Shown here piece by piece: positions 1 to 64,000 of a DNA stretch of 64,000 nt. Positions within the stretch are counted from its first letter, which is position 1. Every line of letters begins with the position of its first letter. This stretch comes from Atopobiaceae bacterium. Lineage in GTDB: Bacteria; Actinomycetota; Coriobacteriia; Coriobacteriales; Atopobiaceae. The stretch spans positions 372,001 through 436,000 of the forward strand of contig JALCUE010000001.1 of NCBI GenBank assembly GCA_022655215.1, written 5' to 3'. Both the position numbers and the translations under genes were made by a program. The notes below the pieces were generated by a model that worked only from the letters and a program-made list of their open reading frames with translations, did no database searches and was not told the origin of the DNA.

Positions 1-1
1 C

Positions 2-1957
2 GTCCACGTGACCAAGGGCGAGTTCACCTATTGGTTCGAGGCCGATGGCCGCCGCATCACGGGCTGCGGCTGGCGCAACCTCGCCCACATGCAGTGGGAC
101 CGCGGCACCTCCACGGTCCGTCCGGGCAAGGACTACCTCGCCGAGACGGGCGATCCCTACATGGTGCAGGAGCTCACGCTCGAGCCGGGCGAGTCGGTCT
201 ACGGCCTGGGCGAGCGCTTCGGTGCCTTCGCCAAGAACGGCCAGTCGCTCGACACCTGGAACGAGGACGGCGGCACCGCCTCCGACGTCGCCTACAAGTG
301 CGTGCCCTTCTACGCCTCGAACCGCGGCTACGGCATCTTCGTGAACTCCACCGACGACGTGAGCTTCGAGGTGGGAAGCGAGAAGGTCAGCGCCGTCGAG
401 ATGAGCGTGGCGGGCGAGTCGATCGAGTACGTGTTCTTCTGGGGCCCCGACCTCCACGACGTCCTCGACGAGTACACGGCCATGACCGGTCGTCCGGCGC
501 TCCCTCCCGCGTGGTCGTTCGGGCTGTGGCTCTCCACGTCCTTCACCACCGACTATGACGAGAAGATCACCACCAAGCTCATGGACGGCATGGCCGAGCG
601 TCACATCCCGCTCTCCGTCTTCCATTACGACACCTGCTGGCAGAGCGAGTTCCACTGGTGTGACTTCAAGTGGGACCCCGAGGTCACGTCCGACCCCGCC
701 GGCATGCTCTCCCGTGCCCATGACCGTGGCCTCCACACCTGCGTGTGGATCAACCCCTACATCGCGCAGAGCTCCTACCTGTTCGAGGAGGGCGTGAGCA
801 ACGGATACCTGCTCATGCGCTCGGATGGCAAGGGCGTGTGGCAGTCCGACCACTGGCAGGCCGGCATGGGCATCGTCGACTTCACCAACCCCGATGCCTG
901 GACGTGGTTCCAGTCCAAGCTCAAGGTCCTGCTCGACCAGGGCGTGGACTCCCTCAAGACCGACTTCGGCGAGAGGATCCCCCTCGACGTCACCTATCAC
1001 GACGGGTCCGATCCCGCCTCCATGCACAACTACTACTCGTACCTGTACAACAAGTGTGTCTTCGAGCTGCTCGAGCGCGAGCGTGGTCATGGCGACGCCG
1101 TCCTGTTCGCGCGCAGCGCCACGGCCGGCGGCCAGCAGTTCCCCGTGCATTGGGGCGGCGACTGCATGGCGAGCTACCCCTCCATGGCCGAGACCCTTCG
1201 CGGTGGTCTGTCGCTGTCCATGTGCGGCTTCGGCTTCTGGAGCCATGACATCTCCGGCTTCGAGGCCACGGCCACGCCCGACCTCTACAAGCGCTGGGCC
1301 CAGTTCGGCCTGCTCTCGAGTCACAGCCGCCTGCACGGCTCGGGGAGCTACCGCGTGCCTTGGGTGTTCGACGAGGAGTCCGTGGACGTCGTGCGCGACT
1401 TCGCGCAGCTGAAGTGCCGCCTCATGCCCTACGTCTTCGACATGGCCGTCCACGCGCACGAGACCGGCGTGCCCGTCATGCGCCCGATGGTGCTCGAGTT
1501 CCAGGATGACCCTGCCTGCCGCTACCTCGACATGCAGTACATGCTTGGCGACTCGCTGCTCGTGGCCCCGGTCTTCTCGGCTGACGGCTCCGCGAGCTAC
1601 TACCTGCCGGAAGGGACCTGGACCGACTGGTTCACAGGTGAGACCCGCGAGGGCGGCCGCTGGTACGAGGGGACCTATGACTACCTGCACCTGCCCCTGT
1701 ACGTGAGGCCCAACGCCCTGGTGGCGGTCGGCTCCCATGACGACAGGCCCGACTACGACTACGCAGACGGTCTCACGCTGCGCTGGTACGCACCCGATCC
1801 CGACGTGCCGGCCACGTGCCGCATCGTCGACGAGACCGGCTCCGTGCTCGCCACGGCGACGGCGACGATGACGGAGGGCAAGGCCTCCCTCGAGCTCTCC
1901 CGTCCGCTTCCGGGCGTGACCCTCGAGGTCATGAGCTCTGCCGCGAAGGAGGCATAG
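2..1957 (+). CDS. yicI: GH31 alpha-xylosidase (5' end outside the window)
   Basis: Glycoside hydrolase family 31 enzyme that releases alpha-linked xylose, for example from isoprimeverose or xyloglucan oligosaccharides. The frame is open from base 2 and the visible 650 or so residues are shorter than the roughly 770 of YicI-type enzymes, so the N-terminal beta-sandwich is partly outside the window. The nucleophile motif KTDFGER has its Asp codon at 962-964. The acid/base motif HWGGDC has its Asp codon at 1160-1162. The KTDFGER form is typical of alpha-xylosidases rather than alpha-glucosidases. The stop codon directly abuts the start of the GH1 gene, and the PTS EIIC follows, so these are one operon. 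The start codon is not visible. Substrate specificity is inferred from motifs and from the xylulokinase downstream. Confidence 0.9.
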   Translation, partial: VHVTKGEFTYWFEADGRRITGCGWRNLAHMQWDRGTSTVRPGKDYLAETGDPYMVQELTLEPGESVYGLGERFGAFAKNGQSLDTWNEDGGTASDVAYKCVPFYASNRGYGIFVNSTDDVSFEVGSEKVSAVEMSVAGESIEYVFFWGPDLHDVLDEYTAMTGRPALPPAWSFGLWLSTSFTTDYDEKITTKLMDGMAERHIPLSVFHYDTCWQSEFHWCDFKWDPEVTSDPAGMLSRAHDRGLHTCVWINPYIAQSSYLFEEGVSNGYLLMRSDGKGVWQSDHWQAGMGIVDFTNPDAWTWFQSKLKVLLDQGVDSLKTDFGERIPLDVTYHDGSDPASMHNYYSYLYNKCVFELLERERGHGDAVLFARSATAGGQQFPVHWGGDCMASYPSMAETLRGGLSLSMCGFGFWSHDISGFEATATPDLYKRWAQFGLLSSHSRLHGSGSYRVPWVFDEESVDVVRDFAQLKCRLMPYVFDMAVHAHETGVPVMRPMVLEFQDDPACRYLDMQYMLGDSLLVAPVFSADGSASYYLPEGTWTDWFTGETREGGRWYEGTYDYLHLPLYVRPNALVAVGSHDDRPDYDYADGLTLRWYAPDPDVPATCRIVDETGSVLATATATMTEGKASLELSRPLPGVTLEVMSSAAKEA

Positions 1958-3373
1958 ATGTCGGTCGTGAGGCTTCCCGAGGGCTTCTTCCTGGGCGCGG
2001 CCATGTCCGGCGCGCAGACGGAGGGCGCCTACGCCGTGGGCGGAAAGCTCGAGAGCCTCTGGGACACCTGGAGCGACCTCGACATCGGTTCGTTCACCAA
2101 CAAGGTCGGCTCCTACGTGGGCAACGACTTCTACCACTGCTACGAGGCCGACATCGACCTCCTCAAGGGTCTGGGTCTCACGTCCTTCAGGACGTCGATC
2201 CAGTGGAGCCGCCTGCTCGACCGGGACGGCCAGGTGAACCCCGAGGGCGCCGCCTTCTACCACCGTCTCTTCGCCTATGCGAGGAAGGCCGGCCTGGAAC
2301 CGTTCGTCACCCTCTACCACTTCGACATGCCCACCTATCTCTACCGCCGCGGCGGTTGGGAGAGCAGGGACGTCGTGGAGGCATACGCGAGCTACGCCAG
2401 GAAGGCGTTTGCCGAGTTCGGCCAGGAGGTGAGGTACTGGTTCACGTTCAACGAGCCCATCGTGGAGCCCGAGAACCGCTATCTCACGGGTGAGTGGTAC
2501 CCGCACGTGCGTGACTTCCAGCGCTGCCGCACCTGTCAGTACGACATCTCACTGGCGCATTCCCTCGGCGTCTGGGAGTACCGCCGGGCCAAGGAGGCCG
2601 GCGTCGTGCGCGCCGACTCGCGCATCGGGCTCGTAAGCAGCTTCGCCCCCGCCTACACCAGGGACGATCCGTCCGAGGCCGACCTCGCGGCGCTCCGCAT
2701 GAGCGATGGCATATCGAATCGCTGGTGGCTCGACCTCGTCACGAAGGGGAGCCTGCCCGAGGACGTCATGGATGAGTTCGCCTCCACGGGCGTTGAACTG
2801 GGCATCCGTCCCGGGGACGACGAGATCCTCTCGCGGGGCGTGGTCGATTGGCTGGGATGCAACTACTATCAGCCCAACCGCGTCCAGGCGCCGGCGCGTC
2901 CGACCGGCGATGACGGCCAGCCCATCTTCGCCGATCCCTACGTCTGGCCCGACCGGGTCATGAACGAGAGTCGTGGCTGGGAGATATACCCCAAGGGCCT
3001 CTACGACTTCGGCCTCAAGATCCGCGACGAGTACCCCGACCTCGAGTGGTACGTCTCGGAGAACGGCATCGGGATCGAGGGCGAGGACGCCAACCGCGGC
3101 GCCGACGGGCTCATCGCCGACGACTATCGCGTGGACTTCGTGGCCGGGCATCTCGCCTGGCTGGTGCGTGCGGTCTCGGAGGGCTCGCGATGCCGCGGTT
3201 ACCACTACTGGGCCGTCATCGACAACTGGTCATGGAACCACGCCTTCAAGAACCGCTACGGCTTCGTGGAGGTGGACCTCGCCCACGGATACGAGCGAAG
3301 GCCCAAGGCGTCCGCCGCATGGCTGCGCGACGTCACGCGCACGCGTGAGTTCGAATGGGAGGGTGCCGAGTGA
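1958..3373 (+). CDS. GH1 beta-glucosidase / 6-phospho-beta-glucosidase
   Basis: Family 1 glycoside hydrolase of 471 residues, the usual length, cytoplasmic with no signal peptide. The catalytic acid/base is E166 in FNEP and the nucleophile is E368 in SENG. Near the C-terminus the FEW motif of free-sugar beta-glucosidases is replaced by WSW, followed by a K-N-R-Y stretch. This resembles the Ser/Lys/Tyr phosphate-binding loop of 6-phospho-beta-glycosidases such as LacG and BglA, though the Lys is shifted by one place. Together with the PTS EIIC gene that overlaps its stop codon, it probably hydrolyses phosphorylated beta-glucosides imported by that permease. It starts immediately after the alpha-xylosidase stop. 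Phospho-specificity is an inference. Confidence 0.9.
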   Translation: MSVVRLPEGFFLGAAMSGAQTEGAYAVGGKLESLWDTWSDLDIGSFTNKVGSYVGNDFYHCYEADIDLLKGLGLTSFRTSIQWSRLLDRDGQVNPEGAAFYHRLFAYARKAGLEPFVTLYHFDMPTYLYRRGGWESRDVVEAYASYARKAFAEFGQEVRYWFTFNEPIVEPENRYLTGEWYPHVRDFQRCRTCQYDISLAHSLGVWEYRRAKEAGVVRADSRIGLVSSFAPAYTRDDPSEADLAALRMSDGISNRWWLDLVTKGSLPEDVMDEFASTGVELGIRPGDDEILSRGVVDWLGCNYYQPNRVQAPARPTGDDGQPIFADPYVWPDRVMNESRGWEIYPKGLYDFGLKIRDEYPDLEWYVSENGIGIEGEDANRGADGLIADDYRVDFVAGHLAWLVRAVSEGSRCRGYHYWAVIDNWSWNHAFKNRYGFVEVDLAHGYERRPKASAAWLRDVTRTREFEWEGAE

Positions 3374-4575
3374 GCCTCGACGTCGACAAGGTGACCTGCA
3401 CGGTCGCCAAGCTCGGGAACTATCCCTGCGCCCGTGCGATACGTGAGGGCTCCGGCGTGTCCACGCCGCTGTTCCTCGCCATGGGCGTGGTCGTGCTGGT
3501 CTGTGACGCCTTCGACGGGGCCTGGGCGTGGGGACGCGTCCTGGGCATGTCCGTCTTCGGCATCATGGGCCTCATCCTCGCGGCCACCTTCTCCTACACC
3601 CTCACCAAGGCCAAGGACGCGGGCAACCCGCTCCTGGCCGCGGTCTGCTCCGTGATCTGCTTCGTGGTGTCCCTGCCGTATGCGGAAGGTGGCGCGTCGG
3701 CCCTCACGAGCCCGCTCGTCGGCGTCGATGGCGCCGTCGCCGGGGCGATCGTGGGCCTCGTCGTCTCCGAGCTCATGGCAGCCGTCTCGCGGACGAGGGT
3801 CTGTCGTCTCGACTTGCCCGAGGGCGTGCCCCCCGCTGTGTCGGGGGCGATCGCGGCGATCGTGCCGTCCTTCGTCTCCCTCGTCGCGTTCGGACTCGCC
3901 TCCATCGGTCTGTCGATGGTGGGCACGAGCCTCGTGGGGATCCTCTCGACATGGGTCCAGGGACCGCTCGTCGCCATCAACACGAGCCTCGTGGGATGCG
4001 CGGTGATCCTCATCCTTTCCAACCTGCTCTTCTGCTTCGGCATCCATCAGTCGGTGGTCTCCGGCGTCCTGCTCGAACCGCTCCTCCTGCTCAACATGTG
4101 CCGGGACATGTCCCAGGTCCTGGCTGGCAATGCCGTCACCGAGGTCATGAACATGGGTCTCGTCTCGTCGTTCGCCCTCATCGGAGGTTCCGGTTCCACG
4201 CTCTGCCTCATCCTGGCGACCCTCCTGTTCTGCAGGAGGGACGAATGGCGCGAGTGCGCCAGGGACGCCATCAGGCCCGGCGCGTTCAACATCAACGAGC
4301 CGGTGATCTTCGGCTACCCCATCGTGGGCGACCGTCTCCTCATGGTCCCCTTCGTGGTGGCGCCGGTGGTCGGGCTCTGCATCGGCTATGCGGCGACGGT
4401 CGCGGGGGTCATGCCGGTGTTCAGTGCCTACATGACGTGGGTGTGCCCGCCTCTTCTCGACGCGTTCCTCGGGACGGGAGGCAGCCTCGTGGCCGTGGGC
4501 GTGCAGCTCTTGGCCGTGGTCGCCTGCACGCTGCTCTATCTGCCGTTCTTGGTCGCGGCATCACGCAGGGCATAG
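3370..4575 (+). CDS. PTS EIIC permease, cellobiose type
   Basis: Membrane subunit of a lactose/cellobiose-family phosphotransferase system; it moves a beta-glucoside across the membrane while EIIB phosphorylates it. The 401-residue protein has about nine or ten hydrophobic segments and conserved EIIC signatures: FGIHQSVVSG (about residues 220-230), GGSGSTL and INEPVIFGYP. I start it at GTG 3370, which overlaps the preceding stop (GTGA), typical of translational coupling. An in-frame start a few codons upstream has no better ribosome site. No EIIA or EIIB gene is next to it, so these subunits must come from elsewhere. The GatA/GatB-like pair at 52.4 kb belongs to a different PTS class. Confidence 0.88.
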   Translation: MSLDVDKVTCTVAKLGNYPCARAIREGSGVSTPLFLAMGVVVLVCDAFDGAWAWGRVLGMSVFGIMGLILAATFSYTLTKAKDAGNPLLAAVCSVICFVVSLPYAEGGASALTSPLVGVDGAVAGAIVGLVVSELMAAVSRTRVCRLDLPEGVPPAVSGAIAAIVPSFVSLVAFGLASIGLSMVGTSLVGILSTWVQGPLVAINTSLVGCAVILILSNLLFCFGIHQSVVSGVLLEPLLLLNMCRDMSQVLAGNAVTEVMNMGLVSSFALIGGSGSTLCLILATLLFCRRDEWRECARDAIRPGAFNINEPVIFGYPIVGDRLLMVPFVVAPVVGLCIGYAATVAGVMPVFSAYMTWVCPPLLDAFLGTGGSLVAVGVQLLAVVACTLLYLPFLVAASRRA

Positions 4576-4628
4576 CCGCCGATTCCCGCGTGCCTCTCGG
4601 TTTGGTATCATTCAGCACTGTCGGGCAT

Positions 4629-4715
4629 GCGGGCGTGGCGGAACTGGTAGACGCGCTGGATTTAGGTTCCAGTGGGAGAGATCCCGTGAAGGTTCAAATC
4701 CTTTCGCCCGCACCA
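4629..4715 (+). tRNA. tRNA-Leu (anticodon UAG)
   Basis: An 87-nt class II tRNA. The acceptor stem GCGGGCG (4629-4635) pairs with CGCCCGC (4705-4711), and CCA is encoded. The anticodon arm is CTGGA-TTTAGGT-TCCAG with anticodon TAG. The variable arm is long, as expected for leucine, and the T loop reads GGTTCAAATCC. A possible -10 box, TATCAT, lies at 4606-4611, so the tRNA may have its own promoter as well as read-through from the operon upstream. Confidence 0.97.
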
Positions 4716-4728
4716 TAGATATGGACGA

Positions 4729-4768
4729 GGACGCCACCACAGCACCTGCTGCGGCGGCGTCCTTCTTT
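4729..4768 (+). terminator. Rho-independent terminator after tRNA-Leu
   Basis: A long hairpin has a left arm starting GGACGCC (4729-4735) and a right arm ending GGCGTCC (4756-4762). The arms extend inward to CAGCA/TGCTG with two A-C mismatches and a two-base loop, and TTCTTT follows. It separates the tRNA from the convergent repressor gene. Confidence 0.8.
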
Positions 4769-4799
4769 CACATATGGGCGTTTCCGCCGGGAGTGCCCT

Positions 4800-5921
4800 C
4801 TAGAGCGTCTCGACGAAGCGATGCACGTAGTGATAGGCGGCGCCGAAGGGTGCCGCGCGATGCACGACCTTCGCGATGCGGACGTAGCTGCCGTCGCCCG
4901 CGAAGGAGTCGAGCCTCGCCGTGCGATCGCGGATCTCGTCCAGGCGCTCGCCTAGGTACTGGCACATGGAGCCTCCGATGATGATGTCGGAGTCCAGGAC
5001 CATGTGGATGTCGTTGAGCCCGATCGCGAGGTGATCGGCGTAGTCGTCCCAAGCCTGCTTCGCGTGGGCATCGCCCGCGTCGAGGCGGGCGAAGAAACCG
5101 TCGAGGCTCATCCCCTGGTCATCGCTCAGGCATGAGGACGAGCAGTAGGCCTCGAGGCAGCCGTGCCTCCCGCAGGAGCACTCGCGACCGCCCGGCTCCA
5201 CGCAGAGATGCCCGAACTCGCCGCTGCGACCGTCGTCGCCCTTGAAGGGCTTGCCGTCCATGAATATGGCGCCGCCTACGCCGTTGGAGAGCATGAGGTA
5301 GGTGAGGCTGTCCAGGTCGGGGTGGGCCAGCCATTCGGTGTATCCCGCGCAGTTCGCGTCGTTGGCGACGTGGACGCGATAGCCGATCCTCTGCGTGAGG
5401 GTCGAGATGTCGACGTCGTGCACGTGGAGGGTCGGGGCCGTGAGGATGCGACCGGAACCCTCGTCCACGATGCCCGGAACCGCGATGCCGACCCCGAGCA
5501 GGCTCTCGCGAGCGATTCCCTCGTCATCCAGGAACCTCTCGAGCGCACGTGCCATGTCCTCGCCCAGGGCGGAGACGTCGGAGATGGGGCCGTGCTCGCG
5601 CTTGCGCGTGGCGATGGTGTTGCAGAGCAGGTCCAGGGCGACGAACTGGAAGCAGTGTTCGGTGAGGGAGATGCCCACGGAGGTGCGGGCGGCCGGATCG
5701 ACCTCGAGCACGTGCGCGCGCCTGCCACCCGTCGACTCGAGCTGTCCCGCCTGGTGTATGAGGCCGAGCTCGGAGAGGTTCGTGAGGTTCTGACGGATGG
5801 TGGGCAGGCTCAGGTCCAGCTCGTTCGAGAGCTGTTGCTGCGTCAGGCCGTCCTTCGCCTCGTAGAGGCTTCGGAAGATCCGGTTTCGGGTGAGCTGTCG
5901 GCGTCCGCTTATGTTCTGCAT
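4800..5921 (-). CDS. xylR: ROK-family transcriptional repressor (XylR/NagC type)
   Basis: Sugar-responsive DNA-binding repressor of 373 residues. The N-terminal winged helix-turn-helix lies at about residues 8-65 (LTQQQLSNELDLSLPTIRQNL). The rest is a ROK sugar-kinase fold with a DGKPF segment and the structural zinc motif CSCGRHGCLEAYC at about residues 245-258. I chose ATG 5921 because GGAG lies six to seven bases upstream; a TTG 24 codons further up has no ribosome site and gives an atypical tail. It is transcribed divergently from xylulokinase, the standard arrangement for XylR. The likely inducer is xylose or a related sugar, inferred from the neighbours. Confidence 0.87.
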   Translation of the reverse strand: MQNISGRRQLTRNRIFRSLYEAKDGLTQQQLSNELDLSLPTIRQNLTNLSELGLIHQAGQLESTGGRRAHVLEVDPAARTSVGISLTEHCFQFVALDLLCNTIATRKREHGPISDVSALGEDMARALERFLDDEGIARESLLGVGIAVPGIVDEGSGRILTAPTLHVHDVDISTLTQRIGYRVHVANDANCAGYTEWLAHPDLDSLTYLMLSNGVGGAIFMDGKPFKGDDGRSGEFGHLCVEPGGRECSCGRHGCLEAYCSSSCLSDDQGMSLDGFFARLDAGDAHAKQAWDDYADHLAIGLNDIHMVLDSDIIIGGSMCQYLGERLDEIRDRTARLDSFAGDGSYVRIAKVVHRAAPFGAAYHYVHRFVETL

Positions 5922-6159
5922 TCGATCTCCAACGATAGGGTCGAGGGCTGGCGTGCTGATGAGCGTCTCGCCCGTGGGGGCTGACTTTGGCAATCAGACT
6001 TGAGGAAAGTATACGTCCTGTACCCAGAACGGACCATCCACGGCGCCGGACGTGACGCTCACGATTCATCCACCGCCTTCCACCGCACTTACAGTATTAT
6101 ATTTGCGAAAAGAAATTGCCGTAAGTAATTGCGCGAATGGAAGGCGAGGAGGCCGGAAG
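5922..6159. promoter_or_regulatory. Divergent xylR/xylB control region
   Basis: This is a 238-bp intergenic region with an AT-rich core at 6090-6140. On the minus strand a perfect TATAAT (6101-6096) could be the -10 box of the repressor gene; its -35 is weak. On the plus strand TTGCGA (6103-6108) followed 17 bases later by TAATTG is a weaker candidate for xylB. AATTGC is repeated directly at 6114-6119 and 6127-6132, which could be part of an operator. The operator itself is not identified with confidence. Confidence 0.5.
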
Positions 6160-7641
6160 GTGCTCTACATCGGAGTCGATCTCGGCACGTCGGCAGTGAA
6201 GCTCCTGCTCATGGATGAGAAGGGCGCGATCAGGAACATCGTCAGCAAGGAATACCCCGTCGACTACCCCTATCCGGGCTGGAGCCAGCAGGACCCCGAG
6301 GACTGGTGGGATGCCATCCGCGCGGGAATTCCCGAGCTCATCGCCGGTGTCGACGCGAGCGAGGTCCGCGGCATCGGCTGCGCGGGTCAGATGCATGGTC
6401 TGGTGGTCCTCGACGAGGACGACCACGTGATCAGGCCCTGCATCCTCTGGAACGACGGGAGGTCGGAGGAGCAGGTCCACTACCTCAACGACGTCGTCGG
6501 CCGCGATCGCGTGAGCGCCTGGACGGCCAACATCGCCTTCGCGGGCTTCACCGCGCCGAAGATCCTCTGGATGAGGGACAACGAGCCCGAGCTCTTCTCG
6601 CGCATAGACAAGGTGATGCTTCCCAAGGACTACGTGAACCGTCGTCTCACGGGTACCTTCACCACCGACTTCTCCGATGCCTCCGGGATGCTCCTGCTCG
6701 ACGTCGAGCACAGGCGCTGGAGCCAGGAGATGCTCGATCTGTGCGGCATCACCGAGTCCCAGCTGCCCGAACTCCACGAGAGCGCCGACGCCGTGGGCAC
6801 GCTCCTGCCCGAGGTCGCGCGAGAGCTGGGGCTTCCTGCGGACGTCATCGTCTGCGCCGGTGCCGGCGACAACGCCGCGGCCGCGGTGGGCTGTGGGGCT
6901 GTGGGGGATGGTAGGTGCAACATCAGCCTCGGCACCTCCGGCACGATCTTCATCACGTCCGACACGTTCCGTGCGGGCGGCGGCAACGCCCTCCACTCCT
7001 TCGACCATGCCGACGGCGGCTATCACCTCATGGGCTGCATCCTGTCCGCCGCGAGCTGCAACAGGTGGTGGTGCGAGGACGTCCTCGGCACCGATGACTA
7101 CGCGGGTGCGGTGGGTGGCGTCGACGTCGCGGCGGTGGATCCGAGCCTCGCGTACTTCCTCCCGTACCTCATGGGCGAGAGGAGTCCCCACAACGACCCC
7201 TCCGCACGTGGCGCCTTCGTGGGCCTCAGACTCGACACGACCCGTCAGGAGATGGGCAGGTCCGTGCTCGAGGGCGTCTCGTTCGCGTTCCGCGACTGCC
7301 TCGACATCGCGCGTGCGCAGGGCGTCGAGGTCAGCAGGAGCACGGTCTGCGGGGGTGGGGCGAGAAGCGAGCTGTGGCTCGAGATGCTCGCCACCATCCT
7401 CGACGTGACCCTCGAGCTCCCGCAGACCGAGCAGGGTCCCGGCTACGGTGCCGCGATGCTGGTCGCGGTGGCATGTGGTGACTTCGACTCCGTCGCGGGC
7501 TGCTCCCGCTCCCTGGTGCGCGTCCGTGGCGAGGTGGCCCCGCGCGCCGACCTGGCTGATGCATATGCCAGACGCCACGAGACATGGCATGGCCTGTACC
7601 CGGCCCTCAAGGGCTCGTTCGAGAGGATGGTCGATCGATGA
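6160..7641 (+). CDS. xylB: Xylulokinase (FGGY family)
   Basis: ATP-dependent kinase converting D-xylulose to D-xylulose 5-phosphate for the pentose phosphate or phosphoketolase route; cytoplasmic. The 493-residue protein has the FGGY N-terminal phosphate motif GVDLGTSAVK (about residues 5-14), the sugar-site segment AGQMHGLVV (about 75-83), GWSQQDPEDWW and the C-terminal CGGGARSELW. I start it at GTG 6160 with GAGGAGG just upstream; longer in-frame starts add an unlikely N-terminus. The next gene starts inside its stop codon (ATGA). The ROK repressor is divergent and probably controls it. Confidence 0.92.
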   Translation: MLYIGVDLGTSAVKLLLMDEKGAIRNIVSKEYPVDYPYPGWSQQDPEDWWDAIRAGIPELIAGVDASEVRGIGCAGQMHGLVVLDEDDHVIRPCILWNDGRSEEQVHYLNDVVGRDRVSAWTANIAFAGFTAPKILWMRDNEPELFSRIDKVMLPKDYVNRRLTGTFTTDFSDASGMLLLDVEHRRWSQEMLDLCGITESQLPELHESADAVGTLLPEVARELGLPADVIVCAGAGDNAAAAVGCGAVGDGRCNISLGTSGTIFITSDTFRAGGGNALHSFDHADGGYHLMGCILSAASCNRWWCEDVLGTDDYAGAVGGVDVAAVDPSLAYFLPYLMGERSPHNDPSARGAFVGLRLDTTRQEMGRSVLEGVSFAFRDCLDIARAQGVEVSRSTVCGGGARSELWLEMLATILDVTLELPQTEQGPGYGAAMLVAVACGDFDSVAGCSRSLVRVRGEVAPRADLADAYARRHETWHGLYPALKGSFERMVDR

Positions 7642-8282
7642 TGCTGATCCGTTCCGTGCGTGACGCGGCCTTCGCGCCTTTCGGCAGGGTGCTCGACGCC
7701 CCTGCCTCCCTGACCGCGCCCATCCTGTCCGCGCTGGCCGCCACGCCCCTTCCCGAGGCGACCGACTACGTCGCCTGTGAGCCCACCATCCAGGGCCTTC
7801 CCGAGGCGGGCGAGCTCGCCCTCGCGCTCTTCGGCGGCATCCCCGCCCAGTTCGGCTGGTGCAACGGTCACAACACGAAGCTCAACTGCCTCGAGTATCA
7901 CCGCAGCAGCGAGTTCAACCTCGGCTGCGAGGACTTCGTCTTGCTCCTCGCGAAGCAGGACGACATCGTGGGAGGTCGTCTCGACACCTCGTGCGTCGAG
8001 GCGTTCCGGGTCCCCGCGGGCACGCTCGTGGAGGTCTTCGCCACGACGCTGCACTACGCACCCTGCCACGTCGACGCCTCCACCGGCTTCCACGTGCTCG
8101 TGGCGCTTCCCGACGGCACGAACGGGCCCAAGCCCGAGCACGTGCCGGATGCCGGCGACTCGGACCTGCTCTGGGCCTCCAACAAGTGGCTGCTCGCGCA
8201 CGAGGAGAGCGCCGAGGCGGCATCGGGAGCCGTCCGCGCACTCACGGGGCCGAACATCGACATCGCGGCTGACCTCGCCTGA
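7638..8282 (+). CDS. DUF4867 family protein (cupin-like), copy 1
   Basis: A 214-residue protein of the uncharacterised DUF4867 family. Conserved blocks are GHNTKLNCLEYHRSSEFN (about residues 74-91), VPAGTLVEV and LHYAPCH. Their His, Glu and Asn residues are the kind that bind a metal in a cupin barrel. It overlaps the xylulokinase stop by four bases and precedes the isomerase-like gene, so it is probably co-translated and acts on the same sugar; a mutarotase or isomerase accessory role is a guess. A very similar copy lies at 60543-61184. Function not established. Confidence 0.85.
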   Translation: MMLIRSVRDAAFAPFGRVLDAPASLTAPILSALAATPLPEATDYVACEPTIQGLPEAGELALALFGGIPAQFGWCNGHNTKLNCLEYHRSSEFNLGCEDFVLLLAKQDDIVGGRLDTSCVEAFRVPAGTLVEVFATTLHYAPCHVDASTGFHVLVALPDGTNGPKPEHVPDAGDSDLLWASNKWLLAHEESAEAASGAVRALTGPNIDIAADLA

Positions 8283-8373
8283 GGGGCCGCACGACACATG
8301 ACATGCGGTCGCGAGAGGCGACCTTGAGGAGCCGAGGCCCGAGGGCCTGACGAGAAGAGAGGAACGAATCGAC

Positions 8374-9864
8374 ATGAAGTCATCCAACATCCCTGAGGTG
8401 AGGCTCGGGATCATCGCGGTGAGCCGCGACTGCTTCCCCATCGAGCTGTCCGAGCGCAGGCGTGCCGCGATCGTCTCCGCGTGCGCGTCCCGAGGCCTCG
8501 ACGTCGTCGAGGTGAGCAAGACGGTCGAGAGCGAGGCCGACATGCTCGTGGCCGTCGACGAGGCCAAGGCCGCCGGCGTGAACGCCCTCACCGTGTTCCT
8601 CGGCAACTTCGGCCCCGAGACCCCCGAGACCCAGATCGCCCAGCGCTTCGATGGCCCCTGCATGTTCGTGGCGGCCGCCGAGGGCGACGGCGACCTCGTG
8701 GATGGTCGCGGTGACGCGTACTGCGGCATGCTGAACTGCTCGTACAACCTCGGCATGCGCCACATCCCTGCGCACATCCCGAGCTATCCCGTGGGCACGG
8801 CCGACGACATCGCCTCGATGATGGTCGACTTCGTCCCCGTGGCGCGCGCCGTGGTGGGCGTCTCGAGCCTCAAGATCATCACCTTCGGGCCTCGTCCCCA
8901 GGACTTCTTCGCCTGCAACGCCCCCATCAAGGGCCTCTACCAGCTCGGCGTCGAGATCGAGGAGAACTCCGAGCTCGACCTTCTCGTCTCCTACAAGGAG
9001 CATGCCGACGACCCGCGCATCAAGGACGTCTGCGACGACATGGCCGCCGAGATGGGGGAGGGCAACTACTATCCCGACCTGCTGCCCCGCATGGCGCAGT
9101 TCGAGCTGACGCTGCTCGACTGGGCCGAGGACCACAAGGGCAGCCGTGACTACGTCGCCTTCGCCGACAAGTGCTGGCCGGCCTTCCCCTCGCAGTTCGG
9201 CTTCGAGCCCTGCTACGTCAACAGCCGTCTCGTGAGCCGCGGCATCCCCGTCTCCTGCGAGGTCGACGTCTACGGCGCGCTGTCCGAGTACATCGGCATG
9301 TGCGCGAGCGATGACACGGTGACGCTGCTCGACATCAACAACTCCGTGCCCAAGAGCCTCTACGACGAGGAGATCGCACCCACCACGCCCGGTGACATCA
9401 CCGACACCTTCATGGGCTTCCACTGCGGCAACACCCCGAGCTGCAAGATGTGCTCGGACCGTGCCGTCCGCTACCAGCTCATCCAGCACCGCCTGCTCGA
9501 GCCCGCCGGCTCCGACCCCGACTTCACCCGTGGCACCCTCGAGGGCGACATCGCGGCCAGCCCCATCACCTTCTTCCGTCTCCAGTGCGACTCGGAAGGT
9601 ACGCTGCGCTCCTATATCGCCCAGGGCGACATCCTGCCGGCGCCCACGCACTCCTTCGGTGGACGTGCGATCTTCGACATCCCGGAGATGGGTCGCTTCT
9701 ATCGCCACGTCCTCATCCAGAAGCACTTCCCGCACCATGGTGCGGTCGCCTTCAAGCACTGCGGCAAGGCACTGTTCGACGTGTTCACCTACCTGGGCGT
9801 CGGTGACATCTCGTACAACCAGCCGAAGTCACTTCCCTACCCATCCGAGAACCCCTTCGCGTAG
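8374..9864 (+). CDS. L-fucose/L-arabinose isomerase-family protein
   Basis: Ketol-isomerase-like protein of 496 residues related to FucI/AraA, shorter than the roughly 590 of FucI. By analogy with FucI the Mn-binding residues appear to be the Glu in CEVDVYGAL, the Asp in LLDINN and the His in AFKHCGKAL. It has a Cys-rich HCGNTPSCKMC stretch. The start at ATG 8374 has AGAGAGGAA ten bases upstream. It follows xylulokinase and DUF4867 and no XylA is seen, so it may isomerise xylose to xylulose here; L-fucose or L-arabinose are alternatives. Family assignment is good; substrate is an inference from context. Small GC-rich hairpins in the 91-bp gap upstream (for example 8307-8323) may tune expression. 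Confidence 0.82.
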   Translation: MKSSNIPEVRLGIIAVSRDCFPIELSERRRAAIVSACASRGLDVVEVSKTVESEADMLVAVDEAKAAGVNALTVFLGNFGPETPETQIAQRFDGPCMFVAAAEGDGDLVDGRGDAYCGMLNCSYNLGMRHIPAHIPSYPVGTADDIASMMVDFVPVARAVVGVSSLKIITFGPRPQDFFACNAPIKGLYQLGVEIEENSELDLLVSYKEHADDPRIKDVCDDMAAEMGEGNYYPDLLPRMAQFELTLLDWAEDHKGSRDYVAFADKCWPAFPSQFGFEPCYVNSRLVSRGIPVSCEVDVYGALSEYIGMCASDDTVTLLDINNSVPKSLYDEEIAPTTPGDITDTFMGFHCGNTPSCKMCSDRAVRYQLIQHRLLEPAGSDPDFTRGTLEGDIAASPITFFRLQCDSEGTLRSYIAQGDILPAPTHSFGGRAIFDIPEMGRFYRHVLIQKHFPHHGAVAFKHCGKALFDVFTYLGVGDISYNQPKSLPYPSENPFA

Positions 9865-9903
9865 CGACCCAAAGAGAGAGCACGAGGCGAGGGCGGCATA
9901 TGC

Positions 9904-9943
9904 GCCGGGCGTCCATCATCTGGTGGTCGCCCGGCTTTCTCTT
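9904..9943 (+). terminator. Rho-independent terminator of the xylose operon
   Basis: The stem is GCCGGGCG (9904-9911) with CGCCCGGC (9928-9935), followed by TTTCTCTT. It ends the xylB-DUF4867-isomerase operon. Confidence 0.85.
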
Positions 9944-10080
9944 GTCCCCCCGCCTCCCGCATCGTCGTCTCGCGACCCCCGCCTCGCGCCCGCGCGTATG
10001 TAATTTTGACCTCAAGCCCGAAGTGGGCGAGAATAGCCACCGTCTGTGGAATCACCACCAAACCTGTATCGGGAGGAACG

Positions 10081-11565
10081 TTGAAGATCACCGTCACCGC
10101 TGAGGAGCCTAAGGACGACCAGCTGGCCGCCAAGGTCACCGTCGCCACCAAGGACGTCAATGCCGCCGTCGACAAGGCGTACAAGGACATCTCGCACAAG
10201 TACAGCTTCCAGGGCTTCCGCAAGGGTCACACGCCCCGTCAGGTGATCGACGGCATCGTCGGCCGCGAGGCCGTGCTCGCCGAGGCCACCAACGCCCTCA
10301 TCAACGGGGCCGAGCCTGCCATGCTCGAGGAGCTCGACATCGTGCCCGTCGCCGACATCGACTACGGGGAGGACCCCGAGCTGGTCGCCGAGGGCAAGCC
10401 CTACCACATCGAGGCCTCCATCAAGCTCCGTCCCACCTGCGAGCTCGATAGCTACGACGCCCCTGACATCGAGATGCCTCCCGCGGAGGTCACCGATGCC
10501 GAGGTCGACGAGCAGATCGACGTGCTGCAGGGCTACCACGCCACCTTCGAGGACGTCGAGGAGGACCGTGGCATCGAGGCCGATGACATCGTCCAGGCCG
10601 ACGTGGAGAACGTCTCCGGCGCCGAGGGCTTCGCCGGCGAGAACCGCATGTTCACCCTCGAGCAGGGCGCCTTCCCCGAGGAGTTCGACAAGCAGATCCT
10701 GGGCATGAAGAAGGGTCAGACCAAGGAGGTCTCCTTCACCCCGGAGGCCCCCGAGGGCACCGAGCCCACCACCATCACCTGCAAGGTGGCCGTCAAGGCC
10801 ATCAAGCGTCGCGTCACCCCCGAGCTCGACGACGAGTTCGTCAAGAAGGGCTATGGCTTCGGCTCCGTGGACGAGCTCCGCGACGCCGTCAAGTCCGAGA
10901 TCGAGGGCGACAAGAAGGAGAGCCTGCCCGGTCTCAAGGAGGACCGCGTGGTCGAGGCCCTCGCGAGCCACCTCAAGCTCGACGAGGTCCCCGAGGACTA
11001 TCTCAACCAGGTCTTCCGTGAGCTCGCCAACAACTTCCTCGACCAGCTCCAGCGCCAGGGCATGACCCTCGACGCCTTCCTCAGCGCCCGCCACATCGAC
11101 GCGCAGACGTTCATGGCCGACCTGCACCAGCAGGCCGAGGAGCGCGCCCGCCAGTCGCTGGCACTCGACGCCATCGCCAAGAAGCTCGAGCTCGAAGTCA
11201 CCAAGGACGACATCGTCGACGAGTTCAAGGCCGCCGGCGCCCCCGACGTCAAGGCTGCCATGAAGAACTTCATGGACGAGGGCCGCATGCCTGCCATCCG
11301 CGACTCCATCAAGCGCACCAAGGCCGTGAACTGGCTCGTCGAGAACGCCAAGGTCACCGAGGTCGACGAGATCGCCAAGAAGCGCGCCGACGAGGCCAAG
11401 GCCAAGCCCGCCGCCAAGAAGGCCACCAAGAAGGCCGCAGCCAAGAAGCCTGCGGCTGACAAGGCCGACGACAAGAAGCCTGCCGCCAAGAAGACCGCGA
11501 CCAAGAAGCCTGCCGCCAAGAAGGCCGCAGCCCCCAAGGCCGACAAGACCGCCGACGCCGAGTAG
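10081..11565 (+). CDS. tig: Trigger factor with a Lys/Ala-rich tail
   Basis: Ribosome-associated chaperone and peptidyl-prolyl isomerase. The N-terminal ribosome-binding domain contains the signature FQGFRKGHTPRQV near residues 43-55. A PPIase domain and a helical C-terminal domain follow. The start is TTG 10081, preceded by GGGAGGA, with the protein beginning LKITVTAEEP; upstream in-frame starts have no ribosome site. The last 55 or so residues consist largely of KKPAAKK-like repeats resembling histone H1 or HupB tails. These are absent from most trigger factors and bring the length to 494 residues (432 in E. coli). clpP and clpX follow in the conserved tig-clpP-clpX order. Confidence 0.95.
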   Translation: MKITVTAEEPKDDQLAAKVTVATKDVNAAVDKAYKDISHKYSFQGFRKGHTPRQVIDGIVGREAVLAEATNALINGAEPAMLEELDIVPVADIDYGEDPELVAEGKPYHIEASIKLRPTCELDSYDAPDIEMPPAEVTDAEVDEQIDVLQGYHATFEDVEEDRGIEADDIVQADVENVSGAEGFAGENRMFTLEQGAFPEEFDKQILGMKKGQTKEVSFTPEAPEGTEPTTITCKVAVKAIKRRVTPELDDEFVKKGYGFGSVDELRDAVKSEIEGDKKESLPGLKEDRVVEALASHLKLDEVPEDYLNQVFRELANNFLDQLQRQGMTLDAFLSARHIDAQTFMADLHQQAEERARQSLALDAIAKKLELEVTKDDIVDEFKAAGAPDVKAAMKNFMDEGRMPAIRDSIKRTKAVNWLVENAKVTEVDEIAKKRADEAKAKPAAKKATKKAAAKKPAADKADDKKPAAKKTATKKPAAKKAAAPKADKTADAE

Positions 11566-11579
11566 CGTGTGCGTCCCAT

Positions 11580-11620
11580 GACCCCGCGCGTCGCCGTGCG
11601 AAACGGCTGCGCGCGGGGTC
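11580..11620 (+). other. Strong intercistronic hairpin between tig and clpP
   Basis: A perfect 11-bp stem, GACCCCGCGCG (11580-11590) with CGCGCGGGGTC (11610-11620), plus an inner GCCGT/ACGGC stem. No T-run follows, so it is more likely a partial terminator or an mRNA-stabilising structure than a full terminator. Confidence 0.6.
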
Positions 11621-11658
11621 TGGTCTCGCCAGGCAAAGGTGTCGACATAGGAGGACAT

Positions 11659-12312
11659 ATGATCAACCCCGCACGCAACATCCCCAACATCCCCTACGTC
11701 ATCGAGCAGACGCCTCGTGGCGAGCGCAGCTATGACATCTACTCCCGCCTCCTGAACGACCGCATCGTGTTCCTGGGCGAGGAGGTCACCCCCGACTCCG
11801 CCAACCTCGTGATCGCGCAGCTCCTGCATCTCGAGAGCCAGGATCCCGACAAGGACATCGCGCTCTACGTCGACTCGCCCGGTGGTGACGTCTACTCCGG
11901 CATGGGCATCGTCGACACGATGAACTACATCAAGCCCGAGGTCTCCACCATCTGCGTGGGCATGGCCGCCTCCATGGGCGCCCTCATCCTCGCGGCCGGC
12001 GCCAAGGGCAAGCGCTTCTCTCTGCCCAACTCCATGATCCTGATCCACCAGCCCTCCTCGGGCGTGAAGGGCCAGCAGACCGACATCCAGATCGTCGCCG
12101 ACGAGACGCTGCGCCTGCGCAAGCACATGAACGAGATGCTCGCCGACTACACGGGCCAGCCCATCGAGACCATCCAGGCCGACACCGAGCGCGACAACTA
12201 CATGTCCGCCGACGAGGCCTGCGCCTACGGTCTGGTCGACAAGGTCATCAAGTCCCGCGCCGACGGCGAGGCCGCCACGTCCGACGACGCCTCCGAGAGG
12301 TCCGGGGAGTAG
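11659..12312 (+). CDS. clpP: ATP-dependent Clp protease proteolytic subunit
   Basis: Serine protease that forms the double heptameric ClpP chamber fed by ClpX or ClpC. At 217 residues, including a short Ser/Asp-rich tail, it has the triad S105 (GMAASMGA), H130 (LIHQP) and D179 (ERDNYMSA). The start is ATG 11659 with a strong AGGAGG seven bases upstream. clpX begins three bases after the stop, so the two subunits are co-produced. No propeptide longer than a few residues is apparent. Confidence 0.97.
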
Positions 12313-12315
12313 CCG

Positions 12316-13653
12316 ATGGCGGGAACCGACGACACCCAGGGCACGGTCCACGACCACGACGCCCACGGCTACGATGACCAGATGCGCTGCTCGTTCTGCG
12401 GCAAGACCCGTGACCAGGTGCGCAAGCTCGTCCAGGGGCCCGGAGGGGTCTACATCTGCGACGAGTGCGTGAGCGCCTGCGCCGACATCATCGGCGAGTC
12501 CATCTCGACCGATGAGGCGCTTGACGAGGAGCAGACCGAGACCTCGGGGGAGGACCTCATCAAGGACCTTCCCACCCCGCACGAGATATACGACGAGCTG
12601 TCCCAGTACGTCATGGGTCAGGAGGACGCCAAGCGCGCCATGTCGGTCGCCGTCTACAACCACTACCGCCGCGTCATGTGCGGCGACTCGAACGATGACG
12701 GCGACGAGGACGTCGAGCTCGCCAAGTCGAACATCCTCCTGCTCGGGCCCACCGGCACGGGCAAGACCCTGCTCGCGCAGACGCTCGCCCGCTTCCTCGA
12801 GGTCCCCTTCGCCATCGCCGACGCCACCACCCTGACCGAGGCCGGCTACGTGGGCGAGGACGTGGAGAACATCCTTCTCAAGCTCATCACCGCCGCCGAC
12901 GGCGACGTCGAGCGCGCGCAGGTCGGCATCGTCTACATCGACGAGATCGACAAGATCGCCCGCAAGGCCGAGAACCTCTCCATCACCCGCGACGTCTCGG
13001 GCGAGGGCGTGCAGCAGGCCCTCCTCAAGATCCTCGAGGGCACCGAGGCGAGCGTGCCTCCCCAGGGCGGCCGCAAGCACCCCCAGCAGGAGCTCATCCA
13101 CATCGACACGACGAACATCCTGTTCATCTGCGGCGGCGCCTTCGTGGGGCTCGACAAGATCGTGGCCGAGCGCATCGGCAAGCGTGGCGTGGGCTTCAAC
13201 TCCGAGCTCGCAACCAAGGTGAAGGACTCCGAGGACGAGCTCATGGGCGAGGTCACGCCCATGGACCTGCACAAGTTCGGCATGATCCCCGAGTTCGTGG
13301 GCCGCATCCCCGTGATCTGCTCCACCAGGCAGCTCGGCGAGGACGACCTCGTCGAGATCCTCACCCGTCCCAAGAACGCCATCGTGAAGCAGTACAAGCG
13401 CATGTTCGAGCTCGAGGGCGTGGAGCTCGAGTTCGAGGACGAGGCACTGCGCGAGATCGCGCGTCTGGCGCTCAAGCGTGGTACGGGCGCCCGTGGCCTG
13501 CGCGCCATCTGCGAGGGGTGCCTCCAGGAGACGATGTTCGACCTGCCGAGCGACATGTCCGTCGCCAAGGTGGTCGTCACCAAGGAGTCCGTCGACGGCT
13601 CGGAGCAGCCGCGCAGGCTCGAGCCTGAGAAGAAGGGCCATCGCGCCAGCTGA
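12316..13653 (+). CDS. clpX: ATP-dependent Clp protease ATP-binding subunit ClpX
   Basis: AAA+ unfoldase of the ClpXP protease. The N-terminal zinc-binding domain has C25, C28, C48 and C51 (CSFC and CDEC). Walker A is GPTGTGKT at 144-151 and Walker B is IVYIDEIDK. The LIG-type IGF loop region and sensor motifs of ClpX follow, for 445 residues in total. The N-terminus has an unusual short His/Asp-rich lead ([11 protein letters not shown]) before the zinc domain. It starts three bases after the clpP stop with GGGGAG as ribosome site. Confidence 0.97.
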
Positions 13654-13687
13654 GAGCCGCCGACGCGAGTCGATGACACGTGAGTCC

Positions 13688-13728
13688 GAGGGGCCTGCCG
13701 CCATGTGCGACGGGCCCCTCGTCCTTGT
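13688..13728 (+). terminator. Terminator-like hairpin after clpX
   Basis: GAGGGGCC (13688-13695) pairs with GGCCCCTC (13713-13720), followed by GTCCTTGTG. The T-run is poor, so strength is uncertain. Confidence 0.6.
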
Positions 13729-13815
13729 GCCGTTCGGACATGGGCATGTGGTGGGCAGATCGCCCATGGGATATACTTTCTATATCTGACCTAACACAAC
13801 GCAAATGGAGCCAAC

Positions 13816-15000
13816 GTGTCAGACACCAAGCACAACGCCATCGATTCGACCTCTGAGCCCGCGCCCTCCCCGCGTGAGGGCATCACGCGTCGCGATGCCC
13901 TGAGGGTCCTCGCCGGCGGCGTCGCCGCGGGTGTCGTCATGCTCGGCAACCCCCTCCGCGCGCTCGCCGACACCCAGTCCGACCTCGATGCGGCCCAGTC
14001 CCAGCTTGACGCCGCGCAGGCCCAGCTCGACCAGATCTCGAGCGAGTACGTCGAGATCGCCAAGCAGCAGTCCGACACCATGGACAAGCTCGAGGCCAAG
14101 CAGAAGGAGATCGACGACACCCAGTCCCAGATCGACGCCAAGCAGTCCGAGCTGGACCAGAAGAAGGACCAGCTCTCCCAGCACATCTCGAGCTACTACA
14201 AGTCGGGGCAGAGCAGCATGCTCGACATGGTCCTCTCGTCCACGTCCTTCGACGACCTCATCACCAACGTCTACTACGCGGGCAAGATCAACTCCTCCGA
14301 GGAGTCCATGATCCAGGACGTCAAGGACACCAAGGACGCCCTCGACGCTCAGAAGAGCCAGCTCGAGTCCGAGAAGGCCGACCTCGAGCAGATCAAGGCC
14401 GACCTCGACGACCAGGCCTCGCAGATGCAGGCCAAGCAGGCGGAGACCCAGACGCTTCTCGACGGGCTCTCGCAGCAGGTCAAGGACCTCATGAACCAGC
14501 GTGACGAGGAGCTCGCCGCCGCAGCCGCCGAGGCCGCCGCAGCCGCCAAGAAGTCAAGCGGGGGAGCGTCGGGTTCGGCCAACTACACCACCGGCACCAC
14601 GCCCTCCTTCACGGGCGGGACCGGGTCGCAGCAGGCCGTGGTGAGCGCGTGCTACTCCACGCCGTCGCCTGGTTTGGGCTACTGCGCCGCATGGGTCACC
14701 AACGTGTTCGTGAACGCCGGCATCGGCTCGTTCTCCGGCAACGCCTGCGACATGTACAACTGGTACTGCACCAGCTCGGACAAGTCGGCCATCCAGCCGG
14801 GCATGATCGTGGCCGTCTCCACCCACTCCCATACCAGCGCCGGCAGCATCTACGGTCACATCGGCATCTACGTCGGCGGCGGCAACATGATGGACAACGT
14901 GGGCTACATCCGCACCATCAGCCTCGACGAGTGGGTCAACTACTACAGCACCACGGTCACCCCACGCTGGGGCTGGCTCGGCGGCGTCGCGCTGGCGTAG
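13816..15000 (+). CDS. Secreted coiled-coil peptidoglycan hydrolase (NlpC/P60 or CHAP type)
   Basis: Exported cell-wall hydrolase of 394 residues. The N-terminus has a Tat-like signal (ITRRDALRVL then a hydrophobic run ending ALA, about residues 23-53). A long Gln/Asp/Lys coiled coil (about 54-240) resembles PcsB/RipA-type regulators, then an Ala-rich and Gly/Ser/Thr linker, then a C-terminal cysteine-peptidase domain. The likely catalytic Cys is in YCAAWV and the His in YGHIGIYVG. The start GTG 13816 has TGGAG upstream; an AT-rich promoter-like TATACT lies about 40 bases before it. Probably cleaves peptide stems during division; the FtsEX-linked role of PcsB is known for the family, not shown here. 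Confidence 0.85.
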   Translation: MSDTKHNAIDSTSEPAPSPREGITRRDALRVLAGGVAAGVVMLGNPLRALADTQSDLDAAQSQLDAAQAQLDQISSEYVEIAKQQSDTMDKLEAKQKEIDDTQSQIDAKQSELDQKKDQLSQHISSYYKSGQSSMLDMVLSSTSFDDLITNVYYAGKINSSEESMIQDVKDTKDALDAQKSQLESEKADLEQIKADLDDQASQMQAKQAETQTLLDGLSQQVKDLMNQRDEELAAAAAEAAAAAKKSSGGASGSANYTTGTTPSFTGGTGSQQAVVSACYSTPSPGLGYCAAWVTNVFVNAGIGSFSGNACDMYNWYCTSSDKSAIQPGMIVAVSTHSHTSAGSIYGHIGIYVGGGNMMDNVGYIRTISLDEWVNYYSTTVTPRWGWLGGVALA

Positions 15001-15129
15001 GCTCACCTTCCCACGCCCGTCCCCACGTCCGTGCCCGCGCGGCACGGCGCCATGCGTGCTATCCTCGTGAGCTAGCACTATTGGCCGGCGGACGTCACCA
15101 GGCGCCCGTCTCGTGAGAGGACCAATCCC

Positions 15130-17811
<2,682 letters not shown>

Positions 17812-17821
17812 GGGAGGGCCG

Positions 17822-19318
17822 ATGGCATCCGCCATATCCGTCCCGGACATCACCTATCCCGAGGCGATCGCGACCCTCAAGGGCGCGCTCCGCTTCGGGA
17901 TATGCCCCATGCTCGAGAGCGTGGAGGACATGCTCGAGGAGCTGGGCCGTCCCGACCGCAGCTACCGCATCGTCCAGATCGCCGGAACCAACGGCAAGAC
18001 GTCCACGGCTCGCTACACGGCCGCGATCCTCGCGGCCCAGCCGGCCGCTGATGGGTCGCATCCCCTGGTGGCCCTCTACACCAGCCCCGAGCTGGTGAGC
18101 TATACCGAGCGTATGGAGGTGGGTGGCTCGCCCGTCTCCGAGGCGGCCTTCGCGCACGGGGTCTCGGCCGCCGCCGAGGCCGGTCGTCGCGTCAACGCAC
18201 GTCGCGAGCGCGCCGGCGAGCGCCCGTACGACATAACCGAGTTCGACCTGCTCACCGTGGCCGCCCTCGAGATGTATGCCGAGGCGGGCGTCGACGTGGC
18301 CGTGCTGGAGTGCGGCATGGGCGGCAGGTGGGACGCCACGAGCGCCACCTCGCCTGCGGCCGTCGCCGTGACAGGCGTGGGCCTCGACCACATGCGGATC
18401 CTCGGTGACACCTTGGAGAAGATCTCCGCCGAGAAGGCCGCCATCATCCGTCGTGGTCGCTCGTGCGTGCTGGGCGTGGGCACCGCGACGCCGGACAGCG
18501 TGGAGGACGTCTTCCTGGGTCAGTGCGACCACGAGGGCGTGGTCCCCGTCCTGCTCCGTCCCGCCGACCTGGCCGATGCCCCCGGCGAGATGCATCCCGG
18601 CGTCCCTCGCGCCCATGCGGACCTGCCTCATGCGAGCTACGTCGTGACGCACAGGCCGTCCTCCCTGGGCGACGTGCTCACGCTCGACGTCACCACCCCG
18701 CACGCCACCTATGCGGGCCTCTCCGCGGCCAAGCCCATCTACCAGGCCGCGAACGTCTCCTGCGCCGTCTGCCTCGCCGAGGTCCTCCTCGGCCACGACC
18801 TCGACGTGGAGGCCCTGCGCTCCGCCGTGGCGGCATGCCCCACGCCCGGACGCTTCGACGTTCTGACGGGCGGCACGGACCATACGGCATGCGCGTCTCG
18901 CGCGACATGCGAGGGGGATGCGTCAGGCGCGCCCCGCGCGACGGAGCCCCTCGTCGTGGTCGACGCATGCCACAACCCGCAGTCCGTCCAGACGTTCCTC
19001 GCCTCCGTTCGCGAGGTCGAGCCGGACGTCTCCAAGCGGCCGGACCTCCTCTGCGCCGTCCTGGCCGACAAGGACGTGGCAGGCATCGTGCGCCTCCTCG
19101 CCCACGAGTTCCCCGTCGTGCACGTCACGCGCACCGCCTCGCCTCGCGCCATCTCGGCCGAGGCCCTCGCCGACCTGTTCCGCGCCGAGGGCGTGGAGCC
19201 TGCCGACGTCTACCCCGACGTGCCCACGGCCGTGAAGGCCCTGACGTCCGCCGGGACGTCGTTCGTCGCCTGCGGGTCGATCACCACCGCGGGCGAGGTC
19301 GCGGGTCTTCTCCGTTAA
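17822..19318 (+). CDS. folC: Dihydrofolate synthase / folylpolyglutamate synthase
   Basis: Mur-ligase-fold ATP-dependent enzyme adding glutamate to dihydropteroate and/or tetrahydrofolate. The P-loop is GTNGKTS at residues 55-61, the omega-loop region is TSPELVSYTERM, and the second signature is ECGMGGRWDATS. The 498 residues are somewhat longer than usual (about 430) because of a C-terminal-half insertion rich in Ala, Cys and Thr around residues 345-375. The start ATG 17822 has GGGGAGGG directly upstream; valS ends 10 bases earlier. It pairs functionally with the 5-FCL gene that follows and with folA/thyA at 30 kb. Confidence 0.92.
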   Translation: MASAISVPDITYPEAIATLKGALRFGICPMLESVEDMLEELGRPDRSYRIVQIAGTNGKTSTARYTAAILAAQPAADGSHPLVALYTSPELVSYTERMEVGGSPVSEAAFAHGVSAAAEAGRRVNARRERAGERPYDITEFDLLTVAALEMYAEAGVDVAVLECGMGGRWDATSATSPAAVAVTGVGLDHMRILGDTLEKISAEKAAIIRRGRSCVLGVGTATPDSVEDVFLGQCDHEGVVPVLLRPADLADAPGEMHPGVPRAHADLPHASYVVTHRPSSLGDVLTLDVTTPHATYAGLSAAKPIYQAANVSCAVCLAEVLLGHDLDVEALRSAVAACPTPGRFDVLTGGTDHTACASRATCEGDASGAPRATEPLVVVDACHNPQSVQTFLASVREVEPDVSKRPDLLCAVLADKDVAGIVRLLAHEFPVVHVTRTASPRAISAEALADLFRAEGVEPADVYPDVPTAVKALTSAGTSFVACGSITTAGEVAGLLR

Positions 19319-19329
19319 GGAGCCATTCC

Positions 19330-19992
19330 ATGGGAGAAGACCGTGCCGACGTCGCCAAGCAAGCCATGAGGGCCAGGCTCATGCGTGAGCGTCGCGCCCT
19401 CGTCGAAGCCGAGCGCCGACGCGTCGACGACCTCGTCGCGACCGCCGTCCGTCATCTGCCCGAGTTCGTCTCCGCGGACCTCGTGCTCTCGTACCTCTCG
19501 CTCGGCTCCGAGGTGGAGACCCGCGGCATCATCCGCACTGCGTGGGCTGCGGGAAAGACCGTCGCCCTTCCGAGGTGCGTCGACGGACCCTGCGATGCGG
19601 AGGATTCTCGAGACATGGCCGGTCCCCGAGACATGGTCGGTCCTCGCGACATGGAGTGGTTTCGCGTCGATTCCCTCGACGGCCTGGTGATGGGCGAGCA
19701 TGGCATCGAGGAACCTCCGCGCGACCCCTCGCGTCTGGTGGGGGAGACGGCCATATCTGCGTCCACGATCGCGATCGTCCCCGGTCTGGCGTTCGACGCT
19801 GCCGGCTTCCGTCTGGGATACGGCGGCGGCTACTACGACGTCTTCCTCTCGACCTTCCCCGGGACATCCGTGGGCCTATGCCGCGAGGGCTCCTTGCGCG
19901 CCAATCTCACCCGCGATGGGGCGGTGGGGCGCCACGACGTCCCGGTCGACATCGTGGTCACGGAGGGTCGTGTCCTGCGACCACGGTCGTAA
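19330..19992 (+). CDS. 5-formyltetrahydrofolate cyclo-ligase
   Basis: Converts 5-formyl-THF to 5,10-methenyl-THF using ATP (MTHFS/YgfA family). At 220 residues it has the conserved basic N-terminus (KQAMRARLMRERRAL), the PGLAFD motif and the diagnostic LGYGGGYYD near residues 160-168. An insertion around residues 94-110 reads RDMAGPRDMVGPRDM and is encoded by an in-frame 18-bp tandem repeat (19609-19656). The start ATG 19330 has AAGGAG upstream. It is 11 bases after folC. Confidence 0.93.
   Translation: MGEDRADVAKQAMRARLMRERRALVEAERRRVDDLVATAVRHLPEFVSADLVLSYLSLGSEVETRGIIRTAWAAGKTVALPRCVDGPCDAEDSRDMAGPRDMVGPRDMEWFRVDSLDGLVMGEHGIEEPPRDPSRLVGETAISASTIAIVPGLAFDAAGFRLGYGGGYYDVFLSTFPGTSVGLCREGSLRANLTRDGAVGRHDVPVDIVVTEGRVLRPRS
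19609..19656 (+). repeat. In-frame 18-bp tandem repeat in 5-FCL
   Basis: Two full units (CGAGACATGGCCGGTCCC at 19609-19626 and a two-mismatch copy at 19627-19644) and a partial third. They encode RDMxGP units in a surface-loop position. Because the unit is 18 bp, copy-number change would not break the frame. Confidence 0.85.
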
Positions 19993-20165
19993 CCTCGCGC
20001 TGCGACGTGTGGCCATGACCGCTCGTCGAATGTCACGTGACGATCTTCTCGGCAGGGGGACCTTCCCCGCGAGGCGTTCACGATGGGTGCTGCCACATAC
20101 TTGGTGGTGGACCGCAGCTCAGAGGCCTTTTGGCCAACGCTCGCCGACTATGGTAGCGTCCGATC

Positions 20166-21203
20166 ATGGACACGTTCATCGACTACATATCCTCGCTTGA
20201 TTACTGGCGGACGCACGTCCTGCCGGCGGGAGGACTGCCGCCGCCGCGGGACGGTCGCGTGGCCGAGGGCATCGACGCCCTCTTCGAGCGATCCCACCCG
20301 ACCTCCTCGGAGCTCCCCGCAGATGAGCTCGAGCGTCTGGGCTTTCCCTTGGAGGGTCTCTCCCTTCTGGTGCCGAGCCAGCGGGCACGTGTGTCCAACG
20401 CCAGCTTCGAGACGCGTGTCTGGGGAGGGCGTCTTCCCGCGGCCGCCTTCCACCGCGTCTCCGAGCACGTCTACATCTGCACGCCCGAGTTCGTGCTCCT
20501 CCGCATGGCGAGCGTGGCCGGAACGTCGGACATGGATGCCTCCGGTGCCTTGGCCTGCGTCGTCTCGCTGGCCTTCGAGCTGTGCGGTGGCTATGCGTTG
20601 TCTGCCACGGACGACCGCGGCTTCATCGACCGTCTGCCCGTCATGACCGCCGCGTCCCTCGGCGACCTTCTCCTCGACGCGGGGTCGGCCAATGGCATCC
20701 TGCTGGCAAGGCGAGCGCGCGACCTCGTCCTCGAGGGGACGGCGAGCCCGATGGAGGCCGTGATGGCAGCGACGCTCACCCTGCCCCGACGCCTTGGGGG
20801 ATACGGCCTGTCGGGGCCGATCGCCAACCATCGCGTCGATGTCCCGGACCACGCTCGCGGGATGTCTGGCCAGGCCTTCTACCTCCTCGACCTCTGCTAT
20901 CCCGATGCGAAATGCGACGTCGAGTACGACAGCGAGGGATTCCATGCGAACGCGGCCGGGATGGAGAGGGACGCCAAGCGGAGGAACACCCTCTCCTACC
21001 TTGGATACGAGACGATCACGGTGACCAACGGCCAGCTGCGTTCCGTCTCTCGTATGGATCAGGTCGCCAGACAGGTCGCGAAGGCCATCGGCAAGAAGTG
21101 GAAGAAGGTTGCCTATGACGACGTCTCGCTTCGGGTCGAGTTGCGTCGCAACCTCCTCGCGTATCGCGGATGTCTGCCTCCGGTGGGCGAGCGGCATCCC
21201 TAA
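20166..21203 (+). CDS. Hypothetical protein with a DUF559/Vsr-like nuclease domain
   Basis: I do not recognise a named gene. The 345-residue protein has two parts. Residues about 70-160 resemble the C-terminal part of AbiEi-type antitoxin/regulator proteins (VWGGRLPAAAFHRVSEHVYICTP). Residues about 245-295 (CDVEYDSEGFHANAAGMERD, then RR..L..LGYETITVT) match the DUF559/Vsr pattern of PD-(D/E)XK-fold nucleases. There is no clear ribosome site; a TATGGT box at 20149-20154 would place transcription start almost at the ATG, so it may be leaderless. The stop codon lies inside the first copy of the 29-bp repeat that continues downstream. The two may be linked, for example as a nuclease with its target. 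Function unknown. Confidence 0.75.
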   Translation: MDTFIDYISSLDYWRTHVLPAGGLPPPRDGRVAEGIDALFERSHPTSSELPADELERLGFPLEGLSLLVPSQRARVSNASFETRVWGGRLPAAAFHRVSEHVYICTPEFVLLRMASVAGTSDMDASGALACVVSLAFELCGGYALSATDDRGFIDRLPVMTAASLGDLLLDAGSANGILLARRARDLVLEGTASPMEAVMAATLTLPRRLGGYGLSGPIANHRVDVPDHARGMSGQAFYLLDLCYPDAKCDVEYDSEGFHANAAGMERDAKRRNTLSYLGYETITVTNGQLRSVSRMDQVARQVAKAIGKKWKKVAYDDVSLRVELRRNLLAYRGCLPPVGERHP

Positions 21204-21221
21204 CCGTTCGATTCTGGTCCC
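21193..21221 (+). repeat. 29-bp repeat, unit 1 (forward)
   Basis: First copy of an unrecognised repeat with core TAACCGTTCGATTCTGGT. It begins GGCATCCC, overlaps the last codons of the upstream gene and supplies its TAA stop. Confidence 0.9.
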
Positions 21222-21234
21222 GCCTACCCGTGCT

Positions 21235-21263
21235 GGCATCCCTAACCGTTCGATTCCGGTCCC
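21235..21263 (+). repeat. 29-bp repeat, unit 2 (forward)
   Basis: Same 29-bp unit as unit 1 with one change (TTCTGG to TTCCGG), 42 bp further on. It could fold with unit 3 (six mismatches in 29). Confidence 0.9.
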
Positions 21264-21276
21264 AAAGGCCCTCCTC

Positions 21277-21305
21277 GGTACCAGAATCAGGCGGTTAGTG
21301 ATGCC
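21277..21305 (-). repeat. 29-bp repeat, unit 3 (inverted)
   Basis: Inverted copy reading GGTACCAGAATC then AGGCGGTTAGTGATGCC on the plus strand. It differs from unit 2 at six positions, mainly in the middle TTCG, so the centre is variable while the flanks are kept. Confidence 0.88.
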
Positions 21306-21382
21306 GAATTCGGATTCTATGCACGGGTACATCCATCCCAGGCTTGTCTCCGTCGAGTTATGCAGTCAGCCCTGTTCTGCCG

Positions 21383-21445
21383 TCACTAACCGTTCGATTC
21401 TGGTACCGACACGCCTTCGGAGTACCAGAATCGAACGGTTAGTGA
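21383..21445. repeat. Perfect 24-bp inverted repeat (units 4 and 5)
   Basis: 21383-21406 (ending CGATTCTGGTAC) and 21422-21445 (starting GTACCAGAATCG) are exact reverse complements over 24 bp, separated by a 15-base spacer. Transcribed RNA would form a very stable hairpin. It is the same family as units 1-3. No T-run follows, so it is not a simple terminator. Confidence 0.93.
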
Positions 21446-21674
21446 GGCTTCCAGCCACATCCGGCTGCCAATCCATCCCTCGGCCGCCACGCCGGACGTC
21501 CCGCCACTCCACGGCCTCCATGTCTCGGCTCTGTGGAGAATGGCCCGTCGAATGCCCCGCCTTGCGCCTGCCTTGGCCCATTCCGCGCGGCCCGGCCTTC
21601 CTTTTGCTACAATCCCAACCGATACGAGCGGGCATGTGCCCGCCGGGACAAGTCCGTTAGGAGCGCAACACCCC

Positions 21675-22106
21675 ATGAGCGACCTCCTCAACCAGTTGAT
21701 CACGCCTGAGGTACGCATGGTTCTCTACCTCATGCTTGCCTGCGTCATCATGCTGTACGTCCTTTCGATCGTCTATGTCATCCGTGACGCCCAGCGCCGC
21801 GGCGCCGAGCCTTGGTGGCTCTGGGCGATCATCTCCGTGGTGCCCATCGTGGGCCTCCTCGCCTACGTCATCCTGCGCCCGAGCTCCTACCTGGTCGACC
21901 GTGAGGAGCAGGACCTCGATATCGCGCTGCGTGAGCACCAGCTGTCGCATTACGGCATCTGCCCCAAGTGCGGCACGCCCATCGACAAGGACTTCGTCGT
22001 CTGTCCCGTGTGCAACACGCAGGTCAGGAACGTCTGCCCCACGTGCCATCGCCCGCTCAACGCGGACTGGAAGGTCTGCCCCTATTGTCGAACTCGCATC
22101 CTCTAG
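21675..22106 (+). CDS. Membrane protein with double zinc ribbon
   Basis: A 143-residue protein. Two hydrophobic segments (about residues 15-36 and 48-68) are separated by a basic loop RDAQRRG, typical of phospholipase-D nuclease N-terminal/PLDc_N-like membrane hairpins. A cytoplasmic C-terminal part has four CxxC pairs, CPKC, CPVC, CPTC and CPYC, expected to bind two zinc ions as rubredoxin-like ribbons. The start ATG 21675 has AGGAG about 11 bases upstream. It stands alone, followed by a strong terminator. Function is not known; a scaffold or regulatory role is possible. Confidence 0.8.
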   Translation: MSDLLNQLITPEVRMVLYLMLACVIMLYVLSIVYVIRDAQRRGAEPWWLWAIISVVPIVGLLAYVILRPSSYLVDREEQDLDIALREHQLSHYGICPKCGTPIDKDFVVCPVCNTQVRNVCPTCHRPLNADWKVCPYCRTRIL

Positions 22107-22155
22107 GCGCTCCCGTCCGTGCCGGCTTTTCGTCGGCGGGGATGAGTGCGCTCGG

Positions 22156-22192
22156 CCGCTCGCTGCCGCTTTCGCGGTGGCGAGCGGTTTTC
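22156..22192 (+). terminator. Rho-independent terminator after the zinc-ribbon gene
   Basis: CCGCTCGC (22156-22163) pairs with GCGAGCGG (22180-22187), with an inner CCGC/GCGG stem and TTTC loop, then TTTTC. Confidence 0.9.
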
Positions 22193-22287
22193 ATGTCGCG
22201 CGGGGCGTCCGTCGGGCGCGCGCCGCGAGAGACCGATGCCCGAACACGTAAGGTAACGATTCACGTAAGTCACGTGAGGAGAAGAAC

Positions 22288-24063
22288 ATGAAGGTCATCT
22301 ACAACGACGGTCACGTCGACGAGTGCCCCGAGGACGAGGAGCTCCACGTCATCAGGCACACGGCGGCCCACATCATGGCGCAGGCGATCTCGCGCCTCTA
22401 CCCGGACGCCGACTTCGGCTATGGCCCCGCCACCGACAACGGCTTCTACTACGACGTCGACCTCGGTGACCGCAAGCTCGACGATTCCGACCTCGAGGCC
22501 ATCGAGACCGAGATGCGCAAGATCGTGAAGGAGAACGAGAAGATCACCACCTTCTGCCTTCCCCGCGACGAGGCCATCAAGCTCATGGAGGACCGCCACG
22601 AGAAGTACAAGGTCGAGCATATCGGCGACCTGGCCGAGGACGCCCGTATCACCTTCTACCAGCAGGGCGATTACATCGACATGTGCGTCGGCCCCCACCT
22701 CTGCTACACCAAGGGTCTGAAGGCCTTCAAGGTCACCGGTCAGTCGGGTGCCTACTGGAAGGGCGACAAGGACAACAAGATGCTCACGCGCATCAACGGC
22801 ATCGCCTTCCGCACGAAGGACGAGCTCGAGGCCCACATGAAGCTGCTGGAGGAGGCCGCCAAGCGCGACCACCGCAAGATCGGCCGCGAGATGGACCTGT
22901 TCATGATGCGCGACGAGGCCCCCGGCTTCCCGTTCTGGCTGCCCAACGGCATGATCCTCAAGAACGAGCTCATCGACTACTGGCGCGAGATCCACACGGC
23001 CGACGGCTACGTCGAGATCTCCACGCCGCTCATCATGAACAAGCAGCTCTGGAAGACCTCGGGTCACTGGGACCACTACAAGGACAACATGTACTCCACC
23101 ACGATCGATGACGAGGAGTACTGCATCAAGCCCATGAACTGCCCCGGCGGGGTGCTGGTCTACGCCTCCAAGCCGCACAGCTACCGCGAGCTGCCCATCC
23201 GCGCCGGTGAGCTCGGCCTGGTCCATCGTCACGAGCTCCGCGGCGCGCTCCACGGCCTGTTCCGCGTCCGCTGCTTCACGCAGGACGACGCGCACATCTT
23301 CATGCGTCCCGACCAGATCACCGACGAGATCATGGGCGTCGTCCACCTCATCGACTCCGTCTACGCCAAGTTCGGCTTCAAGTACCACGTCGAGCTCTCC
23401 ACACGCCCTGACAACTCGATGGGCTCCGACGAGGACTGGGCCGCCGCGACCGACGGCCTCAAGGCGGCCCTCGACAAGCTCGGCATGGAGTACGCGATCA
23501 ACGAGGGCGACGGTGCCTTCTACGGCCCCAAGATCGACTTCCATCTCGAGGACAGCCTGGGCCGCACGTGGCAGTGCGGCACGATCCAGCTCGACTTCCA
23601 GATGCCGCTCAACTTCGACCTCACCTACACCGACGCGGACGGCTCCAAGAAGCGGCCCATCATGATCCATCGCGTCATCTACGGATCGATCGAGCGCTTC
23701 ATCGGCATCCTCATCGAGCACTACGCCGGCAAGTTCCCCACGTGGCTGGCCCCCTGCCAGGTCAAGGTCCTTCCCGTCTCCGAGAAGACCCTCGACTACG
23801 CCAAGGGCGTGACGGCCGCGCTCAAGGCCGCCGGTATCCGTGCGACGCTCGACGAGCGTGACGAGAAGATCGGCTACAAGATCCGCGAGGCCCGCTCCAT
23901 CGACCGCGTTCCCTACATGCTGATCCTGGGCGAGAAGGAGTCCGAGGCCGGCACCATCTCCGTGCGCGACCGCACGAACGAGACCACCTCGCGCTCCCTC
24001 GACGACTTCATCGCCGACATCACCGAAGAGGTCTCGAAGCGTACGAGCTACATCCCGGAGTAG
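22288..24063 (+). CDS. thrS: Threonyl-tRNA synthetase lacking the TGS domain
   Basis: Class II synthetase charging tRNA-Thr. The 591-residue protein begins only about 20 residues before the editing domain, whose metal-like residues H24 and H28 (HTAAH) and CVGPH are present. The TGS domain of longer ThrRS (about 60 residues) is therefore absent. Catalytic-core motifs include MNCPGG (usually MNCPGH), HRHELRGALHGLFRVR and TQDDAHIF, then the anticodon-binding domain with EKIGYKIREA. The start ATG 22288 has GAGGAGAAG upstream. No T-box is seen in the 181-bp leader. The degenerate PLP-fold gene follows five bases after the stop. Confidence 0.95.
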   Translation: MKVIYNDGHVDECPEDEELHVIRHTAAHIMAQAISRLYPDADFGYGPATDNGFYYDVDLGDRKLDDSDLEAIETEMRKIVKENEKITTFCLPRDEAIKLMEDRHEKYKVEHIGDLAEDARITFYQQGDYIDMCVGPHLCYTKGLKAFKVTGQSGAYWKGDKDNKMLTRINGIAFRTKDELEAHMKLLEEAAKRDHRKIGREMDLFMMRDEAPGFPFWLPNGMILKNELIDYWREIHTADGYVEISTPLIMNKQLWKTSGHWDHYKDNMYSTTIDDEEYCIKPMNCPGGVLVYASKPHSYRELPIRAGELGLVHRHELRGALHGLFRVRCFTQDDAHIFMRPDQITDEIMGVVHLIDSVYAKFGFKYHVELSTRPDNSMGSDEDWAAATDGLKAALDKLGMEYAINEGDGAFYGPKIDFHLEDSLGRTWQCGTIQLDFQMPLNFDLTYTDADGSKKRPIMIHRVIYGSIERFIGILIEHYAGKFPTWLAPCQVKVLPVSEKTLDYAKGVTAALKAAGIRATLDERDEKIGYKIREARSIDRVPYMLILGEKESEAGTISVRDRTNETTSRSLDDFIADITEEVSKRTSYIPE

Positions 24064-24068
24064 CGACG

Positions 24069-24848
24069 ATGGGGGAGTGCGATCCAGGCTCCACCATCTC
24101 CACGGACGCCCCGACGGCGGCCTCCACGACCTGCGCGGTCGTGGCCGGCTGCCTCGGGGCGTCCCGCGTCTGGCTCGTCGACGCCGGTACCGCCGCCGAG
24201 AGGACCGCTGCCGAGAGGACCGCTGCCGAGAGGACCGCCGCCGCCCTGCTCGGGAGCCCCGTCCGCGTCCTCGATCCCTCGACCCTCGACGTCGCCGACC
24301 TCCGCGCTCTCGCACGGGAGGCCCATGGCCGCGGCGCGCCCCTCGTGGCCGACGTCACCGATGCGGGCCTTGGCGGCTGCGAGGCATGTCTGCTGGGCGC
24401 CGACATCGCCTGCTGCCGTCTCGACCTGCCTGCCGGGGCCGCCGACGCCTCCACCGTCCTCGCCTTCGGTCTCTCCAGACATGCCGCAGCCTCGACGCGC
24501 CTCCTGACCTCGGTGCTCGATGGCCTCGCCGCCACCTGCCCTCCCTCGGTGGCGACGCTCGTCGCGACCGCGGCCGACCTCCCCGCACGTCTCGCCCGCC
24601 GCCGCTCGGCCTCCGATGCGGCCCAGGTGGTCGCGGGCTATCTCGCCTGCCACCCAGCCGTTTCCTCCGTGCGCTATCCAGGGCTCGCCCACGACCCGTC
24701 CCATGCCGTGGCGACCTCGACGCTGCATGCCGGCTTCGGCCCCTACGTGTCCTATGTCCGGCGTGGCGCCGACGTCCCCGTCCTGCTCGACTGCACCGAC
24801 GCGGACGCCCGGGCCCTCATCGCCCGCCTGGAGACCGACCTCGCCTGA
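24069..24848 (+). CDS. Degenerate Cys/Met-metabolism PLP-enzyme homologue, probably inactive
   Basis: A 259-residue, Ala-rich protein. Its layout follows cystathionine gamma-lyase/synthase enzymes: PLVADVTDAGLGGCEACLLGAD corresponds to the LVVDNTFASP...ELGADI block. The stretch around residues 195-230 (VAGYLACHPAVSSVRYPGL) corresponds to the family's C-terminal AEFLEAHPxVxxVxYPGL segment. The PLP lysine of the SxTKY motif is missing: the place reads CCRLDL. The N-terminal third is also shortened and contains an in-frame AAERT repeat. So it keeps fold landmarks but should not bind PLP covalently. It is five bases downstream of thrS. It could be a decaying gene or a repurposed non-catalytic protein. 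Confidence 0.6.
   Translation: MGECDPGSTISTDAPTAASTTCAVVAGCLGASRVWLVDAGTAAERTAAERTAAERTAAALLGSPVRVLDPSTLDVADLRALAREAHGRGAPLVADVTDAGLGGCEACLLGADIACCRLDLPAGAADASTVLAFGLSRHAAASTRLLTSVLDGLAATCPPSVATLVATAADLPARLARRRSASDAAQVVAGYLACHPAVSSVRYPGLAHDPSHAVATSTLHAGFGPYVSYVRRGADVPVLLDCTDADARALIARLETDLA
24195..24239 (+). repeat. In-frame 15-bp tandem repeat (three units)
   Basis: GCCGAGAGGACCGCT is repeated three times with one mismatch in the last unit, encoding AERTA repeats in the degenerate PLP-fold protein. Confidence 0.9.
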
Positions 24849-25110
24849 CGCCTCCGAACGCCCCGCCACAGGCCGCCGCGCTCCGCCGCACCCCATGCCA
24901 CAAGCCGGCGCACCCCCACGTCCTGCCTCCGCAGCCGTCCGCGGTTGCCTTTCGAATGACCAGTAATCTCTGTACAACCGCAGGTAGATGGCAAATTCAT
25001 TTCCACAGATTGTGTCTCGTGGATAACGCGCGCCACCTTATGCGTCTAGAATGGACGAAGCAACACGGAACCCGACGGGTATCGGTAATCGAGACAGTTG
25101 GAGGTCTGGA

Positions 25111-27738
25111 ATGGCGAAGGCGGCACCAGTCATCGACAGCGTCGATGCGCTCACCGCGCGGATCGCGACCATGCGCAAGGCGCAGGCGGAGTTCGCGAAG
25201 TTCACTCAGGAGCAGGTCGACAAGATCTTCTTCGAGGCTGCCATGGCGGCCAACAAGGCACGTATCCCCCTGGCGAAGGATGCCGTGGAGGAGACGGGCA
25301 TGGGTGTGGTGGAGGACAAGGTAATCAAGAACCACTACGCCTCCGAGTACATCTACAACAAGTACAAGGACATGAAGACCTGCGGCGTCGTCGAGGACGA
25401 CAAGGCCTTCGGCTACAAGCGCGTGGCGGAGCCCATCGGCATCGTGGCGGCGGTCATCCCCACCACCAACCCCACGTCCACGGCCATCTTCAAGTGCCTC
25501 ATCTGCCTGAAGACCAGGAACGCCATCATCATCTCCCCGCACCCTCGTGCCAAGAAGTGCACAATCGACGCGGCCCGCATCGTCCGTGACGCGGCCGAGA
25601 AGGCCGGTTGCCCCAAGGACATCATCAGCTGGATCGAGCAGCCCACGCTCGAGCTCACCAACGAGCTCATGCACTCGGCCGACATCATCCTGGCAACCGG
25701 TGGTCCCGGCATGGTCAACGCGGCCTACTCCTCGGGCAAGCCCGCCCTGGGCGTCGGCCCCGGCAACACGCCGGCCATCATCGACGACACCGCTGACGTC
25801 CGTCTCGCCGTGAACTCGATCATCCACTCCAAGACGTTCGACAACGGCATGATCTGCGCCTCCGAGCAGTCGGTCACCATCGTGGGCGACAAGACCTACA
25901 AGGCCGCGAAGGCCGAGTTCGCGGCTCGTGGCTGCTACTTCCTGAAGCCTGCCGAGCTCGACAAGGTGCGCAAGGCCATCATCATCAACGGCTCCGTGAA
26001 CGCCAAGATCGTGGGTCAGTCGGCGTACACCATCGCCAAGATCGCCGGCGTCGAGGTGCCCGTCAAGACCAAGATCCTGATCGGCGAGGTCACCAGCGTC
26101 GACCCGTCCGAGGAGTTCGCGCACGAGAAGCTCTCCCCGGTGCTCGCCATGTACAAGGCCAAGGACTTCGACGACGCCATGGCTCACGCCGAGCGCCTCG
26201 TGGCCGATGGCGGCTACGGTCACACCTCCTCCCTCTACATCAACACCGATGAGACCGAGAAGATGGACAAGTTCGAGGAGGCCATGAAGACCTGCCGTAT
26301 CCTCATCAACACCCCGTCCTCGCAGGGTGGCATCGGCGATCTCTACAACTTCAAGATGCCCCCCTCGCTCACGCTGGGCTGCGGCTCCTGGGGCGGCAAC
26401 TCCGTCTCCGAGAACGTCGGCCCCAAGCACCTGCTGAACCTCAAGACCGTGGCTGAGAGGCGGGAGAACATGCTCTGGTTCCGTACCCCGGAGAAGGTCT
26501 ACTTCAAGCGCGGCTGCATGCCGGTGGCGCTCGACGAGCTTGGCTCCGTCATGGGCAAGAAGCGCTGCTTCATCGTGACCGACCAGTTCCTGTACAAGTC
26601 GGGCTTCTCGAAGCGCATCGAGGACAAGCTCGACGAGATGGGCATCGTCCACTCCTGCTTCTGGGACGTCGCTCCCGACCCCACGCTGCAGTGCGCCCGT
26701 CGTGGCGAGGAGCAGATGCGCGCCTTCGAGCCTGACTGCATCATCGCCCTCGGCGGTGGCTCGGCCATGGACTGCGGCAAGATCATGTGGATGATGTACG
26801 AGCACCCCGAGTGCAAGTTCGAGGACATGTCCATGGACTTCATGGACATCCGCAAGCGCATCTACACCTTCCCGAAGATGGGCGAGAAGGCCTACTTCAT
26901 CGCCATCCCGACCTCCTCGGGCACCGGCTCCGAGGTCACGCCGTTCGCCATCATCACCGATTCCGACACGGGCACCAAGTGGCCCATCACCGACTACGCC
27001 CTCATGCCCGAGATGGCCATCGTCGACGTCGACAACATGATGACGCAGCCCAAGGGCCTCACCGCCGCCTCCGGCGTCGACGTCCTCACGCATGCCCTCG
27101 AGGCCTACGTCTCCATCATGCACTCCGACTACACCGACGCCGTGGCCCTGAAGGCCATGAAGCAGGTCTTCGAGAACCTTCCCTCGGCCTACGACAACGG
27201 TGCCTCCGACCCCAAGGCCCGCGAGGGCATGGCCAACGCCAGCTGCATGGCCGGCATGGCCTTCGCCAACGCGTTCCTCGGCCTCAACCACTCGCTGGCC
27301 CACAAGCTCGGCGCCTTCCATCACATCCCGCACGGCATCGCCAACGCCATCATCCTCACCAGGGTCATGCGCTACAACGCGGCCGAGCGCCCCACCAAGA
27401 TGGGCACCTTCCCGCAGTACGGCTATCCCCACGCGAAGGCCCGCTACGCCGAGGCCGCCCGCTTCTGCGGCGTGACCGGCAAGGACGACGACGAGGTGTT
27501 CGAGAAGTTCCTCGCCAAGATCGACGCGCTGAACGAGCACGTCGGCGTGCCCAAGACCATCAAGGACTTCGGCATCGACGAGAAGGCCTTCCTCGCCACG
27601 CTGGACGACATGACCGAGCAGGCCTTCAACGACCAGTGCACCGGCGCGAACCCCCGCTACCCGCTCATGAGCGAGATGAAGGAGCTCTACCTGGACGCCT
27701 ACTACGGCCGCGAGCCCAGGTCCTACGAGGACGAGTAA
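25111..27738 (+). CDS. adhE: Bifunctional acetaldehyde-CoA / alcohol dehydrogenase
   Basis: Fermentative enzyme reducing acetyl-CoA to acetaldehyde and then ethanol with NADH, forming spirosomes. It has 875 residues, the typical length. The N-terminal aldehyde dehydrogenase has catalytic C249 (NGMICASEQ). The C-terminal iron-dependent alcohol dehydrogenase has [10 protein letters not shown] and the His-rich metal site [19 protein letters not shown] 25111 has GGAGG six bases upstream; an earlier in-frame ATG at 25051 lacks one. The AT-richer leader contains a TAGAAT box (25048-25053) and a hyphenated CACA-GAT-TGTG palindrome (25004-25014), but no full Rex site. It marks an anaerobic, mixed-acid/ethanol metabolism. 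Confidence 0.97.
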
Positions 27739-27798
27739 CGAATCCAGTCACCTCTGCTGCGGCCCCGCTGTCGCAGCCGCGTCCGAAGGAGTGTCACC

Positions 27799-28557
27799 AT
27801 GAAGCTTTCCGATAAGAAAGTCGAGCTCGCGAGTCGTGGCAACAAGGTCGTCTACGCTGACGGGGACCGCATCGTCAAGGTCTTCAACAGCGAGAAGCCC
27901 GTCTCCGACGTGTTCAACGAGGCGCTGAACCTCGCCCGCATCGAGGAGACCGGCATCCGCTGTCCCAAGGTGCTCGAGGTCTCCGAGGTCGACGGTGGCT
28001 GGGCCATCGCCACCGAGAACGTCCCCGGGACCACGCTGGCCAAGAAGGTCGCCGACGACCCCAAGCACGAGAAGAAGTACATGGAGCAGTTCGTCGCCCT
28101 CCAGCTCGAGATCCACAAGCACACGAGCCCTCTTCTCCAGCGCCAGAAGGACAAGTACGCCCGTATGATCAACGGTCTCGAGTGCCTCGATGCCACGACG
28201 CGCTACGAGCTGCTCATGCGCCTCGACGGCATGAAGCCGGAGACCGCGGTCTGCCACGGCGACTTCAACCCCACCAACGTCATCGTGGGTGACGACGGCA
28301 AGCTCTACGTCTGCGACTGGGCGCACGCCACCCAGGGCTGCAGCGAGGCCGACGCCGCCATGACCTACCTGCTCTTCGCCCTTGACGACCAGAAGACGGC
28401 CGACGAGTACCTCGACCTCTACTGCGCCAAGGCCGACACGCCCAAGCAGGTCGTGCGCCACTGGCTGTCCATCGTCGCCGCCTCCGAGCTCTCCCGTCAC
28501 CGCAAGGTGAACGAGGAGTTCCTCATGAGCTGGGTCGACGTCGCCGACTACCAGTAG
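27799..28557 (+). CDS. APH/choline-kinase-fold phosphotransferase
   Basis: Small-molecule kinase-like protein of 252 residues. It has the Brenner motif CHGDFNPTN (about residues 153-161, catalytic Asp and Mg-binding Asn) and the DFG-equivalent VCDWAHA (about 172-178). The N-lobe has VYADGDRIVKVFN. The substrate is not predictable; relatives include aminoglycoside, choline and fructosamine kinases. It starts 60 bases after adhE with AAGGAG upstream and may be read through from it, then ends at a strong terminator. An antibiotic-resistance role is not implied by the family alone. Confidence 0.8.
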   Translation: MKLSDKKVELASRGNKVVYADGDRIVKVFNSEKPVSDVFNEALNLARIEETGIRCPKVLEVSEVDGGWAIATENVPGTTLAKKVADDPKHEKKYMEQFVALQLEIHKHTSPLLQRQKDKYARMINGLECLDATTRYELLMRLDGMKPETAVCHGDFNPTNVIVGDDGKLYVCDWAHATQGCSEADAAMTYLLFALDDQKTADEYLDLYCAKADTPKQVVRHWLSIVAASELSRHRKVNEEFLMSWVDVADYQ

Positions 28558-28605
28558 GGATCGGCCTCCCTCGGCCTTGGGTCCGAGGGAACGACGTCTC
28601 GAAGA

Positions 28606-28640
28606 GGGGACCGCCCGTGTTCGCGCGGGCGGTCCCCTTT
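28606..28640 (+). terminator. Rho-independent terminator
   Basis: A perfect 12-bp stem: GGGGACCGCCCG (28606-28617) with CGGGCGGTCCCC (28626-28637), then TTT. Confidence 0.9.
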
Positions 28641-28755
28641 GCGTGTGGGTCGGGACCTCTTGTCGTCGTCGAACGTCCACCTCTGCTAGGCTGGGAAGGT
28701 CACAGCGGATGGCGCCGGCGACAGCCCGCATGGCGCAGGGACAGCGAGGTGGACC

Positions 28756-29499
28756 ATGGAAGAGAGTCTCGACCGGGGCAAGCGCACGTCATGGCTGCGA
28801 GTCGTCGTCACGACCTGCCTGACCCTCGTGCTCGCCCTCTCCGCGACGCTCGCCCTCGCGGGATGCGGTGTCTCGGATGAGGACGCGTCGAAGAAGGTCG
28901 TCGACTCCGCGTTGGACGACCTCAAGGCCACCGACAGCACCTCCGTGGAGTCCACGCTCGGCTCCACGCTCTGTGACCAGATCCGCGCCTATGGCATCGA
29001 CCCAGCCGACTTCTACTCGGCCCTCGTCAATCACTTCTCCTACACGGACAACGGCTCCACCGTCGACGGGGACTCCGCCACGGTGAGCCTCACGGTGACC
29101 AACGTCGACTTCCAGTCGATCTACATGGCATGGCAGTCCGACTTCACGAACTATGTCAGCACGACGGAGGCCGTCGACCTCTATTCGACCGATGGCCAGG
29201 ACGGGGTCGTCAAGAAGGGGCTCCAGATGCTCCTGGACGACCTCAACGCCGACGATGCTCCCACAAAGACCGAGGACGTCACGATAGACCTCACGAAGGG
29301 TTCGGACGGCAGCTGGTCCATGTCGGACCAGAGCCAGCTCACGTCGGCCCTCCTCGCTGGCAATGACATCGCCTCGGTCACGTCGGGTTCCCCCAGCCCG
29401 ACCACCGACGAGGAGTCCGCTGATTCCGCCGACGCGTCGTCCAGCTCCGATGGCTTCTCCGGTTCGAACTCCTCCAGCACGGCGATCACGACCGAGTAG
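28756..29499 (+). CDS. Hypothetical lipoprotein
   Basis: A 247-residue secreted lipoprotein. The N-terminal basic stretch and hydrophobic core end in the lipobox LALAGC, so the mature N-terminal Cys is near residue 37. The mature part is acidic with a repeated pattern of short helices (SKKVVDSALDDLKATD) and ends in a Ser/Thr/Asp-rich linker tail. No catalytic motif is visible. It may resemble the DUF4878/DUF5105 type of solute-binding-like lipoproteins, but I cannot assign it. It stands alone and faces folA convergently. Confidence 0.75.
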   Translation: MEESLDRGKRTSWLRVVVTTCLTLVLALSATLALAGCGVSDEDASKKVVDSALDDLKATDSTSVESTLGSTLCDQIRAYGIDPADFYSALVNHFSYTDNGSTVDGDSATVSLTVTNVDFQSIYMAWQSDFTNYVSTTEAVDLYSTDGQDGVVKKGLQMLLDDLNADDAPTKTEDVTIDLTKGSDGSWSMSDQSQLTSALLAGNDIASVTSGSPSPTTDEESADSADASSSSDGFSGSNSSSTAITTE

Positions 29500-29532
29500 G
29501 GTCGCACCTGCCGTTCCTGCGTCTGCGGTCCC

Positions 29533-30033
29533 CTAGACCACGTGCTCGTAGGTCGCGAACGAGTAGGGCGTGCCATCCTCGGTCGTTCCTCCGTCACTCG
29601 TCGAGACCAGCTGCCAGCCGGGAAGCCGGTCGAGGTCGGGGAAGAATGCGTCGGCGGGGAGCGTGCACTGGTTGCGGGTCACGTAGACGTGCTCGCAATG
29701 CGGCAGGAAGCTGCGGTACACCGACTCGCCCCCGATGATCCAGACGGCATCGTCTGCGGCGGTCAGCTCGAGCACCTCGCGCACGCCATGGCATACCTCG
29801 ATACCCTCGGGCGAGAAGTCCTCGTCGCGCGTGAGCACGACGTTGCGGCGCCCCTTGAGCGGACGCTCGCCGGGCAGGCTCTCAAGCGTGCGCCGGCCCA
29901 TCACCACGGTGCCTCCCATGGTGTGCTCGACGAACGTGCGCATGTCGGCCTTGTTCCTGACGAGAAGACCGCCGCCTTGGCCTATGCCCCAGTCGTCGCA
30001 GACGGCGACGATGGCGTTGATGTGACGGGTCAT
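29533..30033 (-). CDS. folA: Dihydrofolate reductase
   Basis: NADPH-dependent reduction of dihydrofolate to tetrahydrofolate; 166 residues. It has the N-terminal INAIVAVCDDWGIG, the cofactor motif VVMGRRTLESLP and the WIIGGESVY motif. It lies ten bases downstream of thyA, and its AGGAGG overlaps the thyA stop codon. ThyA makes the dihydrofolate that this enzyme recycles, so the pair is a functional unit. The start ATG 30033 is clear. Confidence 0.95.
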   Translation of the reverse strand: MTRHINAIVAVCDDWGIGQGGGLLVRNKADMRTFVEHTMGGTVVMGRRTLESLPGERPLKGRRNVVLTRDEDFSPEGIEVCHGVREVLELTAADDAVWIIGGESVYRSFLPHCEHVYVTRNQCTLPADAFFPDLDRLPGWQLVSTSDGGTTEDGTPYSFATYEHVV

Positions 30034-30043
30034 GTGGGTCCTC

Positions 30044-30892
30044 CTAGACCGCTATGGGGATGCCCTTCACCTGGGGGCCATGTTCGTAGCCCTCGACGAT
30101 GAGGTCATCGGTGGTGAAGTCGTAGAAGTCGTGGACGTCGGGATTGAGGCTCACCTTCGGGGCGGCCAGCCTCGGACGCTCGATGAGCTCGCGGACGATG
30201 TCCACGTGACGGTCGTAGATGTGTGCGTCGGAGATGACGTGCAGCAGCTCTCCTGCGACCATGCCCTCCACCTGAGCCACCATCATGAGCAGGATCGCGT
30301 ACTGGCACACGTTCCAGTTGTTGGCGGCGAGCACGTCCTGGCTGCGCTGCATGAGCAGCATGTTGAGCGTGGGGCGGTCACTTCCCGGGTCCTGCGTGAC
30401 GTTGTAGGTCACGGAGTAGGCGCAGGGGTAGAGGTGCATCTCGGAGAGGTCGGCGAACGTGTACATGTTCGTCATGATCCTGCGGGAGTAGGGCGTGTTC
30501 TCGAGGTCGTAGAGCACGCGGTCCATCTGGTCGAAGTCGCCCTCGGGGTAGTGGCTCTTCTGGGCGATCTGGTAGCCGTAGGCCTTGCCGATGCTGCCGG
30601 ACTCGTCCGCCCACTCGTCCCAGATGTGGCTGTTGAGGTCATGGACGTCGTTCGACTTCCTCTGGTAGATCCAGAGGATCTCGTCCATGGCGCTCTTGAG
30701 GGCGGTGCGGCGAAGCGTGAGCGCGGGGAACTCCTCGCGCAGGTCGTAGCGGTTCGTCACGCCGAAGCGCTTGATGGTGTAGGCGGGCTCGCCGTCCTCC
30801 CAGTGGGGACGGACCTTCTGGCCCTCGGTGGTGGTCCCATGGTCGATGATGTCATGACACATGTCGCAGAACAGGTCGTCCGCCTTGCTCAT
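30044..30892 (-). CDS. thyA: Thymidylate synthase
   Basis: Methylates dUMP to dTMP with 5,10-methylene-THF; 282 residues. The active-site Cys lies in LYPCAYSVTYN at about residue 156. The usual PCH is replaced by PCA, a variant seen in some ThyA lineages. RSQDVLAANNWN and the C-terminal segments are conserved. I start it at ATG 30892 because GGAGG lies eight bases upstream; an upstream ATG at 30925 has no site. folA follows. The low-complexity membrane protein gene at 30999-31952 is upstream on the same strand after 106 bp. Confidence 0.93.
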   Translation of the reverse strand: MSKADDLFCDMCHDIIDHGTTTEGQKVRPHWEDGEPAYTIKRFGVTNRYDLREEFPALTLRRTALKSAMDEILWIYQRKSNDVHDLNSHIWDEWADESGSIGKAYGYQIAQKSHYPEGDFDQMDRVLYDLENTPYSRRIMTNMYTFADLSEMHLYPCAYSVTYNVTQDPGSDRPTLNMLLMQRSQDVLAANNWNVCQYAILLMMVAQVEGMVAGELLHVISDAHIYDRHVDIVRELIERPRLAAPKVSLNPDVHDFYDFTTDDLIVEGYEHGPQVKGIPIAV

Positions 30893-30998
30893 CGGGAAAC
30901 CTCCGTCTCGAGGGATGCCATACACGCCTGCTGGCCACGTTACACCGTCGGCGTGCCGCCGGTGCGTCTCGTCAGCCTTGTCCCACCAATGGTCGCGA

Positions 30999-31952
30999 CT
31001 ACTTGGCCGCGGACAGCGAGAGCGCCTTCTGAAGCGTGGAGGAGGACTTCTCGCGAGACGACGAGGCCGTGTCGTCGGACGACGAGAGGTCGGAGACGGT
31101 CTTGCCGGAGGGGTCCTCGATCATGGCGAGCTGGTCGGAGATGGCGCTCCAGCGATCGGCCGCGTAGTTCTTGCTCACGATGAGGTTGTTGATGATGGCG
31201 GAGGACTGCGAGCCGGACACGTCGGATGGCGGCGTGAGCGCCTCGATGTCCGACTTCGCCTTGTCGGCGACATCGATGGCCGATTCGATCTCGGTGGTGG
31301 GGTCGTCGGCGCCGGCAGCGGCCCTGAGGTGGCTCACGACCTGCTCGTTGGCGGTCTTGTCTATCGAGACGACCTTGTGCGTGAAGTCCGAGACGCTCGA
31401 CTGCGCGCCCGAGTAGTCGGTCGCCGCGACCGAGCTGCCGATGTTGTTGTCATAGAGGTCGAGCTCATAGGCCAGACCGGACTTCGTGGAGAGGGACTCG
31501 TCGGTGCTGGCACTCGTTCCATAGCCGTTCGAGTTGCCGGACCCGTAGCCGTATCCGTTCGAGTTGCCGGACCCGTAGCCGTATCCGTTCGAGTTGCCGG
31601 ACCCGTAGCCGTAGCCGTTCGAGCTTCCATATCCGTAGCTTCCGTAGTAGCCCTGTGACCACGTGAGGGCATCGTACGTGCAGCTGCTGATCGCGTTGAC
31701 GAGGAGGAAGCAGATCACGATGACGGCGCCCGCGATGAAGTAGGCGGCGTTGCCCGACTTGTTCTTCTCGCTGGAGGTGGTGGCGCTCGCGCTCTCGACC
31801 ACGGGAGGCTCCGGCGCCGTGGGCTGCTGCTGCACCACTGGCTGTGCCTGGGCCACTGGCTGTGCCTGGGCCACGGGCTGCTGGGCCGCGGGCTGTGCCT
31901 GGGCAGGCTGGGCGGTGTTCGCGTTTGGATCGTTCTGCGGGTTCTCGACCAT
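30999..31952 (-). CDS. Membrane protein with Ala/Gln/Pro and Tyr/Gly repeats
   Basis: A 317-residue protein. A disordered N-terminus rich in QPVAQAQ repeats (about 1-50) is followed by one membrane segment (AAYFIAGAVIVICFLLVNAI, about 68-90). Then comes a Tyr/Gly/Ser/Asn region with three exact copies of a ten-residue YGYGSGNSNG unit, and an outside helical domain of about 170 residues. The last resembles methyl-accepting or DUF-type sensor stalks without a recognised motif. The start ATG 31952 has AAAGGA upstream; an earlier ATG at 31976 lies almost at the transcription start suggested by TAGAAT (31993-31988). Function unknown; surface exposure is likely. Confidence 0.75.
   Translation of the reverse strand: MVENPQNDPNANTAQPAQAQPAAQQPVAQAQPVAQAQPVVQQQPTAPEPPVVESASATTSSEKNKSGNAAYFIAGAVIVICFLLVNAISSCTYDALTWSQGYYGSYGYGSSNGYGYGSGNSNGYGYGSGNSNGYGYGSGNSNGYGTSASTDESLSTKSGLAYELDLYDNNIGSSVAATDYSGAQSSVSDFTHKVVSIDKTANEQVVSHLRAAAGADDPTTEIESAIDVADKAKSDIEALTPPSDVSGSQSSAIINNLIVSKNYAADRWSAISDQLAMIEDPSGKTVSDLSSSDDTASSSREKSSSTLQKALSLSAAK
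31528..31617 (-). repeat. Three in-frame 30-bp tandem repeats
   Basis: Three near-identical 30-bp units (starting TTCGAGTTGCCGGACCCGTA on the plus strand), differing only at a tat/tag position, encode the YGYGSGNSNG units. Such repeats are prone to gain or loss by slippage without frameshift. Confidence 0.95.
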
Positions 31953-32126
31953 GTGGCGAGTCCTTTCGTCCGTCATGTTCTTACAAGATTCTAACCGAAG
32001 CGGCCCCTCGGCGCGCCTCGCCCACGAGCGCTACACTCGACCGTGAGCGCGACCCATGCGTGGGCCGCCCATATGGTGGGGGAGACGACCGATCCGCGGG
32101 CACGCGCCCGCGAGCAAGGAGACGAC

Positions 32127-33632
32127 ATGGCCTGCACGACGCTGCTGGTGGGCAAGGACGCGAGCTACGACGGTTCGACCATCGTGGCCAGGAACGAGGA
32201 CTCGTCCAACGGCGAGTTCAACCCCAAGCGCTTCGTCGTGGTGCACCCCGCGGACCAACCACGCCACTATCGCTGCGTGATCTCCCACCTCGAGCTCGAC
32301 CTGCCCTGTGATCCCATGCGCTACACCTCGCTTCCTGACGCCGACGGGAGCCGTGGCATCTGGGCCGAGGCCGGCGTGAACGAGGCGAACGTCTCCATGA
32401 GCGCGACCGAGACCCTCACCTCCAACGAGCGCGTGCTGGGGGCGGACCCCCTGGTCGAGCTGGTCCCGGCCGTGGGCAAGCCGGGAGAGGAGGGGTCGGC
32501 TCCCGAGATCGTGGGTGGCATCGGCGAGGAGGACATGGTCACCGTCGTGCTGCCGTACGTACGCTCGGCGCGTGAGGGCGTGGCTCGTCTCGGCGGTCTT
32601 CTCGAGCGCTATGGCACCTATGAGATGAACGGCATCGCCTTCTCCGACGTGGACGAGGTCTGGTGGCTGGAGACCGTGGGCGGCCACCACTGGATCGCCC
32701 GCAGGGTCCCCGACGACTGCTACGTCACCATGCCCAACCAGCTGGGGCTCGACACCCTCGACATGGATGACGCCACGGGCGCCCAGCGCGAGTTCATGGC
32801 GAGCTCCGACATCCGCGAGTTCGTGGAGGACAACCACCTTGATACGTCCCTCGACGGCCATCTCGACCCCCGCGACGCCTTCGGCAGCGCGTCGGATGCC
32901 GACCACGTCTACAACACACCCCGCGCTTGGGCGATGCAGCGTTTCCTCAATCCCACGTCCGAGCCCTGGGACGCGCCGGACGCACCCCACGGTCCCATGG
33001 CGGACGACATCCCCTGGTGCCGCGTGCCCGAGCGCAAGGTGACCGTGGAGGACGTGAGGTATGCCCTCGCCCTCCACTACCAGGGGACCGTCTACGACCC
33101 GTACGGCCGCTGGGGTGACGACTCCACGCGCGGCGCGTTCCGTCCCATCGGCATCAACCGCAACGGCCAGCTCTCCGTGGTGCAGCTGCGCCCCTACGAG
33201 CCCGAGCCATGCCGTGCGGTCCAGTGGATCGCCTACGGCTGCAACGTCTTCAACGCCCTCGTGCCCTTCTACGCCAACGTCGACCGCACGCCCGAGTACC
33301 TCTCGAACACGACCTCGCACGTCACCACCGGGAGCCACTACTGGGCGAACCGCATCATCGCGGCGCTCGCCGACGCCCACTTCCACGAGTGCGCGGCGCA
33401 TGTGGAGCGCTACCAGGAGAAGGTGGGGGCCCGAGGCCACGCCACGCTCGCCCGCACCGATGCCTGCGTGGGTGCGGCCGGCATCTCGTACGCGGACGCC
33501 GCGCCCACGCTCGAGGCCGCGAACGACGCCACGGCGGACGCCCTGCGTCGCGACACGGACGACCTGCTGGACCGTGTCCTCTACGAGGCGAGCATGGGGA
33601 TGGCGAACGGCTTCTCTCGCTCGGATGCCTAG
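32127..33632 (+). CDS. C69-family dipeptidase (PepD)
   Basis: N-terminal-nucleophile hydrolase that cleaves dipeptides. At 501 residues it begins MACTTLLVGK; the catalytic Cys is residue 3, matching PepD enzymes where the Cys becomes the N-terminus after processing. Other conserved blocks are DGSTIVARNEDS, GVNEANVSMSATET and GGHHWIARRVPDDCYVT. The start ATG 32127 has AAGGAG upstream. A TACACT box at 32032-32037 could be its -10. Probably nutritional peptide use in the cytoplasm; no signal peptide is seen. Confidence 0.9.
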   Translation: MACTTLLVGKDASYDGSTIVARNEDSSNGEFNPKRFVVVHPADQPRHYRCVISHLELDLPCDPMRYTSLPDADGSRGIWAEAGVNEANVSMSATETLTSNERVLGADPLVELVPAVGKPGEEGSAPEIVGGIGEEDMVTVVLPYVRSAREGVARLGGLLERYGTYEMNGIAFSDVDEVWWLETVGGHHWIARRVPDDCYVTMPNQLGLDTLDMDDATGAQREFMASSDIREFVEDNHLDTSLDGHLDPRDAFGSASDADHVYNTPRAWAMQRFLNPTSEPWDAPDAPHGPMADDIPWCRVPERKVTVEDVRYALALHYQGTVYDPYGRWGDDSTRGAFRPIGINRNGQLSVVQLRPYEPEPCRAVQWIAYGCNVFNALVPFYANVDRTPEYLSNTTSHVTTGSHYWANRIIAALADAHFHECAAHVERYQEKVGARGHATLARTDACVGAAGISYADAAPTLEAANDATADALRRDTDDLLDRVLYEASMGMANGFSRSDA

Positions 33633-33657
33633 GGCCTGCCGAGAGGACCGCTCCGTT

Positions 33658-34101
33658 TTATAGGTGCATGTCCGAGAAGAGCTGGTCCCAGGCCACGCCC
33701 AGCTGACGCACGAGCTCGGTGTCGGCGGGGAGCCACTCCATGTCCGGGAGCTCGGGCTGGGTGAGCCAGCGCATGTCCTCGTGCTCCAGCATGTGGGGCT
33801 GGGATCCCTCGGCGAGCGGGCACACGAAGCAGTCCATGGAGAGGTGGAAGTCGGGGTAGTCGTACTCCACCGTGTCGAATAGCCAGCAGAAGCCGAGCTC
33901 GCAGCCAAGCTCCTCGGAGATCTCGCGTCGGCAGGCCTCGACGGCCGTCTCGCCTGCCTCCACCTTGCCCCCGGGGAACTCCCATCCGTCCTTCATGCTG
34001 CCTGACCCTCGCTGGCAGGCGAGGATTCGGCCCTCATGGGCGATGATGGCGGCGGCCACGTGGATGGTCGGCAGGCCCTTGTCCGACGACGTGTCTGTCA
34101 T
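33658..34101 (-). CDS. Nudix hydrolase (MutT / 8-oxo-dGTP diphosphatase-like)
   Basis: Pyrophosphohydrolase of 147 residues with a complete Nudix box from G45 to C67 (GKVEAGETAVEACRREISEE within it). The N-terminal VAAAIIAHEGRILACQR and EFPGGK context is typical of MutT-type nucleotide-pool sanitation enzymes. It converges on the dipeptidase gene; its 5' side borders the restriction island. Confidence 0.88.
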   Translation of the reverse strand: MTDTSSDKGLPTIHVAAAIIAHEGRILACQRGSGSMKDGWEFPGGKVEAGETAVEACRREISEELGCELGFCWLFDTVEYDYPDFHLSMDCFVCPLAEGSQPHMLEHEDMRWLTQPELPDMEWLPADTELVRQLGVAWDQLFSDMHL

Positions 34102-34270
34102 GCGACTTCCCTTCGTGCGAGCGGTGTCCTTCGGCCTTCCAGCCTAGCTCTTCCCGCGCCATCCGTCCTCTTGCCGAAGCCGGCCTGAGACCGTGGGGCG
34201 AACGGTCTTTGGGCGGAAGCTAATGGGGAGTGCAACGCGAATAGACCTAGTCGCACGAATCGTGTCGAGC

Positions 34271-35521
34271 TTAGAGTCGCTTGGCCAACTCGATACCAAC
34301 ACGCTCAGGTATCTCGGTGACGAGCGCGTTACCCATGCAGAAGGCCCTCTGTCCGACAGTCATGCCGGTGTCAGTCCAACCCTTGGGGAAACACTGAATC
34401 TGGTCTAGCTCATCTGGGACGAGACGACGATAGCGGCCGTCTTCACACTTGATGATGTGCTTGAAACGGGAAGGCGTTCTTCCTCCCTCTCCGGTGACGA
34501 TGGTTCGAGCCGGGTTCTCGGGAAGGTCTGGGAAGGCCATCGATCCCTCGGCATAATGCCATCTATGACCTGTCTTCGTGACGCGTTCCTCGCTCTTCGA
34601 GCCCTTCAAGTACTCCCAGCGAGGCAGGTCCTTCTCGCTCACGAAGTACTCCGGAGGCACTCGGTCATCAGGGATGAGCACGTCGCCGAGAGTCCGCTTG
34701 TCACCGTCATAGACCGACACGCCCTTGCATGTGAGGACCTGTCCTTTCTGCATGACGCCGTCAAGCAGGAAGGGGGAGGTCTCCTTGCCGAGGCCGAAGG
34801 TCTCTGAGACCTCATGGGGGTCATCGGAGATGGAGAACGTGCTGGCCTTGCCCTCCGCCTCGATCGGGAATGCGGAGGCGAGAACGCCATCGTGGAGCAG
34901 ATGATGCTCGAGGTCCCACTTGCGTGCCTTGAGCTCTGCGAAGATATACGTCCGCCGCCGCTTCTGGGGCATCCCGTAATCCGCCGCATTGATCACATGC
35001 CACTCGACCGAGTAACCAAGCTGGTAGAGACAGGAGAGGATGATCGCGAAGTCACGTCCCCGTTGGGATGCGGGGGACTTGAGAAGACGATCGACGTTCT
35101 CCAGAAGGACGTACTTGGGCTTCTTGAGTTCAAGCATCCCATAGATGTCCCACCACAGGACGCCCTTCTTGCCGTTGATTCCCGCCGCTTGGGACAAGGT
35201 CTTCGCGACGGAGTAGTCCTGACATGGGAAGCCGCCGACCAGAAGGTCGAAGTCGGGAATAGACCGCTCTCCCGCACGGGCCTGGTCGAGAACGATGTTG
35301 ATGTCCTCGTTGACGCAGCTGCCCTCACCGAAATGGCTTTCATAGCAGCGCCATGCGAATTGCTTTTTCTCGGTACCAGGCTCCCACTGATCTGCCCATA
35401 CGGTCTTGAAGACGTCGTTCCCGATGGCGTCATTGGCTCGTTCGAAGCCGACGCGGAAGCCTCCCACTCCAGCGAAGAGCTCTGCTATGCGGATGGTCTT
35501 TTTGGCTGGGGTGGTGGGCAT
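34271..35521 (-). CDS. C5-cytosine DNA methyltransferase (Sau3AI-type partner)
   Basis: Modification enzyme of a type II restriction system, 416 residues. It has SAM motif I FAGVGGFRVG (16-25), catalytic C100 in GGFPCQDYS (motif IV), ENV at 141-143 (motif VI), QKRRR (motif VIII) and the C-terminal GNALV (motif X). The roughly 130-residue variable region before motif IX carries target recognition. Because the adjacent nuclease looks like Sau3AI, the expected product is GAT-m5C in GATC; that is an inference. GC content is visibly lower than in flanking genes. The ribosome site is GAAGGGA, about 11 bases upstream. The nuclease gene lies 79 bp upstream on the same strand. Confidence 0.92.
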   Translation of the reverse strand: MPTTPAKKTIRIAELFAGVGGFRVGFERANDAIGNDVFKTVWADQWEPGTEKKQFAWRCYESHFGEGSCVNEDINIVLDQARAGERSIPDFDLLVGGFPCQDYSVAKTLSQAAGINGKKGVLWWDIYGMLELKKPKYVLLENVDRLLKSPASQRGRDFAIILSCLYQLGYSVEWHVINAADYGMPQKRRRTYIFAELKARKWDLEHHLLHDGVLASAFPIEAEGKASTFSISDDPHEVSETFGLGKETSPFLLDGVMQKGQVLTCKGVSVYDGDKRTLGDVLIPDDRVPPEYFVSEKDLPRWEYLKGSKSEERVTKTGHRWHYAEGSMAFPDLPENPARTIVTGEGGRTPSRFKHIIKCEDGRYRRLVPDELDQIQCFPKGWTDTGMTVGQRAFCMGNALVTEIPERVGIELAKRL

Positions 35522-35600
35522 CAGACGGGCGTCCCTTCAAGTCGAGATTGCTATATCGATTGTCGCCGATCTTCGGCTTTCGATCAAGAACCTGCCCGCA

Positions 35601-36989
35601 TTATTTCGAGATCTCCATCAGCGCAAGCTGGCCCGCGATATATCTGGCGTTGAGCCAGAAACACCTCTTCGGCTCCTGTGTCCCTTGGGGTGTTGGGAGC
35701 GTGTCATGGCTGTCCTTCCCGTGGGGTCGCACATGACAGCAACGGTTCTCCGTTGAGCGCGGCAGATGGTCATACTGACCGTTCCTGACCAATTCCCTTG
35801 TCTGCTCGTAGCACCTCTCTGCTTCGGCGAGGTCCTCTGACGGCATGCTCCAGAAGCGAATCCCCTTGAGATGCGTGGGTGCCTCCTTGTCAGACTCGGC
35901 TCCCTCAATCTGAAACAAGACGAAGAGGAACGGGCGGGTGAGCTGGGCATAGAGGTCACTATCTTCCCAAGGGACATCAACGATGTCGCAATAGCGGAAA
36001 GCGGGAAACGATATGGCCTCCTTTGGCATCCCGTTCTGTCTGAGACGGATGCTCTTGAGGTTGATGTCTGCCTTCTCGAACTCGGCAATCTTCGTTCCAC
36101 TCCCCTGGATTCCGAGAATCCTGCGCGTGATGCGCGAGTAGAAGCCCTTGTCAGTGTTCTTGATGCCGAATAGCGCGGCCAGCTCTTCGCTGCTCTTCCC
36201 TAGGAAGGGCTGGAATCTCGTCTTCACCAGGGACACAAGATCAAGTCCTTCTTGCTTGCCTTCCCGCTCGATGCTCTGCGCGGAGAGGCCTCTGGCAAGC
36301 ACGGACCTCATGTATGACTGCTTCAGCGCGAAAGCACGCGGTTTCGCGGGGACCTCGGAGAAGGGCTGTTCACGCGTCTTGCTCGAATCGGCTGCCTTCG
36401 TACATGCTTCGAGGTACATCGTGTCGCCGCTGGACAGCTCATGCGCGTGACCTGTCTTCACCTTCTCGGCTATGGTCTCCCAGTCCTTGCGAATCGTGGA
36501 TCTGTCCTCCTCGGGGACATGCCACTCCTCTACGAGGCGGAAGAAGTAGTCGAGAGGATCCTTGTCCCTCTCATACTCGTAGAACATGAAGAGGACGTCT
36601 CTGAGCTTGCTCTCGAGCGTGCTGGAATCGAACGTCTCGGTGACGATGGTCATGTAGTTGATCATTGTGACGACGAGGCGCTCCTTGGGTGCGAGGGTCC
36701 CGTCCTTCAGCCTCTTGACTGGCGTTACCTTGAGTTCGAGGCCGGCATCGGGGAAGTCGGGCCCTTGGATGCTATTGGGCTCGTAGCCGAAGTAGACCTC
36801 CTCGACGGTCTCGCCGAATCCCCCTTTGCCCTTCCTCTGGAGCTTCTCGTTGGGAGCAAGCCCAAGCTTCTTTCGTAGCGTTGTCTTCTCAAGCTGCTGC
36901 GCGTAGCTGACGATCGAGAAGCGACTCGAGGGGTCATAGTCGACGCCATGTTCATAGACGGGTCTCTGGTTACCGGTCTTTGAGCTCAT
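35601..36989 (-). CDS. Sau3AI/MutH-family type II restriction endonuclease
   Basis: Restriction enzyme of about 462 residues. Residues 53-105 match the MutH/Sau3AI fold: KGGFGETVEEVYFGYEPN, then D78, E85 and K87 (GPDFPDAGLELK), the same D-x6-E-x-K spacing as MutH D70/E77/K79. A second, MutH-like domain without catalytic residues usually fills the C-terminal half, as in Sau3AI. The likely target is GATC. I prefer ATG 36989 (GAGAGGGG upstream) over ATG 37007. It precedes the methyltransferase in one operon. Codon use and GC indicate horizontal acquisition. Assignment is by motif, not by search. Confidence 0.87.
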   Translation of the reverse strand: MSSKTGNQRPVYEHGVDYDPSSRFSIVSYAQQLEKTTLRKKLGLAPNEKLQRKGKGGFGETVEEVYFGYEPNSIQGPDFPDAGLELKVTPVKRLKDGTLAPKERLVVTMINYMTIVTETFDSSTLESKLRDVLFMFYEYERDKDPLDYFFRLVEEWHVPEEDRSTIRKDWETIAEKVKTGHAHELSSGDTMYLEACTKAADSSKTREQPFSEVPAKPRAFALKQSYMRSVLARGLSAQSIEREGKQEGLDLVSLVKTRFQPFLGKSSEELAALFGIKNTDKGFYSRITRRILGIQGSGTKIAEFEKADINLKSIRLRQNGMPKEAISFPAFRYCDIVDVPWEDSDLYAQLTRPFLFVLFQIEGAESDKEAPTHLKGIRFWSMPSEDLAEAERCYEQTRELVRNGQYDHLPRSTENRCCHVRPHGKDSHDTLPTPQGTQEPKRCFWLNARYIAGQLALMEISK

Positions 36990-37228
36990 GGAATTGACCC
37001 CTCTCATCGTTCCGTCCCTGCTTTCCCATCGAGCATACAGCGGCGGGCCGACACGTAAGCCTGCGTTAGAGTTGAGGTGGAGCGGATACTGACGACCTGA
37101 TTCGACCGAAACGCTTGCTAGTAAAGCGATCGTAGGGAAAGGGGCCGGCGCTTCCCCTGTGCTGCCTGGAACAGTGCGATGATTGCATGCGACGCACGAC
37201 CGTCCTCTTCGGAAGGCTTGACGGGCAT
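36990..37228. promoter_or_regulatory. Divergent R-M / vsr control region
   Basis: This is a 239-bp gap between the restriction operon (minus) and vsr (plus). Composition changes from low to high GC towards vsr at about 37.2 kb, marking the island edge. I see no convincing controller-protein box or -35/-10 pair. Confidence 0.4.
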
Positions 37229-37744
37229 ATGACCTCGCTTGCCACGCGACATGTTATGCAGGCCAACAAGGGCAAGGACACCAAACCCGAGCTGGTCCTG
37301 CGCCATGCCCTGCGTGCCGCGGGCTACCCCGGTTATCGCCTCCACTGGAAGGACGCGGCGGGCCATCCCGACATAACCTATCCGGGCCGTCGGGTGGCCA
37401 TCTTCGTGAACGGCTGCTTCTGGCACCGTTGCTCGCGCTGCAAGCTCACCACCCCCAAGACGAACACGGCGTTCTGGGAGGAGAAGTTCGCGCGGAACCG
37501 CGAGCGTGACCGTCGCGAATGGCGCGAGCTGGTGGGGGAGGGCTGGTGCGTCGTGGTGGTATGGGAGCACGACCTCAAGCGTGGGCATGTGGACGCGACC
37601 GTGGCTGACGTGGTATGTGAGTTGGAGCGTGCGGGCGACGGGGGTCCGGGGATCGGTCGCATGGTGGAGATAGGCTCGCCAGCGGCATGGGAGCTCGCCG
37701 CACGGAGGGGACGCCTCAGGGCGAGAGGGTCCTCTCGGCCATGA
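37229..37744 (+). CDS. vsr: Very-short-patch mismatch repair endonuclease
   Basis: Nicks DNA at T:G mismatches arising from deamination of 5-methylcytosine. At 171 residues it begins MTSLATRHVMQANKGKDTKP, close to canonical Vsr N-termini. It has PELVLRHALRAAGY, the catalytic-metal Asp D48 in GHPDITYPGRR and the GCFWHRC zinc/His segment. The start ATG 37229 fits the family; ATG 37187 would add 14 unlikely residues. It lies beside a C5-cytosine methyltransferase system, which it would service, but its high-GC codon use matches the host rather than the R-M genes. Confidence 0.9.
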   Translation: MTSLATRHVMQANKGKDTKPELVLRHALRAAGYPGYRLHWKDAAGHPDITYPGRRVAIFVNGCFWHRCSRCKLTTPKTNTAFWEEKFARNRERDRREWRELVGEGWCVVVVWEHDLKRGHVDATVADVVCELERAGDGGPGIGRMVEIGSPAAWELAARRGRLRARGSSRP

Positions 37745-37785
37745 TGGGAGCCATGCAAGCTCATGACGCTGGCGGATTCATGGAT

Positions 37786-37799
37786 ATTTCATCTGAAAT
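37786..37799. promoter_or_regulatory. Hyphenated palindrome upstream of the surface protein
   Basis: ATTTCA-TC-TGAAAT in the AT-rich 125-bp leader of the adhesin gene. A second, weaker inverted pair AGCGT/ACGCT lies at 37812-37830. These may be operators; no regulator is known. Confidence 0.4.
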
Positions 37800-37869
37800 C
37801 AGTTTGATTTTAGCGTACTATGAAAACGCTTTAGCTATGGCATCAGCTTACATTTGATATGAGGTCATC

Positions 37870-40800
37870 ATGGTCAAGAGCCCACGCCGCCCCATTGCCC
37901 TCGTGGCATCCATCCTCTCCGTGTTCATGGCGGTGATGATTGCCATGCCCGGCGTCGCCCTCGCGAGCGATGCCGTCACGAGCCCGACGCCGCTGGTGCC
38001 GGGCAAGGCCACCGTCTCCGGCCTCGCCATCGCGAGCACCATCGACGGCACGGACTTCACGACGACCGACGGCCCCGGCCTCGACTCCTCGGGCTCCAAC
38101 AACATATGCCGTACCTTCGACACGGTGACCTACACCCTGTCCTACGCGACCGCCCTCAAGACCTCCGTCGGCGAGGTGCCCCCCGCCGGCTACACCGAGG
38201 GAGACCTCTACTTCAAGGCGACCATCCCCAGCTGCACGCTGGCCGAGGCTCAGTTCGACGTCGACTCCATGAGCTGGGCCACCGACGTCGAGCAGAAGCA
38301 GGTGGGCAGTGACGTCGTGCTCACGGGAAAGCGCCACCTCACCAACGGGAGCCTGCCCACGGCCATCCCCGGGGCCGGCACGCTCTCCATCCCCTTGCTG
38401 GTCAAGGCCAGCTACCAGGGGCAGACCTATACCCCTGAGTTCAGCGTGTGGCTCGACGGCGACGCGGCGTCCGGCACCAAGTCGGTGACCGCGAAGCAGT
38501 TCACCGTCTCATCCACGCCCACGATGAACGTCGCTCTCTCCAAGGCCAGCACCGGCAAGGCATACGCCGAGGGCGTCACCTCCAGCAAGGGAACCGCGCT
38601 CGGCAACGGGATCGTGCAGGACATCACGGCCAGCATCCAGGTTGGTTCGACCGACAGCGCCAAGGGCTCCGAGGCCCCGAGCGGACCCGTCACATTCACC
38701 CTCAACCTCTCGGGAAAGCACACGGCAGGTGGAGCCACCACTGACACGGCTGCGCCGCGCATCGCCTACGTCGAGGACGCCTCGGGCAAGGCGACAACAT
38801 CCTACGTCGACAACGGGGACGGTACGGCCACGGTCACGGTGAGCGGGTACGATATCCCCGAGCTCACGGCATCGACCTCCACCCCGATAGACATCGTCGA
38901 CCTCAAGGTGGGCGTCTTCCAGGAGCAGCCCCAGACCATCCCCAACAACGAGAAGTACGAGATCACCGTCACGGACACGAATCTCGTGGCCAAAGGCGTA
39001 TCAGGCACGGATCTCCCCGCTGCGACGGAAGGAACCAACGACAATCAGTCCGTCACCACGGATGACTATGTCAACCAGGCATTCGAGATGCTCAGGGGGA
39101 GTTGGTATGTAGGGTGCTGTGCCTCGTCGTATTTGGAAGATGACGACTATTACAAGGTGACCCTCGGCAACAAGGTCTCCAATGCCCTTATCTGGGGTCA
39201 TGACGACGAGGAGTATTATCCTGGCCAGACCATCTACACCTGTGCAAAAACTGATCCTCAGCCTGGACATAGTCCATTCACGTCAGAGGCGAATGCCATC
39301 ACTGGCGGCGATTTCCTGATAAAGATCGACGGAAACGTGCTTACTCTGCCCGATACCGACGAGTGGGGGGTCGTCCTCTCGGGTGCTGACCAATCGAGCA
39401 TCGATAACTGCAAGGTCACGATTCGCTATGCCGCCAAGCCGGATGGGAGTGGTTGGACCGGCTACGAGGAGGCCAACAACACGTCAATGCGCGAGATGGT
39501 GTTCTATGACTCGCGTGAGGAGCTGAAGGCTGCGGGAGCGACCTGCCTTGGTGTCCTCATGGAGGTCCGCGACGTCTCCTATTACAACGATGTCTCGATT
39601 CGTACGGGCATAACCCCGTACTACGCGTTCCAGGTGAAGAACGACAGGTCGCTGATCGATGAGGACGCGGTCGGCTGGTGCGTCTACAACAGTCGCCTGT
39701 ACTCATCGGGCCTCTACACCCCCTCTTCCGACACGCATGCCGAGGTCGCTGCGAAGGAGAAGGCATACGTGGAGTACAGCGCGGGCGATAGCGACAGCAA
39801 CTATTCCCGCGTCCAAGTTCGCAACGGCTTCGCTCCCGTGGGCCATGACGAGAACGGGAACCGTACGTCGGGAACGGGCGAGGCATTCCTGGGTAATTCC
39901 TTCTACGTCAGTGGCTTTGCGGCGACCGTGGATTACACGATCGAGACGAAGGACGACGGGGGCGCCGCAAAGACCGTCTACAACGTCTCGAACGGTGACC
40001 AACAGATTGATTTCAAGGTCCAACCGAACATCTCGGCGAGCAAGGACGACCCCGTCTCAGTCAGGTATATCGTACGGCTGAGCGACAAATCCCCGTACGT
40101 TGAAGGAAGCGCGTTTCTAAATGGTCAAGCGATCACCTGGACAAAGGTGACGCACAACAGCGCAAAGGGATACTCCACTTATTTCTATGACGTTCCCTCT
40201 ATCAGACCGAGTCAGGTCACCGCCTTGACCTTCAGTGCCTCGATCGACTCGAGTGCGGTCTCGAACGGCGAGGACATCAGCACCAGAGTCTGGCTGTACA
40301 CAGGCGACGAGGGGAGTACCGCCGCGACCAATAATGGCGGCCACGTGCTCTCCTACTCCGTGGTCAAGGTCGGTGACATCCGCTTCTCCAAGACGGTCGA
40401 GACCGATGACTCCACCGGCGCCACCGGCACGAAGGCGAGCGCTAAGAACGGCCTCACCTACCACCTCGGCATGGACAACACCTCCGCCGTGGACATCACC
40501 GACATGAAGGTGCTCGACGTGCTGCCCTACAACGGTGACACCCTCGGCACCGACTACACGGGCGCCTACTCGGTCAAGCGGGTCACGCTCGACACCGGCG
40601 GGGCCAGCGTGTCGTCCAACGGGCTCAAGCTGTACTACACCACCTCGAATACGGTGCAATCATCCAGCTACAACGCCGGCAGCGTGGATGTGGGTGACGG
40701 CACGTGGGTCGAGGCCGCCAACGTGGGCACCGACACCGATCCCGCCTATGATGTCGCGACCGACTCCACCGCGCTCGTGCTCGTGGGCACCATGCCCGTG

Positions 40801-43143
40801 GGCACCGGCTACGCGCTGTCCATCCCGTTCGACACCACGCACTGCCTGGGCTGCCTCGGCAACGGCGCCACCGTGTACTCCCCCGACATCGCCGGCGACA
40901 CGCATACGGTGAGCGTCAACTCCACCGAGACCGAGGTCATCCACGCGGTCAACGTCACCAACACGCTTACGGGCCTCGTCACGGACAACAAGGCCAAGAC
41001 CACCCCCACGGGCTCCGACTACGAGGAGACCCTCACCGCCAGGGACGGCTACGAGCTGCCGCGCACGATCAGCGTGACCGTCGGCGGCACCGAGCTCACG
41101 CCCGCGGCCGACCCATCGAACCCACAGGCCGGTGAGTACGTCTATGACAGCTCCACCGGCAAGGTGAGCGTGCCCGGTGCCTCCGTCACCGACGACATCG
41201 TGGTCGTCGCCGTGGGCACGCCCGTCCACGACCTCACCAACGTCCTCACCTCGATCGTCACCGACAAGCCCGTCTCGCAGAAGGTCACGGAGGGCACCGA
41301 CTACGAGGAGACGCTCACGGCCACGACCGGCCACGAGCTGCCCGACACCATCACCGTCAACATCGGCGGCACGGACCACGTGGTCACCAGCGGCACGACC
41401 TCCGACGGCATCTCATACGACAAGGCCACGGGCAAGGTCACCGTGGATGGTGACTCCATCACGGGCGACGTCACCGTCACCGCGACGGCCGTCGCGACCC
41501 CGTGCACCGTCAGATTCGCCACCGAGGCGGGAGGCACCATCTCCGGCGACGACCCCCAGACTGTCGGCTATGGCGACAGTGCCAGCGCGGGCGCGACCGC
41601 CACGGCCGAGTCCGGCCACACGTTCCTGGGCTGGACCTACGACTACGTCGGCCTCGACGGCAAGACGCACTCGGGCACCACGACGGACTACACCACGGTA
41701 CCCGTCCTCGGTGACGTCACCTTCACGGCCACCTACGCCGCGGACGGCTCCGTCGCCGCCACGGCCGACCACGGCAGCGTGAGCACGTCCGCCTCGACGA
41801 CGCCCGCCGCCGTGGGCACGTCCAGCACCTCGACGACCGTGCTCGCGTCCACCACCGGCGGGGCGAACCCCACCGCCGTGGCGTTCGCGGCCGACGATAA
41901 CTACCACGTGTCGACCATCAAGGTCCGTGACTCGTCCGGCAACGTCGTGGCCACGCTCGACCCGACCCTGACCACGCCACAGACCATCACCGTGGGCTCG
42001 ACCACCACGACGGTGACCGTCACCACCGGCGCGGACGGGAAGACCGGCTCCATCGTCTCCGAGGACCAGAAGGCCTCCCTCCTCGTCTACGACGTCTCCC
42101 TCGTCCCCGACGAGCACTCTCTCACGAATGTCCTCACCGGCCTCACGTCCGACAAGGGCGGCACGCAGACCGTCACCTACGGCACCGACTACACCGAGAC
42201 GCTCACGCCCGCCTACGAGTCCGGCAAGACCTACCAGCTGCCCGACACCATCACCGTGACCGTGGGCGGCACGTCGCTCAAGCAGGCCAACGACCCCCGG
42301 AACCCCCAGCCCGGCGAGTTCGGCTACGACCCGACGACCGGCAAGGTCACCATCGGCGGCGGCGAGATCACGGGTGACGTCGTCATCACGGCCGCGGCGG
42401 ACTTCTCGGTCACCAACGACCTCACGAACCTCGTCACCGACAACGACGCCACCAAGGTCTCGATGGGCGAGACGTACACGGAGACGCTCACGCCCGAGGA
42501 CGGCTATCGCAGGCCCGACTCCGTCACCGTCACCGTGGCCGGCGTGGAGCACGTGGTCGCGAGCGGCGCGACCGTCGACGGCATCTCCTATGACAAGGCC
42601 ACGGGCAAGGTCACCGTGGACGGCGCCCATGTCACCGGTGACATCCACGTCGTGGCCGAGGCCGTGAGGACCGCCGTCGTGACCGACGACGTCACGGACG
42701 GGCACATCTCCATCGCCGACGGGACCGTGGTCGACCAGGGCGTCGACCTCACCACCACCATCAAGCCGGACGACGGCTACAAGCTCCCCGACACGGTCAC
42801 CGTCACGATCGGCGGCGTGGACCACGTCGTCACGAGCGGCACCCCCACGGCAGACGGGATCACCTACGACTCGTCCACCGGCGAGCTCTTCGTGCCCGGC
42901 GACCTCGTGGACGGTGACGTCACCATCACCGCCACGTGCGTGAGGAAGCCCGCGGAGCCCACCACGCCCACCAATCCCACCAGCCCGGACGCGGGCGGCA
43001 CCTCGGACGCCGGCTCGTCCGTGACGCCGGCCGTCATCCCCGCGACGGGCGACCCCACCCAGATCGAGTTCCTCGGTCTCGCGCTCGTGGCAGCCGTCGC
43101 GATCGTGGTCGGCGTCGTCTCCAGGAGGAAGGGTCGCGCATAG
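37870..43143 (+). CDS. Large repeat-containing surface protein with sortase-type anchor
   Basis: A 1757-residue exported protein. The signal peptide covers residues 1 to about 33 (cleavage after ALA). A long Ser/Thr/Val-rich beta-strand region follows, then about five repeats of roughly 95 residues from about residue 1030 (each with a TNxLTxLVTD start, YEETLT and DxITVTVGG). One InlB/Listeria-Bacteroides-type repeat (GHTFLGWTYDY, TFTATY) is inserted near residue 1215. The C-terminus has the sorting-like motif IPATG, a hydrophobic helix and RRKGRA, the layout of an LPXTG anchor. The segment at about 39.05-40.35 kb is lower in GC than the rest, suggesting mosaic origin. GAGG lies before the ATG. 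Probably an adhesin; ligand unknown. Confidence 0.88.
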   Translation: MVKSPRRPIALVASILSVFMAVMIAMPGVALASDAVTSPTPLVPGKATVSGLAIASTIDGTDFTTTDGPGLDSSGSNNICRTFDTVTYTLSYATALKTSVGEVPPAGYTEGDLYFKATIPSCTLAEAQFDVDSMSWATDVEQKQVGSDVVLTGKRHLTNGSLPTAIPGAGTLSIPLLVKASYQGQTYTPEFSVWLDGDAASGTKSVTAKQFTVSSTPTMNVALSKASTGKAYAEGVTSSKGTALGNGIVQDITASIQVGSTDSAKGSEAPSGPVTFTLNLSGKHTAGGATTDTAAPRIAYVEDASGKATTSYVDNGDGTATVTVSGYDIPELTASTSTPIDIVDLKVGVFQEQPQTIPNNEKYEITVTDTNLVAKGVSGTDLPAATEGTNDNQSVTTDDYVNQAFEMLRGSWYVGCCASSYLEDDDYYKVTLGNKVSNALIWGHDDEEYYPGQTIYTCAKTDPQPGHSPFTSEANAITGGDFLIKIDGNVLTLPDTDEWGVVLSGADQSSIDNCKVTIRYAAKPDGSGWTGYEEANNTSMREMVFYDSREELKAAGATCLGVLMEVRDVSYYNDVSIRTGITPYYAFQVKNDRSLIDEDAVGWCVYNSRLYSSGLYTPSSDTHAEVAAKEKAYVEYSAGDSDSNYSRVQVRNGFAPVGHDENGNRTSGTGEAFLGNSFYVSGFAATVDYTIETKDDGGAAKTVYNVSNGDQQIDFKVQPNISASKDDPVSVRYIVRLSDKSPYVEGSAFLNGQAITWTKVTHNSAKGYSTYFYDVPSIRPSQVTALTFSASIDSSAVSNGEDISTRVWLYTGDEGSTAATNNGGHVLSYSVVKVGDIRFSKTVETDDSTGATGTKASAKNGLTYHLGMDNTSAVDITDMKVLDVLPYNGDTLGTDYTGAYSVKRVTLDTGGASVSSNGLKLYYTTSNTVQSSSYNAGSVDVGDGTWVEAANVGTDTDPAYDVATDSTALVLVGTMPVGTGYALSIPFDTTHCLGCLGNGATVYSPDIAGDTHTVSVNSTETEVIHAVNVTNTLTGLVTDNKAKTTPTGSDYEETLTARDGYELPRTISVTVGGTELTPAADPSNPQAGEYVYDSSTGKVSVPGASVTDDIVVVAVGTPVHDLTNVLTSIVTDKPVSQKVTEGTDYEETLTATTGHELPDTITVNIGGTDHVVTSGTTSDGISYDKATGKVTVDGDSITGDVTVTATAVATPCTVRFATEAGGTISGDDPQTVGYGDSASAGATATAESGHTFLGWTYDYVGLDGKTHSGTTTDYTTVPVLGDVTFTATYAADGSVAATADHGSVSTSASTTPAAVGTSSTSTTVLASTTGGANPTAVAFAADDNYHVSTIKVRDSSGNVVATLDPTLTTPQTITVGSTTTTVTVTTGADGKTGSIVSEDQKASLLVYDVSLVPDEHSLTNVLTGLTSDKGGTQTVTYGTDYTETLTPAYESGKTYQLPDTITVTVGGTSLKQANDPRNPQPGEFGYDPTTGKVTIGGGEITGDVVITAAADFSVTNDLTNLVTDNDATKVSMGETYTETLTPEDGYRRPDSVTVTVAGVEHVVASGATVDGISYDKATGKVTVDGAHVTGDIHVVAEAVRTAVVTDDVTDGHISIADGTVVDQGVDLTTTIKPDDGYKLPDTVTVTIGGVDHVVTSGTPTADGITYDSSTGELFVPGDLVDGDVTITATCVRKPAEPTTPTNPTSPDAGGTSDAGSSVTPAVIPATGDPTQIEFLGLALVAAVAIVVGVVSRRKGRA

Positions 43144-43167
43144 GTCCTGACCGGCAGACATCGTCCC

Positions 43168-43202
43168 CGAGGGGTCCCGTGGAAGCGGGGCCCCTCGCCT
43201 TA
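43168..43202 (+). terminator. Terminator after the surface protein
   Basis: CGAGGGG (43168-43174) pairs with CCCCTCG (43191-43197), with an inner CCCG/CGGG stem, followed by CCTTA. Confidence 0.75.
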
Positions 43203-43380
43203 TGCGGCAGGGTCTCCGCCCATGGAGGGATCCGAGAGCACCCGTGAGTCGTCATCGAGCACGGGACATGGGCCTTTCACGATGCCACGTCCCCCTTGCC
43301 CGGCATGTGGCGCACAATGGGGGAGACGAGTCGGGACGGTCCCGACCCGCTCGCCACGTCCACCACGGGAGGTGAGGTCC

Positions 43381-44208
43381 ATGGCGACATACGTGCTCTC
43401 CGACGTCCACGGCCATGTGGCCGCACTCGACGCGGTCCTCGGCAAGGTCTCCATGGGCGAGACGGACGTCCTCTACGTGCTGGGCGACATGGTGGACCGC
43501 GGGCCCGACCCCATGGGCGTCATCCGCCTGCTGCGCGGCCTTCCCAACTGCCATGTCCTCATGGGGAACCACGAGGACCTGATGCTCGACGCGGTCGACG
43601 ATCCCAGCAACGAGATGGCATGGGTGAACTGGTCGATGAACGGGGCCTCCACCACGGCCGAGGGCCTCGAGGCCCTTCCCACCGAGACGTACTCCTCGCT
43701 CATGGACTGGGTGCGCAACCTGCCTCTCTTCGAGGTGGTCACGGTGGGCGAGGGCGATGAGGCACAGGACTACGTGCTGGTCCACGCGGGCATCATCGCC
43801 CCGCGCCCGCGTCTGGGAGCGGATGGGGGCCGCGCCCCATGGGACGCGGTCGCCCTCGAGAACATGATGGGGCACCAGTCCCCGGAGAACCTCCTATGGG
43901 TGCGCGAGCAGTTCTGGGGAAGGCCCACCGGGCTCAAGGACTCGTCCGGCAGAGGACCGGTCGTGGTCGCCGGGCACACGCCCACGCCGTACGTGGCCCA
44001 GCTCGCCAACTACGTCGACGGACCTCTGGTCGATGAGGACGATCATGCCCTCATGTTGGACGTGGGCGCATGTGACGAGACGGGCGGCGTGCCCGACCGC
44101 ATAGCCACGGACTGCGCGGCGGCGGCCGGCGCGGGTCTCGGCCAGGTGGGCGTCATCCGCCTCGATGACCGCAGGACCTGGTACGCGGCCATAGCCGATG
44201 GCGAGTAG
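43381..44208 (+). CDS. Calcineurin-like metallophosphoesterase
   Basis: A 275-residue phosphoesterase of the ApaH/PrpE/serine-threonine phosphatase group. Metal-site motifs run in order: DVHGH (8-12), GDMVDRG (about 37-43), GNHE (about 65-68), a later HAG (about 137-139) and GHTPTP (about 198-203). The substrate could be a phosphoprotein or a dinucleoside tetraphosphate; motifs alone do not decide. The start ATG 43381 has GGGAGG nearby. Its last codons overlap the glycosylase gene by 11 bp. Confidence 0.87.
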   Translation: MATYVLSDVHGHVAALDAVLGKVSMGETDVLYVLGDMVDRGPDPMGVIRLLRGLPNCHVLMGNHEDLMLDAVDDPSNEMAWVNWSMNGASTTAEGLEALPTETYSSLMDWVRNLPLFEVVTVGEGDEAQDYVLVHAGIIAPRPRLGADGGRAPWDAVALENMMGHQSPENLLWVREQFWGRPTGLKDSSGRGPVVVAGHTPTPYVAQLANYVDGPLVDEDDHALMLDVGACDETGGVPDRIATDCAAAAGAGLGQVGVIRLDDRRTWYAAIADGE

Positions 44209-44782
44209 GACGGCTGCCCCTGGGGAGGGGTCCTCGGGGGGTGCCTCTGGCGAGCTCATCATCCATCGCATCCCGCCCATCGTCGACGATGACAGCCGCG
44301 TGCTGGTGCTGGGTACCATGCCCAGCCCGAAGAGCCGTGAGGTCTCCTTCTACTATGGCAACCCTCAGAACCGCTTCTGGCGCGTGCTCGCGGCCCTCTG
44401 GGACGAGCCCGTTCCCGGGATGGGCGCGGACGGCCGCCTCCTCGATGACGTCGATGCGGTGAACGAGGCGCGTCGCGAGCTCTGCCACAGGAGGCACGTC
44501 GCGCTCTGGGACGTGCTCGCGAGCTGCCGGATCGCCGGTGCCTCGGACGCCTCGATCTCGAAGCCCGTGGCAAACGACGTGGCGGGTCTTCTCGACGGCT
44601 CGCGCATCGCGCGTGTGATCACCACGGGTTCGACCGCCACGAGGTTGTACCGTCGTCTGGTGGAGCCCGTCTGTGGCGTGGGATGCACGGGACTGCCGTC
44701 CACGAGCCCCGCGAACGCCAGCTGGAGCCTTCCGCGCCTGGTGGAGGCCTACGCCCCGCTGCGCGAGGCCGCCGACTCCTGA
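44198..44782 (+). CDS. DNA-deoxyinosine glycosylase (UDG family 6)
   Basis: Base-excision repair enzyme removing hypoxanthine from DNA. At 194 residues it has the family motif VLVLGTMPSPKSRE, then YGNPQNRFWRVL (about residues 52-63) and the C-terminal LPSTSPANASW. It starts at ATG 44198 inside the end of the phosphoesterase gene, so the two are translationally coupled. Its last 34 bases overlap the 3' end of the convergent MATE gene. Confidence 0.87.
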   Translation: MASRTAAPGEGSSGGASGELIIHRIPPIVDDDSRVLVLGTMPSPKSREVSFYYGNPQNRFWRVLAALWDEPVPGMGADGRLLDDVDAVNEARRELCHRRHVALWDVLASCRIAGASDASISKPVANDVAGLLDGSRIARVITTGSTATRLYRRLVEPVCGVGCTGLPSTSPANASWSLPRLVEAYAPLREAADS

Positions 44783-46176
44783 GACGCGGCCTTCTCGTCC
44801 GCCTTGGCCTGCCTGCGTGCGAGCTCGCGCAGCAGTGACGTCGCCATGGGGATCGATATGACCAGCGTGATCGCATCGGAGACGGACTGGCTCATCTCGA
44901 TGCCGAAGAGGCCCAGCGCATTCGACAGGATCATGACCGTTGGGGCCAGGATGATGCCGAGACGCGCCACGCCCAGAAAGCTCGCGCGCCACATCTTGCC
45001 CGTGGTCTGAAGCATGAAGTTGGTGATCATGGCGAGGCCCGTGAACGGGAGGCTCATGCACTGGAAGCGCAGGGTGGCGGTGCCCACGGCCACGACCTCG
45101 GGGTCGTCGCGCAGGAACGCCACGATCTGAGGGGCGAAGGCGAAGGCCGCCACGCACATGAGAGCCAGGACCACGAACGACGCCTTCACGGCGAAGAAGA
45201 AGCCCTCGCGCACGCGTCCGTACCTGCGGGCCCCGAAGTTGTAGCCGCATACGGGCTGGAAGCCCTGGCCCAGGCCGATCTGGACGCAGTTGCCTATGCT
45301 CACCACGCGCGTGACCACGGCGATGCCGGCGATGGCCGCGTCCCCGTAGGGCCTGGCCGCGGTGTTCAGGCAGATGGTGGCGAAGCCGTAGACCACCTGG
45401 CGCAGCAGGCTGGGAAGGCCGCCGTTGGCGATCGTCTTGAAGAGCTTGGCCGTGGGCTTGAGGTTTGCCATCGAGAGCCTCACCGTGCCCGCCTTCTGCA
45501 TCCCGATGAGGAGAAGCACGAACGAGAGGAGCTGGCAGGTGATGGTGGCGAGCCCCGCGCCGGCTATCCCGAGGTCGCACACGAAGATGAGGACGGGCGC
45601 GAGCACGAAGTTGAGCACCGCGCCGGAGACGAGCCCCACCATGCTGAAGAAGGCGTTGCCCTCGAAGCGCAGGAGGTTGTTGAGGACAAGCGAGGTGGCC
45701 ATCCACGGGGCACCGATGAGGATGATCCCGAGGTAGGTCTCGGCATAGGGCAGGATCGTGTCGGTCGCCCCGCAGAGGATGCACAAAGGTTCGAGGAAGA
45801 TGTGGCCGATGATGGCGATGACGATGCCGCCTGCGAAGGCCGACGCCGTGGCTACGGCCGCGATGATACCCGCACGCTCGGTGTCCTTGCCGCCGAGGCT
45901 ACGCGAGACGGCGTTTCCCGCTCCCTGCCCGAAGAAGAAGCCCACCGCCTGGATGAGGGTCATCATCGCGTACGCGACGCCGATGGCGCCGGAGGCGGAG
46001 GTGGAGATCTGGCCGATGAAGAAGGTGTCGGCGAGGTTGTAGATCGTGGTCACGAGGTTCGATATGACCGTGGGGATGGCAAGCGAGACGATGAGCGGCG
46101 CTATGGGCGAGGAGGTCATCTCCCGATACGTCTCGTCCACCGACTTGACGTGTCCCTGCCCGCTCAAAGCCCTCAC
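44749..46176 (-). CDS. MATE-family efflux transporter
   Basis: Twelve-helix Na+ or H+ antiporter of 475 residues in the DinF/NorM superfamily. It shows the two-fold repeat with conserved SLAIPTVISNLVTTIYNLADTFF near the N-terminus and GLGQGFQPVCGYNFGARRY in the second half. I start it at GTG 46176, which has GGGAGG six bases upstream; a longer frame from 46341 adds an Arg-rich tail without a ribosome site. Substrate unknown; drug or metabolite export is typical. It is divergent from the SGNH-GNAT gene. Confidence 0.9.
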   Translation of the reverse strand: MRALSGQGHVKSVDETYREMTSSPIAPLIVSLAIPTVISNLVTTIYNLADTFFIGQISTSASGAIGVAYAMMTLIQAVGFFFGQGAGNAVSRSLGGKDTERAGIIAAVATASAFAGGIVIAIIGHIFLEPLCILCGATDTILPYAETYLGIILIGAPWMATSLVLNNLLRFEGNAFFSMVGLVSGAVLNFVLAPVLIFVCDLGIAGAGLATITCQLLSFVLLLIGMQKAGTVRLSMANLKPTAKLFKTIANGGLPSLLRQVVYGFATICLNTAARPYGDAAIAGIAVVTRVVSIGNCVQIGLGQGFQPVCGYNFGARRYGRVREGFFFAVKASFVVLALMCVAAFAFAPQIVAFLRDDPEVVAVGTATLRFQCMSLPFTGLAMITNFMLQTTGKMWRASFLGVARLGIILAPTVMILSNALGLFGIEMSQSVSDAITLVISIPMATSLLRELARRQAKADEKAASQESAASRSGA

Positions 46177-46307
46177 GCGCGACCTCCCGAGGTCGCGATT
46201 GCGTACGCGGCCGATCCCATGCCTGTCCGATGGGTCAATCTTGGCACGCCCCACGACTCGACACAACCCGCGTGTGCGAGAATTGGACGCGTTGGACCAA
46301 GGGGTCG

Positions 46308-48509
46308 ATGGGGGAGTCTCATACGGACGACGTGATGGCATACGAGGGGTCGACCAGGACGGACGGGCTCCTGAGGGTGAGTGCCGCGACGCTGCTCCAT
46401 GGCGCCCTGGCGACGACGCCTGTGGCCCCCGCAGACGTCCCCCACACGGCCGGGACCGGCTGGGTGCGGCCTTGGAGGGTCACTCCCGGCCAGGTCAGGG
46501 CACTTGGCAGCTGCATGGCCTGGCACCCAGGCCACCACGTGCAGATGTCGCGCTGCACGAGTGGCATCTCGCTGGAGTTCGTGACCGATGCCGACGAGGT
46601 CGTCTGCGAGGTCGTCTGTGACGACGAGTACGCCGAGACGGCGGGCGTGCTCGGCGTGGTCGACTCCGTGGCGGGCCACGCGAGGCAGCCCCACGACGGC
46701 GTCTCCTGCGACGTGGACGGGCGCCATCTCCCGCCTCGCCTCCCGGAGGACGGGCGGTTCGCCCTCGAGTTCCAGCTGGCCGAGGGCCCCGCTCCCGCTC
46801 CGGGGACCACGCGACCGCAGCCCTCGGGCTCCGTCCACATACTCCCGGGCTTCGGCCCGGAGCACCATGTCCGCATCTGGCTCCCGTGCCTTCGAGGCTG
46901 TGCCATACGTGACGTCGTCTGCGACGGCTCGCACATCACGCCCGTCGGCGAGCGGGCGCGCCTTCTCGTGTTGGGCGACTCGATATCGCAGGGCTTCGTC
47001 GCGGGAGACCCCGCCTTCACCTGGCCCGTGCGCGTCTCATCCATGCTCGGGCTCGATCCTCTCGACCAGGCCATCTCCGGCCAGGTGTTCCAGGAGAGCT
47101 CGCTTCCCTGCGCCGATGCCGTGGGCTCGCCCGTCGCGATCGTGGTCGCGTACGGCGAGAACTACCGCTGGCAGCCCTGCGGCCGGGCGGAGGTCGCGCG
47201 TGACGTGCGGGCGTATCTCGACCGCGTGGCGCGGCAGTGGCCCGACGTGCCCACGCTCGTCGTGACGCCCACCTGGCACTCGCCCGAGAACGCCCCGGTC
47301 CATCCTCGCAGCTGCTTCGATGACGTGGCTTCCATCATCGCGCGTGAGGCGGCCCGCCATCCGTCCATGCGTCTGGCCCAAGGTTCCATGCTCCTCGACC
47401 ATGAGGTCGCGCTGCTTGCGGACGCATGTGAGCATCCGTCCGCGGAGGGCCTCGCCATGATCGCGACCCGCGTCGCGTCGCTCCTGGGCGAGATGGTCCC
47501 CGGCCTGTCCTCGTCCCCTTCGGCCGCTGCCGCGCGTCCACGTGAGACCGACCTGCGGCAGGCCGACGTCCGTCGCACGACGCCGAGGAGAGCCGTGCGG
47601 CGCGAGGAGGGACCGCGTGAGTCACAGCGAGGTGCGCCCTCGCCCATTGATCCTGAGATACCGAGGCAGATGTCCCTCTTTGACGTCGTGGGGACCACTG
47701 ATACGGAAGGGGAGAGTGAAGGCATGACCGACGAGAAGAAGGGGACCGCACGGGTCTCGGGAGGACAGGGGACGGATGGCGCCGCGAAGGCGGACGACCT
47801 CGCGGCGACGGCGCTCGAGGTGCTCGAGGCGGGTCCCGCGCGCTGCTTCCCCCTGGCCGAGACGATCCGCCGTGGCATCGGAGAGGTGAGGTTCGCCGAG
47901 GAGGGTGCGGTGCTGCTCGTGCTCCCCGACGGCAACCAGATGCTCTATGCCCCCGACGTCGCGCTGGGCGAGAAAGTCGTGCGCGAGCTCATGGAGCCCA
48001 CGCTCGTGACCCTCTCCACGCCCTCGCTCGCCGGCGTCGTGCATGACGCGCTCGGGCTTGACGGCACGCCGGAGCCCTTCCATCTCGCCATCTACCAGAG
48101 GACGGAGCCGCTCGAGGTGGCGGATGGCCTCGAGTGCCGCATCCTGGGCGAGGAGTACGCGTCCACCATCCGCGACCACTACTCGCATCCCGAGTTCTTC
48201 ACCATGGACGAGTTCCGCCGCCGCTGCCGCGAGGGTCTCATGATCGGCGGCTTCGACGCGGCGGGCGAGCTCGTGGGCTACATCGGCAACCACGTGGAGG
48301 GGAGCATGGGGATGCTCGAGGTGTTCGACGGCTTCCGTCGACACGGCTATGCCACCATCCTCGAGTCCGCGAAGGTGAACCACGAGCTTTCGCAGGGCCA
48401 CGTGCCCTGGGCCCAGATCTTCCTCGGAAACGAGGCGTCCATCGCCCTGCAGCGCCGTCTCGGTCTCACGCTCACGCCCGCAGACGAGCAGTGCTTCATC
48501 GCTGGCTGA
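46308..48509 (+). CDS. SGNH-hydrolase / GNAT-acetyltransferase fusion
   Basis: A 733-residue two-domain protein. The N-terminal half has a beta-rich lead (like the carbohydrate-binding N-domain of two-domain SGNH esterases), then the block I motif VLGDSISQG at about residues 220-228. Related proteins use Ser/Asp/His for deacylation. A charged Arg-rich linker contains QMSLFD at about 454. The C-terminal half (about 600-733) is GNAT-like, with GELVGYIGNHVEGSMGMLEV, FRRHGYAT and LGNEASIALQRRLG. An in-frame ATG at 47724 preceded by GGGGAG could give the GNAT part alone. The start could instead be GTG 46332 or ATG 46335; 46308 has AAGGGG. Function of the fusion is unknown. Confidence 0.75.
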   Translation: MGESHTDDVMAYEGSTRTDGLLRVSAATLLHGALATTPVAPADVPHTAGTGWVRPWRVTPGQVRALGSCMAWHPGHHVQMSRCTSGISLEFVTDADEVVCEVVCDDEYAETAGVLGVVDSVAGHARQPHDGVSCDVDGRHLPPRLPEDGRFALEFQLAEGPAPAPGTTRPQPSGSVHILPGFGPEHHVRIWLPCLRGCAIRDVVCDGSHITPVGERARLLVLGDSISQGFVAGDPAFTWPVRVSSMLGLDPLDQAISGQVFQESSLPCADAVGSPVAIVVAYGENYRWQPCGRAEVARDVRAYLDRVARQWPDVPTLVVTPTWHSPENAPVHPRSCFDDVASIIAREAARHPSMRLAQGSMLLDHEVALLADACEHPSAEGLAMIATRVASLLGEMVPGLSSSPSAAAARPRETDLRQADVRRTTPRRAVRREEGPRESQRGAPSPIDPEIPRQMSLFDVVGTTDTEGESEGMTDEKKGTARVSGGQGTDGAAKADDLAATALEVLEAGPARCFPLAETIRRGIGEVRFAEEGAVLLVLPDGNQMLYAPDVALGEKVVRELMEPTLVTLSTPSLAGVVHDALGLDGTPEPFHLAIYQRTEPLEVADGLECRILGEEYASTIRDHYSHPEFFTMDEFRRRCREGLMIGGFDAAGELVGYIGNHVEGSMGMLEVFDGFRRHGYATILESAKVNHELSQGHVPWAQIFLGNEASIALQRRLGLTLTPADEQCFIAG

Positions 48510-48521
48510 CGCGGAAGGCCC

Positions 48522-48704
48522 CTAGGACTCCGAGCCCTTCTCGCCCGACCTCCCCTTGGGGAGTCTCCCGGCCTTGCGCAGCGCCTCCCGCAGGATGAAC
48601 TCCACCTGCGAGTTGGCGCTGCGCATGTCATCGGCGGCCCAGCGCTCGACGGCCTCCCAGACCTCCGGGTCGATCCTCAGTGGGTACTGCTTGCGCTTGG
48701 CCAT
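48522..48704 (-). CDS. Small ribbon-helix-helix (Arc-type) protein
   Basis: A 60-residue basic protein. The pattern KQYPLRIDPEVWEAVERWA, then a helix ending VEFILREALRKAG, is that of Arc/MetJ-like ribbon-helix-helix DNA-binding proteins. GAGG lies nine bases before ATG 48704. It starts 14 bases after the SPFH gene stop, so both are probably one operon. The conserved pairing of an SPFH protein with a short Arc-like protein is seen in other actinobacteria, but its role is unclear. It may autoregulate the operon. Confidence 0.78.
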   Translation of the reverse strand: MAKRKQYPLRIDPEVWEAVERWAADDMRSANSQVEFILREALRKAGRLPKGRSGEKGSES

Positions 48705-48718
48705 GGCCTGATACCTCT

Positions 48719-49729
48719 TCAGCCCTGGTAGAGCGTGCCGGCGTTCAGCACGGGCTGGGCCTCTGACTCGCCGCACAGCACCACCATGAGGTTCGACGCC
48801 ATGGAGGCCTTGCGCTCGTCGTCCAGGTCGATGGTGCCGCTCGTGGAGAGCTCCTTCACGGCCATGTCCACCATGGACACGGCACCCTCCACGATCTTCT
48901 TGCGTGCCGCGATGATGGCCTCGGCCTGCTGACGGCGAAGCATGGCCTGGGCGATCTCGGGGGCGTAGGCGAGGTGGGTGAGGCGGGCGTCGTCCACGGC
49001 CACGCCTGCGGGGGCGAGGCGCTCGGTCAGCTCGGCCTTGAGCGACTCGGACACCTCCTCGATGTTCGAGCGCAGCGTGATGGTGACGGAGCTGTCGGAC
49101 GTGTCCTCCATGTGGTCGTAGGCGTAGATGCTCGCCACGTGGCGCAGCGCCGTCTCGGCCTGCATGTCGACGAACTCCTCGTAGTCGTCCACGTCGAACA
49201 TGGCCTTGGCGGTGTCGTCCACATGCCACACCACGACGTTGGCGATCTCGATGGGGTTGCCCATCTTGTCGTTCACCTTGAGGTGCTCGCCGTTGAGGGT
49301 GCGGGCGCGGACGCTCACCTTGGAGTTGCCGGTGCGGTGCTTGCCACCGCCCAGGCCGCTCTCGGAGAGCGCCGCTGCGAGGCCCGTGCTGCCGGAGTTG
49401 CCGAGGTTCCTCGAGTAGAACGGGTTCGCCCAGCGAAATCCCTGCTCGCGTACGGTGCCCGCGTACTTGCCGAACAGCACGCACACGCGCGCCTGCCCGG
49501 GCTGCACCGTGAAGAAGCCGTTGCAGGGGATCCAGATGAGACACCAGATGAGGATGGCGGCGATCATGCCCATGTAGGCCGACAGGGGCGCGACGCGCCC
49601 GTAGGCGTCATAGGTGGACTGGATGAGGATGGATTGCGTGAAGAGCACGACGCTCAGGATGATGACGACGACAACACCGACGAGCATGGCCCAACCGCTC
49701 ACGGACCGACCCTTCGTCTCAACGCTCAT
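48719..49729 (-). CDS. SPFH/band 7 (stomatin-like) membrane protein
   Basis: A 336-residue protein. Two N-terminal membrane segments (about 13-33 and 52-72) are followed by the SPFH domain ([58 protein letters not shown]) and an Ala/Glu-rich C-terminal helix. Such proteins scaffold membrane microdomains or control membrane proteases. The start ATG 49729 has GAGGAA upstream. A perfect TTGACA (49830-49825, minus strand) is a candidate -35, with the palindrome GTGATATCAC between it and the gene. Confidence 0.87.
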
Positions 49730-49803
49730 GTTGGTTCCTCTCTTGACGCGGGGCCGGACCTTGCCCGTCCCGCTGACGCGGACCACCCGCGTCGTGAGAC
49801 CAG

Positions 49804-49830
49804 TGTGATATCACGTTGATTCCCTGTCAA
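49804..49830 (-). promoter_or_regulatory. Promoter/operator candidate for the SPFH operon
   Basis: A perfect TTGACA at 49830-49825 on the minus strand, followed downstream by the exact 10-bp palindrome GTGATATCAC (49804-49813). The -10 box is not clear; the palindrome may be the operator of the ribbon-helix-helix protein. Confidence 0.45.
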
Positions 49831-49862
49831 GAGGAATCGGACTCGTCAGACCAGCGGGGTAT

Positions 49863-49876
49863 AGAACATCTGTACG
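49863..49876 (+). promoter_or_regulatory. LexA-like SOS box before uvrB
   Basis: AGAACATCTGTACG matches the Gram-positive LexA consensus (CGAAC-N4-GTTCG) at all but two of its ten defined positions. It overlaps the region 17 bp upstream of a TACACT -10 box (49894-49899), a position where a bound repressor would block transcription. Confidence 0.6.
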
Positions 49877-49954
49877 TATATGACGGCACGGGGTACACTG
49901 GTGATGCATGTGCGTGGGAACGGACCACGCGGGACCGTCCGGAGGAGGCGTGAG

Positions 49955-52171
49955 GTGGGGGAGAGCGAAGGAAGCGTCACGTCGCCGTCCGAGGGCGTGG
50001 AGAGGTTCGGCGGGGAACTCCGCCGCTTCGGCATGGAGGAGGAAGGCACGCCGCTGCACGTGGTGGCCCCCTATGAGCCCTCCGGCGACCAGCCCCAGGC
50101 CATAGCCAAGCTCGCCCAAGGCGTGCGCGACGGCCTGCGCTACCAGACGCTCCTGGGCGTCACGGGCTCGGGCAAGACCTTCTCCATGGCCAAGACCATC
50201 GAGGCCGTGAACAAGCCCACCCTCATCATGGAGCCCAACAAGACGCTGGCCGCCCAGGTGGCGAGCGAGATGCGCGAGCTCTTCCCCGACAACACGGTCG
50301 TCTACTTCGTGAGTTACTACGACTACTACCAGCCCGAGGCCTACGTGCCCCAGTCGGACACCTACATCGAGAAGGACTCCTCCATAAACGAGGAGGTCGA
50401 GAAGCTCCGTCACCAGGCCACCTCGAGCCTGCTGTCGCGTCGCGACGTCATCTGCGTCGCGTCCGTCTCCTGCATCTACGGCATCGGCAGCCCGCAGGAC
50501 TACGCGGGCCTGGCCCCCAACGTGGACAAGGAGGTCCCCCTCGAGCGCGACGAGCTCATCCGCGAGCTCATAGACATCCAGTACGACCGCAACGACTTCG
50601 ACCTCTCGCGTGGCACCTTCCGCGTCCGCGGCGACGTCGTGGACGTGTTCCCGCCCTATGCCGAGCACCCCCTGCGCATCGGCTTCTTCGGGGACGAGGT
50701 CGAGCTCATCGCCGACGTGGACGAGGTCACGGGCGAGCTCCTGCGGGAGTATGACGCCATCCCCATCTGGCCTGCGTCCCACTACGTCACCGAGAGGCCC
50801 AAGATCAACCATGCCCTCGAGACGATAAACGACGAGCTCACCGATCGTCTCGCCCAGCTCAAGGCCGAGAACAAGCTCCTGGAGGCGCAGCGTCTGAAGG
50901 AGCGCACGGCCTACGACCTCGAGATGCTCGAGAACATGGGCTACTGCAACGGCATCGAGAACTACTCGCGCCACCTCGACGGCCGCAAGCCCGGCGAGCC
51001 GCCCTACACGCTCATCGACTACTTCCCCAAGGACATGCTCTGCATCATCGACGAGTCGCACGTCACCGTGCCGCAGATCCGCGGCATGCACGAGGGCGAC
51101 CGCTCACGCAAGGTCACGTTGGTGGAGCATGGCTTCCGCCTCCCCTCCGCCCTGGACAACCGCCCGCTGCGATTCGACGAGTTCGAGAGCCGCATCCCGC
51201 AGTTCATCTACGTCTCCGCCACGCCGGGCGACTACGAGGAGTCCGTGAGCCAGCAGACGGTCGAGCAGCTCATCCGTCCCACCGGCCTTCTCGACCCCAG
51301 GATCGACGTCCGTCCCGTGCGCGGGCAGATCGACGACCTCGTGGGGGAGATACACGAGCGCACCGCCCGCCACGAGCGCGTGCTCGTGACCACGCTCACC
51401 AAGCGCATGGCCGAGGACCTCACCGACCACCTCCTCGACCAGGGCATACACGTCAACTACATGCACTCCGACACCAAGACGCTCGACCGCGTGGACATCC
51501 TGCGCGACCTGCGTACCGGCAAGATCGACGTGCTCGTGGGGATCAACCTCCTCCGCGAGGGCCTCGACCTGCCGGAGGTCTCGCTCGTGGCCATACTCGA
51601 CGCCGACAAGGAGGGCTTCCTGAGGAACCGCCGCAGCCTGATCCAGACCATGGGCCGAGCCGCCAGGAACGTCTCCGGCGAGGTCATCATGTATGCGGAC
51701 ACCGTGACCGACTCCATGCGCGTCGCCATCGACGAGACGCGTCGCCGTCGTGCCATCCAGGAGGCCTACAACACCGAGCACGGCATCGAGCCCAAGACGG
51801 TGAGGAAGGCCATAAGCGACATCTCGAGCTTCATCAACGAGGCCTCCGCCTCCGTGGACAAGCGCGAGCGCGTGGACGGCGAGTTCTTCACGCCCAGCTC
51901 GTCCACCACCGCCGAGGCCGTGGCGGCCGAGCTGGCGAGCCTTCCCAAGGACGAGGTCATGCGGCTCATCTCCTCCCTCGAGGAGGACATGGCCACGGCG
52001 AGCGAGGAGATGGACTTCGAGGCCGCGGCGGCCCTGCGTGACCAGCTCGTCGAGCTCAAGAGCCAGGTCGAGGGGACGAGCGAGGAGGACGTCATGCGCA
52101 GGCTCAAGGCCGGTGCCCGCAAGGGGAGCGCACACGCCACGCGCCGACGCTTCCATCCGCACAAGGGCTGA
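49955..52171 (+). CDS. uvrB: Excinuclease ABC subunit B
   Basis: Nucleotide-excision-repair helicase-like subunit that verifies DNA damage and recruits UvrC. At 738 residues it has Walker A GVTGSGKT at about 68-75, the beta-hairpin region [22 protein letters not shown], helicase motifs through MGRAARN, and a C-terminal UVR domain ([20 protein letters not shown]) that binds UvrC. The start is GTG 49955: GGAGGAGG lies six bases upstream, giving a 30-residue N-terminal lead before [18 protein letters not shown] 50033 would remove that lead but lacks a ribosome site. It is probably SOS-regulated through the LexA-like box 80-90 bp upstream. Confidence 0.96.
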
Positions 52172-52263
52172 GCGATCCTCCGCCGTCGCGCCACCGGCCC
52201 GCACCGCGGGCACCGCTGGCCCTACCGTTGCCCGATTCGCCTCGTTTGTGGTGGCTGGCAACA

Positions 52264-52286
52264 TGTACTTGGATTATTGTACAAGT
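52264..52286. promoter_or_regulatory. Interleaved inverted repeats upstream of the PTS pair
   Basis: In an AT-rich patch of the 259-bp gap, TGTAC (52264-52268) pairs with GTACA (52279-52283). ACTTG (52267-52271) also pairs with CAAGT (52282-52286), both with ten-base spacers. This could be a sugar-regulator operator; the regulator is unknown. Confidence 0.4.
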
Positions 52287-52430
52287 AAGGGGCGTCCGTC
52301 CCAAGGCGAGAGCATGCCCGAGCATGAGGCTTCCCGCTGGGACCCGATGCTATGATGGCGTTCGGAGAGACCTTGGGACGACGCGCCCCCAGCACGCCAT
52401 CCGCCATGTCACAGTGAAAGGGAGAGCCAC

Positions 52431-52901
52431 ATGACCAAAGCAGACACCAGCCTGTTCAAGCCCGACCTCGTCTTCTTCGACCTCGAGGCCCCCAACACGG
52501 ATGCGTTCTTCGGCGAGCTGGGCCGCAGGCTCTCCGAGAAGGGCTACATCAAGGACACCTGGCTCGACGCGATCAGGATCCGCGAGGAGAACTACCCCAC
52601 GGGCCTTCCCACGCCGGGAGTCGGCATCGCCATTCCCCACACCGATCCCGAGAACCTGGTCAAGCCCTACATCGCCGTCATCAAGCCGAAGACCCCCATC
52701 GTCTTCGAGGCCATGGCCGGCATGGGCGACCCCGTCCACGCGCAGCTCATCGTCAACCTCGGCGTCCAGCACGAGGGCGGTCAGGTGCAGGTGCTCCAGA
52801 ACCTCATGAACATCTTCATGAACTCCGACGCGGTGGCCGACATCATGGCTCAGACCACGGGCGAGGGAATGGTCTCCACCATCACCAAGTACTTCGAGTA
52901 G
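52431..52901 (+). CDS. PTS EIIA component (GatA/fructose-mannitol type)
   Basis: A 156-residue PTS_EIIA_2-domain protein that accepts phosphate from HPr at H70 (IAIPHTDPEN) and passes it to EIIB. Helices and spacing are those of galactitol-type EIIA. The start ATG 52431 has GGGAGAG upstream. The EIIB gene follows after 52 bp and no EIIC gene follows, so the sugar and the permease are not known. Confidence 0.88.
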   Translation: MTKADTSLFKPDLVFFDLEAPNTDAFFGELGRRLSEKGYIKDTWLDAIRIREENYPTGLPTPGVGIAIPHTDPENLVKPYIAVIKPKTPIVFEAMAGMGDPVHAQLIVNLGVQHEGGQVQVLQNLMNIFMNSDAVADIMAQTTGEGMVSTITKYFE

Positions 52902-52953
52902 AATCCCCCACAGGGGCCTTGGGCCCGGACGCTTAATCCGACGGGAGGATTTC

Positions 52954-53238
52954 ATGGCTGCAAAGGTTATCGTCGCATGTGGATCGGGTGTCGCCACATC
53001 CCAGACGGTGGCGAGCAAGGTCAGCCGTCTCCTTCAGGAGCGCGGCGTCGACGCTGACGTCGAGGCCGTGGACATCAAGTCCCTGAGGCAGCACATCAAG
53101 ACCGCCGATGCCTACATCTCCGTCGTCAAGACCGATGACGAGTTCGACATCCCCGTGTTCAATGGCGTGAGCTTCCTCACTGGCATGGGTCAGGACGCCG
53201 AGCTCGAGAAGCTCATCTCCGTCATCAAGGACAAGTAG
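52954..53238 (+). CDS. PTS EIIB component (GatB type)
   Basis: A 94-residue cytoplasmic EIIB of the galactitol family. The phospho-acceptor is C9 in VACGSGVATSQTV, in the P-loop at the N-terminus. GGGAGG precedes ATG 52954. It forms a pair with the EIIA upstream and is followed by a hairpin terminator and a non-PTS gene, so EIIC must be encoded elsewhere or the pair has a regulatory use. Confidence 0.9.
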   Translation: MAAKVIVACGSGVATSQTVASKVSRLLQERGVDADVEAVDIKSLRQHIKTADAYISVVKTDDEFDIPVFNGVSFLTGMGQDAELEKLISVIKDK

Positions 53239-53241
53239 GTT

Positions 53242-53270
53242 CGCCGTCGGCCTCGGCCGGCGGCGTTCCC
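53242..53270 (+). terminator. Terminator-like hairpin after EIIB
   Basis: CGCCGTCGGC (53242-53251) pairs with GCCGGCGGCG (53256-53265) with one G-U pair, then TTCCC. Confidence 0.6.
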
Positions 53271-53407
53271 TTCGGGTCCTCTCATCACCTTCCCGACATA
53301 ATCTAGCAAACAGAATTAGGTCATCTGGTTTTATGAACTAGATGCTGCTACCATCGTGTCAGGCGGAGGGCGAGTCCCCCCGCATCACCGCACGATCGGA
53401 GGCACTC

Positions 53408-54088
53408 ATGTCAGGTCAGACGTCAGTCGCGGCGGCCATGCCACCCAAGGGGAGTCAGCGTCAGTACACGACCGGCGAGGAGATCGCCAACGCGACCTCG
53501 CATGGCGTGGGGGCGCTCCTGGCCATCGCCGCGATCGTGCTGCTCATCGTGAAGGCCGTCTCCGATGGCGGGGGAGTGCTCCTCGCAGCCGGTCTCGTGT
53601 TCGGCATCACCCTCCTGCTCGAGTACCTCTTCTCGACCCTCTACCACGCCATACAGCCGCCCGCGGCGAAGAGGGTCCTGCGCATCTTCGACCACAGCGC
53701 CATCTATCTGCTCATCGCCGGCACCTACACGCCCTTCGCCCTCGTCACGCTTGCGAACGACGGGGGGATCGTGCTGTTCGGCGTCGTGTGGGCCATCGCG
53801 ATCGCCGGCATCGTCTGCGAGGCGTTCCTGCGCGAGAGGCAGCCCAAGTGGGTCTCCGCTGCCATCTACCTGGGGATGGGCTGGCTCGTCGTGGTGAGGC
53901 TCCCGTCGCTGGTGACGCTCCTGCCCGTGGCGGCGCTCGCCCTGCTCGTTGCGGGAGGGCTCGCCTACACCGTGGGGACGGCGTTCTACGTGGCCAAGAA
54001 CAAGCCCTACATGCACTTCGTCTGGCATCTGTTCGTGCTGGCCGGGAGCGTCTGCCACTTCCTGGCGGTCATCCTCTTCGTCATCTGA
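53408..54088 (+). CDS. Hemolysin III / PAQR-family membrane protein
   Basis: A 226-residue integral membrane protein with seven hydrophobic segments. The family motifs are EEIANATSHGVGALL, STLYHAI with FDHSAIYLLIAGTYTPF, and HFVWHLFVLAGSVCHF. The conserved Asp, Ser and three His residues form the putative zinc site of PAQR proteins. ATG 53408 has GGAGG six bases upstream; an in-frame ATG at 53342 has none. Bacterial members are called TrhA/YqfA and are linked to membrane-lipid homeostasis; haemolytic activity is not established. Confidence 0.9.
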   Translation: MSGQTSVAAAMPPKGSQRQYTTGEEIANATSHGVGALLAIAAIVLLIVKAVSDGGGVLLAAGLVFGITLLLEYLFSTLYHAIQPPAAKRVLRIFDHSAIYLLIAGTYTPFALVTLANDGGIVLFGVVWAIAIAGIVCEAFLRERQPKWVSAAIYLGMGWLVVVRLPSLVTLLPVAALALLVAGGLAYTVGTAFYVAKNKPYMHFVWHLFVLAGSVCHFLAVILFVI

Positions 54089-54100
54089 GGGAGAGGCACC

Positions 54101-55771
54101 CTAGCGCCGTGTGGGCTCCGCGTCGGCGAGGAGCGCCTCGGCGCAGCGCAGACCATCCGTCGCGGCGCTCATGATGCCGCCGGCGTAGCCCGCGCCCTCA
54201 CCGCATGGGAAGAGACCCCTGCAGCTCACGGACTGCCCGTCATCCCCGCGCGTCACGCGCACGGGTGAGCTCGAGCGCGTCTCCACTCCGGTGAGGACGG
54301 CATCGGTCGAGGCGAACCCCTTGAGGTGCCTGTCCATGCGCGGGATGGCGGCACGGAGCGTCCCCACGACCTTCTCGGGCAGACAGCCGTCTATGCTTCC
54401 CCAGCTCACGCCACGTGGGTAGGTGGGGGAGACGGAACCCTGCGCGCTCGAAGGCGTTCCGGCGAGGAAGTCGCCCACGAGCTGCGCCGGCGCCACGAAG
54501 GCACCTCCACCTGCGGCGAAGGCCGCCCTCTCGCACCTGCGCTGCAGCTCGACGCCCGCAAGCGGGTCGTCGCCCGGGAGGTCGGCCGGACCGACGTTCG
54601 CCAGGAGGCCGGAGTTCGCGTTCGTGCCCGCACGGTCGGACAGGCTCATCCCGTTCGTCACGACGCCGCCCTGCTCGGAGGCGGCGGCCACGACGTAGCC
54701 CCCGGGGCACATGCAGAACGAGTAGGCGCTCCTGCCGTCCCTGAGATGCTCGACGAGCTTGTAGGGGGCCGCGCCCAACGCCGGGTTGCCGGCCGCGGAG
54801 CCGTACTGGTCGCGGTCGACCATCTCCTGCAGGTGCTCGATCCTCACGCCCATCGCGAAGGTCTTCCTCTCGAGCGTGACGCCACGGTCGCGGAGCAGCT
54901 CGAGGACGTCGCGGGCGGAGTGTCCGCAGGCGAGGACCAGGTGCGTGCAGGGGATCGTCTCCTCCACCACGAGGCCGCCCTCGCCGACGTGCTCGAGCGT
55001 GACCGAGCGGACGTTCCCACCGGTCACGTCGACGTCCACGAGCCTCGTGCGCATGCGGCACTCGCCGCCGAGCGAGTCTATCCTGTTCATCACGTTGGTG
55101 ACGACGCCGGGCAGCACGTCCGAGCCGATGTGGGGCTTCGCGTCCCAGAGGATCTGCCTCTGGGCGCCCGCCTCCACGAACGTCTCGAGGATGAGGCGGT
55201 GTGCCGGGCTCTTCGTGCCGGTCTGGAGCTTGCCGTCCGAGAAGGTCCCCGCGCCGCCGAGGCCGAACTGCACGTTGCTCTCCGGGTCGAGCTCGCCCGT
55301 CAGGTTGAAGCGCTCGATCGCGCCATGGCGGCGTTCGGCGTCGTCCCCGCGGTCGACCAGCAGGGGCTCGAGGCCGGCGTTGGCGAGGGCCAGGGCGCAG
55401 AAGAGTCCCGCGCATCCCGCACCCACCACGACGGGCCTCTCCTCGAGGGGATGTCGCGTGCGGGCGGGGAGTCGATAGGGATCGTCGTCCACATGGGCGA
55501 CGCCCTTGGCCTCGCCTCTGGCCTCGAGATGTGCGAGGAGGTTCCTCTCGGCGTTCGAGCCGCCGCGCAGCGTGGTGCGCACGGTGAGGGTCATGACGAC
55601 GTTGGGCCTCTTGCGTGCGTCGATGGACTTGCGCCTGAGTTCGACGCTCGTCACCTCATCCGGGGCGAGGTGGAGCCTTCTCAACAGGGCCGACCTGGCC
55701 TGACGCTCGTCGGTGGCGGCCGAGCCGTCGAGCCGTGCGATGGGGACCCTCAGGTTGGTGACCTCGATCAT
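54101..55771 (-). CDS. FAD-dependent dehydrogenase-like protein (COG2509 type)
   Basis: A 556-residue flavoprotein. The N-terminal 90 or so residues form a ferredoxin-like lead, followed by a Rossmann FAD site (PVVVGAGCAGLFCALALANAGL) near residues 105-126. Further conserved blocks are FGLGGAGTFSDGKLQTGTKS, GVRIEHLQEMVD, CMCPGGYVV and, near the C-terminus, FPCGEGAGYAGGIMSAATDG. ATG 55771 overlaps the stop of the upstream BaiN-like gene (ATGA). Relatives are uncharacterised dehydrogenases; the substrate is unknown. Confidence 0.87.
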   Translation of the reverse strand: MIEVTNLRVPIARLDGSAATDERQARSALLRRLHLAPDEVTSVELRRKSIDARKRPNVVMTLTVRTTLRGGSNAERNLLAHLEARGEAKGVAHVDDDPYRLPARTRHPLEERPVVVGAGCAGLFCALALANAGLEPLLVDRGDDAERRHGAIERFNLTGELDPESNVQFGLGGAGTFSDGKLQTGTKSPAHRLILETFVEAGAQRQILWDAKPHIGSDVLPGVVTNVMNRIDSLGGECRMRTRLVDVDVTGGNVRSVTLEHVGEGGLVVEETIPCTHLVLACGHSARDVLELLRDRGVTLERKTFAMGVRIEHLQEMVDRDQYGSAAGNPALGAAPYKLVEHLRDGRSAYSFCMCPGGYVVAAASEQGGVVTNGMSLSDRAGTNANSGLLANVGPADLPGDDPLAGVELQRRCERAAFAAGGGAFVAPAQLVGDFLAGTPSSAQGSVSPTYPRGVSWGSIDGCLPEKVVGTLRAAIPRMDRHLKGFASTDAVLTGVETRSSSPVRVTRGDDGQSVSCRGLFPCGEGAGYAGGIMSAATDGLRCAEALLADAEPTRR

Positions 55772-56982
55772 GCGCGACCAGCCCCTCCCGCGGCGCGTCC
55801 CGCGACCATCCCGCTCAGCCAGGCCCACGTGAGGTTGAACCCGCCGCAGTCTGCGTCCACGTCCAGGGCCTCGCCGCAGGCATGGAGATGGGGCACGAGC
55901 CTGGACTCGAGCGTGTCGGGCTCGAACCCGTCGACGTCGAGTCCGCCGCGCATGACCTGGGCGCCTTCCTCGTGCATGCCGGTCACCCGGAAGCGCAGCG
56001 TGCGCGCGAGCGCGGGGTCCTGCCCCAGGGCCCGGGCGATGGTGGGGTCGATCACGCCGGAGAGGTCCGAGTTGGTGTCGAGGCTGCGCCTGACCTGATC
56101 GTCCGTGAGGCCGTCCACGAGGTCGAGCGTGATGACATCGCCCTCTCCGACCCTTCGCGACGCGTCCATGATGACGATGCCCGAGAGGCCGTAGCCGCGG
56201 AACAGGACCTCGCCCGTGGCCTCCCATCCGCTCTCGAGGCTCACCTTGCAGATGGCGCGCCTCCCGTCCATGGCCGAAAGGTCGACCCCGTCCACGCTCA
56301 CGCACTCGAGGGGACAGAGCACGGGGGTGGCAGGTGTGGAGGCCAGTCCGAGGCCCGAGACGGCGCCGAGGCCGTCATGGCCCACGGCGAGGATGATGCG
56401 GGAGGTTGAGACGGTGCGGGGGTCGTCTCCGCAGAAGAGCTCGTCATAGCGGACGAGAAGACCGTCACGGTGTCCCACCACGCGCATGGCGCGGCGCGCG
56501 GGGGCGATGGTGACGCCGGCACGAAGGGCGCGGCCCAGGAGCGCCTCGCGCACGCTCTCGGCTCGGAGGCTCCTCGGATACATCGCATCCGTCTCGCCGG
56601 TGACGCTTGAGCCATGCGTGAGGGCAAGCCCGCATCCGTCGAAGAGGGCGCGTACGTCACCGAGCGGGTCGTCTCCCATGACCTGGCGCACGAAGGCGGC
56701 ACCGTCGTAGCGACCCTCCCAACCCGGGCGTCCGAGCGCCTCGTTCGTGAGGTTGCATCGACCGTTGCCCGTGGCGAGGATCGCCTTGGCGGCGACGTCG
56801 GCGGCATCGAGCGCGATGACGTCGGCCCCCGCCTCGGCGGCCGACGCCGCGGCGACGATGCCTGCCGCGCCACATCCGATGACGACGACGTCGCAGCCGC
56901 CCGGCACCGCGACGGCTGCCGCGGCCCTCATCGCCTCGTCATGGGCGGCCTTCCTGCCCTGTGTGCGCCCCGACGTCGCCAT
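55768..56982 (-). CDS. BaiN/HI0933-family flavoprotein
   Basis: NAD(P)/FAD-dependent oxidoreductase of 404 residues. The FAD-binding motif is VVVIGCGAAGIVAAASAAEAG at about 32-52 and the hallmark KAILATGNGRCNLTN at about 65-79. The C-terminal signature CGEALDVDADCGGFNLTWAW closes the FAD site. Family members include BaiN, named in bile-acid dehydroxylation, but most are of unknown substrate, so no bile-acid role can be claimed. The start ATG 56982 lies three bases after the Mrp stop. The three genes form one operon. Confidence 0.88.
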   Translation of the reverse strand: MATSGRTQGRKAAHDEAMRAAAAVAVPGGCDVVVIGCGAAGIVAAASAAEAGADVIALDAADVAAKAILATGNGRCNLTNEALGRPGWEGRYDGAAFVRQVMGDDPLGDVRALFDGCGLALTHGSSVTGETDAMYPRSLRAESVREALLGRALRAGVTIAPARRAMRVVGHRDGLLVRYDELFCGDDPRTVSTSRIILAVGHDGLGAVSGLGLASTPATPVLCPLECVSVDGVDLSAMDGRRAICKVSLESGWEATGEVLFRGYGLSGIVIMDASRRVGEGDVITLDLVDGLTDDQVRRSLDTNSDLSGVIDPTIARALGQDPALARTLRFRVTGMHEEGAQVMRGGLDVDGFEPDTLESRLVPHLHACGEALDVDADCGGFNLTWAWLSGMVAGRAAGGAGRA

Positions 56983-56985
56983 GTC

Positions 56986-57918
56986 CTACTCGGCGCCTTC
57001 CGGTGACGAGGCCTCGTCCGCGGGGCATGCGCCCACGTGGGGAGGGGTCGCGCCGGCCACCGCGTCGACTTCGGCGTCGGTGGGCGTGGCGGGGGAGTGG
57101 TCGGGGAGGTCGCGTATCAGGGCGACGGCGTCGTCGAGCATGCCGGCGGGGAGGTCACGCTCGAGCGTGCCCGCGTCGCACATGCCGGCGATGCGCGGGT
57201 CCATGGGGAGCTGGCCCAGGACGTCGAGCCCATAGGCCTCGGCCGTCTCGGCGAGGTGGCTCGGCCCGAAGACCTCGATCCTCTCGCCGCAGGAGGGACA
57301 TGACACATAGCTCATGTTCTCGACGAGGCCGAGCACGGGCACGTCCATCTTCTCGGCCATGTTCACGGCCTTGCCCACGATCATGCTCACGAGGTCCTGG
57401 GGGCTCGTCACGATGACGACGCCCTCTACCGGCAGGCTCTGGAACACGGTGAGCGCCACGTCGCCGGTTCCCGGGGGCATGTCGACGAGCAGATAGTCGA
57501 TCTTGCCCCAGCTGGTCTGGCTCCAGAACTGCTGGATCGCGCCGGCGAGGATGGGCCCGCGCCAGATGACGGGGTCGTCCTCGTTTGCCAGGAGCAGGTT
57601 GGCGCTCATGACCTTGATCCCCGCGTCGGAGACCTCGGGGAGCAGGAGGTTGCCCACGGTCGTCACATGGCGGCCGCCCATCCCGAACATGCGGGGGATG
57701 GAGGGACCCGTGATGTCGGCGTCGAGGATGCCCACGCTCGCGCCGGAGCGCATGAGCTCGGTGGCCAGCATGCCGCACACCAGCGACTTGCCCACGCCGC
57801 CCTTGCCCGACACCACGCCGATGACATGGCCCACCTCGGAGAGGGGATTCCCCTCGAATGTCGGCACGCCCGTGTCGGCGCCGGTCCTCTCCGCTCGATC
57901 GCGCTCCTCGCAGCCCAT
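56986..57918 (-). CDS. mrp: Mrp/NBP35-family P-loop ATPase
   Basis: Iron-sulfur cluster carrier ATPase of 310 residues. The deviant Walker A is GKGGVGKS at 38-45, with LDADITGPSIPRMFG and VDMPPGTGD. The CPSC motif (about 214-217) binds the bridging 4Fe-4S cluster. I prefer ATG 57918 (AAGGAG upstream) over ATG 57936. Its divergent neighbour is a NifU-like scaffold gene 283 bp away, consistent with a shared Fe-S task. The C-terminal tail is acidic and unrelated to the family core. Confidence 0.92.
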   Translation of the reverse strand: MGCEERDRAERTGADTGVPTFEGNPLSEVGHVIGVVSGKGGVGKSLVCGMLATELMRSGASVGILDADITGPSIPRMFGMGGRHVTTVGNLLLPEVSDAGIKVMSANLLLANEDDPVIWRGPILAGAIQQFWSQTSWGKIDYLLVDMPPGTGDVALTVFQSLPVEGVVIVTSPQDLVSMIVGKAVNMAEKMDVPVLGLVENMSYVSCPSCGERIEVFGPSHLAETAEAYGLDVLGQLPMDPRIAGMCDAGTLERDLPAGMLDDAVALIRDLPDHSPATPTDAEVDAVAGATPPHVGACPADEASSPEGAE

Positions 57919-58201
57919 CGGCCTCTCCTTCTCCATGTCTCATGGGCGCCACCGCGGCACCCTTCGCTGTGGGCCATTCTACCCGCACTCGTCTGGCGGG
58001 CACCCCCTTGGCCACCTCCTCTCCGCCGCGCGGCGGTCCGCGAAAGTTGGCCACGAGGAAGTGGTCATATGGCCTTTGATATGCGTAGAAGCGAAACGAT
58101 GGGCCTCGAGCAGGTGCTTTCGCGGTATGATTCCCTCGGTTTTGGTTGTCACGGGAGCGCTCACGCGATCTCCCGTCTGATGCAAGGATGAGAGGAGAGG
58201 C
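57919..58201. promoter_or_regulatory. Divergent mrp / NifU-like control region
   Basis: A 283-bp gap. TATGAT near 58126-58131 is a plausible -10 for the NifU-like gene; the -35 is unclear. An inverted pair GGCCAC/GTGGTC (about 58030-58048) lies mid-way and could be an operator. No known Fe-S regulator box was recognised. Confidence 0.4.
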
Positions 58202-58894
58202 ATGCAGTATTCGACTGAAGTGGAGAACATGTGCCCGGTCGCCAAGGGCGCATACCACGGTCCTGCCCCCATTCCCGAGGAGGGCAAGTGGGTCCAGGCC
58301 ATGGAGATCAAGGACATCTCCGGCCTCACGCATGGTGTGGGTTGGTGCGCTCCCCAGCAGGGCGCCTGCAAGCTCACGCTCAACGTCAAGGAGGGCATCG
58401 TCGAGGAGTGCCTGATCGAGACCATCGGCTGCTCCGGCATGACGCACTCCGCCGCCATGGCCGCCGAGATCCTCCCCGGCAAGACCATCCTCGAGGCGCT
58501 CAACACCGACCTCGTCTGCGACGCCATCAACGTGGCCATGCGTGAGATCTTCAAGCAGATCGTCTACGGCCGCTCGCAGACCGCCTTCTCCGAGGGCGGC
58601 CTTCCCATCGGCGCGTCCCTCGACGACCTCGGCAAGGGTCTGCGCTCGCAGGTCGGCACCATGTTCGGCACGAAGGCCAAGGGTGCCCGTTACCTCGAGC
58701 TCGCCCAGGGCTACGTCACGCGCATGGCCCTGAACGACAAGGACGAGATCATCGCCTTCGAGTTCATGAACCTCGGCAAGTTCACCGACGCCCTCAAGAA
58801 GGGTCAGTCGCCCGAGGAGGCAATCAAGGGTGCCATGGGCCACTACGGCCAGTGGGACGGCGCCGCCAAGTACATCGATCCCCGCTGCGAGTAG
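58202..58894 (+). CDS. NifU/IscU-like iron-sulfur cluster assembly scaffold
   Basis: A 230-residue protein whose central region follows the IscU/NifU-N fold. C49 and C56 (WCAPQQGAC) take the place of the GAPxCG motif. C77 (ETIGCSGMTHSAAMAAEIL) follows GC, and PGKTILEALN corresponds to the KGKxLDEA helix. C11, C70 and C229 are additional cysteines. It is longer than IscU (about 130) because of a C-terminal extension of about 110 residues. GAGGAGAGG precedes ATG 58202. The GGGtGRT-family gene follows after 19 bp. The family is usually annotated as an Fe-S scaffold protein; its actual client is unknown. Confidence 0.82.
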   Translation: MQYSTEVENMCPVAKGAYHGPAPIPEEGKWVQAMEIKDISGLTHGVGWCAPQQGACKLTLNVKEGIVEECLIETIGCSGMTHSAAMAAEILPGKTILEALNTDLVCDAINVAMREIFKQIVYGRSQTAFSEGGLPIGASLDDLGKGLRSQVGTMFGTKAKGARYLELAQGYVTRMALNDKDEIIAFEFMNLGKFTDALKKGQSPEEAIKGAMGHYGQWDGAAKYIDPRCE

Positions 58895-58913
58895 AGAAGG
58901 AGGCTGACAAACA

Positions 58914-59918
58914 ATGGCAATCACTTTCGAGGGTTATGACCGTCGAATAGACAAGATCAACAAGGTCCTGGCCGAGAACGGCATCTCCTCCCTCGAGGAG
59001 GCCGAGAAGATCTGCCTGGACAAGGGCGTCAATGCCCGTCAGATCGTCACGTCCGTGCAGTCCATCGCGTTCGAGAACGCAGGCTGGGCCTACACCGCGG
59101 GCTGCGCCATCGCCATCAAGAAGGGCGTGACCACCGCCGCTGACGCCGCAACCGCCATCGGCATCGGCCTGCAGTCCTTCTGCGTGCCGGGCTCCGTCGC
59201 CGAGGACCGCAAGGTCGGTCTGGGCCACGGCAACCTGGGTGCCATGCTCCTGGGCGAGGACACCAAGTGCTTCTGCTTCCTCGCGGGCCACGAGTCCTTC
59301 GCGGCCGCTGAGGGCGCCATCGGCATCGCGCTGAACGCCAACAAGGCCAGGAAGACGCCGCTGCGCGTCGTGCTGAACGGCCTGGGCAAGGACGCCGCCC
59401 AGATCATCAGCCGCATCAACGGCTTCACCTACGTCAAGACGCAGTTCGACTACTACACGAGCGAGCTCAAGGTCGTGGAGAAGATCCCGTACTCCACCGG
59501 CCAGCGCTCCGAGATCAACTGCTACGGCGCCGATGACGTCCGCGAGGGCGTCGCCATCATGTGGCACGAGGACGTGGACATCTCCATCACGGGCAACTCC
59601 ACGAACCCCACGCGCTTCCAGCACCCCGTCGCGGGCACCTACAAGAAGGAGCGTCTCGCCGACGGCAAGAAGTACTTCTCCGTCGCTTCCGGTGGCGGCA
59701 CCGGCCGTACCCTGCACCCGGACAACATGGGCGCCGGCCCTGCCTCTTACGGCATGACCGACACCATGGGCCGCATGCACTCCGACGCCCAGTTCGCCGG
59801 CTCCAGCTCCGTGCCTGCGCACGTGGACATGATGGGTCTCATCGGCATGGGCAACAACCCCATGGTCGGTGCCACCGTGGCCTGCGCCGTCGCGGTCGAG
59901 GAGGCCATGAACAAGTAG
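58914..59918 (+). CDS. GGGtGRT-family protein of unknown function
   Basis: A 334-residue protein of the Pfam GGGtGRT family, named after the motif present here as GGGTGRT at about residues 260-266. The N-terminal part has a helical CLDKGVNARQIVTSVQSIAFENA segment and a Gly-rich GIGLQSFCVPGSVAEDRKVGLGHGN block; GAMLLGEDTKCFCFLAGHESF follows. No known catalytic site is recognised. It starts 19 bp after the NifU-like gene with AAGGAGG upstream. The pair looks like a two-gene system, possibly a cluster donor and its metalloprotein. Function unknown. Confidence 0.85.
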   Translation: MAITFEGYDRRIDKINKVLAENGISSLEEAEKICLDKGVNARQIVTSVQSIAFENAGWAYTAGCAIAIKKGVTTAADAATAIGIGLQSFCVPGSVAEDRKVGLGHGNLGAMLLGEDTKCFCFLAGHESFAAAEGAIGIALNANKARKTPLRVVLNGLGKDAAQIISRINGFTYVKTQFDYYTSELKVVEKIPYSTGQRSEINCYGADDVREGVAIMWHEDVDISITGNSTNPTRFQHPVAGTYKKERLADGKKYFSVASGGGTGRTLHPDNMGAGPASYGMTDTMGRMHSDAQFAGSSSVPAHVDMMGLIGMGNNPMVGATVACAVAVEEAMNK

Positions 59919-59949
59919 CCTTCGGCTGCTGGTTCGAACGTGTCTCGAC

Positions 59950-59985
59950 AAGGGCCGTCACCTTCGGGTGGCGGCCCTTCTCCCA
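59950..59985 (+). terminator. Rho-independent terminator of the NifU-like/GGGtGRT operon
   Basis: A 13-bp stem AAGGGCCGTCACC (59950-59962), TTCG loop, GGTGGCGGCCCTT (59967-59979) with one G-U pair, then CTCCCATT. Confidence 0.85.
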
Positions 59986-60071
59986 TTCGGCGACGAGCTC
60001 CCTCCCGTCTCGCCCCATGTCGAGTGTTAGCGTTATCATCGTGGGCGTCGCCTAGCCGAAAGGACGCCCCC

Positions 60072-60533
60072 ATGCTCTCGACCACCATCGCCGATGCCTG
60101 CCGCAACGACTACCTGAGCGACCGCTTCCGGGCCGCCTTCGCCTTCCTGCGCAGGGATGACCTCGACACCATCGCCTGCGGCCGCCATGACATAGACGGT
60201 GACGCCGTCTTCGCCAACGTCATGGAGGTCGACACGGTGCCGGCCTCCGAGAAGGACTACGAGGCCCATCGCGCCTACTACGACGTCCAGTACGTCGTCT
60301 CGGGCGAGGAGCTCATCTGCGTCACGCCCACGCAAGGCCTCGAGCCTGCGGGCGAGTGGGACGAGCAGGGCGACTTCGGCCTCTTCCACGGGCGCGACGT
60401 CTGCACGAGCGTGCCCCTCCGAGCGGGCGACCTCGTCGTCGTGGGTCCCGAGGACGCGCACAAGCCGGCCTGCCAGCTCGACGGACCCTGTCACGAGCGC
60501 AAGGTCGTCGTCAAGGTCGCCATCGACAGATAG
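60072..60533 (+). CDS. YhcH/YjgK/YiaL-family cupin
   Basis: A 153-residue beta-barrel protein of the YhcH/YjgK/YiaL (DUF386, EbgC-like) family. It has HRAYYDVQYVVSGEE at about residues 57-71 and the C-terminal PEDAHKPAC, with the expected metal-binding His and Glu residues. Members are found in sialic acid, ascorbate and galactoside loci and are thought to act on sugar anomers or sugar acids. AAAGGA precedes ATG 60072. The DUF4867 copy follows nine bases after the stop. Confidence 0.88.
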   Translation: MLSTTIADACRNDYLSDRFRAAFAFLRRDDLDTIACGRHDIDGDAVFANVMEVDTVPASEKDYEAHRAYYDVQYVVSGEELICVTPTQGLEPAGEWDEQGDFGLFHGRDVCTSVPLRAGDLVVVGPEDAHKPACQLDGPCHERKVVVKVAIDR

Positions 60534-60542
60534 GAAGCACCC

Positions 60543-61184
60543 ATGCAGATCAAGCCCATCGCCGACCCCGAATTCGCGGCATACGGTCGCGTCATCGACT
60601 GCCCGCAGGACACCCTCGACGCCCTCACGTCCGCCGTCGCCGCCACGCCCCTGCCCGAGGGCACGTCCTACGTCCCCGAGGAGCCCTCGATCCAGGACCT
60701 CCCCGAGGCACGCCATCTGGCGCCTGCGCTCTACGGTGGGCTGCCGGCGCAGTTCGGCTGCTGCAACGGACACAACACCAAGCTCAACTGCCTCGAGTAC
60801 CATCGTTGCAGCGAGTTCAACCTGGGCAGCGAGGACTTCATCCTCCTGCTCGCCAAGGAGTCCCAGATCGAGGCCGGCACCCTCGACACGTCCCTCGTCC
60901 GCGCCTTCCGCGTCCCTGCGGGCACCCTCATCGAGGTCTACGCGGACACGCTCCACTACACGCCCTGCCATGCCGACCCCGCGAAGGGCTTCCGCGTGCT
61001 CGTCGTCCTCATGAGCGGCACCAACTGCGGGTCGCGCATCACCGACGCACCTGCCGTGGGCGACTCCGCCTTCCTCTGGAAGGCCAACAAGTGGGTGCTC
61101 GCACACCCCGAGAGCCCCAAGGCCGCCGAGGGCGCGGCGTGCGCTCTCGTGGGCGACAACATCGACGTCGCCTCTCTCCTCTAG
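60543..61184 (+). CDS. DUF4867 family protein (cupin-like), copy 2
   Basis: A 213-residue homologue of the protein at 7638-8282, sharing long identical stretches: NGHNTKLNCLEYHR, SEFNLG, EDF.LLLAK and FRVPAGTL.EV, then LHYxPCH. By eye more than half of the positions agree. It is preceded by a different cupin (YhcH type), so the family travels with sugar genes in both places. No catalytic activity is known. Confidence 0.87.
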   Translation: MQIKPIADPEFAAYGRVIDCPQDTLDALTSAVAATPLPEGTSYVPEEPSIQDLPEARHLAPALYGGLPAQFGCCNGHNTKLNCLEYHRCSEFNLGSEDFILLLAKESQIEAGTLDTSLVRAFRVPAGTLIEVYADTLHYTPCHADPAKGFRVLVVLMSGTNCGSRITDAPAVGDSAFLWKANKWVLAHPESPKAAEGAACALVGDNIDVASLL

Positions 61185-61253
61185 GCCGGAGGACGAGCGA
61201 CCCGAGGGCGAACGCCGCATGGGCGAACGAACCGAGGACGTTCGACGTATGTG

Positions 61254-61293
61254 CGAGGGGACCGGACGCGACGATGCGCATCCGGTCCCCTCG
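61254..61293. terminator. Bidirectional terminator-like hairpin between convergent genes
   Basis: A perfect 13-bp stem, CGAGGGGACCGGA (61254-61266) with TCCGGTCCCCTCG (61281-61293). T-runs are lacking on both sides, so efficiency is uncertain. Confidence 0.65.
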
Positions 61294-61325
61294 TGTCCGT
61301 CGAGCCTGGTCGTGACCTGGGACCC

Positions 61326-62069
61326 CTACACCATCGTGGCGCCGTCCACGGGCAGGACCACGCCCGTGACGTAGCTCGCGGAGTCGCTCGCCAGGAAGAG
61401 GAAGGCGTTCGCCACGTCCTGCGGCGTGCCCATGCGGCCCAGCGGGATGGTGGACTCGAGCTGCTTCACGATCTTCTCGGGAAGGGCGGCCACCATGTCC
61501 GTGGCGGTGACGCCGGGGGCGACGGCGTTCACGCGGATCTGCCTGGGGCCGAGCTCGCGGGCGAGCGACTTGGTGATGCCGTTCACGGCGAACTTGCTGG
61601 CCGGGTAGCCCACGCCGGAGCGCTGGCCGTAGGTGCCCACCATCGAGCTGGTGTTGATGATGGAGCCGCCCGTCTCGCCCATGACGCGGGCCGCGGCCTG
61701 GCAGCCGTTGAGCACGGACTTGATGTTGACGTCGATGATCTTGTCGAAGTCGGCGGGGGTGTAGTCGACGAGCGGCGTCGCCTGCGAGATGCCGGCGTTG
61801 TTCACCATGATGTCGACCTTGCCCCACTCCTGCCTGACCTCGTCGAGTGCCGCCTCGACGGCCGCCTCGTCGGACAGGTCGGGCGCGAGACCCATGACGC
61901 AGGCGTCCGGGATCTCCTCCTTGACCTTCTCGACGGCGGCGTCAGCGGTCTGCTGACGGCTGCCGCACAGGGCCACCTTGGCGCCCTCGCGGATGAACGT
62001 GGTCACGATCGCGTATCCGATGCCGCGGGTCCCTCCCGTGACGACGGCGACCTTTCCCTCAAGCTGCAT
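61326..62069 (-). CDS. Short-chain dehydrogenase/reductase (FabG-like)
   Basis: NAD(P)-dependent oxidoreductase of 247 residues. The cofactor motif TGGTRGIG is at 10-17, NNAG at about 86-89, and the catalytic YPASK follows the Ser in INTSSMVGTYG. It ends with PVDGATMV. ATG 62069 has GAGGAAGG upstream; an in-frame ATG at 62108 has none. It could be a 3-oxoacyl-ACP reductase, but an isolated gene beside sugar cupins may equally be a sugar or polyol dehydrogenase. Confidence 0.88.
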   Translation of the reverse strand: MQLEGKVAVVTGGTRGIGYAIVTTFIREGAKVALCGSRQQTADAAVEKVKEEIPDACVMGLAPDLSDEAAVEAALDEVRQEWGKVDIMVNNAGISQATPLVDYTPADFDKIIDVNIKSVLNGCQAAARVMGETGGSIINTSSMVGTYGQRSGVGYPASKFAVNGITKSLARELGPRQIRVNAVAPGVTATDMVAALPEKIVKQLESTIPLGRMGTPQDVANAFLFLASDSASYVTGVVLPVDGATMV

Positions 62070-62331
62070 GGCCTTCCTCGCTTCCGTTCGTGGTTCGCTG
62101 GTATGCAAGCGCTCTGGTCACATTGTTCCCGATGTGGGGAGCCGGCATGAGGTCTTCTCGAATAATCCCGATGCCACCGTCTCTCGACCTCGGTGGTCAT
62201 GCCCTCTCAACGGGATGGTTGCGGCATCGTAAGCCTCCCGAAACCTTCGGGCCACCGGCACGTGACCTGGGACGGATAGCCTGAGCCCCGACACGCGGCC
62301 AAGGGGGCGGCGTCGGCGAGAGGGGCTCATC

Positions 62332-62547
62332 ATGACGGATGCGTTCAGGGGAGCCGCGAGGTTCGCGAGGGAGTCGGGAATCACGCGCCGACAGCTCGTG
62401 GAGATGGGCGCGGCCGGAGCCATGGCGCTTGGCCTGGGACTCGTGGGATGCGGCTCGTCTGCCTCGGACTCGGCCACCGATGCCGCGACGTCCCGGGGCG
62501 AGGCGGACCGGACGCGGGACGATGCCACGGACCGGCAGCCTGCATAG
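62332..62547 (+). pseudogene. Relic of a solute-binding protein (internal deletion)
   Basis: A 71-residue open frame with a Tat/lipoprotein signal (ITRRQLVEMGAAGAMALG, lipobox VGC) followed by about 25 Ser/Asp/Ala residues. It ends ATDRQPA, the same last seven residues as the intact solute-binding protein at 62695-63582. The simplest reading is a paralogue that lost about 220 central codons in frame. GAGAGGGG precedes the ATG, so a tiny lipoprotein could still be made. Coincidence of the short tail is the alternative. Confidence 0.6.
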
Positions 62548-62588
62548 TCACCACCCAGTGGCATGCGCAATGCCGCCTTGGCCGTCCC

Positions 62589-62606
62589 ACTTTAGCGTGG
62601 TGAAGT
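62589..62606. promoter_or_regulatory. Operator-like palindrome 1
   Basis: ACTTTAGCGTGGTGAAGT: imperfect 18-bp palindrome, left half ACTTTAGC. It is 34 bp upstream of a related site and about 90 bp before the solute-binding protein gene. Confidence 0.55.
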
Positions 62607-62622
62607 GTCGGCCACATTGTTC

Positions 62623-62640
62623 GCTTTAGTCTGCTAAAGT
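62623..62640. promoter_or_regulatory. Operator-like palindrome 2
   Basis: GCTTTAGTCTGCTAAAGT: 18-bp palindrome with exact CTTTAG/CTAAAG arms. Together with site 1 the consensus is ACTTTAGC-N2-GCTAAAGT, suggesting a dimeric repressor controlling the downstream gene. Confidence 0.6.
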
Positions 62641-62694
62641 AACTCTCGCGATTCGGGCGCATGGGGCGCACGGTGCGGACGCGAGGGGACGAGG

Positions 62695-63582
62695 ATGGAA
62701 GAGTCGATCACACGCAGGGGATTCGTCCGGGGCATGGCTGCCATGGCGGCCGTCGCGGGACTCTCGATCGTGGGGGGCACGCTCTCCGGATGCGGTGGCA
62801 CCGCGCAGGCCGCGGGGACCAGCCAGGCCGCGACGGACTCGTCCGAACCCATCCGCGTGGGCAGTGAGGTCGCCTTCGCCCCCTACGAGTGGGTCACCTC
62901 GTCCTCCTCCGACACCACCGTGCCCATCCAGAACCAGTCCGGCTCCTACGCCGATGGCTATGACGTCTTCTGGATGCGCAAGATAGGCGAGGCCCTCGGC
63001 CGTGACGTCGTCGTGGTCAACATGAGCTTCGGCGGTCTCATCTCCGCGCTCAACCAGGGCCAGGTCGACATGGTCATCTCCGGCATGGCCGACACGGCCG
63101 AGCGCCGCGAGTCGGTGGCCTTCTCCGATGCCTACAAGTCCGAGAAGGACAACTACGGTCTCATGGTGCGCTCCGACTCCGTCTATGCGAACGGCACCAC
63201 GATCAACGACTTCGCGGGTGCCTCGGTACTCGGCCAGAAGAGCTCCCCGCTCGACACGGTCATCGACCAGATCCCCGGAGTGAACCACATGACGCCCGTC
63301 GAGCACGTGCCCGAGCAGCTCACGCAGCTCGAGAACGGCACCGTCGACGCGATCACCGTCTCCCTTGACAACACGCCCGGCTACCTCGAGACCTATCCCG
63401 ACCTCAAGGTCATCCGCTTCCCCGAGGGACAAGGGCTCGACCCGGGATTCGACGGGACCTGCGTGGCGCTGCGCAAGGAGGACACCGACCTGCTTGCCCA
63501 GGTGAACGAGGTCATCGCCTCGGTCTCCGCCGAGGACAACGCGGCCGAGTTCCAGTCCGCCACCGACCGCCAGCCCGCGTAG
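62695..63582 (+). CDS. Amino-acid-type ABC transporter substrate-binding lipoprotein
   Basis: Family 3 solute-binding protein of 295 residues. It has a twin-arginine-like signal ITRRGFVRG and lipobox LSGC (about Cys 33). The mature protein has the SBP_bac_3 pattern: IRVGSEVAFAPYEW, GYDVFWMRKIGEALGRDVVVV, FGGLISALNQGQVDMVISGMADTAERRESVAFSDAY, then hinge and C-terminal lobe. It probably binds an amino acid. No permease or ATPase gene is visible downstream. ATG 62695 is preceded by GAGGGGACGAGG. Confidence 0.88.
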   Translation: MEESITRRGFVRGMAAMAAVAGLSIVGGTLSGCGGTAQAAGTSQAATDSSEPIRVGSEVAFAPYEWVTSSSSDTTVPIQNQSGSYADGYDVFWMRKIGEALGRDVVVVNMSFGGLISALNQGQVDMVISGMADTAERRESVAFSDAYKSEKDNYGLMVRSDSVYANGTTINDFAGASVLGQKSSPLDTVIDQIPGVNHMTPVEHVPEQLTQLENGTVDAITVSLDNTPGYLETYPDLKVIRFPEGQGLDPGFDGTCVALRKEDTDLLAQVNEVIASVSAEDNAAEFQSATDRQPA

Positions 63583-63616
63583 GGGACGACGGGCCCGTCA
63601 GCCTCCCGAGGTCGGC

Positions 63617-64000
63617 TCAGCCCTGCTGCTTCCTGCTGACGCGCTTGGGGGAGCGCGAGCGGCGCGAGGTCTTGGTGCGGAACTGCTGGGAGAGCACGGA
63701 TATGTTGCCGTCCACCTCGAGGACGGCGTAGTCGACCTGGCCCTCGTCCTCCACACCGTGCTCGCGCAGCGCCTCCATCAGCTCGTCATGGCTGATGAGC
63801 GCCCGCCGCATGTTGCGCTGCTGCTCCTGGCCCTTCTGGATGAGGATGATGGGTTCCCCCTGGAGGAACCTGCTGAACCAAGGGATGCGGTAGAGGCACT
63901 TCTTGAAGAGGCCGTCCATCACGAACAGCGTCGCCGCCGCGACCAGGCCACCCGCGAGCGAGGTGTCCGAGCCCACCATCGCGTTCTGAACGGCGTTCGA
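63617..64000 (-). CDS. DUF421/YetF-family membrane protein (N-terminus outside the window)
   Basis: C-terminal part of a DUF421 protein; the frame stays open to the window end, reading NAVQNAMVGSDTSLAGG, the family's conserved membrane segment. Then come LQGEPIILIQKGQEQQ and the cytoplasmic domain ALISHDELMEALREHGV...YAVLEVDGNISVL. A Lys/Arg/Ser-rich tail ends the protein. The start codon and first helices lie beyond base 64000. Function of the family is unknown (YetF/YkjA type). Confidence 0.88.
   Translation of the reverse strand, partial: SNAVQNAMVGSDTSLAGGLVAAATLFVMDGLFKKCLYRIPWFSRFLQGEPIILIQKGQEQQRNMRRALISHDELMEALREHGVEDEGQVDYAVLEVDGNISVLSQQFRTKTSRRSRSPKRVSRKQQG

Follow-up and report, generated by a model that had tools for sequence, protein, structure and literature searches.

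The gene and its adjoining repeats

The locus described here raises the question of whether a nuclease-like gene and the short repeats at its 3' end belong together as an enzyme and its target. The gene is at positions 20166–21203 (forward strand) of the window, i.e., the whole 64-kb stretch of DNA analyzed. It encodes a Vsr/DUF559-like protein of 345 aa (ORF list, and alignment A1 of 58 family members). The original prediction was of such a gene followed by a five-copy repeat array, and core searches find the five copies. Copy 1 is at 21193–21221 (core 21201–21218, forward strand), copy 2 at 21235–21263 (core 21243–21260, forward, one mismatch), copy 3 is inverted at 21276–21306 (core 21280–21297, reverse strand, three mismatches), copy 4 is at 21379–21407 (core 21387–21404, forward) and copy 5 at 21422–21445 (core 21424–21441, reverse). 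Copies 4 and 5 provide the left and right arms (21383–21406 and 21422–21445) of an inverted repeat that is perfect over 24 bp, the arms being 15 nt apart. The TAA stop codon of the gene (21201–21203) coincides with the three bases that open the core of copy 1. The perfect inverted repeat, and a stop codon within the first copy, had been predicted. Copies 1 and 3 represent an imperfect inverted pair that is 84% complementary. The five copies of the 18-bp core compare with 0.03 expected by chance in the 64-kb window, and no shuffle reached five; a chance origin of the repeats is therefore not possible.

The distance from copy 3 is 37 bp to copy 2 and 107 bp to copy 4. Copies 3 and 4 form a REPIN-like unit (21276–21407, not assigned to a strand) that consists of two inverted copies at 107-bp spacing with a variable middle of ~85 nt. 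The geometry of this unit is repeated in the same genome at C2:40775/40882, 318828/318937 and 542988/543095. The direct repeats and uniform unique spacers of a CRISPR array are not present in the window, where orientation is mixed and spacing unequal. The earlier exclusion of CRISPR thus holds, but the description of the spacers as varying is only partly correct, as distances of 37 and 107–109 bp recur. As RNA, the repeat block is predicted to fold much more stably than shuffled sequences (z = -8). An Rfam search with the hairpin at 21379–21447 gave miRNA models only, far below the cut-offs, and these matches are probably due to chance.

No repeat 10-mer is found in the 600 bp 5' of the gene. 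The locus is a one-sided (3' only) member of the gene-repeat arrangement of the family described below. From translations read by eye, one flanking gene is 5-formyltetrahydrofolate cyclo-ligase-like, and the other is small, membrane/zinc-ribbon-like and located upstream of thrS.

The predicted nuclease domain

The protein has two parts. The N-terminal region (residues 1–183, positions 20166–20714, forward strand) is modeled mostly with confidence by AF2, shows no convincing PDB match by Foldseek and is a candidate for the part that recognizes the repeat. Residues 184–312 (20715–21101, forward strand) represent a predicted PD-(D/E)XK-type nuclease domain, as determined by AF2, Foldseek and alignment column counts. 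The pLDDT is 92 for the whole protein and 94.7 for the C-terminal domain alone. The predicted fold has an alpha-beta-beta-beta-alpha-beta (H-E-E-E-H-E) core, which is of the PD-(D/E)XK type. When the domain is compared with the PDB, Foldseek finds I-Bth0305I (prob 0.99) and NGO0050 (prob 0.92), with modest E-values of which none is below 0.001; in a viral library it finds Vsr/DUF559 endonucleases (prob 1.00). The whole protein gave poor PDB matches and the separate domain better ones. A profile search also gives I-Bth0305I (E = 1.6e-4). The model thus agrees with the DUF559/Vsr-like nuclease originally proposed, and with the PD-(D/E)XK fold that structure prediction had been expected to give. 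Among further Foldseek matches of this domain are several mitoribosome proteins of Toxoplasma (prob up to 0.99), perhaps via RAP-type Vsr-like domains.

Residues S194, E197, N221, D242 and E253 are invariant in 58/58 members of alignment A1, H260 is kept in 57/58, D269 in 56/58, and R272 is nearly invariant. The predicted acidic active site is thus invariant throughout the 58 sequences. Pfam alone is insufficient to settle the nuclease assignment: the window protein is under the DUF559 cut-off (16.1 vs 20.6 bits), and at E ≤ 0.01 only 9/58 members match DUF559 and 11/58 match MTES_1575. There are weak family matches to PvuRts1I and mREase_II. No AbiEi Pfam match is present in the window protein at E ≤ 1. 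Two of the five mycobacterial-type relatives scanned have AbiEi-type modules, one an AbiEi_4 match above the cut-off (4.6e-9) and the other a weak AbiEi_1 match; such a module is plausible as a DNA-recognition part.

Repeats and paralogues in the same genome

The genome of the window (G000) is 2.0 Mb in three contigs. Dispersal of the repeat was counted by sequence patterns and in sampled regions. The window core is found at 23 sites with ≤3 mismatches, in about eight loci; a lone three-mismatch site at C3:64700 may be a chance match. In 139 other genomes of the same taxonomic family there is no site at ≤2 mismatches, and the window repeat gave no match when GTDB contigs and IMG/VR were scanned for the palindrome. 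Within its own genome the repeat is extragenic, multi-copy and inverted. Inverted core neighbors are 37 bp apart and the next core is 107–109 bp further on, spacings that recur at several loci.

The original prediction expected this repeat beside homologues of the gene elsewhere. It is absent there, and the homologues have repeat families of their own instead. The loci inspected have mutually unrelated neighbors (cysteine desulfidase-like/RNase H, leuB, galE, uppP, GH3 and others, from translations read by eye), and the window repeat was therefore rejected as a marker of the gene family. Repeats spread over the genome but not associated with the gene family had been named as the result that would speak against a REP-like repeat with a cognate nuclease; taken literally, this would have led to a wrong rejection of the idea.

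The gene family has five paralogous copies in this genome, and members are present in 30 of 40 relatives. Four of the five each have an inverted-repeat family of their own nearby, and these families differ from one another. The paralogue at C1:936523 is bracketed by TTTCTTTCGATAGGAGCAT inverted pairs, as read from its flanks. There are exactly five such elements in the genome, two at this gene and three elsewhere, and in 5/5 the spacing is 110 bp. The paralogue at C1:903456 is bracketed by copies of GAATTCRCGCCCAATGTACGAT, and that at C3:126958 has a further inverted pair. No clear flanking repeat was found at C2:268613. The within-genome paralogues compared are mostly <55% identical and their repeats are generally different.

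Two repeat families co-occupy three loci of this genome (C1:1030588–1030767, C2:363231–363421 and C3:79441–79632). In these, half-sites of the window class adjoin a second inverted-repeat element with AAATCGCGTCGAGTGTACGA arms about 108–128 bp apart, which is related to the repeat of paralogue C1:903456.

Family-linked repeats in other genomes

Dispersed repeats linked to family genes are also found in other genomes and are mostly intergenic. Gene L144 of genome G003 is linked to the palindrome TTGCGGRGAAMCGNTTCYCCGCAA, which is present at 56 sites and on both sides of that gene, with spacings commonly of 38 and 105–106 bp; none was found in eight other genomes. The repeat linked to gene L025 in genome G022 has nine sites in that genome and none in the other genomes checked. 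For all queries, hits amount to 3.0/Mb in sampled regions of the same genome, a figure whose G000 part is favored since some regions were fetched because they bear repeats, vs 0.024/Mb in other genomes. A spacing near 105–112 bp recurs between repeats of unrelated sequence.

Linkage was measured by a flank score, for which the 500 bp on the 5' side of a gene were compared with the 500 bp on its 3' side and the highest-scoring ungapped match (+1/-2) was taken. The first set consists of 63 family genes from 15 genomes, with 306 control genes taken from sampled regions, for the most part in these genomes. A score >14 is found in 32/63 family genes vs 12/306 controls, and a score ≥20 in 27/63 vs 2/306 (p = 2e-21); mismatched pairs of upstream and downstream flanks have a maximum of 14 in 300 draws. 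A replicate set of 56 further genes, nearly all from new genomes, gives ≥20 in 16/56 vs 0/400 mismatched pairs. The arrangement extends to other classes of Actinomycetota, with scores >14 in 23/29 family genes vs 7/200 controls (mostly from the same genomes) and ≥20 in 16/29 vs 1/200 (p = 7e-16). Mismatched pairs there reach 20 in 5/400, perhaps because some genes of the same genome share repeats. In a second test, of inverted repeats inside one flank, many of the control matches are copies of family-linked repeats. A permissive blastn of whole 400-bp flanks was rejected; its many matches looked like conserved coding neighbors, and later comparisons were restricted to the repeat pieces in common.

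That gene and repeat are linked is thus established as a property of the family, although a sizeable share of the Coriobacteriia members has no both-side repeat at the threshold. Among 58 Coriobacteriia-order members, protein and repeat similarity are uncorrelated apart from a few close pairs, and the argument for recognition there therefore rests on linkage. The original suggestion of a REP-like family with a cognate nuclease is borne out as to arrangement, which recurs with a different repeat for each homologue and far above controls; as to recognition by the protein, we infer it.

Mycobacterial relatives

When GTDB contigs were scanned with L287, a distant relative, 66 named loci were obtained, almost all from Mycobacterium, Mycolicibacterium and Mycolicibacter. 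These genes are bracketed by shared repeats, with scores ≥20 in 41/66 and >14 in 49/66. The repeats are mostly GAGCAGACGC hairpins; their outer stem resembles GCGAGCAGACGC, and the inner stem varies between subfamilies. The density of the GAGCAGACGC 10-mer is 2.63/kb in the DNA up to 300 bp from the gene and 0.012/kb in the remainder of these loci, a difference of ~200-fold. The repeat overlaps the stop codon in 17/46 loci, as in the window, and in the examples read the upstream repeats are between the preceding gene and the start codon.

In these relatives repeat similarity tracks protein identity (rho 0.65, 0/2000 permutations). The mean repeat score is 11 at 50–60% protein identity and 27 above 85%. 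The simplest cause would be that the protein acts on its repeat; part of the co-variation could reflect shared ancestry without functional matching.

Genome G300 is of mycobacterial type, as its family genes match mycobacterial loci. In 440 kb sampled from it, 9 of the 11 strongest hairpins belong to the GAGCAGACGC-type family, and there is no family gene in the sampled regions. Extrapolation gives an estimate of roughly 100 copies per genome. All nine hairpins are intergenic, six of them between convergent genes, at a distance of 1–20 nt or with a slight overlap.

Four stray GAGCAGACGC sites, none of them in a gene flank, were considered as a test of mobility and set aside. Their counterparts in relatives are ~80–93% identical over nearly the whole surroundings, which are therefore read as conserved, probably coding sequence and give no filled/empty comparison. 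Repeats L326 and L327 are filled in both relatives. No filled/empty pair was found among the stray sites, L326 and L327.

A proposed nuclease-repeat partnership

Linkage, dispersal within the genome of origin, recurring spacing, co-variation, and the predicted nuclease fold with its invariant residues together argue for a cognate nuclease. The window gene is probably a chromosomal nuclease and the cognate enzyme of the repeat family that adjoins its 3' end, with each paralogue serving repeats of its own. The protein would recognize its inverted-repeat element, probably via the N-terminal region, where the AbiEi-type module of some mycobacterial relatives is found, and the Vsr/EDxHD-like PD-(D/E)XK domain would cut DNA at or near the element. 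Repair or rejoining could then copy the short element to intergenic sites elsewhere. The element would be a non-autonomous passenger and the gene mostly stationary and vertically inherited, like REPINs and RAYTs. Binding and cutting are put forward as putative activities of the protein, and dispersal by cutting and repair is proposed by analogy with REPIN-RAYT.

REP repeats occur in many bacterial genomes, and CGTC-REPs are described mainly from alphaproteobacteria. In the REPIN-RAYT system a single-copy gene is beside its own class of repeats, which form inverted doublets at a fixed distance and are dispersed extragenically (PMC3116915). The present family is similar in that a genome has several such genes, each beside a repeat class of its own (4/5 in G000), and in that the repeats are extragenic, palindromic or inverted, and multi-copy. 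The genes are likewise single-copy. Exceptions are C2:268613, which has no clear repeat, and the duplicate L114/L116 in G022. Inverted doublets have conserved spacing (37/107–109 bp, 110 bp in 5/5, and 38/105–106 bp). The enzyme is different: RAYT is an HUH Y1 transposase (IS200/IS605-like), whereas the protein here is a predicted PD-(D/E)XK nuclease (Vsr/DUF559). G000 has no Y1_Tnp (PF01797) match.

REPs of the GTAG class have RAYTs as candidate enzymes, and a CGTC class is noted without a dedicated transposase (PMC3733652). No GTAG tag is present in the five repeat sequences inspected here. The CGTC-tagged REPs of that study are similar to the present repeats as short extragenic palindromes without a RAYT partner, but there is no CGTC tag common to the present repeats as a class. 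Of solved nuclease domains, that of I-Bth0305I and the EDxHD homing endonucleases is the nearest by profile and, when the fold matches are limited to nucleases, also by fold. I-Bth0305I is a phage homing endonuclease, whereas here no intron was recognized and the partner is a repeat family.

The arrangement looks like that of REPINs and RAYTs built on an unrelated, non-homologous enzyme, and the gene-plus-repeat partnership looks unreported. No paper that links DUF559 proteins with such repeats was found in the open-access literature, and novelty is proposed tentatively. Chances are about even for a broader proposal, that a separate class of intragenomic repeats is widespread in Actinomycetota, in which a genome often has several Vsr-type PD-(D/E)XK nucleases that each drive the spread of their own hairpin repeat and have evolved independently of RAYT. 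Such nucleases could be the enzymes that other 'orphan' REP families lack. In Coriobacteriia-type genomes and in mycobacteria, an unrelated nuclease family here stands to its repeats as RAYT does to REPs. If this holds, it would represent a second, independent origin of repeat-plus-enzyme partnerships. It would also give a possible function for a largely uncharacterized, multiplied gene family, and a protein-DNA pair that is directly testable.

Alternative explanations and inheritance

Antitoxins of the AbiEi type (type IV toxin-antitoxin) bind to inverted repeats in the promoter of their own gene. With AbiEi-type modules in some mycobacterial-type relatives and upstream repeats that precede the start codon, the protein might be an autoregulator of this kind, the repeats operator sites near its own gene and others, and the nuclease domain secondary. 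This is unlikely. Repeats are also downstream of the genes, in the window only so, and a position between convergent genes, as in G300, is not that of a promoter. Unlike AbiEi, the protein has a C-terminal nuclease domain, with active-site residues invariant in 58/58, and no AbiEii-like toxin gene was recognized beside the window gene in neighbor ORF translations read by eye.

The relationship of the family to restriction and Vsr enzymes (the weak PvuRts1I and mREase_II matches) would also fit a nuclease that cuts foreign or mispaired DNA, with the repeats as decoys, protected sites or a maintenance signal and the pair persisting for a protective or addictive reason, not by dispersal. The family is largely chromosomal, as this explanation would have it: the window protein has no match to annotated phages, and the mycobacterial-type relative L287 has a single weak plasmid match. 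We regard it as quite improbable, as no methylase or partner gene was recognized beside the window gene (neighbor ORF translations, by eye), and the multiplication of species-limited repeats in intergenic space is left unexplained.

An ordinary insertion sequence, with the dispersed elements as its MITEs, would account for terminal inverted repeats and for miniature copies of ~125 bp. One recent duplication of a gene plus flanks is found in G022, where L114 and L116 are 91% identical and have flanking repeats in common. However, no other near-identical copies are present among the genes compared, and the low identity and different repeats of within-genome paralogues do not fit. Inheritance is also mostly syntenic. 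L044 (G000) and L030 (G001, same genus) are in the same place with flanking DNA that is 81–86% identical; the proteins are 50% identical and the repeats, by eye, are related but changed. Close mycobacterial orthologues are mostly syntenic, although a few are without the L287 neighbors, as a mobile gene would be. An insertion sequence is thus a poor prospect.

That the repeats are terminators or mRNA-stabilizing hairpins spread by recombination, and are only incidentally near the gene, agrees with strong hairpins at gene ends but is highly improbable given how rare both-side repeats are at ordinary genes (2/306, 1/200) and that the sequence of the mycobacterial repeats changes with the protein; termination may be an additional role of the repeats and not the cause of linkage.

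Two further observations were made. Family genes L125 and L144, from different genera, both adjoin a tRNA-Leu (CAG) gene, and the similarity of their flanks was rejected as a repeat since it includes this common tRNA. Region L169 (G016 C1:1000001–1020000) has an inverted repeat with 54-nt arms and a 151-nt loop, which is possibly another dispersed family.
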